Source of the DNA: Devosia sp. 66-22 | Lineage (GTDB): Bacteria > Pseudomonadota > Alphaproteobacteria > Rhizobiales > Devosiaceae | DNA: 64,000 nucleotides | Direction of reading: 5' to 3' | NCBI GenBank assembly: GCA_001899065.1 | Contig: MKUZ01000013.1 | Span: forward strand, 147,923 to 211,922 | In this document: positions 1 to 64,000 of the stretch, one piece after another | Layout: every line of letters begins with the position of its first letter | How positions within the stretch are numbered: the first letter of the stretch is position 1 | The notes under the pieces: generated by a model | Told to the model about the DNA's origin: nothing | The model's database searches: none | What the model saw: the letters and a program-made list of their open reading frames with translations, nothing else | Made by a program: the position numbers and the translations under genes

Positions 1-1043
1 AGGCGACGAAGCGGGCCGTCGAGCATCTCGGCTATGTGCAGATCGACACCATCAATGTCATCGAGCGCTCGCACCACCATATCCTGTTCACCCGCATTCC
101 CGCCTACCGCCGCGGCGACCTCCGTCACGCTCAGTCGGCCGACAGGTCCGTGTTCGAGTACTGGACGCACGCCCTCGCTTACGTGCCCGTCCGCGATCTG
201 CGCTTCTTCGTGCCGGCCATGAAGGCACACCGCAACGACCCGACCCGCTGGTCGGCAGCGCAATCCGAGGAGGGCGCCCGCCTCATCCGGCGCATCCGCA
301 GCGAGGGAGCTCTGTCGATCCGCGACGTCGATGACGATGTCCTCGTCGAAAAGACTCACCTGTGGGCCAGCAAGAAGCCCTCCAAGGGTGCCCTCGAGCG
401 CGCCTTCTACGACGGTCGCCTCGTCATCAGCGAGCGCCAGGGCATGCTGAAGACCTATGAGCTCGCCGAGCGCCATTTCGGCTGGAAATCACTGCCCCGG
501 GGCGCGACGCCGGGCCAGATCCTCGAGTATCAGCTCGATCGCGCCCTGCGTGCCCAGGGTCTCGTCAGCGCGCCCTCGGTGATGCATCCCTGGAGGACTT
601 TCGGCCCGGAGATGCGCGCTCTCGTCGATCGCCGCGTCCGCCGCGGGCAGCTTCGCGAAGTGCGCATCGGCGACTCGACGCTCCCCCATTGGGCGACGCC
701 CGAGACGCTCGACACCGCGCTCGCGGCGGTCGAGCCCATCGTGCACATTCTGAGCCCCTTCGACCCGCTGGTCATCCAGCGCGCGCGCCTCAAGCTGTTC
801 TTCGGTTACGAGCACGTCTTCGAGGCTTATGTTCCCAAAGCCAGGCGACAGTTCGGCTACTTCACGCTGCCCGTTCTGGCTGGCGACAAGGTCGTCGCCC
901 TGCTCGATCTCAAGACCGACCGCGCCGCCGGCAGGCTTCTGGTCCAGGCCTGGCACTGGCTCGACGACGGTCGGCCCCGTGCCCACAAGAAGCTGATCGA
1001 AGAGGAGCTGTCGCGCTTCGAGCGCTTCCAGCTCGGCGACTGA
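1..1043 (+). CDS. YcaQ/AlkZ-family winged-helix DNA glycosylase, 5' end missing
   Basis: The frame is open from base 3 at the left edge, so the true N-terminus lies outside the window; about 346 codons are visible. Family: YcaQ/AlkX (DUF1006, winged helix-turn-helix) glycosylases, which unhook interstrand crosslinks and remove bulky alkylated bases. The catalytic Gln-x-Asp motif is visible as Q-I-D (bases 39-47) inside the context QIDTINV, followed by ERSHHH; the Asp-ending form is the YcaQ/AlkX type rather than the Streptomyces AlkZ type. The C-terminal half carries the family motif LSPFDPLVIQR. The gene ends at a hairpin shared with the convergent outer-membrane protein gene. Family assignment is by motif recognition. 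Confidence 0.82.
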   Translation, partial: ATKRAVEHLGYVQIDTINVIERSHHHILFTRIPAYRRGDLRHAQSADRSVFEYWTHALAYVPVRDLRFFVPAMKAHRNDPTRWSAAQSEEGARLIRRIRSEGALSIRDVDDDVLVEKTHLWASKKPSKGALERAFYDGRLVISERQGMLKTYELAERHFGWKSLPRGATPGQILEYQLDRALRAQGLVSAPSVMHPWRTFGPEMRALVDRRVRRGQLREVRIGDSTLPHWATPETLDTALAAVEPIVHILSPFDPLVIQRARLKLFFGYEHVFEAYVPKARRQFGYFTLPVLAGDKVVALLDLKTDRAAGRLLVQAWHWLDDGRPRAHKKLIEEELSRFERFQLGD

Positions 1044-1048
1044 AACGA

Positions 1049-1074
1049 CAACGGCGCCCCGCGGGGCGCCGTTG
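1049..1074. terminator. Bidirectional hairpin between convergent genes
   Basis: A perfect 12-bp inverted repeat (CAACGGCGCCCC and its complement around GC) sits 5 bases after the glycosylase stop and 26 bases beyond the stop of the opposing gene. There is no T-tract on the plus side; on the minus side it is followed by TGTCGTTTC. Its position between two convergent stops suggests a two-way terminator. Confidence 0.7.
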
Positions 1075-1099
1075 CGAAAGATCGGGTGTCGTTCTGGTC

Positions 1100-1786
1100 T
1101 TACTGGAAGCGGTAGCGCAGCGTGCCGCGCACTTCGTGGACCGTGTTGTCGTTCAGGTAGAACGACGACGCACCGGGGGTGTTGTTGCTGATCTGCGGCA
1201 GGTACATCACCCGATAGCCGACGTCGGCGACAACCGTGCCCATGTCGTACTGGACGCCGGCCATGCCAGCCACCACGGGGCTGAAGCCGTGGCCATCCGC
1301 CGGCGCGCCGACACCGGTCACGTGGGTCTGGTAGTACGCACCGCCGAGGCCGGCACCGACATACGCGCCCCAGCCGCCCGACAGCGCGTCGCCGCCGAAG
1401 CTGAAGTCATAATAGGCGTTCGCCAGCGCCACGCCGCCGCGCAGATGCAGCGTGTTGACACCATTGCTGAGGCCGCTGTTCTGCAGATAGTCCGCGGTCA
1501 CGTCGACGCGAAGGCCCGTGCCCGTCTCGTAGCCGAAGCCGGCGCCGACCGAATAGCCATAGCCGGGCGACGTCGGCGGCAAGCAGACGCAACCGGTGGT
1601 GGAGATGTGCTCGCGCGCCCATTCCAGATTGCCGGCGGCCGAGCCGCGCAGGTAGAACGAGCCGCTGAGGCCGTAATCGACCTCGGGAATTTCGATGTCC
1701 GGATATTCCGGCATATCCGCCGCGCGGGCGGGGGCGCCAACCAGGGCCGCCATGGCCACCAGTAGCGCTGCAAGAAGAATACGCAT
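1100..1786 (-). CDS. Outer-membrane beta-barrel protein (Omp25-like)
   Basis: This 228-residue protein has a clear signal peptide (residues 1-22, ending APARA) and then alternating Gly/aromatic stretches typical of an 8-stranded porin-like barrel; it ends RYRFQ, close to the aromatic C-terminus of barrel proteins. Cys66 and Cys68 (GCVC) are unusual in this family. The start was placed at the ATG at 1786, which opens the signal peptide and has AAGGA 9 bases upstream; an in-frame codon at 1837 would add 17 non-signal residues. A perfect CtrA box lies 67-81 bases upstream, fitting the known control of Omp25 by CtrA in Brucella. Exact family is uncertain. Confidence 0.75.
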   Translation of the reverse strand: MRILLAALLVAMAALVGAPARAADMPEYPDIEIPEVDYGLSGSFYLRGSAAGNLEWAREHISTTGCVCLPPTSPGYGYSVGAGFGYETGTGLRVDVTADYLQNSGLSNGVNTLHLRGGVALANAYYDFSFGGDALSGGWGAYVGAGLGGAYYQTHVTGVGAPADGHGFSPVVAGMAGVQYDMGTVVADVGYRVMYLPQISNNTPGASSFYLNDNTVHEVRGTLRYRFQ

Positions 1787-1852
1787 GTCACACAGTCCTT
1801 GTGTTCGCCACGACGACACCCGCCGATCGGTCCACACTGTGCCAGTTGTTTC

Positions 1853-1867
1853 TTAAAGCGCGCTTAA
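1853..1867 (-). promoter_or_regulatory. CtrA box (TTAA-N7-TTAA) upstream of the outer-membrane protein gene
   Basis: TTAA at 1853-1856 and TTAA at 1864-1867 are separated by exactly seven bases and followed by C, the canonical CtrA site. It overlaps a direct repeat: GCTTAACCCTAA at 1862-1873 and again at 1875-1886. No convincing -10 was seen on the minus strand. Confidence 0.6.
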
Positions 1868-1955
1868 CCCTAAGGCTTAACCCTAATGTCGGCTGAACGG
1901 CTGCTGAAGGCCCTACCGGAATCCCGCTCCAGTAACCGCTCGTTAACGCTCTGGC

Positions 1956-3299
1956 TTAAGCCACCTGCTTGATCGTGCTGGCGATCTGCTCGACCACCGC
2001 GTCAACCAGTACGGCGTCGTCGCTCTCCGCCATCACCCGGATCACCGGCTCGGTGCCGCTCTCACGGATCACGAGACGTCCTTCCTTGCCGAGCCGGTCG
2101 CGGCTCTCGGCGATCACCTGCACGACGAGCTTATGATCGAGCGGTTTGCCGCTCTTGTAGCGCACGCTGGTAAGCTTCTGCGGCACCGGCTCGAAGCGCC
2201 GGCAGATCTCGGATACGCGCAGCCCTGCTTCCTTGACCACGGACAGAAGCTGCAGCGCGGCGACGAGGCCGTCGCCGGTGGTGGTGTAGTCCGACAGGAT
2301 GATGTGGCCCGACTGCTCGCCACCGACATTGAAGCCATGCGCACGCATGCTCTCGAGCACATAGCGGTCGCCCACCTGCGTCCGGTTGAGCCCGAGGCCC
2401 AGCGTCGTCAGATAGCGCTCGAGGCCGAGATTGCTCATTACAGTCGCAACAATGCCGTTGGCGCGCAGCGTGCCGCGCGCATGCCAGGACTGCGCAATCA
2501 CGGCCATGAGCTGGTCGCCGTCGACGACCTCGCCGGATTCGTCGACGATGATCACGCGGTCCGCGTCACCGTCGAGCGCGATGCCGATATCGGCCCGCAC
2601 TTCCTTGACCTTGGCGCGCAGCGCATCGGGCGCGGTGGAGCCCACCTTGTCGTTGATATTGTAGCCGTCGGGCTCGACGCCGATGGTGAAAACCTCCGCA
2701 CCCAGCTCCCACAGCGCGACCGGCGCGACCTTGTAGGCGGCACCATTAGCGCAGTCGATGACGACGCGAAGGCCCGTTAGATCGATGTTCTTGGGCAGTG
2801 TGCGCTTGGCAAACTCGATGTAGCGTGTCTGCGCCGCCTCGTCGCGATGCGCGCGCCCTATGCCCCTGCCCCGGACGAGCTGCTTGGATAGGTCGCTTTC
2901 GAGCAACGACTCGATCTCGTGCTCGACATCGTCGCTGAGCTTGTAGCCGTCCGGGCGGAACAGCTTGATGCCGTTGTCGTCATAGGGATTGTGCGAAGCC
3001 GAGATCATGACGCCGAGATCGGCGCGCAGCGAGCGCGTGAGCATCGCCACGGCGGGCGTCGGCATGGGACCGAGGAAGTAGACGTCCATGCCGACGGCGG
3101 TGAACCCCGCGGCCAGCGCGTTCTCGATCATGTAGCCCGAGCGGCGCGTATCCTTGCCGATCACGACGCGGTTGCGGTGGTCGCCATTGACGAATTTGAG
3201 GCCCGCGGCCATGCCCACCCGCATCGCGAGCTCGGGGGTGAGCTTGTCGCCATTGGCGAGCCCGCGGATGCCGTCAGTCCCGAAATATTTGCGTGCCAT
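1956..3299 (-). CDS. glmM: Phosphoglucosamine mutase
   Basis: GlmM interconverts glucosamine-6-phosphate and glucosamine-1-phosphate on the way to UDP-GlcNAc for peptidoglycan and lipid A. The 447-residue length is normal. Visible motifs: N-terminal [10 protein letters not shown], phosphoserine loop ISASHNP with Ser102 as the phosphorylated residue, and the metal loop DGDADR near residue 240. The start was set at the ATG at 3299 (MARKYFG), with AGGAC upstream; 54 extra in-frame residues further out do not resemble the family. It lies after ftsH on the same strand, as in most Rhizobiales, but a strong terminator sits between them, so glmM probably has its own promoter in 3300-3489. Confidence 0.97.
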
Positions 3300-3489
3300 C
3301 AACAATGTCCTGAATCGACTTTGCGCCAACTGTACCGCAATTCGGGCAAAAGTCGGAACTGCTGAGGCGCTAGCGTTAATCCGCGTCAGAGAAGGCGCAG
3401 CGGTTTGGGTTCGCGGGTGTGAGGGGGGAAAAGCCGGTCGGCCCACTCTGCCCACGCTCACAGCGGGCTCAACCGGGGGCGGACAAACA

Positions 3490-3514
3490 AAGGGCCGCCT
3501 CGTGGGCGGCCCTT
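3490..3514 (-). terminator. Rho-independent terminator after ftsH
   Basis: A 10-bp stem (AAGGGCCGCC, arms 3490-3499 and 3505-3514) with a 5-base loop is followed on the minus strand by TTTGTTTG. It lies 10 bases beyond the ftsH stop and uncouples ftsH from glmM. Confidence 0.85.
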
Positions 3515-3523
3515 GAACGTCGC

Positions 3524-5458
<1,935 letters not shown>

Positions 5459-5593
5459 CAATCCTGTCCTGGATTTCCGGCCAAGGGGAGCAAGCCGGGA
5501 GTTCGGGCAAAGATAAGCCCCGCACTAAGGCGTTACAAGGGCGGCAGGGTGCGCGGAAATGTCTGGAACGTCCAGTTTTCCGGCCCCGCGCGG

Positions 5594-6613
5594 TTAATTC
5601 GGCGTGGAGGCACTGTTGCGTTTCGCCACCGACCGGCGCGGCCCTTCCTTCCTGACCAGGATCAGCTCGCCGTCGGAACTGATGACGCAGCCGTGGAGCG
5701 TAATGCCCTTGAGCGGTTCCGGTTGCTGTAGCCGCCGCGCCAGCAGCTCGAGCGCCCCCAGCGGCGGCGAGCGGCGGTCACCCGACACGAGCTCGAGCAC
5801 CGAGCCGAGCAGGCTGGTGGCCACGGCGGGGTTCTGCGACGCGAATCGGCCACCGTCGAGCTCCATGCTGGTGCCGCCCAGCGGCGTGACAATGCTGGGA
5901 TAGACGGCCTCGGCCGATGCGTGGATCAACAGGCTTGCCTCGTCCAGGCGGCGCGCCAGCGTACCCAGCCGCTCGATGCTCAGGCCCAGCGCTTCGAGCG
6001 CCGGCAGCATCAGGCGCCAGCGTACACGCTCGTAGTTCTCGTCTGCGTTGGAAGGATCGCTGGCGGGCGCGAGCCCGGCATCGCTGACAACCTCGCGCAG
6101 CACCTCGGGCCGCACCCCGAGCAGCGGCCGCGCCACTTCGCAGCCCTCGATGAAGCTGAACGCGTCCATGCCGCGCAGGCCATCGATGCCGCTGCCATGG
6201 GCGAGCCGCATCAGTACCGTCTCAGCCTGGTCCGCGAGATGATGGGCCGTGGCAAGGATCTGGACGCCATCGCGCGCCATCGCCTCCGCCATCAGCCGGT
6301 AGCGCGCAGAGCGCGCTGCGGCCTGGATGCCGGTCGAGGGCTTGTCACCCTCCCAGCGCAACGCGCGCGCCGCGAGCCCGAGCGCCTCGGCCTCGCGCAT
6401 CACCATCGCGGCTTCCGCCGCTGCTTCGGGCCGCAGCCCATGGTCCACGGTGTAGACATAGAGCGCCGGTCGCCCCGCCCCGCGTGCCCAGTGCGCAGCG
6501 AGCAGCATCAGCGCCAATGAGTCGGGCCCGCCACTGACGGCGAGCCCGAGTCTGTCATAGCCGGCAAGGCCCCCGAAGAGGCCCTCGATCTCGTTGGGCG
6601 TCAGGCCGGGCAA
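5594..6613 (-). CDS. tilS: tRNA(Ile)-lysidine synthase
   Basis: TilS converts the anticodon C34 of tRNA-Ile(CAU) to lysidine using ATP and lysine, allowing AUA to be read. The PP-loop SGGPDS is at residues 27-32, and the family motifs VDHGLR and TAHHLADQAETVLMRL follow. Length is 339 residues. The only upstream start in frame is a TTG at 6613, which overlaps the end of cpoB by 13 bases; an AGGAGG lies about 17 bases before it, rather far, so expression may be coupled to cpoB. Order cpoB-tilS-ftsH is conserved in Rhizobiales. Confidence 0.93.
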   Translation of the reverse strand: MPGLTPNEIEGLFGGLAGYDRLGLAVSGGPDSLALMLLAAHWARGAGRPALYVYTVDHGLRPEAAAEAAMVMREAEALGLAARALRWEGDKPSTGIQAAARSARYRLMAEAMARDGVQILATAHHLADQAETVLMRLAHGSGIDGLRGMDAFSFIEGCEVARPLLGVRPEVLREVVSDAGLAPASDPSNADENYERVRWRLMLPALEALGLSIERLGTLARRLDEASLLIHASAEAVYPSIVTPLGGTSMELDGGRFASQNPAVATSLLGSVLELVSGDRRSPPLGALELLARRLQQPEPLKGITLHGCVISSDGELILVRKEGPRRSVAKRNSASTPN

Positions 6614-7623
6614 TGGGCTTTCTGCCTTTCCTCCTGCAGCCGCTGGTTGAACGCGGCGGGCTGGTTCGGAAACCGCTTGGACACTTCGAAATAGGTGCGG
6701 CAGGCGGTATCCACTTCCCCTGCCCCGGCCAGCGCGATGCCGAGCTTGAGGAGCAGGTCCGGCGCGCGCGCCGACCGCTCATAGGCCTGGAAGCCGGTGA
6801 GCAGCACGTCGGCCGCCTCGTCATAGGCCTGCCGCTGCAGCAGTGCTTCGCCCAGCCAGTTGGTAGCATCGGGCGCCTGCGGATCCTGGGGGTACAGCGC
6901 GACGAACTGCCGGAACTGTTCCTCGGCGAACGCATAGTCGCCGCGCACGATGGCATCGTAGCCCGCCGCATATTGCGCCTTGGCGTCGCCATCTTCGAGC
7001 GTCTGCCCGCCATCGAGGCTGAGATTGAGTGGAACGCCGTTCGTGCCACCCAGCGTACCGGTGGTGGCCCCTCCCGGCTGTCCCTGCCCGAGCAGCGGAT
7101 CGGCGGAATCGCCCAGATCGTCCATCGGCTCGTCATTGGTGACGGGAACGTCGCCGGCGCCGGCCGGCGCTTCGGTGAGCGAACCCGAAACGCCCGGCTG
7201 CGCATCGCCCGAGGGCGCGGCATTGGGATCGGGCAGCGCCGTCGTATCCGCCGGCGCTGCATCCGGCGTAGCCTGAGTGCCCGTATCGGGCTGCGGCGCC
7301 TCCGCGGGAGGCGTCACGCCCCCGGATTGAGGAGCCGCCTCAGTTTTTCCCGCGCCACCACCTTCCAGCTGTTGGAAGCGGAACTCGTTGTCGTCGGCCA
7401 TCTGCTGGAGCTGCGTCTGCATCTGCCCGATCGAGAACTGCAGCCCGTCGACCTGGCCGGTCAGGGTGCGGACCTGGTCCTGCAGATCCTGGATCTGCAC
7501 GGCGAGCTGCGCTTCGTTGCGGCTCTGCGCCTGCACGAAGATGGGAGCGAAGATGGCCGCGGTGAGGACCGCTGCGAGGGCGACGCCGCCCCTCAGCTTC
7601 CACCGCGCGAGGGATAGATGCAC
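6601..7623 (-). CDS. cpoB: Cell division coordinator CpoB (YbgF)
   Basis: CpoB is the periplasmic partner of Tol-Pal that links outer-membrane constriction to peptidoglycan synthesis. The 340-residue product has a signal peptide (about residues 1-32, ending FVQA), a coiled coil (about 36-85, heptads such as QDLQDQVRTLTGQVDGLQ), a long Gly/Pro/Ala/Thr-rich linker, and C-terminal TPR repeats beginning at AQYAAGYDAIVRGDY. The GTG at 7623 is chosen because GGAG lies seven bases upstream and it opens the signal sequence; longer in-frame starts add an unlikely extension. A terminator after pal suggests cpoB has its own promoter. Confidence 0.93.
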   Translation of the reverse strand: MHLSLARWKLRGGVALAAVLTAAIFAPIFVQAQSRNEAQLAVQIQDLQDQVRTLTGQVDGLQFSIGQMQTQLQQMADDNEFRFQQLEGGGAGKTEAAPQSGGVTPPAEAPQPDTGTQATPDAAPADTTALPDPNAAPSGDAQPGVSGSLTEAPAGAGDVPVTNDEPMDDLGDSADPLLGQGQPGGATTGTLGGTNGVPLNLSLDGGQTLEDGDAKAQYAAGYDAIVRGDYAFAEEQFRQFVALYPQDPQAPDATNWLGEALLQRQAYDEAADVLLTGFQAYERSARAPDLLLKLGIALAGAGEVDTACRTYFEVSKRFPNQPAAFNQRLQEERQKAHCPA

Positions 7624-7706
7624 GATCAATCTCCGTTGGTGATTTCGAACGACACGAGCCACAAAACTCAAGAAGCCCGGAATAGCCTGCAATTTCGACA
7701 AAAAGA

Positions 7707-7743
7707 AAGCGCCGGGGCCCAAGAACGCGAGCACCCGGCGCTT
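7707..7743 (-). terminator. Rho-independent terminator after pal
   Basis: Inverted arms AAGCGCCGGG (7707-7716) and its complement (7734-7743) enclose a 17-base loop and are followed on the minus strand by TTTCTTTTTG. It lies 34 bases past the pal stop and separates pal from cpoB. Confidence 0.8.
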
Positions 7744-7777
7744 ATGCCTCCGTGACGGCGCTCACGCGCCCTCACAT

Positions 7778-8260
7778 CTACTGAACGACCGTGACAGCAC
7801 GGCGATTTTGTGACCAGCACGAGATGTCGTCGCAAATGGCGACCGGACGCTCCTTGCCGAACGACTTCTGCTGGATGCGCTGCGAATTGACGCCCTTGCT
7901 CACGAGGTAGTTGACCACCACGGAGGCGCGGCGCGCACCGAGCGCAATGTTGTACTCGCGGGTCCCGCGCTCGTCGGCATGGCCTTCGAGCAGGATGCGG
8001 TAATTGGTGTATTTGTTGAGCCAGGCCGCCTGCTTGTCGAGCGTGGCCTGCGCCGTTGCGGTGAGCGCCGACGAGTCGGTCTCGAAGAACACGCGGTCAC
8101 CCACGGTCACGAGGAACTCCTGCTGGCTGCCCGGCGGGCCGCCGCCCGGCCCGAGATTGCCTACGCCTGTGCCATTGCGTCCGCAGGCGGCAAGAACGAG
8201 GACGAGACCGATGAGCGCAGCGGTGCGCATAAGGCCGAGAAGGGGCGTTGCTGAACGCAT
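7778..8260 (-). CDS. pal: Peptidoglycan-associated lipoprotein Pal
   Basis: Pal anchors the outer membrane to peptidoglycan as part of Tol-Pal. The 160-residue precursor has a lipoprotein signal with lipobox LAAC (Cys26) and an OmpA-like domain with the diaminopimelate-binding motif EGHADERGTREYN. The ATG at 8260 has AGGAG 11 bases upstream; an internal ATG ten codons later lacks a Shine-Dalgarno. It lies downstream of tolB, separated by the MTA/SAH nucleosidase gene. A 14-bp palindrome sits in its upstream region. Confidence 0.95.
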   Translation of the reverse strand: MRSATPLLGLMRTAALIGLVLVLAACGRNGTGVGNLGPGGGPPGSQQEFLVTVGDRVFFETDSSALTATAQATLDKQAAWLNKYTNYRILLEGHADERGTREYNIALGARRASVVVNYLVSKGVNSQRIQQKSFGKERPVAICDDISCWSQNRRAVTVVQ

Positions 8261-8306
8261 CCGTATGGCTCTCCTGGAGGAAATTTGGGTGTCCGCGTTT
8301 TACTCG

Positions 8307-8320
8307 CCTTAATCTTAAGG
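8307..8320. promoter_or_regulatory. Palindrome CCTTAA-TC-TTAAGG upstream of pal
   Basis: A perfect 6+6 bp palindrome lies 47 bases upstream of the pal start, in the 142-base gap after the nucleosidase gene. The TTAA spacing is two bases, so it is not a CtrA box. It may be a binding site; nothing else supports a function. Confidence 0.3.
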
Positions 8321-8402
8321 ACGAGTGGATGGCCGTGGTTAATCCTTGCTCAACATGGCCCGAATGTGGCGGAAAACCGGCACTTTTGGCACTGTTGCAA
8401 AT

Positions 8403-9059
8403 CTACACTTCGGGCAAGTCGCCCCAGGTCAGGTTGCCCTCCGCGATGGCCGCCTCGAGGCGGTCGACGGCGTCGGCGAGCTTGACGTCGATGATGCCCA
8501 GATACTGCGTCCAGTCGGCGAGCGAACCGAGCTCGCGGTCGCCGTCCGAAATGCCACGCAGCGAGATCAGCGGCACGCCGAAGCGCTGACAGGCACGCAG
8601 CACCGCATAGGTCTCCATGTCGACCATGTCGGCGTCGATGAGATCGTACACCGCACCCGACACCACATCCGCGCCAGTCGAAAGCGTGGCGAGCGGAATG
8701 CCCGGAATGAACGGGCCGAGCGGGATCACGGCAGGTAGGTCGACATTAGGCACCGTGCCTAGCTCGAAGCCCAGCGCTGTAGCGTCGACATCGCGCCAGC
8801 TCACCGAGGACGCCTGGTAGAGCCCGCACTGCTCGAGTTCGGACGAGCCGGCCGAACCGAGCGACACCACCAGCAGCGGCAGTTTGTCCTCGATCGCGAG
8901 CCGCGTCAGTCGCTCGGTCACCGACGCCGCCGCCTCGACCGGACCGATGCCGCAGATCAGCGGCGAAATGCGACTGCGCAGTTCCGGCCCGTATTCGGGC
9001 TCGGCTGCCATCACATAGAGCAGGTCCGCGACGCCCGGACGCCGGTTCGCGAACGGCAT
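8403..9059 (-). CDS. mtnN: 5'-methylthioadenosine/S-adenosylhomocysteine nucleosidase-like protein
   Basis: This 218-residue protein belongs to the PNP/UDP phosphorylase fold, nucleosidase branch, which cleaves adenine from MTA and SAH in methionine salvage. Supporting motifs are the early acidic loop MAAEPEYG, the ribose-binding VDMETYAV with its Glu, and RGISDGD with the catalytic Asp. It starts with ATG at 9059, and this base is also the last base of the tolB stop (TGATG), implying translational coupling to tolB. It is an insertion between tolB and pal, which are normally adjacent. Substrate preference (MTA, SAH or 5'-deoxyadenosine) cannot be told from sequence. Confidence 0.8.
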   Translation of the reverse strand: MPFANRRPGVADLLYVMAAEPEYGPELRSRISPLICGIGPVEAAASVTERLTRLAIEDKLPLLVVSLGSAGSSELEQCGLYQASSVSWRDVDATALGFELGTVPNVDLPAVIPLGPFIPGIPLATLSTGADVVSGAVYDLIDADMVDMETYAVLRACQRFGVPLISLRGISDGDRELGSLADWTQYLGIIDVKLADAVDRLEAAIAEGNLTWGDLPEV

Positions 9060-10369
9060 CAGGCTCTGAGCGAGCCCCAGTTCGGATCGGACGCGTAGGT
9101 GCTGGTCGTGATCTGCTGCTCGTTGCGGCCCCAGATGTCGACCGAATACAGGCTCGGGCCGCCATCGCCGCCGGCATCGCGGAAGAACATGACGACGCGG
9201 CCATTGGCGCAGAAGGTCGGGCCTTCGGCGTGGAAGCTGTCAACGAGGATGCGCTCGCCCGAGCCGTCGGGCTTCATGGTGCCGATCTGGAAGCTGCCGC
9301 CCGACTGGCGGGTGTAGGCGATGAGGTCGCCCTTGGGTGACCAGACCGGCGTCGAATAGCGGCCCTCGCCATAGGAGATGCGCTGCGCGCCGCCGCCGCC
9401 CGCGCCCATCACATAGAGTTGCGGCTGGCCGCCGCGATCGGACTCGAACACGATTCTGGAGCCATCGGGCGAATAGCAGGGCGAAGTATCGATCGCCGCG
9501 CCCGAGGTGAGCTGCGTCGCGCTCGCGCCGTTGACGCCCGCCGCATAAATGTTGGTGACGCCACCATTGCTCACCGAGAACGCCACGGTCGAGCCATCGG
9601 GCGAGAAGCGCGGCGCGAACGACATCGGCGCATTGTTGATGAGCTTCTTGGACTTGCCCCCCAGGCTCGCGACGTAGACCTGCGGGTTGCCGTCATCATA
9701 GGCGGTGTAGGCGATCATGCCATTATCGCGGCTGAGGCGCGGCGTGAGCGTCAGCGCGGCACCCGAGCTCAGTACCTGCACATTGGCGCCGTCCTGGTCC
9801 ATGATCGCGAGCTGCTTCTTGCGGTTGGCCTTCGGGCCGCTCTCGGCGACGAACACCACCTGGCTGTCGAAATAGCCGCTGTCGCCCGCGAGCGATGCGT
9901 AGATCGCGTCCGACACAATGTGCGCGATGCGGCGCGAGCTCTGCGGGTCGGCGCCATACTGGTTGCCGGCCACCTGCGCGGCGGCCTGCGTGTCCCACAC
10001 GCGCACCGCTGACGAAATCTGCCCGCCGCGATCCACCTGCCCCATCACCAGTGCATCGACGTTGGCGCCGCGCCAGGCGGCGAAGTCGGGCGTGTTGTTG
10101 ACGTCGCCGGTGCGCGACGGCAGCGATGCAGGGTCCAGCGGGACAAAAAGCCCCGAGCGCTTGAGATTGTCGCGCACGATCTGTGCGATCTCGGCGCCGA
10201 ACGCCGGGTCGGACGAGGCGAAGTCCGGAATGGCAATCGGCAGCGGCACGAAATTGCCCCCCGACACGATGATCTCGACCAGCGCCTTGGCCGGCGTGCT
10301 GGCCGCCGCGGCGATGACGCCCGAGGCGAGACCGAGCTTCAGCAGATGTCGGCGGGTGAGTGCGTGCAT
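9059..10369 (-). CDS. tolB: Tol-Pal system beta-propeller protein TolB
   Basis: TolB is the periplasmic propeller that shuttles between Pal and the TolQRA motor. The 436-residue precursor has an N-terminal D2 domain and then WD40-like repeats with recurring SPDGSxIxF blocks (SPDGSTVAFS, SPDGSRIVFE, SPKGDLIAYT). The ATG at 10369 is chosen because AAGGAG lies seven bases upstream. Its signal peptide begins MHALTRRHLLKLG, which matches the twin-arginine pattern (T-R-R-x-L-L-K), so export may be by Tat rather than Sec. It lies 31 bases after tolA and overlaps the nucleosidase start by one base. Confidence 0.96.
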   Translation of the reverse strand: MHALTRRHLLKLGLASGVIAAAASTPAKALVEIIVSGGNFVPLPIAIPDFASSDPAFGAEIAQIVRDNLKRSGLFVPLDPASLPSRTGDVNNTPDFAAWRGANVDALVMGQVDRGGQISSAVRVWDTQAAAQVAGNQYGADPQSSRRIAHIVSDAIYASLAGDSGYFDSQVVFVAESGPKANRKKQLAIMDQDGANVQVLSSGAALTLTPRLSRDNGMIAYTAYDDGNPQVYVASLGGKSKKLINNAPMSFAPRFSPDGSTVAFSVSNGGVTNIYAAGVNGASATQLTSGAAIDTSPCYSPDGSRIVFESDRGGQPQLYVMGAGGGGAQRISYGEGRYSTPVWSPKGDLIAYTRQSGGSFQIGTMKPDGSGERILVDSFHAEGPTFCANGRVVMFFRDAGGDGGPSLYSVDIWGRNEQQITTSTYASDPNWGSLRA

Positions 10370-10400
10370 GGATTGCTCCTTCAAGGGATGCCGGCGCGGC

Positions 10401-11435
10401 TTATAGCAGTTCGCGCGGGTCGAATGTGGCTTTGACTTCCTGGTTCACGGCCATCTGATAGGGGCCGCATCGCATCACGGCGCGCTGCGCTGCCGAAGCG
10501 AGGGCACGCTCGAGCTGGGTGCCCGGATTGCTGACGATCTGCGGTGTGGCCGTCACATTGCCGCCCGCGTCGATGTTGAACATCAGTTGCGCGGTGATCC
10601 CCGCCTCGGCCGAGCCGGCCGGGATGTTCATGCAGCCCTTGATCTGCGCCACCAGCCCGTCGAGCTGGCTCTGCGTCAGCGTCGAGGAACGGCCGGTATT
10701 CTTGCCCAGAGTCGGGTTGCCGCCAGCGCCGGTCGTCGCACCGCGCGAGGTCTCTGAATTGATCAGGGCCGCCACCTGGTCGGCTTCCTTGGCCGCCTCG
10801 TCGGCGGGCTTCTGCGCCGGCTTCTTGGGCGTCTCGGTCTTGGTCGGCGTTTTGGGCGCCGGCTTCACTTCGGCGACCTTCGTCTCTTCCGGCTTCTTGG
10901 GCGCTGGCGTGCGGTTGAGCGCCGCGGGCCGCATCATCGGCATCGGTGCCGCAGCAGCTTCGGTCGGCGTCTCGGCAGGGACGTCGGCGACCACTTCGGT
11001 GGGCGCCGCTTCCTCCACCGGCGCCGGCTCGGGCTCGGCGGCAGGCGTCGGCTCCGCCGGAGCCGGTTCGGGCTCCGGCGTCGGTTCGGGTTCGACCACC
11101 GGCTCGGGCACCGGTTCGGGCGCAGTGTTGACCACCGGCGCCGGCGTTTCGGTTTCCGTCTCCTGCGGCGTCACCTGGTCTTCTTCGGTGTTGCCGGTCT
11201 GCTGCGCGAGTTCGGCGGGCGTTTCGGTCTCGACTACTGCCGGCGTCTCGGTCTCGACCACTGTTGAGTCGAGCGAGCCCATACGGATGTTTGTCACTTC
11301 GGAGATCGGCACCAGCTCGACGGCGATCGACTCGACCACCTCGGGCTCGAGCGGCTTCGCCGCTCCCAGTCCGACCAGCGCCAGTGCAAGGAACGTTGCG
11401 TGGGCGATAACCGAAGTGGCAACGCCGGCCTTCAT
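10401..11435 (-). CDS. tolA: Cell envelope integrity protein TolA
   Basis: TolA spans the periplasm between the TolQR motor and Pal. The 344-residue product has one N-terminal membrane helix (about 7-26), a long low-complexity Pro/Glu/Thr/Ala stretch (about 60-220; repeated VVETETPA and PEP units), and a TonB-like C-terminal domain with two conserved cysteines (KGCMNIP and MRCGPY). The linker is acidic and Pro-rich, unlike the Lys/Ala helix of enterobacterial TolA, as is usual for alphaproteobacteria. It starts two bases after the tolR stop. Confidence 0.93.
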   Translation of the reverse strand: MKAGVATSVIAHATFLALALVGLGAAKPLEPEVVESIAVELVPISEVTNIRMGSLDSTVVETETPAVVETETPAELAQQTGNTEEDQVTPQETETETPAPVVNTAPEPVPEPVVEPEPTPEPEPAPAEPTPAAEPEPAPVEEAAPTEVVADVPAETPTEAAAAPMPMMRPAALNRTPAPKKPEETKVAEVKPAPKTPTKTETPKKPAQKPADEAAKEADQVAALINSETSRGATTGAGGNPTLGKNTGRSSTLTQSQLDGLVAQIKGCMNIPAGSAEAGITAQLMFNIDAGGNVTATPQIVSNPGTQLERALASAAQRAVMRCGPYQMAVNQEVKATFDPRELL

Positions 11436-11437
11436 CT

Positions 11438-11893
11438 TCAGGGCTGCTTCTCTGCCTGATCGGTCAGAAGGCCGATCTTGGTGAAGCCCGCGCCCGAAAG
11501 CGCCCCCATCACCTGCATCACCGCGCCATAGCTCGCCGTGCCGTCGCCGCGCACATAAACGCGGTCCTCGATCCCGTTGGGCGACGCGGCGGTCACCGCC
11601 TCGACGACGCCCTCAAGTGGCACCTGCGTCTCACCCACATAGATCAGCCCCTCGGGGTTGACTGACACCGTCACCGGCTTCTGCTCAGTGTTGAGCTGCC
11701 GCGCCTGCGTCTTGGGCAGGTCGATGGGCACGCCGACTGTCATCAGCGGTGCTGCGACCATGAAGATGATGAGCAGCACCAGCATCACGTCGACCATCGG
11801 CGTGACGTTGATTTCGCTCATCGGCTTGGACTTGCCGCCGCGCCGTCCGCGTCGCCGCCCGCCGCCACCACCGCTCGCTACTGCCATCGCCAT
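11438..11893 (-). CDS. tolR: Proton-channel subunit TolR
   Basis: TolR (ExbD/MotB family) forms the proton path with TolQ. The 151-residue protein has a basic Gly/Arg N-terminus, one membrane helix (about 33-50) and the essential Asp34 in TPMVDVMLVLLIIF, followed by a periplasmic domain. It starts three bases after the tolQ stop, in the operon tolQ-tolR-tolA-tolB. Confidence 0.96.
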   Translation of the reverse strand: MAMAVASGGGGGRRRGRRGGKSKPMSEINVTPMVDVMLVLLIIFMVAAPLMTVGVPIDLPKTQARQLNTEQKPVTVSVNPEGLIYVGETQVPLEGVVEAVTAASPNGIEDRVYVRGDGTASYGAVMQVMGALSGAGFTKIGLLTDQAEKQP

Positions 11894-11896
11894 GAG

Positions 11897-12616
11897 TTAG
11901 CGGCTCCGGGCTTCGAGCTGGCGGCTGAGGATGGTCGAGAACTCGTCGGCGAAGCCCTCGAGGCGGCCCGTGAGCTTGTTGGCGTCACTCGACAGCTTGT
12001 TGTAGGCGATCACCGCCGGGATGGCGGCGAGAAGGCCGATTGCTGTCGCGAACAGGGCCTCGGCGATCGGGCCGGCAACCACGGTGAGGTTGGTGGACGA
12101 GGCCGCGGCGATGCGGGTAAAGGCGTTCATAATTCCCCATACCGTGCCAAAGAGGCCGATAAAGGGCGAAGCCGAGCCGACCGTCGCGAGGAAGCCGAGG
12201 CGCTTTTCGAGCGTCTCGCTCTCGCGCGCGATGGCGACGTCGAGCACCTTGTCCATGCGGGTCTGCACGCCGATGAAGGACGAGGCGCTCTGCTCGTGGC
12301 TCCGCTTCCATTCCTTCATGGCGGCAACGAAGATCGCGCCGAGCCCCACCGAGGGCCGCTCCTGCATCTGCTGATAGAGATCCTCGAGCGACTGGCCGGA
12401 CCAGAAGACGCGCTCGAAATTGTTCATCTGCCGGTTGTAGCGGCCATACAGCATCGACTTGTCGACGATGATCGCCCACGACCACACCGAGGCGGCGAGC
12501 AGGCCGATCATCACGGTCTTGACCACCAGGTCCGCCGCGAGGAACAGGCCGATCAGCGAAAAGTCGACAACTTCCGGCGTCGTGGTGATGACGTCCACCG
12601 CGCTCGAAGTGTCCAT
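11897..12616 (-). CDS. tolQ: Proton-channel subunit TolQ
   Basis: TolQ (ExbB/MotA family) is the main membrane subunit of the Tol motor. The 239-residue product has a first helix near residues 15-40 and two more in the second half (FLATVGSASPFIGLFGTVWGIM and the region after IAEALFATAIGLLAAIPAV). The ATG at 12616 (MDTSSAVDV) is preferred; 23 further in-frame residues upstream do not look like TolQ. AAAGGA lies 11 bases before this start. The 226 bases between this start and ybgC probably hold the tol promoter. Confidence 0.95.
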   Translation of the reverse strand: MDTSSAVDVITTTPEVVDFSLIGLFLAADLVVKTVMIGLLAASVWSWAIIVDKSMLYGRYNRQMNNFERVFWSGQSLEDLYQQMQERPSVGLGAIFVAAMKEWKRSHEQSASSFIGVQTRMDKVLDVAIARESETLEKRLGFLATVGSASPFIGLFGTVWGIMNAFTRIAAASSTNLTVVAGPIAEALFATAIGLLAAIPAVIAYNKLSSDANKLTGRLEGFADEFSTILSRQLEARSR

Positions 12617-12842
12617 AAAGAGTGGTCCTTTCGTCTCGGTCCCGCCGGACCAGCCCCCGGGCGCCCAAGGGAGAAGGCGCCGCAAAACTCAGGCGGTCCG
12701 GATGCGGTCAGAATTTGTCAAATTTAAGAGAAAGCCCGGGTTTCCGGACCTTTCCGGGAAGCGCGCGGCCCCCCACCCCCTTATGGTCAACGAGGGGTTA
12801 ACAAAGCGATTCCGCGGGAACGGACCGGGAGAAGTCGAGCTC

Positions 12843-13253
12843 CTATGTCGAGAATGCCGCCACGAGGCTCCGCGGCAGCCGCGTCGCCCTGCCGTCGGTC
12901 CTGATCGCCACCACGACCACCTTGGCCCGCGCGATCAGTTCGTCGCCGCGCTCGATCGACTGGTCGAGCGTCAGCCGCGCGCCCGAGATCTCGAGCACCG
13001 CCGTATCCACCACCAGTTCGTCGTCGATATGGGCCGCCCGCGGGAAGTCGATCTCCATCGAGCGCACGGCGAAGGCGATGCCCTCCCCGATCAGCTCCGA
13101 ATGATGGATGCCCTCGGCGCGCAGGAACTCCGTCCGCCCGCGCTCGAAGAAGTGCAGATACGCCGCGTGGTAGACGTTTCCCGAAAAGTCGGTGTCCTCG
13201 TAGTAGACCCGCACGGGAAAGCGGTGGGAGCGGCCGGGGTCAGGCGACGACAA
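12843..13253 (-). CDS. ybgC: Acyl-CoA thioesterase YbgC (Tol-Pal associated)
   Basis: YbgC is a 4-hydroxybenzoyl-CoA-type hotdog thioesterase usually encoded just upstream of tolQ. The core motif VYYEDTDFSGNVYHAAY is present, with Asp22 and His29 as the expected catalytic residues. The start is uncertain: a TTG at 13253 gives 136 residues, matching the usual 134 or so, and overlaps the VOC gene by 14 bases; a GTG at 13214 would begin inside the conserved strand. No strong Shine-Dalgarno is visible, so coupling to the VOC gene is likely. Confidence 0.88.
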   Translation of the reverse strand: MSSPDPGRSHRFPVRVYYEDTDFSGNVYHAAYLHFFERGRTEFLRAEGIHHSELIGEGIAFAVRSMEIDFPRAAHIDDELVVDTAVLEISGARLTLDQSIERGDELIARAKVVVVAIRTDGRATRLPRSLVAAFST

Positions 13254-13674
13254 GGTGGTGCTCGCTGTCAAAGGCCCATGCCTCCTCATGGTCGATCTCG
13301 AACAGATGCCCGTCCGGATCGCGGAAATACCCAGCCGTGCCCCATTGCGTGCGCGTCGCCGGCTTGACCACCGTACCGCCCGCCAGCGCCACCCGCTCGA
13401 GCAGGCGTTCCACGTCCACGGGGTCGTCGACGAGGTGGATGAGCGCCATGTCGGTGGTCGCACCTGCGTCGCCGGGACGGCCCAGCGCGTCCGTCGCGAG
13501 GTCATCCTTGGAGATCAGCGCGAGGGCGTGGCCGCCCAGATCGAACGTGACAAAGCCTGCATGGCTCGACGCGGCGCGACGCCACCCCAGCGCCTCATAG
13601 AAGGCCGCCGCACGCGCCACATCGGCGACGCCGAGCAGAACGATGTGCAGTCGCGGCCGAAAAGCGACACTCAC
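13240..13674 (-). CDS. VOC-family (glyoxalase-like) protein
   Basis: A 144-residue protein with the paired beta-alpha-beta-beta-beta modules of the vicinal oxygen chelate superfamily: an early [22 protein letters not shown] and a C-terminal [15 protein letters not shown] with a likely metal-binding Glu. The GTG start at 13674 overlaps the ruvB stop (GTGA), so it is translated with ruvB. Its substrate is unknown; it is inserted between ruvB and ybgC. Confidence 0.85.
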
Positions 13675-14711
13675 GCCTCGCCCTCTTCGTCCTCGAACAG
13701 GCTTGCCTGCAAGCCCGTGAACCCCTGCGGCACTACCTTGCCCAAATGGCTGAAGGCGAGCGCGGTGAGCATGCGGCCGCGTGGCGTGCGCTGGATGAAG
13801 CCCTGCTGGATCAGGTAAGGCTCGACGATCTCCTCGAGCGCATCGCGCGGTTCGCTGAGCGCCGCGGCGATGGTCTCGATGCCGACCGGACCGCCATTAT
13901 AGAACTCCGCTATGACGTTGAGGTAGCGGCGGTCGAGCTGGTCGAGCCCGCGCGCATCGACATCGAGCCTGAGCAGCGCCTTGTCGGCGACGGCGCGCGT
14001 CACCTCCTTGGCGCCGTCGACCAGTGCGAAGTCGGTGACGCGGCGCAGCAGGCGGCCGGCAATGCGCGGCGTGCCGCGCGAGCGGCGGGCGATCTCCATC
14101 GCCCCGTCGGGCGCCATGCCGATACCGAGCAGGCGCGCGCCACGCTCGACGATCTGCACCAGCTCCTCGGGCGTGTAGAAATTGAGCCGCACCGGAATGC
14201 CGAAGCGGTCGCGCAGCGGCGTGGTGAGGAGGCCCGCGCGGGTGGTGGCACCGACGAGGGTGAATTTGGCGAGGTCGATCCGCACCGAGCGCGCTGCGGG
14301 CCCCTCGCCGATGATCAGGTCGAGCTGGTAGTCCTCCATCGCCGGATAGAGGATTTCCTCGATCGCCGGATTGAGCCGATGAATCTCGTCGATGAAGAGC
14401 ACGTCGCGCTCTTCGAGATTGGTGAGCAGCGCCGCGAGGTCGCCGGCCTTGGCGATCACCGGCCCCGACGTCGCGCGAAAGCCCACGCCCAGTTCGCGCG
14501 CCACGATCTGCGCCAACGTGGTCTTGCCCAGCCCCGGCGGTCCGACGAACAGCACATGGTCGAGCGCCTGCTTGCGCTGCTTGGCGGCGGCGATGAACAC
14601 CTCGAGATTGGCCCGCGCCTGCGCCTGCCCGACGAACTCGGAAAAGCCGGTGGGGCGCAGGGAGACATCGAGCGGATCGTCACGACCCGCGGCGGCGGAG
14701 GTGAGGCTCAT
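13671..14711 (-). CDS. ruvB: Holliday junction branch migration ATPase RuvB
   Basis: RuvB drives branch migration of Holliday junctions with RuvA. The 346-residue product has Walker A GPPGLGKT at 57-64, Walker B FIDEIHRL, the family motif [17 protein letters not shown] and the C-terminal winged helix with [11 protein letters not shown]. Its ATG overlaps the stop of the upstream PIN-domain gene (ATGA), so ruvB translation appears coupled to the toxin gene rather than directly to ruvA. Confidence 0.98.
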
Positions 14712-15124
14712 TTGAGCAGCGCTCCAACCTGAACCATCTGCTCGATGTCGAGAGCATCATGGTCGAACGTCGCCGTCCGCTCGCAGCCGCCAACCTCATT
14801 GCGGAGCGCAATCAGAGCGTCTGAGAAATCGGCCTTGGTCGTTCGAGCAATGGCAATCGCCCGCGCGACGTTGTCACGATCCTCGATCACGAATTGGCGG
14901 GTATGCACGAGGTCATCAAGCGTCTGGAGAACATCCTTTCGCGCGCGCTGGTAGACTCGCCGCAATGTCCAATTGACCTCTACCAGCACGATCACGCTCA
15001 GAAAGAGGCTGCGATCTTTCGCGCCCTCGAAGAATTGGGCGGCCTGTCGGAACTGCTCCTCGTCGTCGCGCGTGAAAAACCGCACGAGGACGTTGCTATC
15101 GACCCCGAACACGTCGTGTTCCAT
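14708..15124 (-). CDS. PIN-domain toxin (VapC-like)
   Basis: The 138-residue product is a PIN-domain ribonuclease: acidic active-site residues are in [30 protein letters not shown] and TFDHDA. It follows an AbrB-type antitoxin gene, overlapping it by 29 bases, and its stop overlaps the ruvB ATG. The ATG at 15124 (MEHDVFGVD) is preferred because VapC proteins start close to the first Asp; ATG at 15145 or GTG at 15163 are alternatives, one with GGAGG directly against the ATG. Targets are not predictable; VapC toxins usually cut tRNA or rRNA. Confidence 0.85.
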
Positions 15125-15380
15125 AGCTCCGGATGCGCGCGTCATCCTCCGCAAGCGCCTCACCGAGCTTGTCGTCCATCTCCTCGATCGTCAGCGCCCT
15201 TTCACCGGGCATGTGGAGGATGCCTGCCAGCTCCATGACGCTCTTGTTCTGCGGCCTCAGCACGTAGCTTTCGCCGATCTTCTCAAAGCTCACCCTGTCG
15301 CCTTCCTTCAGATTTAGGTCGTCCCGCACATCTCGCGGCAGGGTGATCTGCCCCTTGCTGGTCATCGTGGCCACGGACAT
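15096..15380 (-). CDS. AbrB/MazE-family antitoxin (VapB-like)
   Basis: This 94-residue protein has an N-terminal swapped-hairpin DNA-binding domain (MTSKGQITLPRDVRDDLNLKEGDRV, residues about 6-30) and a C-terminal helix that should mask the PIN toxin. It opens the toxin-antitoxin pair, with AGGAG just upstream of its ATG. Three copies of an 8-bp half-site directly upstream form a likely autoregulatory operator. The pair sits between ruvA and ruvB. Confidence 0.88.
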   Translation of the reverse strand: MSVATMTSKGQITLPRDVRDDLNLKEGDRVSFEKIGESYVLRPQNKSVMELAGILHMPGERALTIEEMDDKLGEALAEDDARIRSYGTRRVRGR

Positions 15381-15423
15381 TCCTTACTCCTCGACTATTC
15401 CTTACTTTCTACAGTAGTAAGGA
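15381..15423 (-). promoter_or_regulatory. Three-copy operator upstream of the VapB-like gene
   Basis: TCCTTACT occurs at 15381-15388 and 15399-15406, and its complement AGTAAGGA at 15416-15423; the last two form a perfect 8-bp inverted repeat. The copy nearest the gene overlaps the ribosome binding site, as expected of an autoregulated antitoxin promoter. The region is AT-richer than its surroundings. Confidence 0.6.
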
Positions 15424-15442
15424 GTGTCCCCGGTTGCAAGGA

Positions 15443-16060
15443 CTACGCGCTCAGCTCCCTCAGCCCCAGCCGGATCAGCACGGCCGTCTCCGTCCGGTCA
15501 CCCTCGCGCTGCACCACCTTGGCCACCGCCGCGCTGGCCTGTGCCGACGAATAGCCGAGATTGCTGAGCGCCGAGACCGCGTCCGCGACATTGGAGCTCG
15601 CCGTGCCCTCGCCCAGCGCCTGCTGCAGGCCCAGCGTGCCCGCGTCGATGCCGATTCCCGTTGGCACCTTGCCCTTGAGCTCGGTGACGAGCCGCAGCGC
15701 GAGCTTGGGGCCAACGCCATTGGCGCGCCCGACCATCGACTTGTCCTGGAGCGCGATCGCGGTCTGCAGCTCGCTCGCCGTCAGCGTCGACAGCACCGAG
15801 AGCGCGACGCGGGCGCCGACGCCCTGCACGGTCATCAGCGTGTTGAACCACGCCTTCTCCTCGGGCGTCGCAAAGCCGTAGAGCCGGATCATATCCTCGC
15901 GCACGATCATCTCGATATGGACGACCGCCGCATGCCCCACCTGCGGCAGCCCGGACATGGTCTTGCTCGAGCAGAACGCCTCGTAGACGACGCCGTTGAC
16001 GTCGACATGCACATAGTCGTCGCCATAGCCGTCGATGAGGCCCTTGAGCTTGCCGATCAT
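15443..16060 (-). CDS. ruvA: Holliday junction DNA-binding protein RuvA
   Basis: RuvA tetramers bind the four-way junction and load RuvB. The 205-residue product starts [12 protein letters not shown], has helix-hairpin-helix segments ([13 protein letters not shown] and [19 protein letters not shown]) and a C-terminal RuvB-binding domain ([19 protein letters not shown]). Its ATG overlaps the ruvC stop (ATGA). Confidence 0.97.
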
Positions 16061-16560
16061 GCACTGACCCGCAACGTCGCGATGGTGCGGTGGTGCGCGT
16101 GGCAGATGGCGATGGCGAGCGCGTCGGCCGCGTCGGCACCCTTGAAGTCGGCGCTCGGCAGCAGCGTCTTCACCATGAGCTGCACCTGCGTCTTCTCTGC
16201 ATGCCCGGTGCCCACCACCGATTTCTTGACCAGGTTGGCCGCGTACTCGCCCACCACGAGGCCCATCGCCGCCGGCGTCATCAGCGCCACGCCGCGGGCC
16301 TGGCCGAGCTGCAGCGCCGAACGCGCCCCGGCATTGACGAACGTCTCCTCCACCGCCGCCTCATCGGGGCGATGCTGCTCGATGAGCGCGCGCAGGCCGG
16401 TGTGGAGTTCAGCAAGCCGCTCGGCGAGGCTCATATCGACGCGCGGCGTGAGCGTGCCGCAGGCCACGTAGCGCAGCCGATTGCCCTCGCTCTCGATGAT
16501 CCCCCAGCCGCAGCGCCTGAGGCCCGGATCGATGCCGATGATTCGCACCATGCTCGCCAT
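16057..16560 (-). CDS. ruvC: Holliday junction endonuclease RuvC
   Basis: RuvC resolves Holliday junctions by symmetric nicking. Acidic catalytic residues are visible in [20 protein letters not shown] and [16 protein letters not shown]. With the ATG at 16560 the protein has 167 residues; GGGAG lies just upstream. An ATG at 16551 is equally plausible. It heads the ruvC-ruvA run, and the 151 bases to the divergent diguanylate cyclase gene should contain both promoters. Confidence 0.95.
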
Positions 16561-16711
16561 GTCTCCCTGCCTAAGCCCTTCAACGGACACTACCAAGGAC
16601 TATGTGAACAAACCGGCAACGAGCTGGGGATGCGTAAAATTGCAGCGGTTCTGATCGCCCTCTCCTAAGTGCCTCGATTTACGATGTGCGCGACCAGGAC
16701 GGAGTGGCTGG

Positions 16712-17497
16712 GTGAAGACGTCTCGCATCGATTTTTCGGCAGCTGGCTGGGGCCGCGTCATCGCCGTGACGACCGCCGGCACGCTGCTGTGCATTGCCAT
16801 CACTGTCTATGTGGATTCGTTCAACTTCCGCTCCATGAGCGAAGCCAGCCGGCTTCGCGCACTCCTTACCGACTTCCTGCTTCCCATCGTGTTCTGCGTG
16901 CCGGTGCTGGGCTTTTTCATGATGAAGCTGCGCGAGCTCGCCGTCGCGCACCGCAAGCTCACCATCCTCGCCTCGACCGACGCGCTGACGCAGGTGATGA
17001 ACCGCGCCGCGTTCTCCACTCTCGTCGATGCCTATCTGCGCGACGTGCGCGCCGCCGAGGACAAGGCGCGGGGCGCGCTCCTCATCATCGACGCCGACAA
17101 CTTCAAGACGATCAACGACCGCTTCGGCCACGACCATGGCGACGAGGCCCTCGTCACCATCGCCCGCTCCATCAAGTCGATGCTGCGCGCGCCCGATCTG
17201 GTCGGCCGTATCGGCGGCGAGGAGTTCGGCGTGTTCCTGCCCGGCGCCACCACCGAGCAGGCGACGCACGTCGCCGAGCGCATCCGCCAGAGCGTCGACG
17301 GCTCGACCTTTATGGCCGCCGGCGCGAGGCAGCCGCTGTCGGTGAGCGTGGGTGGCGCCGTGTTCGAGCGCGACCTGCCCTATGCCGATCTGTTCCGTCT
17401 CGCCGACCAGCAGCTCTATGCGGCCAAGCGCGACGGTCGCAACCGCGTCGCTATTGCCCCCGTCCGGCCCGGCCCGCTCGCGCTCGTCGCTGCCTGA
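16712..17497 (+). CDS. Membrane diguanylate cyclase (GGDEF domain), first of two
   Basis: A 261-residue protein: two membrane helices (about 15-34 and 52-71) with a short loop, then a GGDEF domain. The active site reads GGEEF (168-172) and is preceded by RAPD (159-162) five residues earlier, a canonical inhibitory I-site, so the enzyme should make c-di-GMP and be product-inhibited. Start is GTG at 16712 with GGAG seven bases upstream. It is followed 79 bases later by a paralogue of the same design; both lie between ruvC and yebC, which are often neighbours. Confidence 0.92.
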   Translation: MKTSRIDFSAAGWGRVIAVTTAGTLLCIAITVYVDSFNFRSMSEASRLRALLTDFLLPIVFCVPVLGFFMMKLRELAVAHRKLTILASTDALTQVMNRAAFSTLVDAYLRDVRAAEDKARGALLIIDADNFKTINDRFGHDHGDEALVTIARSIKSMLRAPDLVGRIGGEEFGVFLPGATTEQATHVAERIRQSVDGSTFMAAGARQPLSVSVGGAVFERDLPYADLFRLADQQLYAAKRDGRNRVAIAPVRPGPLALVAA

Positions 17498-17576
17498 CAC
17501 GGACCGATAAGGCTTTGTCCACCTCTCACAGGCCAAACTGGCAGGGCCGGCGCGAGACCGGTCAAGGGATAGTGCA

Positions 17577-18344
17577 GTGACGATCGAAATACCCGCCCTG
17601 TCGCGCGACGCGCACCGGGCCGTTCTGGTGGGAATGGCAGGCATCACGCTGGCGAGCATCGCCGGCTCGGAATTCGCGACCTTCCTCATCAGCGCGATCT
17701 TCGATCTTGGCGCCGACCTCCCCGCCTATCTCGTATCGGGCATCGTGCCGCTGCTGCTCGCTGCGCCGGGCAGCTACTTCCAGCTCAAGCGGCTCGAGCA
17801 GGTTAAGGCCGCCTATCGCGAACTCGAACGCGTCGCCTCGACCGACTGGCTGACCGACTGCCTCAACCGCCGCGCCTTCACTCACCGCACCACCGCCGCC
17901 ACGCGCATCGGCCGTCCCGGTGCGCTGCTCGTCATCGACGCCGACGGCTTCAAGGCCATCAACGACCGCTTCGGTCACGATCGCGGCGACGATGCGCTGC
18001 GCGCCATCGCCGACGTGATCCGGCGCAATGTGCGCGAGGGCGACCTCGTGGGCCGCATCGGCGGCGAGGAGTTCGGCATCTATCTGCCCGACGCCACCGG
18101 CCCCCACGCCACGGCGATGGCCGAAGCAATCCGCGAGGGCGTCGAGGACATCTCGTTCTTGCCCGAAGACGCCCCACACACGCTGTCGGTCAGTGTGGGT
18201 ATCGCCACCGCTACGGCGTCGGTTCCCTTCGACGATCTCTTCCGCGTCGCCGACCAGCAGCTCTATGCCGCAAAAGCCGGCGGCCGCAACCGCGTCGCGA
18301 TCACGGCCGCCAATGCGTCCGATCAGAGTCGGGCTGCAGCTTAG
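17577..18344 (+). CDS. Membrane diguanylate cyclase (GGDEF domain), second of two
   Basis: A 255-residue paralogue of the preceding gene: two membrane helices (about 15-42 and 50-66), GGEEF at 162-166 and I-site REGD at 153-156. The C-terminal segments [20 protein letters not shown] and [20 protein letters not shown] of the two proteins are nearly the same, indicating tandem duplication. Start GTG at 17577 with AAGGG upstream. Its stop overlaps the stop of the convergent yebC by four bases. Confidence 0.92.
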
Positions 18345-19087
18345 GCCTGCGCTTTCGCCAGATCTTCGTCGCTCATGTCGAAATTCGAATAGACGCTCTG
18401 CACGTCATCGTCCTCTTCGAGGATGCCGATGAGCTTGAGCAGCGTCGAGCCCTTGTCCGCGTCAACTGGAACGTAGTTCTGCGGCCGGAACACGAACTTG
18501 GCGGATTCAGGCTCGCCCAGTGCTTTCTCGAGCACCGCGGCGACTTCGGCCATCGTCTCGTAGGTGGTGTAGATCGAGTGGCCGTCCTCGTCGGACTCGA
18601 CGTCTTCCGCTCCCGCGTCGATCGCCGCTTCCATCACCTTGTCGGCGCTGCCCGCCGTGGCCGGATAGTAGATCTCGCCCACACGGTCGAACATGAAGCC
18701 GACCGAATTGGTTTCGCCCAGGGCGCCGCCATTCTTGCTGAAGGTCGAGCGCACATTGGAGGCGGTGCGATTGCGGTTGTCGGTCAGCGCCTCGACGATG
18801 ATCGCCACACCACCCGGGCCGTAGCCCTCGTAGCGGATCTCTTCGTAATTCTCGCCATCGCTGCCCTGCGCCTTCTTGATGGCGCGGTCGATATTGTCCT
18901 TGGGCATCGACTGGCCGCGGGCGGTAGCAACCGCGAGGCGCAGGCGCGCATTGAAGGCGGGGTCGGGAACGCCGAGCTTGGCGGCAACGGTGATTTCGCG
19001 GGCGAGCTTGGAAAACACCTTTGAACGGGCGGCATCGCTCTTGCCCTTGCGATGCATAATGTTCTTGGCGTGCGAATGGCCGGCCAT
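18341..19087 (-). CDS. yebC: YebC/PmpR-family protein
   Basis: Members bind DNA as regulators or act at the ribosome on difficult peptide bonds; the role here is not settled by sequence. The 248-residue product starts [15 protein letters not shown] and has the family signatures [13 protein letters not shown] and [23 protein letters not shown]. The ATG at 19087 has GAGG nine bases upstream; a longer frame outward is not conserved. It converges on the second diguanylate cyclase with a 4-base overlap. Confidence 0.95.
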
Positions 19088-19157
19088 GCGCTCATTACCT
19101 CGATGCGGAGCAATTTTCGGTCGCGCCTTATAGTGACGCAGCTCCGCTTTGTGAAGC

Positions 19158-19619
19158 TCAGCCGGTGGGCAGCATGCTGGTCTCCTTGGGAGACGACAGC
19201 ACAATCAGCGTTTCGGTGCGCTGCAGACCCTTGATCTGCTTGAGGACGTTGCCCAGGAAGGCCTCGAGCGCGCGGGTATCGGCGACGCGCAGCTTGAGCA
19301 GGTAGCTCAGGCCGCCGGTGACGTGGTGGCACTCGAGCACCTGCTCGGCCGCCGCGACGCGCTTGAGGAAGTCGGCCTCGACCACGCTGTCGCTCCAGCC
19401 CACGAAAACGAAGGCGAGCAGGTCGAGGCCAAGGGCGCGCGGGTCGATCTGCGCATGCGTGCCGGTGATTACGCCCAGTCGGCCCAGCCGCTTTACCCGG
19501 TCATTGAGGGTCGACGGGGCGACCCCGATCGCCTTGCTGAGCTCAGCCATCGACTGCAGGCCGTCGCGCTGCAGCAATTCGAGCAGCTTTCGATCCGTCT
19601 GATCGAGTTCGTTGGCCAT
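19158..19619 (-). CDS. Lrp/AsnC-family transcriptional regulator
   Basis: A 153-residue regulator with an N-terminal winged helix ([40 protein letters not shown] split over residues 5-44) and a C-terminal RAM ligand-binding domain ([16 protein letters not shown]). It lies upstream of yebC on the same strand, with a 70-base gap. A hairpin-forming repeat covers the region just before its start codon. The effector amino acid is unknown. Confidence 0.92.
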
Positions 19620-19625
19620 GCTGTA

Positions 19626-19642
19626 TTTCCCCCAAGGGGAAA
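19626..19642 (-). promoter_or_regulatory. Inverted repeat over the leader of the Lrp-type gene
   Basis: TTTCCCC and GGGGAAA flank CAA six bases upstream of the ATG at 19619. In the mRNA this would be a 7-bp hairpin holding the purine-rich GGGGGAAA that is the only candidate Shine-Dalgarno. As DNA it could be an operator for autoregulation. Confidence 0.45.
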
Positions 19643-19950
19643 AACTCTAGTAAGCGACTCACCAATTGCCAAGTATGCGGCATACCGAGAGCCCGCCGTC
19701 GTTTTTCCGGGCATTGGGCAGGGCCGCCAGAACTCGCGCCGTATTCGCGATCGATTTGGCCTCGGATAACGAGTCGGCGGGCCGATGTGCGGCGTCAACC
19801 GCTGCTGGCACGTGGGGCGACCAATCGCCGCAATCGACCACGACTTCGCCACGTCGCTGAACCCACTTTGACCTTGGGCATCAGTGCGGGTTCAGCGCGC
19901 CGCCGTCAGTCTTTGCGTCACCGAGGGGCACCTCAACAAGGAAACGCAAG
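19643..19950. other. Intergenic region without a recognisable gene
   Basis: About 310 bases between the divergent Lrp-type gene and the Pro-Asp repeat protein gene. No conserved coding frame, RNA fold or repeat was recognised. It must hold the promoters of both neighbours. AAGGA at about 19938-19942 is the ribosome binding site of the plus-strand gene. Confidence 0.5.
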
Positions 19951-20520
19951 ATGCTCAATCCTTCAAAGCTCTCGATGGTGGCATTGCTGACTTTGGGCGT
20001 TGCCGCCATTGCCCTCCCCGCTGCCACGACCGGCGCCCTGGGAGCCGTCAGTACCGTGCCGCAGGAGCCCGATTTCCCGGATTTTCCCGACTTCCCCGAC
20101 AATCCGGACAATCCCGATAACCCAGATAATCCGGACAATCCCGACAACCCGGACAACCCCGACGATCCGGGTGACGACCCAGGCGATGATCCCGGTGACG
20201 ATCCTGGCGATGATCCAGGCGACGACCCCGGCGATGACCCGGGCGATAACCCCGGCGACGGTACCGACGTCGCGGACGAACTCGCCATCGACTGCGCCAT
20301 CAAGGACGACCAGCCGATCACCAATGACCTGTGGATCGTCAATGTCGGCACGGATCTCCTGCCGGCGGGCACCAAGATTAGTTGGCGCATCCCGGCGACC
20401 GGCGAGCACGGCGCGTTCCTCCTGCCCAAGGACATTCCCGTGGGCGAGGAGCGCGTGCTGACCGACTTCCTCGCAGACGTCGAGATCGGCTCGGAATGCC
20501 GCATCCAGATCATCGCCTGA
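19951..20520 (+). CDS. Secreted Pro-Asp/Gly-Asp repeat protein, function unknown
   Basis: A 189-residue protein of three parts. Residues 1 to about 32 form a Sec signal peptide (hydrophobic MVALLTLGVAAIALPAA). Residues 40-104 are a low-complexity acidic region: three PDF units, seven PDN, one PDD, then six PGDD followed by PGDN and PGDG. Residues 110-189 are a compact beta-rich domain with Cys115 and Cys183, likely a disulfide. AAGGA lies eight bases before the ATG. The acidic region could bind Ca2+ or serve as an extended spacer at the cell surface. No family is recognised, and no enzyme motif is visible. Confidence 0.75.
   Translation: MLNPSKLSMVALLTLGVAAIALPAATTGALGAVSTVPQEPDFPDFPDFPDNPDNPDNPDNPDNPDNPDNPDDPGDDPGDDPGDDPGDDPGDDPGDDPGDNPGDGTDVADELAIDCAIKDDQPITNDLWIVNVGTDLLPAGTKISWRIPATGEHGAFLLPKDIPVGEERVLTDFLADVEIGSECRIQIIA
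20068..20262 (+). repeat. Tandem 9-bp and 12-bp coding repeats
   Basis: The DNA encodes PDx triplets (9 bp, eleven units) and then PGDx quartets (12 bp, eight units). Synonymous third positions vary between units (GAC/GAT, AAT/AAC, all four Pro codons), so the peptide is kept more strictly than the DNA. Confidence 0.85.
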
Positions 20521-20614
20521 TCGATGCGGACAGAGCTGCCGGGTTCCCCAACCCGGCGGCTCGACCCCCGTCGTCGCCGGTGACAATTCGGCAAGGTTAC
20601 GAAAGTGCTTTGCG

Positions 20615-20646
20615 TTAACGCGGGATTAACTTCTTGGGGCTAATTT
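20615..20646 (+). promoter_or_regulatory. CtrA box and -10 element of a candidate small RNA
   Basis: TTAA at 20615-20618 and 20626-20629 are spaced by seven bases and followed by C, a perfect CtrA box. A possible -10 (TAATTT) follows at 20641-20646, so the box would cover about -38 to -24 and overlap the -35 region, as in CtrA-activated promoters. A start near 20653 is predicted. Confidence 0.6.
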
Positions 20647-20652
20647 CGGAAC

Positions 20653-20750
20653 TGTCCAGTTTCTGGACTTTGCAGAGCGGTTTCTCCCTCTGTTTGACGC
20701 CTCCCTGTTAACTCTCGAGAGCCGCCAGTTCGACGGCTCTTTTTCTTTTT
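20653..20750 (+). ncRNA. Candidate trans-acting small RNA (anti-Shine-Dalgarno type)
   Basis: A transcript of about 98 bases is inferred between a CtrA-box promoter and a strong intrinsic terminator, with no coding frame. It would start with a 6-bp hairpin (GTCCAG-TTT-CTGGAC, 20654-20668), continue with a single-stranded pyrimidine-rich part holding CTCCC twice (20684-20688 and 20701-20705), and end in a hairpin with a long T-tract. Exposed CUCCC motifs plus a U-rich terminator are the design of Hfq-bound sRNAs such as the rhizobial AbcR RNAs, but no sequence identity to any of them is claimed. The alternative is a 5' leader of rcdA with a conditional terminator. Confidence 0.5.
20718..20750 (+). 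terminator. Rho-independent terminator upstream of rcdA
   Basis: AGAGCCG (20718-20724) and CGGCTCT (20734-20740) form a 7-bp stem, followed by TTTTCTTTTT. It points in the plus direction and lies 75 bases before rcdA, too far from the repeat-protein stop (200 bases) to be an obvious terminator of that gene. Confidence 0.85.
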
Positions 20751-20824
20751 GGGCCGGCCCTCATTAAGCCTGTCTCAATGCCGATCCTGTTGGATAGGAT
20801 ATCTCGCCAGCAACGGGCCGGAAT

Positions 20825-21349
20825 GTGAGCGAACCCCTGGACAAATCCGCGATCGCCCTCGGGCCGCGCATCGTCGCTTCGGGCGGGTTCACTCTGCTCT
20901 ACAAGGAGGGCATGGGCCTGATCGAGGAGGTCGCCGCCTATCTCGACGGTGACGGCCGCACCGAAAGCCGTGGCCTGCCGCGCGAAGCGAGCTTCGTCTA
21001 CGCCACCGAATCCATGCGCCTCACCACCCGGCTGATGCAGCTCGCCTCCTGGCTGCTGCTGCAGCGCGCCGTCAATGAGGGCGAGCTCACCGTCGAAAAC
21101 GCCCGGACCGAAAAGGAAAAGGTGAAGTTCTCGGCAACGCCCGACCATCGCGGCGGCCCGGGCTTTGCCGAACTCCCCGAACGCCTCCGGACCTACATCG
21201 CCCAGGGCGACCGCCTGTTCGAACGCGTCCAGCAGTTCGACAAGCTCGAGCGCGGCGGCATCGCCGAAGCCGCACCCGCCGCCAGCGAAGGCTCGATCGG
21301 CGACCAACTGGCGCGGCTCAGGGCTGCGTTCGGGCGGCTGCAGGGCTAA
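20825..21349 (+). CDS. rcdA: Regulator of CtrA degradation RcdA (DUF1465)
   Basis: RcdA is an adaptor in the CpdR-RcdA-PopA hierarchy that delivers CtrA and other substrates to ClpXP during the cell cycle. The 174-residue product carries the family signature YATESMRLTTRLMQLASWL followed by LLQRAVNEGE, within a helical bundle, and a less conserved C-terminal tail (AAPAASEG). Start is GTG at 20825 with a weak GGAA upstream. A CtrA box 195 bases upstream fits the known CtrA dependence of rcdA in Caulobacter, though a terminator lies between. Confidence 0.9.
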   Translation: MSEPLDKSAIALGPRIVASGGFTLLYKEGMGLIEEVAAYLDGDGRTESRGLPREASFVYATESMRLTTRLMQLASWLLLQRAVNEGELTVENARTEKEKVKFSATPDHRGGPGFAELPERLRTYIAQGDRLFERVQQFDKLERGGIAEAAPAASEGSIGDQLARLRAAFGRLQG

Positions 21350-21440
21350 TTCGGCGCTTCCGCAGGCTTTCTCCGCCCACAACACTGCGCCCCAGGGAGG
21401 GAAGCCGGCGTAACCGGCGGCTGTGGGCTGCGCCAAAGCA

Positions 21441-21464
21441 AAAGCCCCGCTCTCGCGGGGCTTT
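21441..21464. terminator. Bidirectional terminator between rcdA and rpmE
   Basis: A perfect 10-bp stem (AAAGCCCCGC, loop TCTC, complement) lies between convergent genes, with A and T runs built into the stem so that it can work on both strands. Confidence 0.85.
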
Positions 21465-21489
21465 CGAAAATCCGTCAGTGCCGTCAGGC

Positions 21490-21711
21490 TTAGATGCCGA
21501 GGCCCTTGTACTTGTCCTTGAAGCGGGTGACGCGACCGCCGCGGTCCATCAGATTGCCTGTGACGCCCGTCCAGGCCGGATGGGTCTTGGGATCGATGTC
21601 GAGCTGCAGCGTGTCGCCTTCTTTGCCGTAGGTCGAACGGGTCTGGTAGGTGGTGCCGTCGGTCATCGCCACGGTGATCATGTGGTAGTCGGGATGGATA
21701 TCGTTCTTCAT
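21490..21711 (-). CDS. rpmE: 50S ribosomal protein L31, zinc-free form
   Basis: L31 bridges the two ribosomal subunits. The 73-residue protein starts [14 protein letters not shown] and has the family block [19 protein letters not shown]. It has no cysteine at all, so it is the C-minus form that does not bind zinc. GAGG lies seven bases before the ATG. It is divergent from the ABC exporter gene. Confidence 0.96.
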
Positions 21712-21870
21712 GGCGGAGCCTCAAATCAAACGGGCGCTGCAAGGCGCCCGGCGAGCCGTGTTCGGTAAGTTGGCGGGCTCTCTACTGGAAAAACCCTGTC
21801 CGGGCAAGGCCTGAATCCACCACCCCAGCCGGTTGCGGCGCTGCGGGCACCCGCCTATATCCGGTGCACT

Positions 21871-23700
21871 TTGAGCGCAGACAGCACCACCGCCGACGCC
21901 GCCGGAACGACCGGGCCTGCCCCCAAGGCAGAGCCGGCGCCGGTCAATGCCAAATCGCTGCAGCCGCTGCGGCGCCTCGCCCCCTTCGTGCTGCGCTACC
22001 CTTGGCGGCTCGGCCTCACGGTCGGCTTTCTGCTGATCGCCGCCATCGCCACGCTGATCATCCCAGCCCTCGCCGGTCAGATCATCGACCGCGGCTTCAT
22101 CGAAAAAAACCTCACCGAGCTGTCGACCTATAGCTGGATCGCCATCGCCGTCGCCTTCGTGATGGCCTTCGCCACCGGCGCCCGCTTCTACTTCATCTCG
22201 ATCCTGGGCGAGCGCGTCCTGACCGACCTGCGCAAGGCGGTGTTCGATCATTTGCTGCAGCTCGACGCTACCTTCTACGACACCCATCGGGTCGGCGAAC
22301 TGACCTCGCGCCTCGTGGGCGACGTCACCACCATCCGCGACGCCATCGGCTCGTCTCTGTCCATGACCCTGCGCGGGCTGATCATCATCATCGGTGCCGT
22401 CATCCTGATGTTCTGGACGAGCTGGTGGCTTGCCCTTGCGGTGCTCATCATCGCGCCCGCGACCGTTGTCCCAGTGCTGTTCCTCGCGCGCCGGCTACGC
22501 AAGATGTCGCGCCGCACCCAGGATGCGCTCGCTGAGATGTCGGCGATGGCGACCGAGGCGCTGGGCTCGAGCAAGACCATCAAGAGCTTCGTGCAGGAGC
22601 CGCACCAGTCGCGCGCCTATGCAGAACGCGCCGAGGGCTCGTTCACCGCCGAGGTCGATCGCCTCGCCGGCCGGTCCGCCATGATCGGCGGCGTCATGTT
22701 CACCACCATCGTCGCGCTGGTCGTGATGGTCTGGTGGGGCGCCACCTCGGTTGCGAGCGGCGCCGTCAGCACCGGTCAGCTCACCCAGTTCATGATTTAC
22801 GCGCTGATGGCCACCAACGCCTTCACCATGATCTCAGAAGTGCTGGGCTCGCTGCAGACGGTATCGGGTGCCACCGAGCGCCTGTTCGAGATCCTCGACA
22901 CCAAGCCCGGCATCGCTGCTCCGACGAAGCCTGCCGCCCTCCCCACCCCGCCGCTCGGCACTATCGCCTTCGAGGACGTCAGCTTTTCTTACGAGACGCG
23001 CGACAACGAACCGATCCTGACCGATCTGAGCTTCGCCGTCGGCAGGGGCGAGACCGTCGCTCTGGTCGGCGCCTCGGGCGCCGGCAAGACCACCGTGTTC
23101 GCCCTCGCCGAGCGCTTCTACGATGTTGACAGGGGCCGCGTCGTCGTGGACGGCGTCGACGTGCGCGACGTGGCGCCAGCCGACCTGCGCCAGCGCTTCG
23201 CCTATGTCGAGCAGGAACCGACGATCTTTGCCGGCACGGTCACCGAGAACATCCGCTTCGGCAAGCCCGGCGCCACTCAGGCCGAGATCGAGGCCGCCGC
23301 GAAGGCGGCACTGGTCCACGACTTCGTCGTCGCGCTCGACAAGGGTTACGATTCGATCGTGGGCGAACGCGGTGTGATGCTGTCGGGCGGCCAGAAGCAG
23401 CGCATCGCCATTGCCCGCGCCCTGCTCAAGGACGCGCCCATCCTGCTGCTCGACGAAGCCACTTCCGCCCTCGATGCCGAGAGCGAGCGCCTGGTCCAGG
23501 CCGCGCTCGAACGCCTGATGGAAGGGCGCACCACCCTCGTCATCGCCCATCGCCTCGCCACCATCCGCGACGCCGACCGCATCCTCGTGCTCGACAAGGG
23601 CCGCCTCATCGACCAGGGCACCCACGACGAGCTCGTCCGCAAGGGCGGTCGCTACGCCGAACTGGCCCGATTGCAGTTCAGGCTGCAGGCAGCGGAGTGA
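21871..23700 (+). CDS. ABC exporter, fused membrane and ATPase domains (MsbA-like)
   Basis: A 609-residue half-transporter: a polar, Ala/Pro-rich N-terminus (1-30), six membrane helices (about 45-335) and a nucleotide-binding domain (about 360-600) with Walker A GASGAGKT, Q-loop YVEQEPTIFAGTV, signature LSGGQKQR, Walker B ILLLDEATSALD and the His switch VIAHRL. It would export lipids, peptides or drugs as a homodimer; the substrate is not predictable. The start is a TTG at 21871 with no clear Shine-Dalgarno. In Rhizobiales this type is often found beside rpmE. Confidence 0.93.
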   Translation: MSADSTTADAAGTTGPAPKAEPAPVNAKSLQPLRRLAPFVLRYPWRLGLTVGFLLIAAIATLIIPALAGQIIDRGFIEKNLTELSTYSWIAIAVAFVMAFATGARFYFISILGERVLTDLRKAVFDHLLQLDATFYDTHRVGELTSRLVGDVTTIRDAIGSSLSMTLRGLIIIIGAVILMFWTSWWLALAVLIIAPATVVPVLFLARRLRKMSRRTQDALAEMSAMATEALGSSKTIKSFVQEPHQSRAYAERAEGSFTAEVDRLAGRSAMIGGVMFTTIVALVVMVWWGATSVASGAVSTGQLTQFMIYALMATNAFTMISEVLGSLQTVSGATERLFEILDTKPGIAAPTKPAALPTPPLGTIAFEDVSFSYETRDNEPILTDLSFAVGRGETVALVGASGAGKTTVFALAERFYDVDRGRVVVDGVDVRDVAPADLRQRFAYVEQEPTIFAGTVTENIRFGKPGATQAEIEAAAKAALVHDFVVALDKGYDSIVGERGVMLSGGQKQRIAIARALLKDAPILLLDEATSALDAESERLVQAALERLMEGRTTLVIAHRLATIRDADRILVLDKGRLIDQGTHDELVRKGGRYAELARLQFRLQAAE

Positions 23701-23997
23701 TCAGGCCCGCGCCCTGATACGTGTCCGCGCCTCTAGCCAGTAGCCCGCTTCCGCCAAGCGTAGATCGTAGCTTGCCTGCAGGTTGAGCCACATCTGGGGC
23801 GACGTTCCAAAGTAAGCCGCGAGCCGCAGCGCCGTATCAGCGGTGATTGCGCGCTTAGCATGAACGATATCGGCGATCCGGCTCACCGGTACGTCGATGT
23901 CGCTCGCCAGCCGTGTCTGGCTGATCCCCATCGGCACGAGAAACTCCTCGAGCAGGATTTCGCCGGGCGGAATGGGATCGAGTTTTTTGTCAGCCAT
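23701..23997 (-). CDS. higA: HigA-family antitoxin
   Basis: A 98-residue HTH (XRE-type) protein with the HigA signature PPGEILLEEFLVPMGISQTRLA and WLNLQASYDLRLAE. Its ATG overlaps the stop of the upstream higB frame (TGATG), the usual HigBA arrangement with the toxin first. The stop is flush with the stop of the ABC exporter gene on the opposite strand. The gene looks intact, unlike its partner. Confidence 0.92.
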   Translation of the reverse strand: MADKKLDPIPPGEILLEEFLVPMGISQTRLASDIDVPVSRIADIVHAKRAITADTALRLAAYFGTSPQMWLNLQASYDLRLAEAGYWLEARTRIRARA

Positions 23998-24271
23998 CAG
24001 TGATAGTCCACAATCTCTACGTCATACGCATCGCCGTCCCAGCGGAAGCAGATGCGCCATTGATCGTTGATCCGAATGCTGTGCTGCCCGGTCCGATTGC
24101 CACGCAGCGCTTCGAGTCTATTGCCCGGCGGCACGCGAAGCTCGTCGAGCTTGGTCGCCGTATCGGGAGTTGTAGCTTCCGCCGCGCAATCCGCTCGAAA
24201 GCCCCGAAGCGCCTCACGGCGAAGTCGTCGAAGAGGCGTTCGGTGTCCCGGTCGCGAAAGCTCTTGATCAC
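23997..24271 (-). pseudogene. higB: HigB toxin, frameshifted
   Basis: The first 35 codons from a GTG at 24271 read as HigB ([16 protein letters not shown]... ARRKLQL). The rest of HigB continues in another frame from 24164: [20 protein letters not shown], then [17 protein letters not shown] and the typical end VEIVDYH, stopping at 23997-23999 where higA begins. Joining the two needs one missing base within CTCCC at about 24165-24169, and the restored length matches the family. So this is a single-base deletion, or a base-calling error. As read, the toxin would be inactive while the antitoxin remains. Confidence 0.85.
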
Positions 24272-24313
24272 GCCAAACGGTACGCCGGCATGCGTATTCT
24301 GTCCAGCGGAATA

Positions 24314-25339
24314 CTACTCCGTCAGTTTGAACTCGATGCGCCGGTTTCGCGCATAGGCTTCATCGCTGTCGCCGCCGTCGATGGGGGAGAACTCGCCGAA
24401 GCCGGCGGGGACGAGGTGGCGCGCGGAAACACCTTGCGCGATGAGGTACTTGGCCACCGCGATGGCGCGCGCCGCCGACAGTTCCCAGTTGGAGGGGAAT
24501 TCCGGTGTGTTGATCGGCCGGCTGTCGGTGTGGCCGTCGATGCGCAGCACCCAGTTCACGTCGGAGGGGATCTCCGTTTCAAGCTGCTTGACCGCCTCGG
24601 CGAGCTTGGCGAGCTCGGCCTGCCCCTCGGGCGAGATCGCCGCCTCGCCGGCGCCGAACAGCACCTCGGACTGGAACACGAAGCGGTCGCCCACCACGCG
24701 CACATCGGCGCGGCCTTCGAGGATGGTGCGCAACCGGCCGAAGAAGTCGGAGCGGTAGCGGCTCAGATCCTGCACCCGCTGCGCCAGCGCCACATTGAGC
24801 CGGCGGCCTAGATCGGCCACCTGCGTCTTGCTCTCGCTCGCCTTCACTTCGGAGGCATTGAGCGCCTCCTCGAGCGCGGCGATCTGGGTGCGCAGCGCCG
24901 AGAGCTGCTGGTTGAGCAGCGCCACCTGCGCCAGCGCATCGCCCGAGATGTCGCGCTCGGCGTCGAGGTCGCCGCTCAGCGCCGCGATCTGGGCGTCCTT
25001 GCCCCCGTCGTCCGACCCCACGCCCGCGAGTTGCGCGGCCAGCGTATCGCGCTCGGCGGTCATGGTGCCCAGCGTTGCCTGCAATGCGGCGAGTTCGGCG
25101 GTCGCATCGTCGCTGCTGGAGCGTTCGAGGTTGAGCAGCTCGGTCAGCTCGGCGATCTGCGAGTTGAGCCGGCTCATCGCCGTGTCCTTGCCCTGGATTT
25201 CCTGGCCGAGGAAGAACTGCGTCAGCATGAATAGCGACAGCAGGAAGATGATGACCAGCAGCAGCGACGACAGCGCGTCGACAAAGCCCGGCCAGTAATT
25301 TGTCACCTGCGAACGGCGGGAGCGGCTCAGCGAAGCCAT
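24314..25339 (-). CDS. OmpA/MotB-type peptidoglycan-binding membrane protein
   Basis: A 341-residue protein with one N-terminal membrane helix (about 20-45, preceded by [13 protein letters not shown], a MotB-like segment with an Asp), a long coiled coil (about 50-190) and a C-terminal OmpA domain (about 200-340; [20 protein letters not shown] and NRRIEFKL). It pairs with the MotA/TolQ-type gene 46 bases upstream. The layout is that of a proton-driven stator: a channel subunit plus a wall-anchoring subunit. No flagellar genes lie nearby. Confidence 0.85.
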
Positions 25340-25385
25340 TGCGTGTTGTCCCCTTTGCCCGCCCTAGTCGACTGCCAACAAGGCG

Positions 25386-26387
25386 CTAGTTTGACCGGCG
25401 ATCGCTGCCCTGGTCCTCGCGCAGCATCGCCTCGATCAGTTCGCGCAGCTTGCGGTTGGTATCGCCCTGCTCCTCGATATGGATGCGCAGATCCGCCTGC
25501 TCGGCGCGGATGTGCTTGACCAGCCCGTCGATGCCCTTGGCGAGCTCGGCCATGGCGCGGATCGCATTCTGCGAGGAATCGCTGCTCTGCATGGTCGAGC
25601 CCAGCCGCTCGATCATCGTCGCCATTTCCTCGCCCTGGACGCCCAGGCCAGTGGCCTGCATCTGCGTCACCGGGTGGTCGAGTTCCGTCATCGAGGTCAT
25701 CCAGTCCTCAAGGTCGGTGTAGAAGGCGTTCTGCGCCTGCGACGCCTGGAGGTCGAGGAAACCCAGGATCAGCGAGCCGGAAAGGCCGAGCAGCGAAGCC
25801 GAGAACGCCGTGCCCATGCCGCCGAGCGGGCCGGCGAGGCCCTGCTTCAGATTCTCGAACATCGTCGCCGTGTCGGCGACCGAAGTATCCAGCGACTGGA
25901 TCGTCGCTCCCACATTGGTCACCGTTTCGAGCAGGCCGTAGAACGTGCCGAGAAGGCCGAGGAACACGAGGAGGCCCGTGAGGTAGCGCGACGTATCCTT
26001 GGCCTCATCGAGCCGGTTGCCGACGGAATCGAGGATCGACCGCATCGAGCTGGGGGTGATCACCGCCTCGCCCAGCCGGTCGCGCAGCATGTTGGCGACC
26101 GGGGCCAGCAGCACCGGCTGGCGCACCCGCGCCATGGTGCCGTCCTGCATCGAGTTCACCCATTTGATCTCGGGGAACAGCCGGATGATCTGGCGGAAGC
26201 TGAGGACGATGCCCACCACCGCCACCAGCACGATCAGGCTGTTGATGAATGGGTTAGCCATGAAGAACACGAAGATCTGCTGCCACAGGATGGCGCAGAC
26301 CAGGCCCACAATGACCAGGAAGACCACGTTCTTGACGAGATAGATCGTCGGGCTCTTCAGATGGTACGGGTCGTAGTTTTGCGACAT
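25386..26387 (-). CDS. MotA/TolQ/ExbB-type channel protein
   Basis: A 333-residue membrane protein with helices near 16-40, 44-64, 136-158 and 190-212. The segment LLVFLGLLGTFYGLLETV and GMGTAFSASLLGLSGSLILGF match the two channel helices of the MotA/TolQ/ExbB superfamily. The C-terminus (about 250-333) is a helical cytoplasmic tail rich in Glu and Arg. It is followed by the OmpA-type partner, so the two probably form a stator-like complex. It is distinct from TolQ at 11.9 kb; the function is unknown. Confidence 0.82.
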   Translation of the reverse strand: MSQNYDPYHLKSPTIYLVKNVVFLVIVGLVCAILWQQIFVFFMANPFINSLIVLVAVVGIVLSFRQIIRLFPEIKWVNSMQDGTMARVRQPVLLAPVANMLRDRLGEAVITPSSMRSILDSVGNRLDEAKDTSRYLTGLLVFLGLLGTFYGLLETVTNVGATIQSLDTSVADTATMFENLKQGLAGPLGGMGTAFSASLLGLSGSLILGFLDLQASQAQNAFYTDLEDWMTSMTELDHPVTQMQATGLGVQGEEMATMIERLGSTMQSSDSSQNAIRAMAELAKGIDGLVKHIRAEQADLRIHIEEQGDTNRKLRELIEAMLREDQGSDRRSN

Positions 26388-26490
26388 GAGCCCCGGTTTC
26401 CGCGAATTGTGGCGCGAGTCTAGTCACACCATCACGGCGTGACAATGGCCCGGGGACGACGCCGATGTGACCGAGCCGGGCTTTCCCGGC

Positions 26491-27285
26491 CTATTTGACG
26501 CCTTTGATGATCTTGAGGAGCTGGCCCTGGATCGTCTCGTTGCCGGCCACCACCTCGCCGTTCCAGATGCTTCCCGGCTTGCCCGAAAAGTCGGTCATGG
26601 TGCCGCCCGCCTCGCGCAGCATCAGCCAGCCGGGTGCGATGTCCCAGGGCTGGATGCGGCCTTCCCAGAAGCCGTCGAACCGCCCGGCGGCGAGCCAGGC
26701 CAGATCGGTCGAGGCCGAGCCGGTGCGGCGAATGCCCGCAACCGCCGGCGCGATCTGGCCGAGCTGGCGCAGATGCAGCGGGTCGTTGGCGGTCCCCGTC
26801 ACCTTGATGCCGGTCGAGATCACCGCATCGGCAAGATGCTTGCGGCCGCCCACGCGCAGCCGCTTCTTGTCGTCGAGCCAGGCCCCGCCGCCCTTTTCGG
26901 CAACAAACAGCTCCTCGAGCACCGGATTGTAGATCACCGACGCCACGATCTCGTCGCCGCGCTGCAGCGCGATGGCGACCGCGAACATGGGGATGCCGTG
27001 CAGGAAATTGGTGGTGCCGTCGAGTGGATCGATGATCCAGCGATGCAGCCCGTCCGTCCCCTTGATCTCCCCGCCCTCCTCCATGAGGAAGCCGTAGGTC
27101 GGCCGGGCCTTGCTGAGCTCGGCATGGACGATCTTTTCGGCATTGTGGTCGGCCCTGGACACGAAGTCCGCCGGCCCCTTCACCGACACCTGCAGATTCT
27201 CGATCTCGCCGAAATCCTTGGTGAGCGAGCGCCCCGCCTTGAAGGCGGCCGTGACCATGATGTTGAGGAGTGCCGAACGGGCCAT
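26491..27285 (-). CDS. suhB: Inositol monophosphatase family protein
   Basis: A 264-residue Mg2+-dependent phosphatase of the IMPase/SuhB family. Metal-site motifs are MEEGGE, WIIDPLDGTTNFLHG and WDIAPGWLMLREAGG. The ATG at 27285 (MARSALLNIM) matches the usual N-terminus; 31 more in-frame residues upstream are unlike the family. No Shine-Dalgarno is visible, so it may be leaderless or weakly initiated. It may act on inositol phosphates or on NADP/PAP-like substrates, or as an rRNA maturation factor as in E. coli. Confidence 0.9.
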   Translation of the reverse strand: MARSALLNIMVTAAFKAGRSLTKDFGEIENLQVSVKGPADFVSRADHNAEKIVHAELSKARPTYGFLMEEGGEIKGTDGLHRWIIDPLDGTTNFLHGIPMFAVAIALQRGDEIVASVIYNPVLEELFVAEKGGGAWLDDKKRLRVGGRKHLADAVISTGIKVTGTANDPLHLRQLGQIAPAVAGIRRTGSASTDLAWLAAGRFDGFWEGRIQPWDIAPGWLMLREAGGTMTDFSGKPGSIWNGEVVAGNETIQGQLLKIIKGVK

Positions 27286-27369
27286 GCTGGAGGTGTCTCG
27301 AAGGGGGAGGCGCGGGTAATGCCCCAGAATGCGCCAAGACTCAAGGGAGGCGCGATGCCGCTGCCTCGA

Positions 27370-27403
27370 CAAGCCCACCCGGCGTCGCGGGTGGAGGAGC
27401 TTG
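27370..27403. terminator. Hairpin after the Sel1 gene
   Basis: CCACCCG (27375-27381) and CGGGTGG (27388-27394) form a 7-bp stem with a 6-base loop, flanked by CAAGC and GCTTG arms (27370-27374 and 27399-27403). It lies six bases past the Sel1 stop. A similar CCACCCGGCG block occurs at about 45464, so it may be a small dispersed palindrome. Confidence 0.5.
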
Positions 27404-27408
27404 CCGCC

Positions 27409-28524
27409 CTAGCCTTGCGCTTCGGAAGAACTCTCGGACGAAACCGCCGGCGGCACGCTCGGCTCCAGTTCGGTTTCGGCCGCCGCGGTCGGCGGCTTGC
27501 TCGGCCAGAACCGAGCCCGCTCCTCGGCGGCGGCGAGATCGGCACTCGAAATGCCGACCAGCAGCTTGTCGAGCACCGGGTCGCTGAGGCCCTGCCGGCG
27601 CGCCAGCGCCCGCCACATGGCGGCTTCCGTCAGGTCGAGCGTCACGCCCTCGCCCACCGCGAGCAGCTTGGCGTAGCGGTTCTGCGCCACCGGATTGCCG
27701 GCATTGGCCGCGCGCTGGTACCAGCCGACCGCCGCGTTGAGGTCGCGCGTCACGCCCTCGCCCAGATAGAGCAGCGTCGCGTAGTCGATCTGCGCCTCGA
27801 GCAACCCCTGCTCGGCGGCAAGCCCGATCTGCTTGGCGCCCTCAGCCGTGTTCGGCGTCACGCCGGCGCCCTGGATCAGCATCGTGCCGTAGTCGTATTG
27901 CGCTTCTGCGAGGCCGGCATCGGCCGCCGCCTGCATGAGCCTCGCGGCATCGGCGAGGCTGGGTGCAGCGTTCTCGCCCTCGAGATGCATCAGCGCCAGA
28001 TTGTACTGCGCCGGCGGGTAGCTCTTGTCCGCCGCCTGCTTGAACAGCTCGGCGGCGCGCGCATGGTTTTCCGGTACGCCCAGGCCGTGCAGATAGAGCA
28101 GCCCGAGCTCGAACGCCGCCATCCGGTCGCCGTTCTTGGCGGCGAGCTGGTACCAGCTCGACGCGGTGGCGACATTGGGGGGCACGCCCAGCCCATTGGC
28201 GTAGATCTCGCCGATCAGCGTCTGTGCCGCTGGATCGGCGTTCTCGGCGCGCGGTAGCGCCAGCGCCAGCGCCGTCAGGTAGAAGCCGCGCTGATAGGCG
28301 CCATAGGCGTCGTCGCGCTTGCCGAAGATTTCGCTGCTGATGTCCCCGGCGCTCGGCTCGGCATCCATCGGCGTGGGCAGGTCGCTGTCGAGCACCATGG
28401 AATTGTCGATGCGCGGCGTGCCGCCCTCGTCCTGGCTCGCGGCGAGGACCGGCGCCATCGCCGCCAGCGCGGCGATCGCCCCGAGCGCGCGTCTGAGGGC
28501 AGGCGTCGCGGCAGCGCGCGTCAC
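27409..28524 (-). CDS. Secreted Sel1-repeat protein
   Basis: A 371-residue protein with a signal peptide (ALRRALGAIAALAAMAPVLAAS) and at least six Sel1-like repeats of about 36 residues (for example AQTLIGEIYANGLGVPPNVA, AAFELGLLYLHGLGVPENHA, AQYNLALMHLEGENAAPSLA), ending in an acidic, Pro/Ser-rich tail. Such solenoids act as protein-protein scaffolds in the periplasm. The GTG at 28524 overlaps the stop of the ThiE-like gene (GTGA) and has GGAG eight bases upstream. Confidence 0.85.
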   Translation of the reverse strand: MTRAAATPALRRALGAIAALAAMAPVLAASQDEGGTPRIDNSMVLDSDLPTPMDAEPSAGDISSEIFGKRDDAYGAYQRGFYLTALALALPRAENADPAAQTLIGEIYANGLGVPPNVATASSWYQLAAKNGDRMAAFELGLLYLHGLGVPENHARAAELFKQAADKSYPPAQYNLALMHLEGENAAPSLADAARLMQAAADAGLAEAQYDYGTMLIQGAGVTPNTAEGAKQIGLAAEQGLLEAQIDYATLLYLGEGVTRDLNAAVGWYQRAANAGNPVAQNRYAKLLAVGEGVTLDLTEAAMWRALARRQGLSDPVLDKLLVGISSADLAAAEERARFWPSKPPTAAAETELEPSVPPAVSSESSSEAQG

Positions 28525-29126
28525 GGGGACGTCTCCAGCGCCTTGACGATGGCGCTCAGCCGCGCTGTCACGCCTTCGGGCGCACTCCACAGGCTGTCGC
28601 CCAGCCCGATGAAATCGCCCCCCTCGGCGGTGGCGGTTTCGGCGGTCGCCGCCGGATCGCTGAGCACGCTCGGCACTTCCATGATTTCGGCCCACCAGCG
28701 CGCCATTTCGCGCTGCTCGGGATCCCTACTGCCCGAAAGCGGCCCAAAAAAGATATAGTCCGGCCCGAGCTCGCCCTTGCTCATGGCGTCGTGGCGCGAG
28801 GCGATGCGGCCGGCGCCGACGATGAAATCGGGCTTGAGCGCCTGCGTGGCGGCCCTGACCTCGTTGACGCCACCCTCGACATGCAGGCCGTCGGCGCCCA
28901 GCATCCGCACGAGGCCCGGATCGCCTTCGATCAGCACCGCCACTCCGGCGCTCTGGGCGCGGTGGGTCACCGACTTGACCAGCGCCTTGTAGCTGCCCTC
29001 CGAGCGCAGTCCGCGCGGGATCAGCATGGCGGCAACCGGCGCCGCGGCGAGAGCTTCGTCGAGCTTGGTGAGACAGGAGGGAGCGTCGGCGTCGGCGGGT
29101 GCGACGAGGAAAATCTGAGCGGTCAT
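28521..29126 (-). CDS. ThiE/TenI-family protein (thiamine phosphate synthase-like)
   Basis: A 201-residue TIM-barrel protein of the thiamine monophosphate synthase superfamily: DGLHVEGG in place of the usual DGVHxGQ, and DYIFFGPLSGSRDPEQ in place of the canonical GPxFxTxSK. These departures mean it may be a TenI-like or otherwise altered member rather than a true ThiE. It overlaps the Sel1 gene by four bases and is likely cotranscribed with it. Confidence 0.75.
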   Translation of the reverse strand: MTAQIFLVAPADADAPSCLTKLDEALAAAPVAAMLIPRGLRSEGSYKALVKSVTHRAQSAGVAVLIEGDPGLVRMLGADGLHVEGGVNEVRAATQALKPDFIVGAGRIASRHDAMSKGELGPDYIFFGPLSGSRDPEQREMARWWAEIMEVPSVLSDPAATAETATAEGGDFIGLGDSLWSAPEGVTARLSAIVKALETSP

Positions 29127-29189
29127 GGCGGCCTTATAGCGTCACGCCCGCTCAATGATCGTAAATTTGGGCGGGAATAAGCGGAGGGC

Positions 29190-29272
29190 GAGTAGCGAGT
29201 AGGCAATAGCGAATAGGGTCGCCACAGGAGCCGCGCCCGGCCGCCCTATTCGCTACTCACTATTCGCTATTC
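29190..29272. repeat. Intergenic inverted repeat built from TA(T/C)TCGC-type heptads
   Basis: A left arm of 29 bases (29190-29218, repeats of AGTAGCG/AATAGCG) and an imperfectly complementary right arm (29244-29272, repeats of CTATTCG/CTACTCG) enclose a GC-rich spacer. It begins eight bases past the stop of the aldolase gene. A second element of the same design is at 42594-42672. Confidence 0.65.
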
Positions 29273-29279
29273 TCTCGTC

Positions 29280-30317
29280 TTACGCCGCCCGGTCGAGTTC
29301 GGGCGCCCATTCGCCCTGCGCCGCCAGTGCGTTCATCTTCGCCCGGTGGGCGAACGCCGCCTGCGCCGGCGCGAGGTTGCGGGCGTCGCCGCCCCAGGCC
29401 AGCAGCGCCGCCGTCTGCAGCGCCCGGCCATAGGAGAAGGTCAGCGCCCAGGGCGCCTCGCCCAGCCGGTTCATCGCCGACAGATTTGCCGTCGCCGCTT
29501 CGTCCGACTGCCCGCCCGAGAGGAAGGCGATGCCGGGCACGCTGGCGGGCACATGCGCCTTCAGGACGTCGAGCGTCCGCCGCGCGATCACGTCGGCGCT
29601 CGGACGGTCCTGCGAGCGGACACCCGGCGTGACCATGTTCGGCTTGAGCAGCATGCCCGTGAGGTCGACCCCCGCAAGGCGCAGCTCGTCGAACACCGTC
29701 GCCAGCGTCTCGGCCGTCACCTCGGCGCAGCGCTCGATCCCGTGATCGCCTGGCTCGCCATCGGCCAGAACCTCAGGCTCCACCACCGGCACGATGCCGG
29801 CTTCCTGGCAGAGCGCCGCATAGCGCGCCAGCACATGGGCATTGGCGCGAATACCGTTGCGCGACGGCGCGTAGCTCGACACCGCAATGACGCCACGCCA
29901 TTTGGCAAAGCGCGCGCCGATCTCGGCATAGTGCTTGAGCCGCTGCCGAAGCCCGTCGAGGCCCTCGGTGATCTTCTCGCCTTTGGTGCCGGGCATCTCG
30001 AAGGCACCGCGATCGACCTTGATGCCAGGGATGGCATTGACGTCGGCGAGCAGCGCCACGAACGGCGTTCCATCCGCCGCGTCCTGCTTCAGCGTCTCCT
30101 CGGTGAGGATGACGCCCGAAATGTACCGGCTCATCGCCTCGCGCGAGCGGAACAGCATCTCGCGATAGTCGCGCCGTGTCTCGAACGTCACCGGCAGTCC
30201 GATCACCGCGAACCGCTTGGCGATCGTTCCTTCCGATTCATCGGCGGCGAGAATGCCTGTGCCTTTGGAAACGAGTTGACGGGCGGTTTCCTGCAAGGAC
30301 GGCACGGGCATCTCCAT
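29280..30317 (-). CDS. Class I fructose-bisphosphate aldolase
   Basis: The enzyme cleaves fructose-1,6-bisphosphate through a Schiff-base lysine. Signatures: KGTGILAADESEGTIAKRF near the N-terminus, VPVVEPEVL, and GMLLKPNMV with the catalytic Lys. The ATG at 30317 gives 345 residues; an ATG at 30338 adds seven. Neither has a good Shine-Dalgarno. It belongs to the loose glycolytic block tkt-gap-pgk-aldolase, but a GIY-YIG gene and palindromic elements separate it from pgk. Confidence 0.95.
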   Translation of the reverse strand: MEMPVPSLQETARQLVSKGTGILAADESEGTIAKRFAVIGLPVTFETRRDYREMLFRSREAMSRYISGVILTEETLKQDAADGTPFVALLADVNAIPGIKVDRGAFEMPGTKGEKITEGLDGLRQRLKHYAEIGARFAKWRGVIAVSSYAPSRNGIRANAHVLARYAALCQEAGIVPVVEPEVLADGEPGDHGIERCAEVTAETLATVFDELRLAGVDLTGMLLKPNMVTPGVRSQDRPSADVIARRTLDVLKAHVPASVPGIAFLSGGQSDEAATANLSAMNRLGEAPWALTFSYGRALQTAALLAWGGDARNLAPAQAAFAHRAKMNALAAQGEWAPELDRAA

Positions 30318-30431
30318 GTTGGGGGGGACGCCGCGCATAATAAAGCAAGCCCTCTCGCCGCTTCGACTAGACCTTCCGGCTAGGACGGAAGTCGAAGACC
30401 AATTGCGGACCAGTTGCTGCGTACCTGCGCT

Positions 30432-30722
30432 TCAGGAGATGAGAGCCCGATAGAGGTCATCCCAATTTGGGTTGGACTGGCTGAACAGATCGACCTTCCA
30501 CTGCCGCTTCCAGCTCTTGATGCGCTTCTCGCGGGCAATGGCTTCCTGGATGAAGCCATGCTCCTCGAACCAGACGAGACGATGAACGTCATACCGCTTG
30601 GTGAAACCGGGAACGACGTGCTCGCGATGCTCCGTGACGCGGCGGATGAGATCGTTGGTGACACCGACATAGAGTGTCCCATTGCATTGTGAAGCAAGCA
30701 GGTAGACGCAGTAGATGCGCAT
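30432..30722 (-). CDS. Small GIY-YIG endonuclease-domain protein
   Basis: A 96-residue single-domain protein: CVYLLASQCNGTLYVGVTNDLIRRV holds the paired Tyr motif (VYLL ... LYVG) with the catalytic Arg two turns later, and REKRIKSWKR is the typical later basic helix with the catalytic Glu in AIAREKRI. Start ATG at 30722 with AAGG five bases upstream. These solitary nucleases (COG2827 type) are not tied to a known pathway. Here it sits 24 bases from a palindromic repeat element, with a second copy beyond it. Confidence 0.9.
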   Translation of the reverse strand: MRIYCVYLLASQCNGTLYVGVTNDLIRRVTEHREHVVPGFTKRYDVHRLVWFEEHGFIQEAIAREKRIKSWKRQWKVDLFSQSNPNWDDLYRALIS

Positions 30723-30746
30723 GATCACCTTACGCCACACCCGCTA

Positions 30747-30865
30747 TGTCATCCCAGCGAAAGCTGGGACCCAACTCTCCAGTTAGTCAAGATTCAGACG
30801 CTGCGCGCAAGCCTTACCGGCCCGCGTAGCGGGCCAACTGGATCCCAGCCTTCGCTGGGACGACA
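30747..30865. repeat. Palindromic MITE-like element, copy A
   Basis: A 119-bp element with inverted ends of about 27 bases (30747-30773 and 30839-30865, 24 matches). Each end is itself a hairpin: TCCCAGC, GAAA tetraloop, GCTGGGA in the left end, with AAGG-type loop change in the right one. The middle has CCCGC-GTA-GCGGG and the block CTGCGCGCAAGCCTT shared with copy B. Confidence 0.75.
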
Positions 30866-30933
30866 GCGGTGGACATGACGCCATTCCGCGTCGGACCAGC
30901 GACCATGGCCACCTGACGCCCGCCAACCCCGGA

Positions 30934-31056
30934 TGTCATCCCAGCGAAAGCTGGGATCCAACTCTCCGCGTGCAGTCGGCCGAGGCTCGAGCACTGCGCG
31001 CAACCCTTGCGCCTAGCGCGCTTACCGCTTGGGTCCAGCTCTCACCGGATGTGTCG
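30934..31056. repeat. Palindromic MITE-like element, copy B (right end decayed)
   Basis: The left end (30934-30960) is nearly the same as in copy A and is followed by the same AACTCTCC; the block CTGCGCGCAACCCTT recurs in the middle. The right end (about 31031-31056) still resembles the inverted end but has several mismatches and small gaps. It ends about 20 bases before the pgk stop and could act as its transcript end. The 68 bases between the copies hold nothing recognisable. Confidence 0.65.
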
Positions 31057-31074
31057 GTAGACGGGCGCCTCCAC

Positions 31075-32274
31075 CTACGCCTCCAGTGCCTTCACCCCCG
31101 GCAGCTCCTTGCCTTCCATCCATTCGAGGAAGGCGCCGCCGGCGGTCGAGACGTAGGTGAAATCGTCCTTCACGCCGGCATTGGCGAGGGCCGAGACCGT
31201 GTCGCCGCCGCCGGCCACCGAGACCAGCTTGCCCGCCCTGGTGCGCGCCGCGACGTGGCGCGCCACCTCGGTGGTGCCGGCGTCGAACGGCTTGGTTTCG
31301 AACGCGCCCAGGGGGCCGTTCCACACCAGCGTCGCCGCCTCGTCGATGGCCGCCTTGATGCGGTCGATCGACTGCCCGCCCACATCGAGGATCATGCCGT
31401 CCTTGTCCATCGCATCGAGCCCATAGGTCTGGTGCGGCGCGTTTTCGGCGAAGTGCCAGGCGACAACGCCGTCAATCGGCACGATGATGGCGCAGTTGGC
31501 CTTCTCGGCCTTGGCGAGAATGGCGTTCACGGTGTCGCCCATGTCCTTTTCGGCCAGCGACTTGCCGATGCCGATGCCTTCGGCGAGCAGGAACGTGTTG
31601 GCCATCGCACCGCCGATCACCAGCGCCTCGACTTTTGTAACGAGGTTCTGCAGCAGGTCGATCTTGGTCGATACCTTGGCGCCGCCGACGATGGCGATCA
31701 CCGGCTTCTTGGGCGCCCCGAGCCCCGCCGCGAGCGCTTCGAGTTCGGCCTGCATGGCGAGCCCGGCGGCCGAGGGCAGCTTGTGCGCAAGACCTTCGGT
31801 CGAGGCGTGGGCGCGGTGCGCCGCCGAGAACGCATCATTGACGAAGATATCGCCCAGCGACGCCATGCGTTCCACCAGCGCCGGATCGTTCTCTTCCTCG
31901 CCCGGATGGAAGCGCGTGTTCTCGAGCACCAGGATCGAGCCGTCGGGCGCATCGTCGATTGCCTCCCCCGGCGCCTGCATGTTCATCCAGTCGGTGTCGA
32001 TGAAACCGACCGGGTGGCCCGTCGCCTCGACGATCGCCGGCACTACCACCTCGAGCGAATAGGCCTTTTCGACCTTCCCCTTGGGCCGGCCGAAATGGCT
32101 GATCAGCACCGCCTTGCCGCCGGTCTTGATGATCTGCCGGATCGTGGGAACCACGCGCTCGATGCGCGTCGCGTCGGTCACCTTGCCGTCCTGCACGGGC
32201 ACGTTGAGGTCGGCACGCAGCAGCACGCGCTTCCCCGCAAAATCCATGCCCTCGATCGTCCTGAAACCGGCCAT
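31075..32274 (-). CDS. pgk: Phosphoglycerate kinase
   Basis: Pgk transfers phosphate between 1,3-bisphosphoglycerate and ADP. The 399-residue product has the substrate motif RADLNVPV, SHFGRPKG, the hinge and nucleotide motifs (VIAIVGGAKVSTK, GGAMANTFL) and the C-terminal VAGGGDTVSAL. The ATG at 32274 (MAGFRTI) has GGAG about ten bases upstream. In this genome three small genes lie between gap and pgk. Confidence 0.97.
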   Translation of the reverse strand: MAGFRTIEGMDFAGKRVLLRADLNVPVQDGKVTDATRIERVVPTIRQIIKTGGKAVLISHFGRPKGKVEKAYSLEVVVPAIVEATGHPVGFIDTDWMNMQAPGEAIDDAPDGSILVLENTRFHPGEEENDPALVERMASLGDIFVNDAFSAAHRAHASTEGLAHKLPSAAGLAMQAELEALAAGLGAPKKPVIAIVGGAKVSTKIDLLQNLVTKVEALVIGGAMANTFLLAEGIGIGKSLAEKDMGDTVNAILAKAEKANCAIIVPIDGVVAWHFAENAPHQTYGLDAMDKDGMILDVGGQSIDRIKAAIDEAATLVWNGPLGAFETKPFDAGTTEVARHVAARTRAGKLVSVAGGGDTVSALANAGVKDDFTYVSTAGGAFLEWMEGKELPGVKALEA

Positions 32275-32396
32275 TGCCCGCACTCCGCTGCTGATGGGAT
32301 GTGCCTTACTTCAATCGGGCGAAAAGGGGAACAGCCGTGCCGGCAGCCCCTCCCGCTTGCGAAGCGGCCGGTGACGGGGCAGCCGCCCGCGCCGAG

Positions 32397-32948
32397 CTAC
32401 TCCACCCTCTCGAACAGCCCCGGATAGTCCACTACCAGCCCATCCTCGTCGACGCCGATGTCGGCCGTGAACGAGCCGTCCGCCGTCTCGAAGCGATAGC
32501 GCCGCTCCTCGAGCCGCGTGTAGATCTGCTCCGCCGGGTAAGGCTCGAGCGTCGTCGCCGGGATGTAGGCGATACGGAGGCGGCGCGTTTCGCCCACCGC
32601 CAGCGGCGCACGCCGGAGCGGCAGCGTGTTGGTGAAGGGCGTCATCTCGAAGTCGATATCGACACAGCCTTCGAGCGCGGGCAGCGTTTCGGCACGGATG
32701 TCGAACCAGCCGCCATCCCGTGAGCGGCTCAGAACCGCCGTCACCCCATCGGTCCGCTGCAGGAGGATCGACTCGAACGTCCAGTCGGGCCTGAGCGACA
32801 TCTCGTACAGCACGCCGTGCCGGACCTCGCCCGCCTGCCCCACGATCGCCGCCCGCACCTTGATGCTGTCGATCCAGTCGCTGACGCGGCATTCTTCGAG
32901 CCCGCCATGCTCAAGCGACCGCCAACGGATCGACCGGCGCAGCGCCAT
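32397..32948 (-). CDS. Putative glycolipid-binding domain protein (PF06475 type)
   Basis: A 183-residue protein recognised as the DUF1089/putative glycolipid-binding family (LEHGGLEECRV, ADGLVV-like end GLVVDYPGLFERV). The fold is all-beta and related to outer-membrane lipoprotein carriers; no signal peptide is present, so it is probably cytosolic. Its ATG shares a base with the stop of the preceding small membrane gene (TGATG). The role is unknown. Confidence 0.75.
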   Translation of the reverse strand: MALRRSIRWRSLEHGGLEECRVSDWIDSIKVRAAIVGQAGEVRHGVLYEMSLRPDWTFESILLQRTDGVTAVLSRSRDGGWFDIRAETLPALEGCVDIDFEMTPFTNTLPLRRAPLAVGETRRLRIAYIPATTLEPYPAEQIYTRLEERRYRFETADGSFTADIGVDEDGLVVDYPGLFERVE

Positions 32949-33145
32949 CAGTCGCCGCCTCCGCCGTCTCCCCCACCGTCGCCGTCCCCGTCGCCATCGT
33001 GGTCGCGGCGGCCGTCGACGCCCACCGTGGTATTGCCGCCGTCGGAAGAGCCGCTGTCGCGCTTGCCCCAGCGCTGCGGCTGCAGGATGATCCAGCCGAC
33101 GACGACGGCGATCACCGCAAGGATCAGCCACTGCGTCAGGGTCAT
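32948..33145 (-). CDS. Small membrane protein with Gly-Asp tail
   Basis: A 65-residue protein: one membrane helix (MTLTQWLILAVIAVVVGWII), a short basic stretch (QPQRWGKRD) and an acidic Gly/Asp tail ending in a Gly-rich run (DGDGDGDGGGDGGGGD). It starts four bases after the stop of the NTR-like gene and overlaps the next start by one base. Function unknown; coding status is supported by this tight packing and the clear helix. Confidence 0.6.
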   Translation of the reverse strand: MTLTQWLILAVIAVVVGWIILQPQRWGKRDSGSSDGGNTTVGVDGRRDHDGDGDGDGGGDGGGGD

Positions 33146-33149
33146 GCGC

Positions 33150-33533
33150 TTACTCCGTCGCTGCCAGCGACCGAACGGCTTCGAGCGCCACCAGTTCCTC
33201 GTCGTCGAGCGGCACCGTGATTTCGCGCGTCGGCCCGCCGATGAAGTCGCCCGCATAGATCCACTGCGTGCCGGCGCTCTCATAGATCCGGTTGCAGTCG
33301 GCGCCGTCGCCCTGCGGCACCTCGATCCACTTGCGCTCGACGCCGCGGATCGGCTCGTCGACGGCAAACAGCACCAGCCGGTTGTCGGCATCGATCATCA
33401 GCACCGTACCCACGAAGATCACGTCCTGCCCGGCCAGTTGCTCTTCCCAGCTCAGCTCGGAGGGCACATAGGAACACGCCACCGCCGGTGTCCCGGCGAT
33501 GGCGAGCAGGATCGCTGCGATGAGGCTGCGCAT
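33150..33533 (-). CDS. Secreted NTR/TIMP-like small protein
   Basis: A 127-residue precursor: signal peptide ending AVAC or before it ([20 protein letters not shown]), then CSYVPSELSWEEQLAGQDVI and a strand FVGTVLMID, and a later Cys in GADCNRIYE. The pattern (leading Cys, VFVGTV strand, later Cys) resembles bacterial NTR/TIMP-like domains; this is a tentative reading. AVAC could be a weak lipobox. Its ATG shares a base with the gap stop (TGATG). Confidence 0.65.
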   Translation of the reverse strand: MRSLIAAILLAIAGTPAVACSYVPSELSWEEQLAGQDVIFVGTVLMIDADNRLVLFAVDEPIRGVERKWIEVPQGDGADCNRIYESAGTQWIYAGDFIGGPTREITVPLDDEELVALEAVRSLAATE

Positions 33534-34537
33534 CAAAGCGTGGCGGCGAACGCCTTGGTCACGTCGACCATGCGATTGGAGAAGCCCCACTCATTGTCGT
33601 ACCAGCCCATGATGTTCACGAAATTGCCGTCGATCACCTTGGTCTGGTCGAGCAGGATCGTCGACGAATGCGGATCGTGGTTGAGGTCGCTCGACACCAG
33701 CGGATGGTGCGTATAGGTCAGCACGCCGTTGAGCACGCCATCGGCGGCCGCGATCAGCGCGTCGTTGATCTCCTGCGGCGTGGTATTGCGCTTGGCCACG
33801 AATTTGAGGTCGACCAGCGACACGTTCGGAGTGGGAACCCGAATGGAAATCCCGTCGAGCTTGCCCTTGAGCTCGGGCAGCACGAGGCCGATGGCCTTGG
33901 CCGCGCCGGTCGAGGTCGGGATCTGGCTCAGCGCCGCCGCACGGGCGCGATAGAGGTCCTTGTGCATGGTGTCGAGCGTCGGCTGGTCGCCGGTGTAGGA
34001 ATGGACGGTCGTCATCATCCCCTTCTCGATCCCCACCAGATCGTTCACCACTTTCGCCATCGGCGCGAGGCAGTTGGTGGTGCACGAGCCGTTCGAGATC
34101 ACGATGTGATCGCGGCTCAGCAGATGGTGGTTGATGCCGTACACCACCGTGAGGTCTGCGCCGTCGGCCGGAGCCGAGACGATCACCTTCTTGGCGCCGG
34201 CCGTGAGATGCGCCGAAGCCTTCTCCTTGGAGGTGAAGATGCCGGTGCATTCGAGCACGATGTCGACGCCCAGTTCCTTGTGCGGCAGCTCGGCCGGGTT
34301 CTTGACCGCGGTGACGCGGATCGGGCCCTGGCCGGCATCGATCGTGTCGCCATTGACCGTCACGGTGCCGGGGAATTTGCCATGGACGCTGTCGTAGCGA
34401 AGCAGGTGCGCGTTGGTTTCGACCGGGCCGAGATCGTTGATGGCAACGACCTGGACGTCCTTGTGCCCCTCTTCGATGATCGAGCGGAGGATGTTCCGCC
34501 CGATGCGGCCAAAACCGTTGATTGCGACGCGTACCAT
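33533..34537 (-). CDS. gap: Glyceraldehyde-3-phosphate dehydrogenase, type I
   Basis: NAD(P)-dependent oxidation of glyceraldehyde-3-phosphate. The 334-residue product has the Rossmann motif [12 protein letters not shown] and the catalytic Cys in [17 protein letters not shown] lies at normal distance before the ATG. It follows tkt by 36 bases and is translationally adjacent to the NTR-like gene, so the four genes down to the glycolipid-binding gene look like one unit. Confidence 0.98.
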
Positions 34538-34573
34538 GATGGGTCCTTGGTATTCGGGGGTTGAGCGCGGGTC

Positions 34574-36553
34574 TTACAACTGCGCCGTGACGGCTTCAAC
34601 TACGCCATTGGCAGTGATGCCGAAGTGTTCGTAGAGTTTCTCGGCCGGGCCGGACGCGCCGAAGCCGTGCATGCCCACGAAGCGGCCCTTCTCGCCGAGC
34701 AGCTTGGCCCAGCCCATTTCGATGCCGGCCTCGATGGCGACACGCGCCTTGGGCGTGCCGATCACGCCGGCGCGGTAGCTGTCGGACTGCGCCAGGAACA
34801 GCTCGACGGAAGGCACCGACACCACCTTGGCCGAAATGCCCTTGGCCTTGAGCAGCGGCAGTGCCTCGACGGCGATCGACACTTCCGAGCCGGTCGCAAA
34901 GATCACCGCGTCGGCCTTGTCGTCGCCGGCGATGGCGTAACCGCCCTTGGCGCTGCGGTTCTCGGCGACATGCGTGGTGCGCAGCGCCGGCAGGTTCTGG
35001 CGGCTGAGCGCCAGGATCGAGGGCCGGTCATGGCTCTCGAGCGCGATCTGCCAGCATTCGAGCGTTTCCACCGCATCGGCCGGGCGCAGCACGAGCAGGC
35101 CCGGAATGGCACGCAGCGCCGCCAGGTGCTCCACCGGCTGGTGCGTCGGCCCGTCTTCGCCCAGCCCGATCGAGTCGTGCGTCATCACATAGATCACGCG
35201 CTGCTCCATGATCGAGCTCAGCCGGATCGCCGGGCGCGCATAGTCGGTGAACACCAGGAACGTGCCGCCATAGGGGATATAGCCCTTGTGCAGCGCGATG
35301 CCGTTCATGATCGCCGCCATCCCGTGCTCGCGGATGCCGTAGCGCATGTAGCGGCCGGAGCGGTCGGTATCGGTGAAGGGCAGCGTCTGCGGCGTGTTGG
35401 TGAGGTTGGAGCCGGTGAGGTCGGCCGAGCCGCCCACCGTCTCGGGCACCACGGCGTTGATCACGTCGAGCGCCATCTGGCTCGATTTGCGCGTCGCCAC
35501 CTTCGGCTTGTCGGCCGCGAGCTTCTCCTTGTAGGCGCTCAGCGCCTCGCCCAGCTTGGCCGGCAGGTCGCCCTTGATCCGGCGGGCGAATTCGTCGCGC
35601 ACCTCCTGGTGCGCCGCGAGGTAGCGGCCCTGCCAGTCGCCGAACAGGTTCGCCGAGCGCTTGCCCGCCGCGCGCCACGCCTCGAGCGTGTGCCGAGGAA
35701 TCTCGAACGCCGGATAGTCGATGCCGAGCGCCTGCTTGGCGGCGGCCAATTCCTCGGCGCCGAGCGGCGAGCCATGCACCTTCTCGGTGCCCTGCTTCTT
35801 GGGCGCGCCGAAGCCGATGGTCGTCTTGGCGGCAATCAGCAGCGGCCGCGTCGAACGCCGCGCCTCGATCAGCGCGCGCTCGATGGCGGCCTGATCATGC
35901 CCATCGATCGAAATGGTGTTCCAGCCCGAGGCTTCAAAGCGCCGGATCTGGTCGGTCGAGTCGGCGTTCGACACCTTCCCGTCAATGGTGATGCCGTTAT
36001 TGTCCCAGATCAGCGTCAGCTTGTTGAGGTTGAGATGCCCCGCCAGCGAGATCGCCTCCTGGCTGATGCCTTCCATCAGACAGCCGTCGCCGGCCAGCAC
36101 CCAGGTGTGGTGATCGACGATCTCCTTGCCGAATTCCTGTGCCAGCTTGGTTTCGGCGATCGCCATGCCCACGGCATTGGCGACGCCCTGTCCGAGCGGC
36201 CCCGTGGTCGTCTCGATGCCCTTGAGGAAGTGGTATTCAGGGTGGCCGGCGGTCTTGGAACCGAGCTGGCGGAAATTCTTGATCTGCTCGAGCGAGGCGT
36301 CCTCGTAGCCCAGCAGATACAGCGCCGAATAGAGCAGCATCGAGCCGTGGCCGGCCGACAGCACGAAACGGTCGCGGTCGGGCCATTCCGGATGCGCCGG
36401 ATCGAACTTCATGACCTTGGTGAACAGGACCGTCGCGATATCGGCGCAGCCCATCGGCAGACCGGGGTGCCCGGAATTGGCCTTCTCGACCGCATCCATG
36501 GAGAGGGAACGAATGGCATTGGCCATCTCGTTGGCGGTCTGGGAATTGGTCAT
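34574..36553 (-). CDS. tkt: Transketolase
   Basis: Thiamine-diphosphate enzyme of the pentose phosphate pathway. The 659-residue product has [12 protein letters not shown], the ThDP motif [13 protein letters not shown] ending near WDNN, and the pyrimidine-domain [13 protein letters not shown]. The ATG at 36553 ([10 protein letters not shown]) is chosen over an in-frame codon 43 residues upstream, which would run into the divergent promoter region. It leads the glycolytic block. Confidence 0.97.
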
Positions 36554-36624
36554 GAAATCCGCTCGTTTCCTGAGGTTTTTCTTGGGATTCAGAAGCGGGC
36601 TCTGGATTAACAGGTTCGGTTTTC

Positions 36625-36649
36625 CTGTCAATGACAGCCGGTCTATACT
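36625..36649. promoter_or_regulatory. Palindrome and possible -10 between tkt and the ZauP-like gene
   Basis: CTGTCA-A-TGACAG (36625-36637) is a perfect palindrome that supplies TTGACA on the minus strand, a possible -35 for tkt. TATACT at 36644-36649 is a candidate -10 for the plus-strand gene. Confidence 0.4.
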
Positions 36650-36708
36650 ATCGGCCGGAGTCGCGTGATTTGCTGCGGTCAACCGATTGGCCGAATAGAG
36701 AGAGCGGG

Positions 36709-36987
36709 ATGAGCGAGAACGAAGTGACCTACGAGATGGCGGCCGAACGTCTCGACCGTGCCCTGGCGCGACTGGAAGCCAGCGTACGCAGCCTCAATGG
36801 CCGCGTCCGCGCCCATGCCCGCATCGAAGCCGACACCCAGAAGCTGATCGCTGAGCGCGCCAGGTTCGCCTCCGAGCTGGACAAGGCCTCGGCCAAGGCC
36901 AAGCGCCTCGACGACACCGCCGCCGAAGTCTCGCGCCGTCTCGTCGTCGCCATGGAGACTGTCAACGAGGTGCTGCGCGATGCCTGA
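36709..36987 (+). CDS. DUF4164 coiled-coil protein (ZauP-like)
   Basis: A 92-residue, almost wholly helical protein with heptads ([39 protein letters not shown]). Proteins of this kind precede zapA in alphaproteobacteria; in Caulobacter the corresponding protein ZauP cooperates with ZapA to focus the Z-ring. The ATG at 36709 begins [10 protein letters not shown]. It overlaps zapA by eight bases, implying coupled translation. Confidence 0.82.
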
Positions 36988-37357
36988 GGTCAATGTCGAG
37001 ATCGACGGCAAGAAATACCGTATGGCCTGCGAAGAGGGCCAGGAGCAGCATCTGATGGAGCTGGCCGAGCGCTTCAACCGCACGGTCCTCCAGCTCAAGG
37101 GCAGCTTCGGCGAAATCGGCGACAACCGCCTCGTCGTCATGGCAGGCATTGCCGTGCTCGACGAGTTGGCCGAAGCCGAGGATCGGATCGAGTCCCTCAA
37201 ACGCGACATCTCGGACCTCACCACTGCCGGCCGCGAGTTGACAATCGAAGCCGAGGAGCTCGAGCACAAATTCGCCCGGCGCCTGTCCGAGGCTGCGCGG
37301 AAGGTCGAAGCCATCGCGCAGGCGATCGACGAGACCGGCGCTCCATCGGCGAACTAG
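36980..37357 (+). CDS. zapA: Cell division protein ZapA
   Basis: ZapA crosslinks FtsZ filaments. The 125-residue product has the family N-terminal strand VNVEIDGKKYRMACEEGQE and then LMELAERFN, followed by a long C-terminal coiled coil. It ends 43 bases before the convergent antiporter gene. In most relatives the 6S RNA and fau follow zapA directly; here about 2.4 kb have come between. Confidence 0.93.
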   Translation: MPEVNVEIDGKKYRMACEEGQEQHLMELAERFNRTVLQLKGSFGEIGDNRLVVMAGIAVLDELAEAEDRIESLKRDISDLTTAGRELTIEAEELEHKFARRLSEAARKVEAIAQAIDETGAPSAN

Positions 37358-37400
37358 CGGTTAGGCGCCGCGCCGAGGCACTCGCCCTGCACCGACCCGG

Positions 37401-39137
37401 TCAGTCGCGCCCTCCGAACCGGCCCGGCGTCGTCCCCGCCGTCGCTGCCTGCTCGAGATCGAGCTCCTCGAGCACCTCGCGCATCACTTCATCGTCGAGG
37501 CGCCTCTCGTCGCGCGCCTTCACCACCGCGAGACGCTGCGCCACGAGAATCTGCTCCTTGAGCTCCAGCATCACGTCGTTGGCCTCGGTGAACCGGCTGT
37601 CGCGGTCGAGCGCCGCCGAACGCTGCAGCATCATCTCGGCCAGCCGGCGCGACTTTGCGTCGTGGTGGGTGTCGCGGAACGCCGTCACCGCCTCCACCGT
37701 CGCCGCCCGCGCCACCGCGTCGGCCACCTTGAACTGCTCCTGCCGCTTGCGCTCGTCATCGGGGTCGCTGATCGCCAGCCGCCGGATCAGCCAGGGCAGC
37801 GTCAACCCCTGGATCAGCAGCGTCCCGACTGTCACCACGAACGCCACCACCTGGATCGCGTCGCGCCCAGGAAACGGCTCGCCCGCCACCGTCAGCAGCG
37901 GAATACCTGCTGCCGCTGCGAGCGTCACCACACCGCGCATGCCGGTCCACCCGATCACCAGATTCTCCTGCCAGGTGAAGGGCGGCAGCAGCTCGAACGC
38001 TCCCTGTTTGCGCGCTTCCCTCGCCTGCTCCAGCCGTTGCGAGAAGCGACCGCGGCGCCCCGCGAGACGTTCCGCCTGTTCCGCTTCGAGCATCGCGATC
38101 TGCCGGTCGAACTCGGCATAGCGCCTCGCCACCACGCGGGAACGCCAGCGCGACAGGATCGAGGTGAAGAACACCCAGCCCACGCGCACAGCCATTGCCG
38201 CCACGAGGATCACCACCGACAGCCCGAGCAGTTGCGGCACGTCGATGCCCTTTTCCGCCGCGCCCGTAAGGACCCAGCGGAACTGCAGGCCGATATAGGC
38301 GAACACGAAGGCTTCGAGCAGCGCGTCGGTCGTCCGCCAGAACTGCCGCTCCTGCATCCGTGCGGCATAGCCGGACTCGCGCGAATTGTGGCCCAGCGAC
38401 AGGCCCGCCGCGACAACCGCCAGCACGCCGGACGCCCCCAGTTCCTCGGCAAGAATGTAGGCGGTGAACGGCACCAGCACGCTCAGCACCGTCGAGAGCG
38501 TCGCATTGGTGAGCCGTAGCCGCACGCGATGCACGATCGCGCCGATCACGAGGCCGACGACGATCCCCACCACGGCCGCATAGCCGAGAAACAGGAACAG
38601 ATTGTCGATCGCCAGGTGCGTCCCGGTCACGCTCGCTACCGCGAAGGTAAACAGCGTCAGCGCCGCGGCGTCGTTGATGAGCGACTCGCCCTTGAGCACT
38701 GTCATCATCCGCGACGGCAGCTTCAGCTTCCGCCCCACCGCCACCGCCGTCACCGCGTCGGGAGGCGAGATCACCGCCCCCAGCACCAGCGCGACGAGTA
38801 GCGTCATCCCGGGGATCGTCGCCGCCGCAATGGCGCCGACAACCGCCGTGGTCACCGCAACCAGCAGCACGCCCAGGTTGAAGATCGACCCGAGCCGCCG
38901 GATGAAGCTGATGAAGGAGAACTCGCTCGCCGCCGAAAACAGCAGCGGCGGCAGCACCACCGTGAGGATGATCTCGGGCTCGAGCTCGAGCCGCCCCAGC
39001 CGCGGAATGAACGACGCCGCCAGCCCCACTGCCACCAGCAGCAGCGGCGCCTGGATGTTCCGCCGCTCGGCGAACATCGTCACCCAGATCGCGGCGATCA
39101 TCACGATGAGGATTTGCGAGACCAAGGAGTCCTCCAC
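37401..39137 (-). CDS. Na+/H+ antiporter, CPA1 (NhaP/YjcE) type
   Basis: A 578-residue protein with about twelve membrane helices. Ion-site motifs are ISPPDAVTAVAVG and KGESLINDAAAL, plus WTGMRGVVTLAAA near the end of the membrane domain. A cytosolic insert (about 330-390, rich in Arg/Glu/Gln) and a long soluble C-terminus (from about 460) could regulate transport. The GTG start at 39137 lacks a clear Shine-Dalgarno; it is divergent from the ParDE-type pair. Confidence 0.9.
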   Translation of the reverse strand: MEDSLVSQILIVMIAAIWVTMFAERRNIQAPLLLVAVGLAASFIPRLGRLELEPEIILTVVLPPLLFSAASEFSFISFIRRLGSIFNLGVLLVAVTTAVVGAIAAATIPGMTLLVALVLGAVISPPDAVTAVAVGRKLKLPSRMMTVLKGESLINDAAALTLFTFAVASVTGTHLAIDNLFLFLGYAAVVGIVVGLVIGAIVHRVRLRLTNATLSTVLSVLVPFTAYILAEELGASGVLAVVAAGLSLGHNSRESGYAARMQERQFWRTTDALLEAFVFAYIGLQFRWVLTGAAEKGIDVPQLLGLSVVILVAAMAVRVGWVFFTSILSRWRSRVVARRYAEFDRQIAMLEAEQAERLAGRRGRFSQRLEQAREARKQGAFELLPPFTWQENLVIGWTGMRGVVTLAAAAGIPLLTVAGEPFPGRDAIQVVAFVVTVGTLLIQGLTLPWLIRRLAISDPDDERKRQEQFKVADAVARAATVEAVTAFRDTHHDAKSRRLAEMMLQRSAALDRDSRFTEANDVMLELKEQILVAQRLAVVKARDERRLDDEVMREVLEELDLEQAATAGTTPGRFGGRD

Positions 39138-39140
39138 ATG

Positions 39141-39157
39141 TTGGCAAACTTTGCCAA
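39141..39157. promoter_or_regulatory. 17-bp palindrome upstream of the ParDE-type pair
   Basis: TTGGCAAA-C-TTTGCCAA is perfectly symmetric and lies 33 bases before the antitoxin ATG and next to the antiporter start. It is the likely autoregulatory operator of the antitoxin and might also influence the divergent antiporter gene. Confidence 0.6.
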
Positions 39158-39189
39158 ACTTGCTATCTTACTTTGAAAGGAGACGACCC

Positions 39190-39450
39190 ATGGCCACGAT
39201 GAACATCTCGCTCCCTGATGAAATGAAGGAATGGGCGGAGAGTCAAACCGCCGAGGGCCGGTACGCAAATGTCAGCGACTACGTCCGCGATTTGATCCGC
39301 CGAGATGTTAGGCGGGCCGAGGGAGTTGCTCGCTTCCAGGCGATGATCGATGAAGCTCGCAAGAGCCCGACGCGCGAGATCGCTGACATCAACGTGTACT
39401 TCGAAGAAGTAATGCAGCGAAATCGGCTCAAGTCGGACGATGCGGCTTAG
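39190..39450 (+). CDS. Ribbon-helix-helix antitoxin (ParD-like)
   Basis: An 86-residue protein with an N-terminal ribbon-helix-helix (MATMNISLPDEMKEWAES, then YANVSDYVRDLIRRD), the DNA-binding form of ParD/RelB-like antitoxins, and a helical toxin-binding tail. AGGAG lies seven bases before the ATG. It overlaps the toxin gene by 11 bases. Confidence 0.92.
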   Translation: MATMNISLPDEMKEWAESQTAEGRYANVSDYVRDLIRRDVRRAEGVARFQAMIDEARKSPTREIADINVYFEEVMQRNRLKSDDAA

Positions 39451-39727
39451 GATCACCCGCCCTGCCGACCGCGATATCGATGACGTACTTCGCTACGGCC
39501 GGGAAGTGTACGGCGACGACCGTGCCGGGCGATATCTGATGGGTCTGTTGGAAGATCTGAACAGGATCGCGGACAGCCCGTTCACCGCACAACTGCGCAA
39601 GGAAGCCGATCCGCCCGTGCGCCTGCGCGTCTACCTCGGGCATAACATCCTCTACGACGTCGAAGGCGACGAAGTGCTCATCCTCCGCATCCTCCACCAC
39701 AGCGTAAATTGGATGCACGAACTCTAG
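39440..39727 (+). CDS. RelE/ParE-family toxin
   Basis: A 95-residue protein with ParE hallmarks: MRLRITRPADRDIDDVLRYG, the internal LLEDLNRIADSPF and the C-terminal YDVEGDEVLILRILHHSVNW. ParE members inhibit gyrase; RelE members cut mRNA; the His-His end favours ParE. The promoter of 6S RNA starts six bases after its stop. Confidence 0.9.
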   Translation: MRLRITRPADRDIDDVLRYGREVYGDDRAGRYLMGLLEDLNRIADSPFTAQLRKEADPPVRLRVYLGHNILYDVEGDEVLILRILHHSVNWMHEL

Positions 39728-39732
39728 CCCGT

Positions 39733-39761
39733 TTGCCCTCCCGCCCCATCGCGCCTATATT
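39733..39761 (+). promoter_or_regulatory. Housekeeping promoter of 6S RNA
   Basis: TTGCCC (39733-39738) and TATATT (39756-39761) are spaced by 17 bases, placing a start near 39768. Confidence 0.65.
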
Positions 39762-39767
39762 GTCCCC

Positions 39768-39925
39768 GCTGCCCGGTGCGTGCGGACATTCTTATCCCCG
39801 GGGCCTTATCGATCCTTAAGGGAGCTGTCCCTGACCGGACCCGTGGGTTCGGACACACGGCGCCCACCTACGTCAGTAGGTTCCCGGGATCGAAGTTCCC
39901 ACGGCCAGGGCGGCACCTGATTTTC
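39768..39925 (+). ncRNA. ssrS: 6S RNA
   Basis: 6S RNA binds the main RNA polymerase holoenzyme and damps transcription in stationary phase. The call rests on position (directly before the fau gene, where 6S RNA lies in most proteobacteria), on a good promoter, and on a long rod-like fold: closing GGTGC/GCACC (39775-39779, 39913-39917), TCGATCC/GGATCGA (39809-39815, 39887-39893) and an apical CCTAC-GTCA-GTAGG (39867-39880). Length near 158 bases is normal for alphaproteobacteria. Ends are approximate. An open frame across it has no protein-like features. Confidence 0.82.
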
Positions 39926-39937
39926 GCGGAGTGGCGC

Positions 39938-40528
39938 TTGCCCGACCCCAAGATAGAGGAAGCAAAGGCAGCCCTCCGGCTCAAGGCGCGCAGCAGCCGC
40001 GCCGCCATCCTCAATTCCACCCGACCCGACGCGGCCAAGGCGGTCGCCGACCATTTCTTCAAGGCCGTCGCGCTCAGGCCCGCCGACATCGTCGCCGGCT
40101 ACTGGCGCATCAAGGACGAGATGGACTGCCAGCCCATCCTCGTGCGCCTGATGGACACCTTCCAGCCCGTCTGCCTGCCGGTGGTCCTCGGCGACGAGCA
40201 GCCGCTCGAGCTGCGCCTCTGGGAACAGGGGGCGCCGCTCTACGAAGCCGGGTTCGGCACGCTCGCGCCCTCCGAGCTGGCGCCGCAGGTCGAGCCTGAC
40301 GTCATCCTTATGCCGCTCCTCGGCTTCGACAAGCGCGGCACTCGCCTCGGCTATGGCGGCGGTTATTACGATCGCACGCTGGAACGCCTTTCCAGGCGAC
40401 CGCGCCTGGTCGGCCTCGCCTTCGCGGCGCAGGAGCTCGACGATATCCCGCGCGAGGCGCACGACGTGCCGCTCGACATCATCGTCACCGAACACGGCGC
40501 CCGCCACTTCGAGCCCGCCCCCGCATGA
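39938..40528 (+). CDS. fau: 5-formyltetrahydrofolate cyclo-ligase
   Basis: The enzyme converts 5-formyl-THF to 5,10-methenyl-THF with ATP. The 196-residue product has the family end motifs LMPLLGFDKRGTRLGYGGGYYDR and the N-terminal helix with KARSSRAAILN. Start is a TTG at 39938 with GGAG six bases upstream; a longer frame would run through the 6S RNA. It is probably cotranscribed with 6S RNA. Its stop overlaps the next start (ATGA). Confidence 0.94.
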   Translation: MPDPKIEEAKAALRLKARSSRAAILNSTRPDAAKAVADHFFKAVALRPADIVAGYWRIKDEMDCQPILVRLMDTFQPVCLPVVLGDEQPLELRLWEQGAPLYEAGFGTLAPSELAPQVEPDVILMPLLGFDKRGTRLGYGGGYYDRTLERLSRRPRLVGLAFAAQELDDIPREAHDVPLDIIVTEHGARHFEPAPA

Positions 40529-41343
40529 GACTTCTGTTCCTGGGCGACGTCGTCGGACGCGCCGGCCGCGACGCCGTGAGCGAGCGCCTCCCCCGCCTGA
40601 TCGCCGACTACGCCTTCGATTTCGTCGTCGTGAACGGCGAGAACGCCAGCCATGGCCGCGGCCTCACCGAAGGTCACTATGGCGAGCTGCGCGCCGCCGG
40701 CGCCGATGTCGTTACCCTGGGCGATCACGCCTGGGACCAGCGCGATACATTGAGCTTCATCGAGCGCGAGCCCACCCTGTTGCGACCGATCAATTTCGCC
40801 CCTGGCGCCCCCGGTCGCGGCGCCAATCTCGTCGAGGGCCGCAACGGCCATCGTGTCCTGGTGATCAACGCGCAGGGCCGCGTCTTCATGGACCCCGTCG
40901 ACGACCCGTTCCGCGCCGTCGAAGCGGCTATCGCCGCCTGCCCGCTCGGCGAGCAGGCCGACGCGGTGATCGTCGACTTCCACACCGAGGCCACCTCGGA
41001 GATCCAGGCGATGGGCTTCTTCCTCGACGGCAAGGCGTCGCTGGTCGTGGGCACGCACACCCACATCCCCACCTCCGACCACCGCATCCTCAAGGGCGGC
41101 ACCGCGCTCATGGCCGACGCCGGCATGTGCGGCGATTTCGACTCGATCATCGGCGTCGAGGTCGACGAACCGCTCAACCGCTTCCTCACCGGCATCGCCG
41201 CCGGCCGCTTCACGCCGGCCGAGGGCGACGCGACGATCTGCGGCGTCGCTATCGAAACCGACCCGCGGACCGGCCTTGCCACCCGCGTCAGCCCCGTCCG
41301 CATCGGTGGAACCCTGTCCCAGGCGCTACCCTTCGCCGGCTAG
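40525..41343 (+). CDS. YmdB-like metallophosphoesterase (TIGR00282 family)
   Basis: A 272-residue dinuclear metal phosphodiesterase: FLGDVVGRAGRDA, VVNGENASHG, LGDHAWDQ, VDFHTEATSE and VGTHTHIPTSD are the metal-ligand loops in order. Relatives hydrolyse cyclic nucleotides (2',3'-cAMP in Bacillus YmdB). The ATG overlaps the fau stop. Its end overlaps that of the convergent DUF1192 gene by four bases. Confidence 0.92.
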   Translation: MRLLFLGDVVGRAGRDAVSERLPRLIADYAFDFVVVNGENASHGRGLTEGHYGELRAAGADVVTLGDHAWDQRDTLSFIEREPTLLRPINFAPGAPGRGANLVEGRNGHRVLVINAQGRVFMDPVDDPFRAVEAAIAACPLGEQADAVIVDFHTEATSEIQAMGFFLDGKASLVVGTHTHIPTSDHRILKGGTALMADAGMCGDFDSIIGVEVDEPLNRFLTGIAAGRFTPAEGDATICGVAIETDPRTGLATRVSPVRIGGTLSQALPFAG

Positions 41344-41522
41344 AGCTTGAAGAACGCGTCCGCTGCCGACTTGCTCTGGCGCTTGCTCTCGATGGCGGCG
41401 CGCAGCCGGGCGATCTCGCCCTCGAGCAGCGCGATCCGGTCGGCCAGCTCGTCCACCGACATCGCGTCGAGGATCATGCCAACCTCGTGTCCCTTGGGCT
41501 TTTTCACCTCGTCGTCGAACAT
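41340..41522 (-). CDS. DUF1192 small coiled-coil protein
   Basis: A 60-residue protein of the alphaproteobacterial DUF1192 family: MFDDEVKKPKGHEVGMILDA, then a short coiled coil (VDELADRIALLEGEIARLRA). GAGGAG lies eight bases before the ATG at 41522. Function unknown. Confidence 0.85.
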   Translation of the reverse strand: MFDDEVKKPKGHEVGMILDAMSVDELADRIALLEGEIARLRAAIESKRQSKSAADAFFKL

Positions 41523-41603
41523 GGCGATGCTCCTCTTTTTGGGATCATCGATCCTAGCGCCGGCATCTTGCCGAACAAGGCCAATCCCGTTCAAGTTTTG
41601 CCG

Positions 41604-42599
41604 ATGACCCTGCCCGCCACCATGACCGCCATCGTCGCCACCGCCCCCGGCGGTCCCGACGTGCTCGAGCCCGCCAGCCTGCCGCTGCCCGTCACCGCGC
41701 CGGGCGAGGTGCTGATCCGCGTCGCGGCGGCCGGCGTCAATTATCCCGATATCGCCCAGCGCCGCGGCGACTATCCGCCGCCGCCCGGCCATTCGCCCCG
41801 CATCGGCCTCGAAGTCGCAGGCGAAATCGCCTTGGCCGCGGGCCCCTGGCGCGAAGGCGACAAGGTCGCGGCCCTCGCCAATGGCGGCGGCTATGCCGAA
41901 TACGTCGCGGTACCCGCCGGGCAGGTGCTGCCGGTCCCGCCCGGCTGGCCGCTGGCCGACGCCGCGGCTCTGCCCGAAACCTGGTTCACCATCACCCAGA
42001 CGCTGGTGATGCGCGCCGGCCTCGCCTCCGGCATGAGCGTGCTGATCACCGGCGCCGCGGGCGGCCTCGGCGGCGCCGCCGTCCAGATCGCCCGCATCCT
42101 CGGCGCCCGGCCCATCGCCATCGTCGGCGCGGCGGACAAGGCCGACTATGCCCGAGCCCTCGGCGCTACCGCCGTCATCCGTCACGATATCGAGGACATT
42201 GTCGCGCGCACCCGCGAGCTCACCGGCGGTCGCGGCGCCGACCGCGTCCTCGACATGCTGGGCGGCGACGCCACCGCCCGCCACATCGACGCCTCGGCGC
42301 CCTTCGGCCACATCGTTCAGGTCGCAACGCTCGGCGACCGCACCGCCGCCGTGCCGCTCAACAAGCTGATGGCAAAGCAGCTCACCCTCTCCGGCTCGAC
42401 CCTCCGCCCCCAGTCGACGGAGACGAAGGCGGCCATCGCCGCGCACCTCCGTCAGCATATTTGGCCGGCGCTGGCCGACCCGGCGTTCCCCCGCCCGAAA
42501 ATCCGCCGCTTCGCCCTCGCCCGGGCCGCCGACGCCCACCGGGCGCTGGAGGAGCGCAGCCACTACGGCAAGATCGTGCTGCTGCCAGGGGGTGAATAG
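41604..42599 (+). CDS. Zinc-free quinone oxidoreductase (QOR-type, MDR superfamily)
   Basis: A 331-residue NADPH-dependent enzyme: GroES-like domain with GVNYPDIAQRRGDYPPPPG, Rossmann motif GAAGGLGGAAVQIA and substrate domain with RALEERSHYGKIVL, the usual QOR end. No structural zinc cysteines. The ATG at 41604 is taken; one at 41622 (MTAIVATAPG) is possible. Its stop codon lies inside the inverted repeat element that follows. Confidence 0.92.
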   Translation: MTLPATMTAIVATAPGGPDVLEPASLPLPVTAPGEVLIRVAAAGVNYPDIAQRRGDYPPPPGHSPRIGLEVAGEIALAAGPWREGDKVAALANGGGYAEYVAVPAGQVLPVPPGWPLADAAALPETWFTITQTLVMRAGLASGMSVLITGAAGGLGGAAVQIARILGARPIAIVGAADKADYARALGATAVIRHDIEDIVARTRELTGGRGADRVLDMLGGDATARHIDASAPFGHIVQVATLGDRTAAVPLNKLMAKQLTLSGSTLRPQSTETKAAIAAHLRQHIWPALADPAFPRPKIRRFALARAADAHRALEERSHYGKIVLLPGGE

Positions 42600-42672
42600 C
42601 CAATAGGGGAAGAGAACGTCGTCCCCTTAGCCTTCCCGCTACTCGCTACTCGCTACTGGCTATTGGCTATTC
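42594..42672. repeat. Second heptad inverted repeat, overlapping the oxidoreductase stop
   Basis: GAATAGCCAATAG (42594-42606, including the TAG stop) and its perfect complement (42660-42672) enclose 53 bases that contain CGCTACT three times in tandem (42638-42658). Same design as the element at 29190-29272, again directly after a stop codon. The rest of the gap up to trcR holds no recognised signal. Confidence 0.7.
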
Positions 42673-42790
42673 GCTTCTTCGTTGAAAACCGCCCGCCGAC
42701 CCCGTATATTCACCCAATCCCTTACTTCACTATCGCCGCAAGGCGGGGCGCGCCGGTGAAACCCGGTCGCCCGCACAGAGAGAACGTATC

Positions 42791-43528
42791 ATGGCGACTA
42801 CCTTGCTGATGCCCAAGGCCACCGCGGTTTGGCTGGTCGACAACACCTCCCTCAGCTTCGAGCAGATCGCCGCCTTTTGCGGCCTGCATCCGCTCGAAGT
42901 GCAGGGCGTAGCCGATGGCGACGTCGCTGGCGGCATCATGGGCGTCAATCCCGTCCAGAACGGCCAGCTCACCCGCGAGGAGATCGAGAAGGCCGAGGCC
43001 GATCCGAACTACCGCATGAAGGTGTCGGACCCGAAAGTCCGCGTCGCCGCCACCAAGCGCAAGGGCCCGCGCTACACGCCCATTTCGCGCCGCAATGAGC
43101 GTCCCAACGCCATCCGCTGGCTGCTGCGCAACCACCCCGAGCTCAAGGACGCGCAGATCATCCGCCTCGTGGGCACCACCAAATCGACGATCGATTCGGT
43201 GCGCGAGAACACCCACTGGAACTCGGCCAACATCCAGCCGATGGACCCCGTGACGCTCGGCCTCTGCAGCCAGATCGACCTCGACCTCGAGGTCAAGCGC
43301 GCCGCCGCCAAGTCCGGCCAGCCGATGGCCGACGAAGCCGATACCGGCACCATGCTGCTCACCGCCGAGGAAGCGCTGGCCACCGCCGGCGGCCGCACCG
43401 GTGCTACCGATCTGCCGGGCGGTCCGGACGAAGCGCGCCGTCCCGAGCAGGATGAGGAGCTTGACGCCGATTCCGTCTTCGCCAAGCTCAAGTCGCTCAA
43501 GAGTGATTCTGCCGATCAGGACGACTGA
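42791..43528 (+). CDS. trcR: Cell-cycle transcriptional regulator TrcR (DUF1013)
   Basis: A 245-residue protein of the DUF1013 family, restricted to alphaproteobacteria and named TrcR for a role in cell-cycle transcription. Signatures: LMPKATAVWLVDNTSLSFEQ, FCGLHPLEVQGVADGDVA, a basic middle (TKRKGPRYTPISRRNERP) and an HTH-like ELKDAQIIRLVGTTKSTIDSV. The C-terminus is acidic and less conserved. Symbol depends on recalled family naming. Confidence 0.88.
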   Translation: MATTLLMPKATAVWLVDNTSLSFEQIAAFCGLHPLEVQGVADGDVAGGIMGVNPVQNGQLTREEIEKAEADPNYRMKVSDPKVRVAATKRKGPRYTPISRRNERPNAIRWLLRNHPELKDAQIIRLVGTTKSTIDSVRENTHWNSANIQPMDPVTLGLCSQIDLDLEVKRAAAKSGQPMADEADTGTMLLTAEEALATAGGRTGATDLPGGPDEARRPEQDEELDADSVFAKLKSLKSDSADQDD

Positions 43529-43580
43529 TCGGGGCATCTGAGCAGGCGCCTGACCCAGCGCCATCCAGGAAGGGGGGTCG

Positions 43581-45446
43581 ATGGCTGACAATCCCCTTCT
43601 CGCGGTGCTGGTCCTGCTGGTCGTCGCCGTCGCCCTCGTGCCCGTCTTCAAATGGCTGGGGCTGGGCACGGTGCTGGGCTACCTCGCCGCCGGCATCGCC
43701 GTCGGCCCTTATGGCTTCGGCCTCGTCTCCGACACCGAAGCCATCCGCCAGGTCTCCGAGTTCGGCGTCGTCGTGATGCTGTTCCTCATCGGGCTCGAGG
43801 TGCATCCGCTCGAGCTCTGGCGCCTGCGCCACAAGATCCTCGGCCTCGGCGTGACGCAGATGCTGGGCACCGCCCTCGTCATCGGCGCCGCCCTTCTCCT
43901 CCTCGGCACCGGCTGGTCGGCGGCCGTCATCATCGGCCTCGCTTTGGCCATGAGCTCAACCGCCATCGCCATGCAGTCGGTCGAGCAGCGCTCGCTGACA
44001 ATGACCGACACCGGCCGCGCCACGCTCGTCACGCTCCTCGTTCAGGACCTCGCGGTCATCGCCATCCTGGCTTTGATCCCGGTGCTCGCCGCCGCCCGCC
44101 GCGTCGACCAGAATCTGGGCGCCGACCTCGAGGACGCCGCGCAGGTCGTCACCAACCCCTATAGCTGGTGGATTGCGCTGGTGATCGTGGGCGGCTTTGT
44201 CGCCGTCACCCTCGCCTCGCGCTACCTCATGCCCTTCGTCATGCGCTGGGTGGCGCGCTCGAAGGTGCCCGAAGGCTTCACCGCCCTCGGCCTCCTCCTC
44301 GTCATCGGCGCCGCCTTCGGCACCTCGGCGCTCGGCCTGTCGCCCGCCTTCGGCGCCTTCCTTGCCGGCGTGCTGCTGGCCGACAGCGAGTACCGGCACG
44401 AGCTCGAAAGCAATCTCGAGCCGTTCAAGGGTCTGCTGCTCGGCCTGTTCTTCATTTCGGTGGGCATGGGCATCGCCTTCTCCGTGGTGGTCGAGCAGCC
44501 GCTGATCGTGCTCAGCCTCGTGGTGCTGATCGTCACCCTCAAGATCATCGTGCTCTACGTGCTCGCGACCTTCTTCCGCATGCACGTCGCCGACCGGCTG
44601 CTGCTTGCCATCCTCCTCTCGCAGGCGGGCGAGTTCGCCTTCGTCGTCTTCGAGTTCGCCCATTCCGCCCGCATCCTCAGCGAGGCCGAGAACCAGCTCT
44701 GGAGCGTCGTCGTCGCCCTCTCCATGGCGCTCACGCCCTTCCTCCTGCTGCTCTTCGACCGCGTCGTGGTACCGCGCATCAACGCGCGAAGGCCCCTACC
44801 CGAGGTGCCCCACGACATGTCCGGCGACAAGGACGTGATCGTGCTCGGCTACGGCCGCTTCGGCCAGATCGTCACGCGCCTGCTGCGCGCCCAGGGCTAT
44901 TCGATGACCCTGATCGACGACGACCCGGCCCAGATCGAGCTGGTCAAGCGCTTCGGTGTAAAGGTGTTCTACGGCGATGGCGGGAGGCTCGACATCCTGC
45001 GCGCGGCGGGCGCCCAGGGCGCCGAAATGATCGTCATCGCCGTGGCCGGCGGCGACCGCATCCTCGCCATCGCCGAAATGATCCGCCGCCATTTCCCGCA
45101 GGTGAAGATCGCGGCGCGCGCCGTCGACCGCGGCCACGCCCACGAGCTGATGGCGCTTGGCGTCGAGACCTTCGAGCGCGAAACCTTCCGCGCCGCCATC
45201 ACGCTGGGCCAGAAAGCCCTCATCGCCCTCGGCCACCCGCCCGAGGAAGCCCACCGCATGGCCCGCACCTTCGAGGAGCATGACGAGCGCCTGCTCGCCG
45301 AATCCTACGACCTGCGCGACGACCGTGACGCCTATATCGGCTTTGTCCGCAAATCGACCGAGCTGCTCGACGGCGTCATGCAGGCCGACCGCGAAGCAGC
45401 CGAGGCCCGCCGCAAAGCCGACCGCGACAACCGCGCAGCGGAATAG
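43581..45446 (+). CDS. Kef-type K+/H+ antiporter (CPA2) with RCK domain
   Basis: A 621-residue protein: about twelve membrane helices (1-385) with VVVMLFLIGLEVHPLEL and the CPA2 segment LLVQDLAVIAIL, followed by a TrkA-N/RCK domain (about 410-530) whose NAD site reads VLGYGRFGQIVTRLL. The C-terminal 70 residues are charged and end in an Arg/Asp/Glu helix. GGAAGGGGGG lies before the ATG. It resembles KefB/KefC, but which one is not clear. Confidence 0.92.
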   Translation: MADNPLLAVLVLLVVAVALVPVFKWLGLGTVLGYLAAGIAVGPYGFGLVSDTEAIRQVSEFGVVVMLFLIGLEVHPLELWRLRHKILGLGVTQMLGTALVIGAALLLLGTGWSAAVIIGLALAMSSTAIAMQSVEQRSLTMTDTGRATLVTLLVQDLAVIAILALIPVLAAARRVDQNLGADLEDAAQVVTNPYSWWIALVIVGGFVAVTLASRYLMPFVMRWVARSKVPEGFTALGLLLVIGAAFGTSALGLSPAFGAFLAGVLLADSEYRHELESNLEPFKGLLLGLFFISVGMGIAFSVVVEQPLIVLSLVVLIVTLKIIVLYVLATFFRMHVADRLLLAILLSQAGEFAFVVFEFAHSARILSEAENQLWSVVVALSMALTPFLLLLFDRVVVPRINARRPLPEVPHDMSGDKDVIVLGYGRFGQIVTRLLRAQGYSMTLIDDDPAQIELVKRFGVKVFYGDGGRLDILRAAGAQGAEMIVIAVAGGDRILAIAEMIRRHFPQVKIAARAVDRGHAHELMALGVETFERETFRAAITLGQKALIALGHPPEEAHRMARTFEEHDERLLAESYDLRDDRDAYIGFVRKSTELLDGVMQADREAAEARRKADRDNRAAE

Positions 45447-45488
45447 CCCGCGCGGGCCCAAGCCCCACCCGGCGAGCAGGGTCGAGGC

Positions 45489-47396
45489 CTACGCCCGCAC
45501 GCCCCGCACCGGCCGCACCTCGTGCCGCGTGCGCCAGCCCATCACCCGGTCGCGTCCGGCGTCCTTGGCATTGTACAGCGCCTCGTCGGCGCGGCGCACC
45601 AGCTCGGTGCTGTTCATGCCCGCGTCGCGCTCGGTGAAGGTGGCAAGCCCGACGCTCGCCGTCACCACGCCCTTGTCCGCCGCCTTGTGGGCGATGCCGA
45701 GCCCCGACAGCGCCTCGCGGAACGCATCGGCGATGAAGAAAGCACCGTCTTCGCCCGTCCCGGGCAGGATCGCGACGAACTCCTCGCCGCCATAGCGCGC
45801 CGCCACGTCGCCCGGCCGGCGCAGCGCGCCTCTCAGGCACTCGCCCACCCGGCGCAGCACCTCGTCGCCGGCCTGGTGGCCGTAGATGTCGTTATAGGTC
45901 TTGAACCTGTCGACATCGGCCAGCAGCAGGCCGAGCGGCTCGCCGTTGCGGCGGCAGCGCGCCAGCTCGCTCTCGAGCGCCGTATCGAAGGCGCGCCGGT
46001 TGGTGAGCCCGGTGAGGCCGTCCGTCGTCGCCAGCAGCTTGAGCTGGTCGGTCATGGTCCGCAGCGCCGCCTCGGCCTGCTTGATCTTGGTGACGTCTGA
46101 CACCACCACCAGCGCCGAACCCTCCGCCGTCGGCCGAGTCCTGAGGTAGAGCCAGCGCCCGTCGAACAGCTCGACCTCTTCCTCGCTGTAATGGCTCAGC
46201 GAATTGGCGATCTCCTCGAGCCACTCGGCCTCGTGGCCACTGGCCACGATCTGCTCCTGCTCCTCGAGCACATGCTTGAGAATGGTGCGCAGATGCGTCC
46301 CGGGCGTGCGGAACCTCGCGGTGCGCGGAAACAGGCTCTTGTACTGCTCGTTGCAGTAGACCAGGATTCCATCAGCGTTGAACATGGCGATGCCGTCGGT
46401 GATCTCGGCCAGCACATAGCGCAGCTCGTTGCGGCTATCGACCACCTCGCGCTCGAGCTGCTTTTCCACCGTGACGTCGCGTGTCACGCCGGCGATGCCG
46501 ATCGTCTCGCCATCGCGCCCATAGAGCGGCACCTTGCTGGTCGAATACCACACGTCACGCCCGGCCGGATCGGTCAGCACTTCGAGCCGGTCGTCCACCG
46601 GCTCACCGGTGGCCACCAATTGCCGCTCCTCGCGCATCAGCGCTTCGGCCCGCTCCGGCCGCGTCAGGTCGCGGTCGGTCTTGCCGATCATCTGCAGTGG
46701 ACTGGTAAAGCCGTGATGCTTCATCACGGCATTGTTGACCGCCACGAACGTGCTCTCGGGCGTCTTCACATACTGGAAGTCCGGCGACTGCATGAAGGCC
46801 GCGCGCAGCAGGTCACGCTCCCGTTCGATCACCCGGTAGCGCATGATGAAGAAGGCCGACAGCGCCGTCGCTGCCGCATTGAGCAGCGCGATCGCCAGCG
46901 ACGGCTGCGTCGCCGGAAGCAGGCCGGCGAGGCGCAGCAGCATGTTGAGCGCGGGGCCGATGCAGGAGACCGAGAGGGCGAGCAGTCCGGCGCTCCAGAT
47001 CGCCGGGACCCGTCCGCGCGTGGCGCGCGAGACCGACCAACCCACAAGGCTCGCAATGACGATCCCCAGCCCGCCGACCCAGGCCGTCGGACCGCCGATC
47101 GCGAGGCGGTACGCAAGGGCGATGCCGCCGGCGACAAGGCCGGCAACGGGGCCGCCGAAGAACCCCGCGAGCGCCAGCAGCGACGAGCGCAGGTCGAACA
47201 GCTGGCCGGCCTCCGTTCGCACGGCCAGCACCATCGAGGCCACCGCGCCAAGTCCCATCGCCAGCCCGAAGGCCGCATTGCGGAATGCGCGCGGCCGGTC
47301 GGCAAAGACGAACTGGCCATGCACCCATGATGAGATGAACAGGGCGACGACGGCGAAGTTGCCGATCAGCGAATGCCAGTGCCAGTAGCTGTCCAT
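45489..47396 (-). CDS. Sensor diguanylate cyclase (5TM, two PAS, GGDEF)
   Basis: A 635-residue membrane sensor. Residues 1-190 hold six or so helices of the LytS 5TMR type (FDLRSSLLALAGFFGGPVAG is characteristic), then a PAS domain (about 200-320; DVWYSTSKVPLYG), a second PAS (about 335-450; ITDGIAMFNADGILVYCNEQ) and a GGDEF domain (about 470-625) with GGEEF and an I-site RPGD five residues before it. It should make c-di-GMP in response to a ligand. The ATG at 47396 is preferred over a GTG at 47486, though neither has a good Shine-Dalgarno. Confidence 0.92.
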   Translation of the reverse strand: MDSYWHWHSLIGNFAVVALFISSWVHGQFVFADRPRAFRNAAFGLAMGLGAVASMVLAVRTEAGQLFDLRSSLLALAGFFGGPVAGLVAGGIALAYRLAIGGPTAWVGGLGIVIASLVGWSVSRATRGRVPAIWSAGLLALSVSCIGPALNMLLRLAGLLPATQPSLAIALLNAAATALSAFFIMRYRVIERERDLLRAAFMQSPDFQYVKTPESTFVAVNNAVMKHHGFTSPLQMIGKTDRDLTRPERAEALMREERQLVATGEPVDDRLEVLTDPAGRDVWYSTSKVPLYGRDGETIGIAGVTRDVTVEKQLEREVVDSRNELRYVLAEITDGIAMFNADGILVYCNEQYKSLFPRTARFRTPGTHLRTILKHVLEEQEQIVASGHEAEWLEEIANSLSHYSEEEVELFDGRWLYLRTRPTAEGSALVVVSDVTKIKQAEAALRTMTDQLKLLATTDGLTGLTNRRAFDTALESELARCRRNGEPLGLLLADVDRFKTYNDIYGHQAGDEVLRRVGECLRGALRRPGDVAARYGGEEFVAILPGTGEDGAFFIADAFREALSGLGIAHKAADKGVVTASVGLATFTERDAGMNSTELVRRADEALYNAKDAGRDRVMGWRTRHEVRPVRGVRA

Positions 47397-47578
47397 GCCG
47401 CGCGAGAAGAGAGGGTGACCGACAGCACGGACCCTAGCGGCGAGGCCCAACGGTATGGTTAACCGGCCGATCAGCTTTCGGTCCACGGTTAATAGAACGC
47501 TAACGCGCCGGCGGAGCTTGACTCGGACCGGCCCAGAGCGTCCGTTACCGGCCGTCCCGCCTGCCTGAGCCTCACGAC

Positions 47579-48346
47579 ATGATCGACTACACCTTCTGGG
47601 CCGTCGCCATCCTGGCGGTGTTCATCGTTGGGCTCAGCAAATCAGGACTTGTGGGCTCGATGGGGATGGTCGCCGTCCCCCTCCTCGCGCTGGTGATGCC
47701 GGCCCGCGACGCCACCGGCATGATGCTGCCGGTACTGCTCTCGATGGATGCCATCGCCATCTGGATTTACCGCAAGGAGGCCAACTGGCAGGTGCTGCGC
47801 ATCATGCTGCCGGGCGCCTTCGTCGGCACCATTCTGGGCTGGCTGCTGTGGAGCGTCGTCACCGACGCGCAGGTGCTGCTCGCGGTGGGCATCATCACCA
47901 TCCTGTTCATGCTCGATGCGCTGCTGCCCATCCGCAAGCGCCTCCCCGACACGCCGCCCTCGCGAAGCTGGGGCGCGTTCTGGGGTGGTGCTGCGGGGCT
48001 GACGAGCTTCATCTCCCACACCGGCGGCCCGCCCTTCCAGATCTACACCCTGCCCTTGGGCATGACGCCCACCGTCTATTCGGCGACCACGGCGTTCTTC
48101 TTTGCCATCGTCAACACCCTCAAGCTCGTCCCCTTCTTCTTCCTCGGCACGCTCTCGGTCAGCAATCTCGAGCTCTCGGCCGCGCTCATTCCGTTCGGGC
48201 TCGTTGGCGTGGGCGTCGGCGTCTATCTGGTGCGCCGCATTTCGACAAAGGCGTTCTACACCATCGCCTACGTCCTCATCCTGCTACTCGGCATCAAAAT
48301 CCTCTACGATGGCGTCATGGGTGTGTTCTTCACGGGTGCCACATGA
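47579..48346 (+). CDS. TSUP-family permease (TauE/SafE)
   Basis: A 255-residue protein with about eight membrane helices and the TSUP repeats GLSKSGLVGSMGMVAVPLLA and GLTSFISHTGGPPFQIY. Relatives move sulfite, sulfoacetate or other organosulfur anions. Its stop overlaps the VOC gene start (ATGA). The 182 bases upstream separate it from the divergent cyclase and contain two TTAA tetramers, too far apart for a CtrA box. Confidence 0.92.
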   Translation: MIDYTFWAVAILAVFIVGLSKSGLVGSMGMVAVPLLALVMPARDATGMMLPVLLSMDAIAIWIYRKEANWQVLRIMLPGAFVGTILGWLLWSVVTDAQVLLAVGIITILFMLDALLPIRKRLPDTPPSRSWGAFWGGAAGLTSFISHTGGPPFQIYTLPLGMTPTVYSATTAFFFAIVNTLKLVPFFFLGTLSVSNLELSAALIPFGLVGVGVGVYLVRRISTKAFYTIAYVLILLLGIKILYDGVMGVFFTGAT

Positions 48347-48729
48347 CCTATCGCATGGACCACATCGCGCTTCTCGTGCGCGACCTCGAGGCGGAGATCG
48401 CCTTCCTCACCGGCGTCATCGGCCTCACCGAAGGCGTCAATCCGATGGGTGGCATGACGATCCGCTGGATCGAGATCGGCGACGGCCGGCGCTTTCACGT
48501 CCAGGCGGGCGACGTGTCGCGGACATTCGTCGAAAGGCACACGCATTTTGCGCTGTCTTCGCCGACTTTCGACCGCTTTTTGGAGGATATCCGCAACCGA
48601 GGCATTGCCTTTTCCGACATGAAAGGCACCCCCGGCGCCATCAACACCCGCCCCGACGGCATGCGCGCCGTCTTCCTCCAGTCCCCCACCGGCTACTGGT
48701 TCGAGATCAACGACTGGCAGCACGACTAA
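48343..48729 (+). CDS. VOC-family protein (lactoylglutathione lyase-like)
   Basis: A 128-residue VOC protein: MDHIALLVRDLEAEIAFLTG opens the first module and FLQSPTGYWFEIND closes the second with a likely metal Glu. The ATG at 48343 overlaps the TSUP stop by four bases, so the two genes are cotranslated and may act on one compound. Confidence 0.87.
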   Translation: MTYRMDHIALLVRDLEAEIAFLTGVIGLTEGVNPMGGMTIRWIEIGDGRRFHVQAGDVSRTFVERHTHFALSSPTFDRFLEDIRNRGIAFSDMKGTPGAINTRPDGMRAVFLQSPTGYWFEINDWQHD

Positions 48730-48745
48730 GCGCCGCCAATGAAAA

Positions 48746-48767
48746 GGCCCGGGGAGGAGCCCGGGCC
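48746..48767. terminator. Terminator between convergent genes
   Basis: GGCCCGGG and its complement form an 8-bp stem (48746-48753, 48760-48767) with a 6-base loop. On the minus strand it is followed by TTTTC, so it mainly serves the DUF465 gene; it also lies 16 bases past the VOC stop. Confidence 0.8.
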
Positions 48768-48793
48768 GGTTGATCCCTCGATATCTGGCCGCC

Positions 48794-48967
48794 TCAGGCC
48801 GCCGCAGTCTGGAGCTTTGCCAGCTCGTCTTTGATTTCCAGCTTCTTCCGCTTGAGTGCCGCAATCGCCATGTCGTCGTGGGAGAGATGAGTCATCTCGT
48901 CGTCGATCTGGCGCTCGAGTTCCCTATGCCGCCTTTCGAGAGCAGCGATATGGCCTTCAGTCGTCAT
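48794..48967 (-). CDS. DUF465 (YdcH-like) small protein
   Basis: A 57-residue helical hairpin protein (IAALERRHRELERQIDDEMT, then AALKRKKLEIKDELAKL), typical of DUF465. AAGGAG lies six bases before the ATG at 48967. It is divergent from a second DUF465 gene, and the two share the pattern LKRKKLxIKD/LKKRKLGLKD, so they are likely paralogues. Function unknown. Confidence 0.87.
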   Translation of the reverse strand: MTTEGHIAALERRHRELERQIDDEMTHLSHDDMAIAALKRKKLEIKDELAKLQTAAA

Positions 48968-49131
48968 GACAACTCCTTTCAAGCGTTTCGAACGGCACGA
49001 TGCTCCCAGAAAACCACCCCTCTGTCGACTACCCGCGGGGACCGTGGAAAAGCTGGTGTAAATCGCAATTACGATAGGGTAACGATTTCATTGTGACCGC
49101 CCCGGAATGAGGGCGTTGCGGGGTCCCTCGG

Positions 49132-49347
49132 ATGCTGCCTCTCACCAAGGAACAGGAAGCTGCGCTCGGGCTGGAGCTGGCGGCAAAGCGGCAGGAACAT
49201 GCCGACCTTGACTCGGCCATTCACATGCTCTCGAGCACCGCGACCGCCGACCAGATGCTGATCCAGCGGTTGAAGAAGCGCAAACTCGGGCTCAAGGACC
49301 GCATCGTGCAGCTCGAGAACCTCCTGATCCCCGACATCATCGCTTGA
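49132..49347 (+). CDS. DUF465 small protein, second copy
   Basis: A 71-residue helical protein (LGLELAAKRQEHADLDSAIH, RLKKRKLGLKDRIVQLENLL), of the same family as the divergent gene. The Shine-Dalgarno before ATG 49132 is weak. It precedes purE by 48 bases. Confidence 0.82.
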   Translation: MLPLTKEQEAALGLELAAKRQEHADLDSAIHMLSSTATADQMLIQRLKKRKLGLKDRIVQLENLLIPDIIA

Positions 49348-49395
49348 GGCCACGGGCCAATTCCGCTACACGCCCGGTTTCACGGGGGCTTTGAG

Positions 49396-49890
49396 ATGCC
49401 TGAAGGCAATCCGCTCGTCGCCATCATCATGGGCAGCCAGTCCGACTGGGCGACCATGAAGCATGCCGCCGATACCCTCGACGCTCTCGGCATCCCCTAC
49501 GACGCCCGCATCGTTTCGGCCCACCGCACGCCCGAGCGCATGGTGGAGTTCGCTCAAGGCGCCAAGGCCGAGGGCTTCAAGGTCATTATTGCCGGCGCCG
49601 GCGGCGCAGCCCATCTGCCGGGCATGGTCGCGGCGCTCACCACCCTCCCCGTCTTCGGCGTGCCGGTGAAGTCGCGCGCGCTGAGCGGCCAGGACAGCCT
49701 GCTGTCGATCGTCCAGATGCCGGCCGGCATTCCGGTGGGCACGCTCGCCATCGGCGAGTCGGGCGCGACCAATGCGGCCCTCCTCGCCGCCGCCGTGCTG
49801 GCGCTTTCCGATCCCGAGATCGACGAGGCCCTTACCGACTGGCGCACCGCGCAGACCGCCAAGGTCGCGGACTATCCCCGGGATGAGTGA
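49396..49890 (+). CDS. purE: N5-carboxyaminoimidazole ribonucleotide mutase
   Basis: PurE moves the carboxyl group from N5-CAIR to C4 in purine synthesis. The 164-residue product has [20 protein letters not shown], the His motif [10 protein letters not shown] and [16 protein letters not shown]. It overlaps purK by eight bases. Confidence 0.97.
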
Positions 49891-50965
49891 CGCCCTCCCG
49901 CTCGGTGCCACCATCGGCATCCTCGGCGGCGGACAGCTGGGCCGCATGCTCTCGCTCGCCGCCTCCCGCCTCGGCTTCAAGACCCACATCTATTGCCCCG
50001 ACCCCGACAGCCCGGCCTTCGAGGTCACCCCGCACAAGACCGTCGCCGCCTACGATGATCGCGACGCCCTCGCCCGCTTCGCCGCCGCCGTCGACGTGAT
50101 CACCTATGAGTTCGAGAACGTCCCGGCGGACACCGCCGAATTCCTCGCGCCGCTGAAGCCTCTCCGCCCGGGCGCCAATGCGCTCGCGGTCTCGCAGGAC
50201 CGGCTGGTCGAGAAGGCCTTCATCGCCGCCGCCGGCATCCCTGTCGCGCCGCACCGTGCCATTCGCGACGCCGCCGATCTTGCCCCGGCGCTCGCCGAAC
50301 TGGGCGGCCGCGGCATCCTCAAGACCACCCGCCTCGGCTATGACGGCAAAGGCCAGCGCCGCGTCGGTTCACTAGCCGAAGCCGAAGCCGCCTTCGCCGC
50401 CCTCCGGCCGCACCCGCTGGTGCTCGAGGCTCTTGTCCCGTTTGAGCGCGAAATCTCGGTCGTCATCGCCCGCGGCCTCGACGGCGCGACCGCCGCCTTC
50501 GATCCCGCTGAGAACGTCCATCGCGACGGCATCCTCGCCACCTCGACCGTGCCCGCCACGATGAGTGCAGCAAGCACCGACCTCGCCCGTGGCCACGCCG
50601 CTTCCATCGCGGCCGCCCTGGCCTATGTCGGCGTCCTTGGCGTCGAGTTCTTCGTCCTCGCCGACGGCTCTTTGCTGGTGAACGAGATCGCCCCGCGCGT
50701 CCACAATTCCGGCCACTGGACCGAGGCCGTCTGCATTACCGATCAGTTCGAGCAGCACATCCGCGCCGTCGCCGGCTGGCCGCTGGGCGACCCGACTCGC
50801 CTCGCCGACGTGGTGATGGAAAATCTCATCGGCGACGCCATCCATGCCATCCCGAACGGCCTCGGGCCGGGCGTCCGCCCGCACGCCTACGGGAAAACCG
50901 AGTCGCGGGCCGGCCGGAAAATGGGCCATCTCAACCGGGTTGCCTCGAAAACGCCCCGGAAATAG
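49883..50965 (+). CDS. purK: N5-carboxyaminoimidazole ribonucleotide synthase
   Basis: PurK is the ATP-grasp enzyme that carboxylates AIR with bicarbonate. The 360-residue product has [28 protein letters not shown], the ATP site [13 protein letters not shown] and [14 protein letters not shown]. The ATG at 49883 overlaps purE, confirming a purEK operon. Confidence 0.97.
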
Positions 50966-51115
50966 GCGTTTTTCTGCAAATCTCCCCGTGGACAAGCCCT
51001 CCGGCATCTACTATAAGCCGCCACCATGGTAGCCGGCCCAGCCGGTTGGCGCGATTGTCATTGGCACCCGCGCTTGAACTCAAACACTGATGACGATGTC
51101 GAAGGGCGGTTCCGC

Positions 51116-51367
51116 TTGCAAGTAGTTGTTCGCGATAACAATGTCGACCAGGCGCTGCGCGCACTGAAGAAAAAGCTGCAGCGCGAAGGCGTTTTCCGGG
51201 AGATGAAGCTCCGGAACTACTACGAGAAGCCCTCCGAAAAGAAGGCACGGCAGAAGGCCGAGGCCGTCCGTCGTGCCCGTAAGCTCGCCCGCAAGCGTGC
51301 ACAGCGTGAAGGCGGCCTGCCCGCCACTCCCGCTGCGGCTCCCGCGGCCCGCGCGGCGCGCCCGTAA
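51116..51367 (+). CDS. rpsU: 30S ribosomal protein S21
   Basis: S21 helps base-pairing of the mRNA leader with 16S rRNA. The 83-residue protein reads [20 protein letters not shown] and ends in basic helices ([16 protein letters not shown]) with an Ala/Pro tail. The start is a TTG at 51116, where relatives have MQVLVRDN; no in-frame ATG is near. AAGGGCGG precedes it. An intrinsic terminator follows. Confidence 0.93.
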
Positions 51368-51376
51368 TTCAGTGAG

Positions 51377-51398
51377 CGCCGCCCTCGGGCGGCGTTTT
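51377..51398 (+). terminator. Rho-independent terminator after rpsU
   Basis: CGCCGCCC and its complement (51377-51384, 51387-51394) with TC between them are followed by TTTT. Confidence 0.85.
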
Positions 51399-51469
51399 GC
51401 GTTCGGACCACAGGATTTGTCCCGGCCTTATCGGGACAGCGTCAAACAACCAACGTTGAGGGACTACAA

Positions 51470-51931
51470 ATGAAGAAGCTTGTTGCCGCTGCTGCGGTTG
51501 CCGCCATGAGCCTGACCGCCGGCGTTGCGCAGGCCGAGAGCCATGTGCAGGTCGGTGTGCTGAGCTGTGACGTCGAGCCCGGCGTCGGCCTGGTGTTCGG
51601 CTCGTCCAAGGACGTCACCTGCGAATTCACCCGCAAGGGCTACAAGACCGAGGTCTACGAGGGCTCGATCGATAAGCTCGGCATCGACCTGGGCATCACC
51701 GCTGGCGGCAAGATCGCCTGGCTGGTCTTCGCGGCCACCAAGGACGTCGGCAAGCGTTCGCTCGCCGGCAACTATGTCGGCGCTTCGGCCGAAGCCTCGC
51801 TCGGCCTGGGCCTCGGCGGCAACTGGCTGATCGGCGGCTCCAAGAAGTCCATCGCGCTGCAGCCCTGGTCGGTCACCGGCACCATCGGCGTCAACTGGTC
51901 CTGGACCTGGACCAAGCTGACCCTCGAGTAA
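51470..51931 (+). CDS. DUF992 periplasmic protein
   Basis: A 153-residue secreted protein with a clear signal peptide (residues 1-22, ending GVAQA) and the DUF992 motifs VQVGVLSCDVEPGVGLVFGS and KDVTCEFTRKG, with two Cys that probably form a disulfide. It is common, often in several copies, in Rhizobiales. GAGGG lies before the ATG. Function unknown. Confidence 0.9.
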   Translation: MKKLVAAAAVAAMSLTAGVAQAESHVQVGVLSCDVEPGVGLVFGSSKDVTCEFTRKGYKTEVYEGSIDKLGIDLGITAGGKIAWLVFAATKDVGKRSLAGNYVGASAEASLGLGLGGNWLIGGSKKSIALQPWSVTGTIGVNWSWTWTKLTLE

Positions 51932-51953
51932 GAGCGCCTCGTATTGAATTATG

Positions 51954-51980
51954 AAACGCCGGCCCAATGGGCCGGCGTTT
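51954..51980. terminator. Bidirectional terminator, 12-bp stem
   Basis: AAACGCCGGCCC (51954-51965), loop AAT, and the exact complement (51969-51980) lie between the stops of two convergent genes. Confidence 0.9.
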
Positions 51981-51996
51981 TGCTTTGGGCCTTGCG

Positions 51997-52815
51997 CTAC
52001 TGTCCCGCCATTGCGCCGTCGAAGAAGGTCCTCGCCTTCTCCCAGATACCCGCGTCCCAGAGGTCAGAGTGACCGGCGCCCTCCACCGTCCACATCTCGA
52101 CCTTGTTGGGCGCGAGTTCATAGGTCCGCACGCCATGCTGATAGCCGATCGTGGTGTCGGCCGTGCCATGCGCCACAAACACCGGCTCCTCGACGTCGAG
52201 GATCCACTGGTCGACGCGATACTGGTCGAGCATGATCCACTCCACCGGCAGGAACCAGTAGCGGTCGCGCGCCACCGACACCGCCGAGTCGAACGGCGTT
52301 TCAAGCAGCAGCGCGCGGGCGTTACGCTCGCTTGCGACATAGGTCGCCGGCCCCGAGCCGAGCGAGCGGCCCCAGATCACCACCGGGAACCCCTTGTTCT
52401 CGGCAAAGGCGAACGCGGCGATGGCGTCCTTGAGCACATTCTCCTCGCTGAGCACGCCGGGCGAAGCCGGAAAGCCGCGATAGTCGAAGGCGAGGAAGCC
52501 ATAGCCGTCCGCCACGAACTGCTCGTAGCGCTCGTGCTCGTCCGAGAAGCTGTCGGCATTGCCCTTGTAGTAGACGATGACAGGCTTGCCCGCCTCGCTC
52601 GGCGGCGCATACCAGCCACGGATACGCTCGTTGTTCGATGTCGGGATTTCGACCTGCTCAGCCGTCTTGAGCAGCGTCTCGCCCAGCGCGAGGAACTTGC
52701 CTTCCGGCGAATACTGGAAGCCGCGCTGGTTGAAGTACATATAGGCGCACGCCCCGAGATAGCCGAGCACGGCCACGACGAGTACGGCAAGAACGATACG
52801 GCGTAGCCAAAGCAT
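51997..52815 (-). CDS. Membrane-anchored alpha/beta hydrolase
   Basis: A 272-residue protein with one N-terminal membrane helix (MLWLRRIVLAVLVVAVLGYL) and an alpha/beta-hydrolase domain of the ABHD13/17 (Bem46) type: nucleophile elbow WGRSLGSGPA, acid region FVAHGTADTTIGY and His in EGAGHSDLW. GGAGG lies seven bases before ATG 52815. Substrate unknown; relatives act on esters or acyl groups. Confidence 0.87.
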   Translation of the reverse strand: MLWLRRIVLAVLVVAVLGYLGACAYMYFNQRGFQYSPEGKFLALGETLLKTAEQVEIPTSNNERIRGWYAPPSEAGKPVIVYYKGNADSFSDEHERYEQFVADGYGFLAFDYRGFPASPGVLSEENVLKDAIAAFAFAENKGFPVVIWGRSLGSGPATYVASERNARALLLETPFDSAVSVARDRYWFLPVEWIMLDQYRVDQWILDVEEPVFVAHGTADTTIGYQHGVRTYELAPNKVEMWTVEGAGHSDLWDAGIWEKARTFFDGAMAGQ

Positions 52816-52843
52816 GTGAGGTCCTCCGGACCTCCACCATAGC

Positions 52844-53482
52844 TCACGCGGGCTCGTCGAGCACCTTCTTGAACGCCGCCGCGAACACCTCCTGCGGCTG
52901 CGCGCGACTGAGCGCGAACTTGCCGTCAAAGATGAAGAACGGCACGCCCTGGATGCCCTGCTGCGCTGCCCAGATCGCGAGCTGGTGCGACTGCTCGAGC
53001 TCGCGCGGATCGCGCATGTCGCCTAGCGCCTCTTCGCGGGTGAACCCGTGCTCAGCCGCGATGTCGGCGAGCACATTGTCGTCGTTCACCTGCCGGTGCT
53101 CGAGGAAGTAGGCGGTCGCGATTGCATTGGCGAGTTCGTGCTGCGTGCCCTTGGGCTTGGCTAGCCGCACCACTGTATGCGCCTTCTGCGTGGGGAAGGT
53201 GCGCGGCTGCTGGCTGAGGTCGAGGTCGATCCCCGCGAGCCGTGCCTGCTCCTCCGCCCGCGACCAGATCTCTCTGGGCTCGCGGCCATACTTCTTGCTC
53301 AGCATCTCGCCCACATCGTAGCCCTCGGGCGGCGTGTTGGGGTCGAGATAGAACGGATGGTTCTCAACCTCGACGCTCACATCCTCGGGCAGACCGGCGA
53401 TCGCCTTGTCGAGCCGGGCCGACCCGATGAGGCACCACGGACAGACAACATCGGTCCACACATCGATCTTGATCTTGCGCAT
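52844..53482 (-). CDS. DsbA-family (FrnE-like) oxidoreductase
   Basis: A 212-residue cytosolic thioredoxin-fold protein: WTDVVCPWCLIGSARL holds the CPWC site, and IQGVPFFIFDGKFALSRAQP gives the cis-Pro and the family end. There is no signal peptide, so it resembles FrnE/2-hydroxychromene isomerase-like DsbA proteins that act in the cytoplasm, for example in oxidative stress. Confidence 0.92.
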   Translation of the reverse strand: MRKIKIDVWTDVVCPWCLIGSARLDKAIAGLPEDVSVEVENHPFYLDPNTPPEGYDVGEMLSKKYGREPREIWSRAEEQARLAGIDLDLSQQPRTFPTQKAHTVVRLAKPKGTQHELANAIATAYFLEHRQVNDDNVLADIAAEHGFTREEALGDMRDPRELEQSHQLAIWAAQQGIQGVPFFIFDGKFALSRAQPQEVFAAAFKKVLDEPA

Positions 53483-53536
53483 AGAGGGGAAATGCCCCCG
53501 TGGCCCAACGGCCGCAAGAAGGCACGCCGATGTGAC

Positions 53537-54664
53537 CTACGCCACCGCCCGCCCGCGGACCATCATTCGTCCGGTGAAGCGCGCGACCTTGGTTGTCGAG
53601 CGCAACGCAAACCAGGCCATCGACAGCAGCCACAGTGCCGCCGCCGCGAACCAGCCGCCGATCGTCCACAGCAGATCGGCGATACGCACCACGCCGCGCC
53701 CCAGCATCTTCATCACCGCGGGGAATTTGTCCTGATACTTCTCGGCGGTCTTGGCCAGCACCTTCACGTCGCGCGTCGAATCCGCCACCTCGACGCTGAG
53801 CTTCATCGCCCGCACGCCGCCGACGGTACCGATGCGTCCGATGTCGGTCGCGAGATCAGTCACCGCGGCGACGCTGCGCGGGTTGAACAGGCGGCCGAGC
53901 GGTTTGCCGATCTCGCCCAGCCGTAGCTCGCGCGCCATCGCCAGTGCCTCGTCGAGCGCCGTGCGGTTGATGCTGCGGGCGAGCATGGTGCTGACTTCCG
54001 CCACCAGCCGCGGCGGCATCTTGCCCACCTTGTTGGCGGCCTTGAGGAACGATGCGCCAGCCCGCAGCGGCAGCATGCCGCCGCCGGTCGCAATCGTCGC
54101 CCCGGTGAGCGTCAGGCCCACCGACGCGATGCCCAGAGTGAAATAGTTGACCGGCTGCCCGGTGAGATAGTTGCCGCCCTGCGCCACGAGATCGCGCACA
54201 TCGCCCACGCTGGTCAGATCGGTCGCAACGACGCAGGCGAACCCGGCCTCGCTGTCGAAGTCGCCATTGACGATGCAGTTCCAGCCCTGGCTCACCACAT
54301 TGCCCAGATCGACCGGAGGCAGCGCGTTCAGCTCGGCCACCAGCTCCGTCGGCACGTCGACATTCTGTGCCTCGGCCAGCGCGATCAGCGAACGCGCCAT
54401 GTCGCCGTCGCGCACCGCGAGTGCCGTCTCGATCTCGGCGATGTACTGTTCAGGGGGAAGCTGTTTCAGCCGATAGTCGGCGATGGCACCCTCGCCCATC
54501 ATGCGCAGCAACCGGACCGAGTCCCACAGCCCCGGCGACAGCGCGAGGCCGGTGACGAACATCACCAGCCCGATCCGACCCCATAGCCCGCGAAACAGCC
54601 GCACCCAACTCTCCGTGTCCACAGGCTCCCTAGCGCGCGAGCATGGCGAGATGTGGGTAGCCAT
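53537..54664 (-). CDS. Membrane protein of unknown function
   Basis: A 375-residue protein not recognised. It has a hydrophobic segment near 28-46 (GRIGLVMFVTGLALSPGLW), a central one near 172-192 and a C-terminal helix near 335-360 (LWTIGGWFAAAALWLLSMAW). Two Cys lie in WNCIVNGDFDSEAGFACVV. The part between 210 and 320 is helical and mixed in charge. It starts 15 bases after the LysE gene stop and is probably in the transhydrogenase-LysE transcript. Confidence 0.75.
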   Translation of the reverse strand: MATHISPCSRAREPVDTESWVRLFRGLWGRIGLVMFVTGLALSPGLWDSVRLLRMMGEGAIADYRLKQLPPEQYIAEIETALAVRDGDMARSLIALAEAQNVDVPTELVAELNALPPVDLGNVVSQGWNCIVNGDFDSEAGFACVVATDLTSVGDVRDLVAQGGNYLTGQPVNYFTLGIASVGLTLTGATIATGGGMLPLRAGASFLKAANKVGKMPPRLVAEVSTMLARSINRTALDEALAMARELRLGEIGKPLGRLFNPRSVAAVTDLATDIGRIGTVGGVRAMKLSVEVADSTRDVKVLAKTAEKYQDKFPAVMKMLGRGVVRIADLLWTIGGWFAAAALWLLSMAWFALRSTTKVARFTGRMMVRGRAVA

Positions 54665-54679
54665 CGCTCCCGACGCAAC

Positions 54680-55300
54680 CTAGGGGCCGTGCCGCGTCGT
54701 CACCGCGACCCAGACCGCAATCGCGACGAGGAGAACCGCCGCAACGATGCCGAGGAGCCGCCGCGCCCGGTCGGTCGAAAACACCGGCTGCAGCAGGCTG
54801 CCCGCGAGCGCGATGGCAGCGTGCACCGCGGTGGCGATGGCGACGTAGATACCCGTCAGCATCAGCGACTGGGCGGCCAGCGGCTTGGCGGCGTCGACGA
54901 AGCTGGGCAGCACTGTCACATAGAACAGCGCCGCCTTGGGATTGAGCAGATTGGTCACCAGCCCGCGCCGGAAATGCACCGCCAGCCGCTCGCTGGTGCC
55001 GCGCAGCTCCAGCGGCCGCCGCGACTCCCGATAGCTGTCCCAGGCCAGATAGAGCAGGAACGCCACCCCGCCCCAGCGCAGCGTCTCATAGAGCCAGCGG
55101 TTCTCGGCGATCAGCGTCCCGAGTCCGAAGCCCGCGGCAAGGCCGAGCAGCAGCAGTCCGAGCGCCACGCCCGCAACGGCCGCAAGCTCGGCGAGCCGCC
55201 CGCGCTCGACGCTGAGCAGCGCCAGCCAGGCCATGTTCGGTCCCGGCGTCAGCTCGATGACGAATGAGGTCAGGGCAAAGGCGAGAACGGTCTCGGTCAC
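54680..55300 (-). CDS. LysE/RhtB-family exporter
   Basis: A 206-residue protein with about six membrane helices and the family motif FVIELTPGPNMAWLALLSVERG; NLLNPKAALFYVTVLPSF is the second conserved block. It exports amino acids or similar compounds. GTG start at 55300, 15 bases after the pntB stop. Confidence 0.9.
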   Translation of the reverse strand: MTETVLAFALTSFVIELTPGPNMAWLALLSVERGRLAELAAVAGVALGLLLLGLAAGFGLGTLIAENRWLYETLRWGGVAFLLYLAWDSYRESRRPLELRGTSERLAVHFRRGLVTNLLNPKAALFYVTVLPSFVDAAKPLAAQSLMLTGIYVAIATAVHAAIALAGSLLQPVFSTDRARRLLGIVAAVLLVAIAVWVAVTTRHGP

Positions 55301-55315
55301 GCCTCTGCCGCTCGC

Positions 55316-56722
55316 TCAGTGGCCCAGCGCCTTGACGATGTCTTCGGTCATCTTCTTGGCGTCGCCGAACAGCATCATCGTGTTGTCGCGGAAGAACAGC
55401 TCGTTCTGGACGCCCGCATAGCCCGCCGCCATGCCGCGCTTGATGAACAGCACCGTGCCGGCATCCTCCACGTTGAGCACAGGCATGCCGTAGATCGGCG
55501 ACGTCTTGTCGGTCTTGGCCGCCGGGTTGGTCACGTCGTTGGCACCGATGACGAAGGCGACGTCCGACTGCGCGAACTCCGAATTGATGTCCTCGAGCTC
55601 GAACACTTCGTCATACGGCACATTGGCTTCCGCCAGCAGCACGTTCATGTGCCCCGGCATCCGGCCCGCCACCGGATGGATGGCGTACTTGACCTCGACG
55701 CCTTCCTTCTTGAGCAGATCGGCCATTTCGCGCAGCGCGTGCTGTGCCTGGCTCACCGCCATGCCGTAGCCGGGCACGATGATGACCTTGCCAGCATTCT
55801 TCATCATGAAAGCCGCATCGTCGGCCGAGCCCTGCTTGACCGGCCGGGTCTCTTCCTCGCCCGCCGCGCCCGTCGCGCTGTCGCCGCCGAACCCGCCAAG
55901 GATCACCGAGATGAAGCTGCGGTTCATCGCCTTGCACATGATGTAGCTGAGGATCGCGCCCGACGAGCCGACCAGCGCGCCGGTGACGATCAGCGCCGTG
56001 TTGCCCAGCGTGAAGCCGATGCCCGCCGCCGCCCAGCCCGAATAGGAGTTGAGCATCGAGACGACCACCGGCATGTCCGCGCCGCCGATCGGGATGATCA
56101 TCAGCCCGCCCAGCACCAGCGCCAGCACGGTAATCGCCCAGAACAGCCACTCCTGCCCGGTCATCGCGAACCACGCGACGAGCCCGATCAGTACTAGACC
56201 CAGCAGCGAGTGTAGCGCGTGCCGCATCGGCAGGATGATCGGCTTGCCGCTCATATTGCCGTTGAGCTTGGCGAACGCGATCACCGAACCGGTGAAGGTG
56301 AACGCGCCGATGGCGACGCCGATCGACATCTCGATCAGCGCCTGCGTGTGGATATGCCCGACGTCACCGATGCCGAATGCCTCGGGCGCATAAAGCGCGC
56401 CCGCCGCCACGAACACCGCGGCCAGGCCCACCAGCGAGTGGAACGCCGCAACCAGTTGCGGCATGTCGGTCATCTTCACCGTGCGCGCCATATAGGCGCC
56501 GATGCCGCCACCGAGCGCCAGGCCGCCGATGATCAGCACCCAGCTCAGCCAGTCGCTGATGCCCGAAACGGCAAGCGTGGTGACGATGGCAATGGCCATG
56601 CCGACCATGCCGAACAGATTGCCCCGGCGCGACGATGCCGGGCTCGACAGCCCGCGCAGCGCGAGGATGAACAGCACGCCGGCGACGAGGTAGAGCAGCG
56701 CCGCGATATTCGCGTTGATCAT
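55316..56722 (-). CDS. pntB: NAD(P) transhydrogenase subunit beta
   Basis: PntB carries most of the proton channel and the NADP(H)-binding domain III. The 468-residue product has about nine membrane helices, then VIIVPGYGMAVSQAQHALRE, VKYAIHPVAGRMPGHMNVLL and VIGANDVTNPAAKTD of domain III. With PntAA and PntAB it uses the proton gradient to make NADPH. It starts four bases after the pntAB stop. Confidence 0.96.
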   Translation of the reverse strand: MINANIAALLYLVAGVLFILALRGLSSPASSRRGNLFGMVGMAIAIVTTLAVSGISDWLSWVLIIGGLALGGGIGAYMARTVKMTDMPQLVAAFHSLVGLAAVFVAAGALYAPEAFGIGDVGHIHTQALIEMSIGVAIGAFTFTGSVIAFAKLNGNMSGKPIILPMRHALHSLLGLVLIGLVAWFAMTGQEWLFWAITVLALVLGGLMIIPIGGADMPVVVSMLNSYSGWAAAGIGFTLGNTALIVTGALVGSSGAILSYIMCKAMNRSFISVILGGFGGDSATGAAGEEETRPVKQGSADDAAFMMKNAGKVIIVPGYGMAVSQAQHALREMADLLKKEGVEVKYAIHPVAGRMPGHMNVLLAEANVPYDEVFELEDINSEFAQSDVAFVIGANDVTNPAAKTDKTSPIYGMPVLNVEDAGTVLFIKRGMAAGYAGVQNELFFRDNTMMLFGDAKKMTEDIVKALGH

Positions 56723-56726
56723 CGGC

Positions 56727-57029
56727 TCAGCCCTTCTTCTTGTACATCGCCAGCATGCGCTGGGTGACGAGGAAGCCGCCGAAGATGTTCACCGAGGCGA
56801 ACACCAGCGCAATGAAGCCGAAGACCTTGCTGACCCAGTTGGCGTCCGCCGCGAGCGGCACGCCCACCGCGAGCAGCGCACCCACAACGATCACCGAGGA
56901 GATGGCGTTGGTCACGCTCATCAGCGGCGTGTGCAGCGCCGGGGTCACCGACCACACGACGAAATAGCCCACGAAGATCGCGAGCACGAAGATCGCGAGA
57001 CGGAAGGTGAAGGGATCGATCGCTTCCAT
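56727..57029 (-). CDS. pntAB: NAD(P) transhydrogenase subunit alpha part 2 (membrane)
   Basis: A 100-residue protein with about three membrane helices ([55 protein letters not shown]) and the conserved [12 protein letters not shown]. It corresponds to the membrane end of E. coli PntA, encoded separately as in Rhodospirillum. Confidence 0.95.
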
Positions 57030-57041
57030 GGTCTTCGCTCC

Positions 57042-58172
57042 TTAAGCCGCGACTTTGATGTTGGGGTGAACCACCGCGCCGTCCTTGGTGAGCACGGTGG
57101 CCTTCACCAGCTCGTCGTCCCAGTTCACCGCGAAGGCCTTCGTCTTCTTGTCGAACATCGTTTCAAGGAAGGCGAAGAGATTGCGCGCATAGAGCGAGCT
57201 CGCGGAAGTCGCGAGCCGTGCCGGCCAGTTCTTGTGGCGGATGATCGTCACGCCGTTCGGCGTCGTGACGATGTCGCTCGGATTGCTCACTTCGACATTG
57301 CCGCCGCGCTCGGCTGCGATATCGACGATGATCGAGCCGGGCTGCATGCTTTCGACCATCGCCGCGGTCACGAGCCGCGGCGCCGGGCGCCCCGGGATCA
57401 GCGCCGTGGTGATGACAATGTCCTGCTTGCTGATATGCGCCGCGGTGAGTTCGGCCTGCGCCGCCTTCTCAGCATCGGTCAGCTCGCGCGCATAGCCGCC
57501 CGAGCCCGACGCATCCTTGAGCGCGTCGGTCATGATGAACTTGGCGCCCAGCGACTCGACCTGCTCGCCGGCGGCGGCGCGCACGTCGGTGGCGCTGACG
57601 ACGGCGCCGAGGCGCTTGGCCGTCGCGATCGCCTGGAGGCCGGCCACGCCCGCGCCCATCACGAACACCTTGGCGGGACGCACGGTGCCCGCCGCCGTCA
57701 TCATCATCGGCATGGCGCGGTCGAACGCATTGGCCGCTTCGAGCACGGCCTGGTAGCCGGCAAGGTTCGCTTGGCTCGACAGGATGTCCATCACCTGCGC
57801 GCGCGTGATGCGCGGCATGAATTCCATCGCCACCGTGGTAAAACCGGCCCTGCCGAGCGCACCGATCTCGCCCTCATTGCCGTAGGGGTCCATGCCACCG
57901 ATCACCAGTGCGCCAGGCTTGGCGCCGATCAGCGTTTCCACCGCCGGGCGGCGCACCGTCAGCACGATATCGGCGTCCTTGACCACCTCCGCGGCGCTGC
58001 CCAGGGCGGCGCCGGCCTTCTCGTATTCGGCATCGGGGAAGCGGGCCGTTTCGCCGGCGCCTCGCTCGATCGAAACCGTCGCCCCAAGCCCGATGAGCTT
58101 GGTCACAGTCTCCGGCGTCGCTGCCACACGGGTCTCCCCGTCGGCCCGCTCGCGGACGATGGCTATTTTCAT
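57042..58172 (-). CDS. pntAA: NAD(P) transhydrogenase subunit alpha part 1 (NAD-binding)
   Basis: A 376-residue soluble domain I: MKIAIVRERADGETRVAATP at the N-terminus and the Rossmann site VFVMGAGVAGLQAIATAKRL. AGGAG lies six bases before the ATG. It leads pntAA-pntAB-pntB and follows the oxidase subunit IV gene. Confidence 0.96.
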   Translation of the reverse strand: MKIAIVRERADGETRVAATPETVTKLIGLGATVSIERGAGETARFPDAEYEKAGAALGSAAEVVKDADIVLTVRRPAVETLIGAKPGALVIGGMDPYGNEGEIGALGRAGFTTVAMEFMPRITRAQVMDILSSQANLAGYQAVLEAANAFDRAMPMMMTAAGTVRPAKVFVMGAGVAGLQAIATAKRLGAVVSATDVRAAAGEQVESLGAKFIMTDALKDASGSGGYARELTDAEKAAQAELTAAHISKQDIVITTALIPGRPAPRLVTAAMVESMQPGSIIVDIAAERGGNVEVSNPSDIVTTPNGVTIIRHKNWPARLATSASSLYARNLFAFLETMFDKKTKAFAVNWDDELVKATVLTKDGAVVHPNIKVAA

Positions 58173-58221
58173 GGACGTCTCCTGAACGCCCGCGGCCCGC
58201 CGGCCGGGGCCACCCGAAGGC

Positions 58222-58377
58222 TTAGGGTTGGATGAAGATGTAGAGCGCCACCGCCAGAACGGCGCACGCGATGATCCCCCATTTGATCAGGTTGGTGAAC
58301 ACGCCCCAGGTCGCGTCGTGCTGGGCGTAGTCCATCGCGTCGGAGATCGTCTCGGTGTCGTGGGTGTTGTCGGCCAT
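58222..58377 (-). CDS. aa3-type cytochrome c oxidase subunit IV
   Basis: A 51-residue protein with the family N-terminus (ISDAMDYAQHDATWGVF) and one C-terminal membrane helix (WGIIACAVLAVALYIFI). AGGA lies six bases before the ATG. In Rhizobiales this small subunit is usually encoded next to pntA. It was found by direct translation and is shorter than usual gene-calling limits. Confidence 0.88.
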   Translation of the reverse strand: MADNTHDTETISDAMDYAQHDATWGVFTNLIKWGIIACAVLAVALYIFIQP

Positions 58378-58397
58378 TGTCGTCCTCGTGGTCGAAA

Positions 58398-60224
58398 TCA
58401 GTTCGGTTGGGTCTCGGCGAGTTCGCCGATCAGGCGCTCGATCATGGAAAGGCCGAGCGACCAGAAGCCCGGGTCGCGCGCATCCAGCCCGAACGGCTTG
58501 AGCAACTCGGAATGATGCTTGGACCCCCCGGCCTTCAAGAGCTCGAAGTATCGCTCTGCGAACCCCTCGCTGGCCTTCTCATACTGGGCGTAGAGCGAGT
58601 TCACAAGGCAATCGCCGAAGGCATAGGCGTAGACGTAGAACGGCGAATGGATGAAGTGCGGGATGTAGCTCCAGAACACGCCGTAGCCGTCGTTGAGCTT
58701 CACGCCCGGCCCCAGGGATTCTCGCGACACGTCGAGCCAGATTTCGTCGAGCTGCTCGCGCGTCAGCTCGCCCTCCTTGCGCGCCGTGTGGACGCGGCGT
58801 TCGAAGGTGTAGAACGCGATCTGCCGCACTACCGTGTTGAGCATGTCCTCGACCTTCTGGGACAGCATCGCAAAGCGCTGCTTCCTGTCGGTGGTCTTGT
58901 CGAGCATCGAGCGGAAGGTCAGCATTTCGCCGAACACCGAAGCCGTCTCGGCCAGCGTCAGCGGCGTGTTGGCGAGGATCGAGCCCTGCGGGCTCGCCAG
59001 CACCTGGTGCACGCCATGCCCCAGCTCATGCGCCAGCGTCATCACGTCGCGCGCTTTGCCCAGATAGTTGAGCATCAGATAGGGATGCGCCGACGGCACG
59101 GTGGGGTGCGCGAATGCGCCCATCGCCTTGCCCGGCTTCACCGGCCCATCGATCCAGCCGCCGGTAAAGAACGGCTCGGCGACCTGGCGTAGCTCGGGCG
59201 AGAACTTGCCATAGGCCTCAAGCACCGTCGTCTTGGCCGTCTCCCAGTCGAACGTGCGGTCATCGCTCGTGGGCAGCGGTGCGTTGCGGTCCCAGGCGTT
59301 GAGCTCGTCCTTGCCGAACCACTTGGCCTTCATCTGGTAGTAGCGGTGGCTGAGCCGCGGATAGGCCTCGCGCACCGCCGTCTCGAGCGCATCGACGACC
59401 TCGCGTTCCACCGAATTGGCCAGATGCCGGCTGTCGGCGATGTCCGTGTAGCCGCGCCAGCGGTCGGAGATTTCCTTGTCCTTGGCGAGGACGTTGGTGA
59501 TGTGCGTGAACAGCCGGCCATTGTCGCTGAGCGTCTTGCCGATCGCCGCGAACGCCGAAGCGCGCTTCTTCTCGTCCTTGTCCGACAGCAGATGCAGCGC
59601 ACCCTCGACCGGCAGCGTCTCGCCGTCGACCTCGAACTTGAGCCCCGACATCGTCTCGTCGAACAGCCGGTTCCAGGCCTGCGCGCCGGTCACCGACTTC
59701 TCGAAGAACAGCTCTTCGATCTTCTCGTCGAGCTGGTAGGGCTTGGCCTTCCTGAGCTCGGCGAACCAGTGGCGATAGCGTGCGAGATTGTCGTCCATCG
59801 CCATCGCCGCTTCGATCACCGCGTCGTCGATGGTGTTGAGCTCGAGCTCCCAGAACAGCAGCCCCGTCGCGAGGTCGGTAATTGCCTGGCTCAGATCGCC
59901 GAGGAACTTCACCCGCGCCGGATCCTGCGTATTGAGCGCATAGCGCAGATAGGCATAGGCCGAGAGGCGCCCCGTCACATCGCCGAGCTTCTCGCTCCGC
60001 TCCACGGCCTCGTACAGCCGCCCGGCCTTGGCCAGGCCTTCGAGCTTGCCCTTGTAGTCGGCCTCGAACGCCTTGGCCTCGGTCCGCGACCAGTCCAGAT
60101 CGCGCTTGAGTTCCGCCGACTCGGGGCCTGGATAGAGATCGTCGAGGTTCCACTCGGGCAACGCGCCGAACTCATTGTGCCCCTTCTGCGCCGCCGCCTC
60201 GGGCGCACGAACTAGGTCAGCCAT
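58398..60224 (-). CDS. pepF: Oligoendopeptidase F (M3 family)
   Basis: A 608-residue zinc peptidase with the active site TLAHELGHGVHQVLAS and the downstream third-ligand Glu in LAETASVFGEML; the N-terminal helical half (EWNLDDLYPGPESAEL) matches PepF. It degrades short oligopeptides in the cytosol. The ATG at 60224 is chosen because the 45 residues further out are Arg-rich and not conserved. It starts 143 bases from a CtrA box on the other side. Confidence 0.95.
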   Translation of the reverse strand: MADLVRAPEAAAQKGHNEFGALPEWNLDDLYPGPESAELKRDLDWSRTEAKAFEADYKGKLEGLAKAGRLYEAVERSEKLGDVTGRLSAYAYLRYALNTQDPARVKFLGDLSQAITDLATGLLFWELELNTIDDAVIEAAMAMDDNLARYRHWFAELRKAKPYQLDEKIEELFFEKSVTGAQAWNRLFDETMSGLKFEVDGETLPVEGALHLLSDKDEKKRASAFAAIGKTLSDNGRLFTHITNVLAKDKEISDRWRGYTDIADSRHLANSVEREVVDALETAVREAYPRLSHRYYQMKAKWFGKDELNAWDRNAPLPTSDDRTFDWETAKTTVLEAYGKFSPELRQVAEPFFTGGWIDGPVKPGKAMGAFAHPTVPSAHPYLMLNYLGKARDVMTLAHELGHGVHQVLASPQGSILANTPLTLAETASVFGEMLTFRSMLDKTTDRKQRFAMLSQKVEDMLNTVVRQIAFYTFERRVHTARKEGELTREQLDEIWLDVSRESLGPGVKLNDGYGVFWSYIPHFIHSPFYVYAYAFGDCLVNSLYAQYEKASEGFAERYFELLKAGGSKHHSELLKPFGLDARDPGFWSLGLSMIERLIGELAETQPN

Positions 60225-60366
60225 ACGATCAGACTTTCGTCGCAGATAACGTCGGCGCGGACCATATTCCGCCCCCCGGGCCCACTCAAGCGGGACGTTT
60301 GGCTGATCCAGAGCCGTTTTCCGGCAGTTTCGGCGGCCGCTGCGGCCGCTGGCCGGCAAAGCAGGG

Positions 60367-60381
60367 TTAAGCCGCTCTTAA
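60367..60381. promoter_or_regulatory. CtrA box between pepF and the sigma-54 regulator
   Basis: TTAA at 60367-60370 and 60378-60381 with seven bases between and C after; the wider GGTTAAGCCGCTCTTAACC is nearly symmetric, so it could serve either strand. It lies 86 bases before the regulator start. No clear -10 was identified. Confidence 0.6.
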
Positions 60382-60466
60382 CCCGGCGTTTTCATCCTGC
60401 TCCGAAACGGCACACCGCGATTCGGCGCCAGGCGCCTGCGCGGCCAGAAACGGCTAGGGAGACTTG

Positions 60467-61948
<1,482 letters not shown>

Positions 61949-62102
61949 TCTCTCGGCATCCTTGGAAACCCTCGGGTTCCCGTTGCGCAAAGGCCACATC
62001 GCCGGAACACAAAAAGGTGAGGAATTGTCGGCGTTAACGCTTGTGGATTAGGACCTGACGGTATTCTGACGCGACGACTCCCTGCCGCGCCGAATACCTG
62101 AC

Positions 62103-63788
62103 ATGACGGAGACTGCCTTGCGCGTTCTGATGGCCTTGTTGCTTGCCGGTGTTGCACTCACCGGGGCCACCCTTCCCACCATCGCGCAGGACGCCGTCGT
62201 GCAGCAGGCGTCGCTGACCAAGGTGGTGATCGCGCCGCCGCGCAGCGACCTCGCCCGCATCATCAAGGCGGGCCTGCAGAAGGCCTATTACGAAGCCGAA
62301 AAAGGCTCGCGCGCCTACCAGCAGGCACAGCGCCTCTACTACTTCTACGGTGCCCGCGGCTTCGAACCGCTCTGGCTGACCCCCGGTGTCGGCAGCGCCG
62401 TCGCCTTCTCGCCCAACGCCGACAAGATTCTCGAGGTCTTCAGGGCCGCAGCGCTCGAGGGCTTCCGCCCCGCCGACTATCTGACGCCCGAGCTCGATCC
62501 GGCCGCGGCCGGCAGCGACCCGGTCAAGCTTGCGGCGCTCGAGACGGCGTTCTCGCAGGCGGCTGTGCGCTATGCTCAGGACGCCTATGGCGGGCGCATC
62601 ACCCCCACCGCCGTCAGCTCCAACTTCGTCATCGCCCCCAAGCGGATCGATGAGGCCGAGACGCTGCTCAAGCTCGCCTCCTCAGACGCGCCCGATCAGT
62701 ACCTGCTCGGCATCGGCCCCAAGGATCCCGAATTCCTGCGCCTCAAGACCGCGCTCGCGAAGTTCTACGATGGCAGCGTGCAGGTCGAGCAGGTCACCAT
62801 CCCCGACGGCAAGACCCTCAAGCTGGGCATGAATGACGAGCGTGTCCCGCTGCTGCGCCAGCGCCTCGGCGTTGCCGCCCCGGACATTCCCGAGGGCGCG
62901 ACCGACGCGCAGGTCGATATCACCTACGACCAGGCGCTCGTCGATGCCATCACGGCCTTCCAGGAAGAGATGGGCCTCACCGCCGACGGCGTCATGGGTC
63001 CGGCGACCGTCGCCGCGCTCAATGGCGGCGGCAATGTTAGCAAGGACGACATACTTGCCAACATGGAGCGCTGGCGCTGGGAGCCCGAGGATTTCGGCGC
63101 GTTCAACGTGCAGGTGAACATCCCCGAGTTCACCCTGTGGATCAAGCGTGACGGCGAGACAGTCCACTCGACCCGCGTCGTTGTCGGCACGCCCAAGAAC
63201 CAGACGCCGATCTTTTCGGACAACATCCGCCACATCGTCGTCAACCCATACTGGAACGTGCCGCCCTCGATCGCCGCGGGCGAGATCAAGCCGCACCTGA
63301 TCGCCAACCCCTATTACCTCGACAGCCAGAACATGGAGATGCTGTCGGGCGGCAAGGTCATCAACGCGGCCGCCATCGACTGGACCACGACCAACATCAA
63401 CAGCTTCTCGATCCGCCAGAAGCCCGGCCCGGGCAATGCGCTGGGCAAGGTGAAGTTCCTCTTCCCCAACTCGCACAACATCTACCTGCACGACACGCCC
63501 TCCAAGTCGCTGTTCTCGCGTGCCTTCCGCGCCTATTCGCATGGCTGCGTGCGCGTCCAGAATCCGATGGAGTTCGCCGGCGCCCTGCTCGCCACCAACC
63601 CGCAATTGACGCAGGCCTCGATCGAGGCGCTCGAGGGCCCCAAGGAAAAGTGGGTCAACCTCGAGAACCACATCCCCGTCCACCTGATGTACTTCACCCT
63701 GCGCGTCGACGAAAACGGCACCATCCGCAACTACGGCGACGTCTACGGCCACAACAAGAAGCTCATCGAGCTCCTGAACGCGGAATAG
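62103..63788 (+). CDS. Large L,D-transpeptidase (YcbB/LdtD type)
   Basis: A 561-residue periplasmic enzyme that makes 3-3 crosslinks in peptidoglycan or attaches proteins to it. Order: signal peptide (1-29, ending TIAQ), scaffold domain, peptidoglycan-binding domain (about 280-315; ALVDAITAFQEEMGLTADGV, MGPATVAALN) and YkuD catalytic domain (about 335-515) with the active Cys in YSHGCVRVQNP and the earlier HDTPSKSLF. Rhizobiales depend heavily on such crosslinks. Confidence 0.94.
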   Translation: MTETALRVLMALLLAGVALTGATLPTIAQDAVVQQASLTKVVIAPPRSDLARIIKAGLQKAYYEAEKGSRAYQQAQRLYYFYGARGFEPLWLTPGVGSAVAFSPNADKILEVFRAAALEGFRPADYLTPELDPAAAGSDPVKLAALETAFSQAAVRYAQDAYGGRITPTAVSSNFVIAPKRIDEAETLLKLASSDAPDQYLLGIGPKDPEFLRLKTALAKFYDGSVQVEQVTIPDGKTLKLGMNDERVPLLRQRLGVAAPDIPEGATDAQVDITYDQALVDAITAFQEEMGLTADGVMGPATVAALNGGGNVSKDDILANMERWRWEPEDFGAFNVQVNIPEFTLWIKRDGETVHSTRVVVGTPKNQTPIFSDNIRHIVVNPYWNVPPSIAAGEIKPHLIANPYYLDSQNMEMLSGGKVINAAAIDWTTTNINSFSIRQKPGPGNALGKVKFLFPNSHNIYLHDTPSKSLFSRAFRAYSHGCVRVQNPMEFAGALLATNPQLTQASIEALEGPKEKWVNLENHIPVHLMYFTLRVDENGTIRNYGDVYGHNKKLIELLNAE

Positions 63789-63810
63789 CCAGGCGGGCGC
63801 CCGCTCCCCG

Positions 63811-63830
63811 TTCCCGGCATTCGCCGGGAA
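63811..63830 (+). terminator. Hairpin after the L,D-transpeptidase gene
   Basis: TTCCCGGC, loop ATTC, and the exact complement form an 8-bp stem 22 bases after the stop. No T-tract follows at once. Confidence 0.55.
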
Positions 63831-64000
63831 GCGCCCGGACGCGACCACCGGGACGCCACATGACGCCCGCTTTTTCCCCTTTGTTTACCTCCCCTTAACA
63901 CCCCAGCCTTGGTTCAGCCGCGATTTTTGCGTAAAAGCTGCAGAGGCTGGGCAGCTTGCCCGGTCCGACGGACTTGGCTGGCCGGGTCGTAACCGGGCGT
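63831..64000. other. Right-edge intergenic sequence
   Basis: No coding frame with protein-like features is seen. It is AT-richer than its surroundings around 63870-63935 (TTTTTCCCC, TTTGTTTACC, a lone TTAAC, ATTTTTGCGTAAAA), as a promoter for a gene beyond the window would be. AAGCTGC and GCAGCTT nearby could form a 7-bp hairpin. Confidence 0.4.

Follow-up and report, generated by a model that had tools for sequence, protein, structure and literature searches.

At the locus analysed here, in a 64 kb stretch of DNA from Devosia sp. 66-22 (the window, to which positions refer unless stated otherwise), a non-coding segment with a perfect CtrA box at its head and a putative intrinsic terminator at its end lies just ahead of rcdA. 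The question that it raises is whether the segment specifies a small RNA of its own or is part of the leader of rcdA. We give a probability of about 0.72 to the reading that it encodes a free-standing small RNA, about 95 nt long and ending at an intrinsic terminator, a member of the Rfam family RF02356, which would be expressed from a CtrA-box promoter and whose CCUCCC loop would pair with Shine-Dalgarno sequences.

Organization of the locus

The features of the segment and its surroundings are as follows, with the basis of each assignment in brackets.

20615-20629 (+): CtrA box TTAACGCGGGATTAA, 8 of 8 positions, a perfect TTAA-N7-TTAA (sequence)
20641-20646 (+): -10-like element TAATTT, 11 nt 3' of the CtrA box (sequence)
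20654-20749 (+): predicted small RNA of about 95 nt, RF02356 / BjrC1505 family (covariance models, fold, helix covariation)
20654-20668 (+): stem-loop 1 (GUCCAG/CUGGAC), the 5' hairpin (fold, covariation)
20672-20693 (+): stem-loop 2 (CAGAG/CUCUG), holding the first CUCCC at 20684-20688 (fold)
20694-20711 (+): small hairpin UUGACG-CCUCCC-UGUUAA, with the loop CCUCCC at 20700-20705 as presumed pairing site (predicted fold, loop conservation)
20701-20705 (+): second CTCCC (sequence)
20717-20749 (+): predicted intrinsic terminator, with its hairpin at 20717-20741 and a T-rich tail to 20749 (fold, covariation)
20764-20778 (+): putative further CtrA box TTAAGCCTGTCTCAA, weaker at 7 of 8, located 3' of the terminator and 5' of rcdA (sequence)
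20825-21349 (+): rcdA, DUF1465, 174 aa, GTG start (ORF, Pfam)

The product of the last of these genes matches DUF1465 (PF07323; E value 4.5e-52), which we take to be the RcdA family. Perfect TTAA-N7-TTAA sites occur three times in the window (66% GC), against 0.04 expected from base composition alone. The other two are found at 1853-1867, just upstream of a minus-strand frame (1100-1837) that by eye resembles outer-membrane proteins, and at 60367-60381, between a minus-strand frame of 653 aa (58398-60359) and a frame (60464-61948) that by eye resembles response regulators of the NtrC type. On the 5' side of the segment, the plus-strand frame 19951-20520 encodes a protein that contains an extended Pro-Asp-Asn/Gly repeat tract and for which Pfam gave no match at an E value of 0.001. 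A 6S RNA (RF00013; 72.6 bits) is located at 39763-39920 on the plus strand.

The -35 region of the proposed promoter would be the CtrA box itself, so that CtrA~P would most likely switch the RNA on, although it could repress rather than activate it. A start site near 20651-20654 would fit this arrangement, and an element resembling TATTAC or TTATNAC was noticed by eye, uncounted, at the position matching the -10 in many relatives. Simple scans of the window reported neither a terminator nor a sigma-70 promoter at the site; despite its absence from the simple scan, the terminator is present in both covariance models and in the folds.

Family membership and distribution

The segment 20609-20746 is a full-length match (69.4 bits; model positions 1-140) to RF02356, or BjrC1505, whose gathering score is 50 bits, and it is the single copy in this genome. 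Judged by its sequence, the element is a member of a known Rfam family and not a new one. The family reportedly originates in the Bradyrhizobium work of Madhugiri et al. in 2012. No function for it was found in the texts searched, where the name was met in main text just as a list entry. Within the order (Hyphomicrobiales/Rhizobiales), 166 of 199 genomes have a match at an E value of 0.001, and 139 exceed the cut-off.

The Rfam model has the same core, terminator and upstream box, and begins at 20609, which is 5' of both the CtrA box and the probable start of the RNA. Because of the position of the box, and because the conserved RNA begins near 20651, the first 40 or so positions of the model (20609-20650, with the CtrA box and the -10) look like promoter DNA that has been treated as RNA, and the model probably needs trimming. 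Since a model that contains the CtrA box makes any count of boxes circular, a promoter-free model, R1, was built from 34 sequences. It matches the window over its full length at 20651-20748 with 74.4 bits, a score obtained with the window's copy among the 34 training rows. In a class-wide draw, R1 has matches in 77 of 387 genomes, a few of which are members of the order, and in a genus of the same family as Mesorhizobium (g27) 14 of 31 genomes match at an E value of 0.001. Some class-level genomes carry multiple copies, namely G199 with two (L098 and L118), G406 with three, and G552 with two about 200 bases apart. A second, weak match of R1 in the window, at 3483-3570 on the minus strand (22.7 bits; E value 0.0026; GC 0.72) and just upstream of the minus-strand frame 1956-3461, is probably due to chance.

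Conservation of the CtrA box

From the order, 91 loci were studied, 87 of them with a recognisable core; loci whose best core had more than three mismatches were excluded (4 of 91 in the order, and 2 of 25 and 1 of 29 in the class sets). A CtrA box of at least 7 of 8 positions stands at a fixed upstream distance in 81 of the 87 order loci, a denominator in which L088, with a false core placement, and L075, cut before the box, are both counted. By comparison, 7 of 8 is reached by 25 of 1955 other 110-nt windows from the same order loci, a tally from which L088 was additionally excluded. The window's own copy (L001) belongs to the order set, and its duplicate, L207, was excluded from the class counts. 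Among the class loci found with RF02356, 22 of 23 have a box of at least 7 of 8, the remaining one ending at a contig edge. The loci detected with the promoter-free R1 have it in 26 of 28 cases; the exceptions are L206 (6 of 8) and L218, whose sequence is cut by a contig end. Of these 28 loci, 26 lie outside the order (the order members are L208 and L209), and the class sets of 23 and 28 loci overlap. All 14 loci of g27 have a box of at least 7 of 8, and all 14 also hold RcdA. Half-site positions show one base in 73-100% of loci and spacer positions in 32-82%, a comparison that favours the half-sites somewhat, the best site having been chosen at each locus.

According to the initial annotation, a CtrA-box promoter drives a small RNA that has its own terminator and is located just upstream of rcdA. 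Sequence, fold and conservation all speak for this, and the proposal also withstood a check by which it could have fallen, the box, the C-rich motif and the terminator all being conserved in relatives. With a conserved TTAA-N7-TTAA box in promoter position, the RNA is a candidate member of the CtrA regulon, and since the box stands in front of most of the relatives examined, it is probably a cell-cycle RNA.

Fold and the CCUCCC loop

As predicted, the RNA would consist of two 5' hairpins, a small hairpin that displays CCUCCC, and a terminator hairpin. The fold has a predicted energy of -32.0 kcal/mol (z -3.6), and none of 200 shuffles was as low. Across 34 relatives, the three modelled helices contain 11 pairs changed on both sides, against 3.4 in shuffled alignments (0 of 500 reached this), and 94.3% of their cells are paired, against 36.6-55.7% when the helices are slid. 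Changes on both sides occur in five of the six pairs of stem-loop 1, and 98.7% of the cells of the terminator helix are paired across the 34 sequences. Within the same alignment, stem-loop 2 is misregistered in the three of 34 rows that represent the window's family.

The CCUCCC loop has an unpaired probability of 0.99-1.0 in the predicted ensemble, and is identical in 115 of 119 distinct copies, g27 being left out. With a looser placement the tally is 115 of 123, and removing misplaced cores gives the former figure; both tallies locate the copies by likeness of the core, which favours the loop, and omit the 14 g27 loci. By eye, these show UUUUUCUCCCUGUUUU, a drifted form, in place of the loop motif and have lost the small hairpin. 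Conservation extends beyond the anti-Shine-Dalgarno core into the flanks, GACG on the 5' side and UGU on the 3' side. The stem of the small hairpin is unproven by covariation, because its pairing is kept mostly through one-sided changes, with almost no covariation. Of the two CTCCC motifs originally pointed out, only the second, within the loop, held up; the first (20684-20688) is present in 4 of 7 same-family loci, and the consensus of 93 relatives reads GGCTCCTGTCC at that place. We also considered, and dropped, a short reading frame that would end at the conserved UGUUAA, since relatives vary there (by eye).

Separate RNA or leader of rcdA

Within the order, rcdA lies directly downstream of the RNA on the same strand at 82 of 87 loci, and so constant a neighbour could point to a role in cis. 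Among 21 testable loci outside the order, RcdA is adjacent in eight, 480-500 nt further on in two, and absent within about 1.5 kb in 11, which are spread over eight families. The test needs at least 1 kb of downstream sequence, available for 21 of the 23 class RF02356 loci (L104 and L117 are too short), and RcdA copies too diverged for the profile could escape detection. The box is kept in 13 of 13 loci with no adjacent RcdA, including all 11 that lack it, and copies with no rcdA nearby retain the terminator as well. Since 11 of 21 non-order loci are without RcdA and all have the box, a free-standing CtrA-controlled small RNA is favoured over an rcdA leader; these sequence comparisons favour a separate RNA with a possible contribution in cis to rcdA. 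The initial annotation had tied the RNA to CtrA turnover through rcdA, a link that is weakened by these same 11 loci outside the order.

Ten proteins near the loci that lack rcdA and near L074 could be named with Pfam. They include PF01053 enzymes, encoded downstream of the RNA at three loci, together with an EamA transporter, a thioesterase, and a hydroxyisobutyrate-dehydrogenase-like protein. A gene of the zinc-binding-dehydrogenase family is located upstream of the RNA in L203 and L223, and likewise in L074, which belongs to the order; it looks as though the RNA had remained in place while its downstream neighbour changed.

The segment might instead be part of the rcdA transcript, as a 5' leader whose terminator acts conditionally, an alternative already raised in the initial annotation. 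Transcripts initiated at the CtrA box would then end for the most part at the terminator, and pairing of stem-loop 2 with the terminator's 5' arm would let them continue into rcdA. The position of rcdA in the order agrees with this, and the terminator contains GAGCCGC, with which GUGGCUC of stem-loop 2 (in the window, GCGGUUU) is able to pair. For this pairing the mean z is 1.45 in 81 order loci with RcdA and 1.21 in 17 class loci with RcdA, against -0.32 in the 14 usable of 17 class loci listed as lacking it. However, the mean z is no lower, at 2.01, in the four order loci where RcdA is not adjacent, so that the signal follows kinship and not rcdA. Moreover, the pairing shows no covariation beyond shuffles (118 of 500 attained its score), is missing or weak at a number of loci that do have rcdA, such as L019, L052 and L077, and in the window costs 12.7 kcal/mol (-19.3 versus -32.0). 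The boxed and terminated copies with no rcdA nearby also argue against it, as does the group of Mesorhizobium, where a second CtrA box lies 3' of the terminator. All 80 named loci from Mesorhizobium, Aminobacter and their close kin have such a box, perfect (8 of 8) and between terminator and rcdA, and by eye g27 has it too; among the 87 order loci, 16 have a second box of at least 7 of 8. We consequently regard the leader as an unlikely account of the element.

Still less probable, in our estimation, is that the CtrA box serves rcdA alone, by activation or repression, with the hairpins just ending stray transcription and the RNA inert. It lies within about 210 bp of rcdA, and rcdA is described as a direct CtrA target in Caulobacter (PMC4433202). 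Against this, the near-invariance of CCUCCC would be needless for a bare terminator, and box and loop persist where RcdA is not near. The same source describes that in Sinorhizobium meliloti CtrA binds the rcdA promoter region while the rcdA mRNA is unchanged on CtrA depletion (PMC4433202), which is expected if the site serves another transcript, and the RNA proposed here may be that explanation. In three agrobacterial lineages, according to another report (PMC10469942), rcdA has several start sites, and possible CtrA sites lie further upstream than in Caulobacter.

Search for targets

The CCUCCC loop would most likely pair with the G-rich Shine-Dalgarno sequences of mRNAs and so alter their translation, as the C-rich loop of CcnA does. 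Action in trans, perhaps dependent on Hfq, would suit such a role, and the U-tail is compatible with an Hfq-dependent trans-acting small RNA. In the order, CtrA would then launch a translational regulator whose gene immediately precedes, on the same strand, that of the adaptor for CtrA's own proteolysis.

Two mRNAs were compared with the seed by duplex energy, employing one consensus seed for every genome and 60 shuffles per locus, of single bases and not dinucleotides. The energies were at chance level for both the ctrA leaders (mean z -0.21; 29 of 30 loci usable) and the gcrA leaders (mean z -0.04; 16 of 30 loci, 14 having been dropped where the start-codon rule failed). The ctrA ribosome-binding site offers the loop at least five contiguous pairs (G-U allowed) in 26 of 29 genomes; of 89 other gene starts, 19 do so. 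This contrast is drawn from ctrA orthologues that are not independent and from a background that is a mixed set; the match is suggestive only. In the window's genome, ctrA is found at G000:C13:110282-110953, outside the window, on the same contig and about 58 kb from the small RNA, while the best GcrA match (G000:C30:210689-211243, also outside the window) is reported with one in-frame TGA.

Six genomes of the window's family were scanned for the target motif CAGGGAGG-N2-12-ATG, which occurs at 27 sites in the window's genome and at a total of 80 in the five relatives. Three gene pairs recur between genomes at 56% identity or above, none of them in all genomes. One is thiG-like, one is gluconolactonase-like, and the third is presumably a 2'-5' RNA ligase. 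Many of the proteins whose starts match are solute-binding proteins. An excess of transporters was nevertheless rejected as a target signal because the control motif AAGGGAGG gave as many, with SBP_bac_1 in 11 of 62 proteins against 9 of 59 for CAGGGAGG; this comparison excluded the relative G154 and covered proteins of at least 60 aa, i.e., 59 of 91 for CAGGGAGG and 62 of 83 for AAGGGAGG. Taken together, no target passed a test, either by duplex energy with ctrA and gcrA or by the motif scan in six genomes. That no specific target stands out in the tests made, and that the loop is a generic anti-Shine-Dalgarno, would agree with a loop that mimics the 3' tail of 16S rRNA or titrates a protein and does not regulate chosen mRNAs, but the conserved GACG and UGU flanks reach beyond the anti-Shine-Dalgarno core, and we hold this to be the least probable of the explanations considered.

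Comparison with known systems

Several known small RNAs share single features with the RNA proposed here. The suhB / MmgR family (RF00519) likewise has CCUCCCU followed by a terminator. The RF00519 model scores 19.6 bits on the window, below its gathering score of 41, and has no match in the window's genome at an E value of 0.001. We know of no link between suhB / MmgR and CtrA. Within the same order, EcpR1 (PMC4414408) and GspR (PMC5928217) of Sinorhizobium are described as small RNAs that act on cell-cycle mRNAs. They differ from the RNA of the window in their genes, neighbourhoods and seeds, the loop of EcpR1 being the GC-rich UCCGCCGCAUCU (PMC4414408), and they are under stress or growth-phase control.

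The closest parallel is CcnA of Caulobacter crescentus, for which the source (PMC8959179) describes a predicted CtrA site, as here, an expression that coincides with the accumulation of CtrA, and base pairing of a C-rich loop, CCCC, to GGGG in the leaders of ctrA and gcrA. The element of the ctrA ribosome-binding site that the RF02356 loop matches is much the same GGGG used by CcnA. The two differ in location, CcnA being at the replication origin and the RNA of the window beside rcdA. RF02356 matched none of 14 control genomes, among them Caulobacter vibrioides, a search made with the Rfam model and not with the CcnA sequence. By analogy, the RF02356 RNA would work most like CcnA, which is a likeness and not an established identity.

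In the CcnA report, GLASSgo homologues are listed in several families, with none clearly detected in S. meliloti (PMC8959179), and for that gap RF02356 is a concrete candidate. It is possible, although we think it rather doubtful, that RF02356 is the missing counterpart of CcnA in the Rhizobiales, an old alphaproteobacterial riboregulator launched by CtrA, whose loop binds the AGGGG-type Shine-Dalgarno sequence of ctrA and tunes CtrA synthesis. If so, with rcdA tuning the destruction of CtrA, one CtrA-controlled block would steer both ends of its life, and the presence of CtrA at the S. meliloti rcdA promoter with no effect on rcdA mRNA would be accounted for. The CtrA box in front of most copies examined connects a little-studied family with the cell-cycle circuit that is known best in bacteria, and does so in an order that has nitrogen-fixing symbionts and pathogens among its members.
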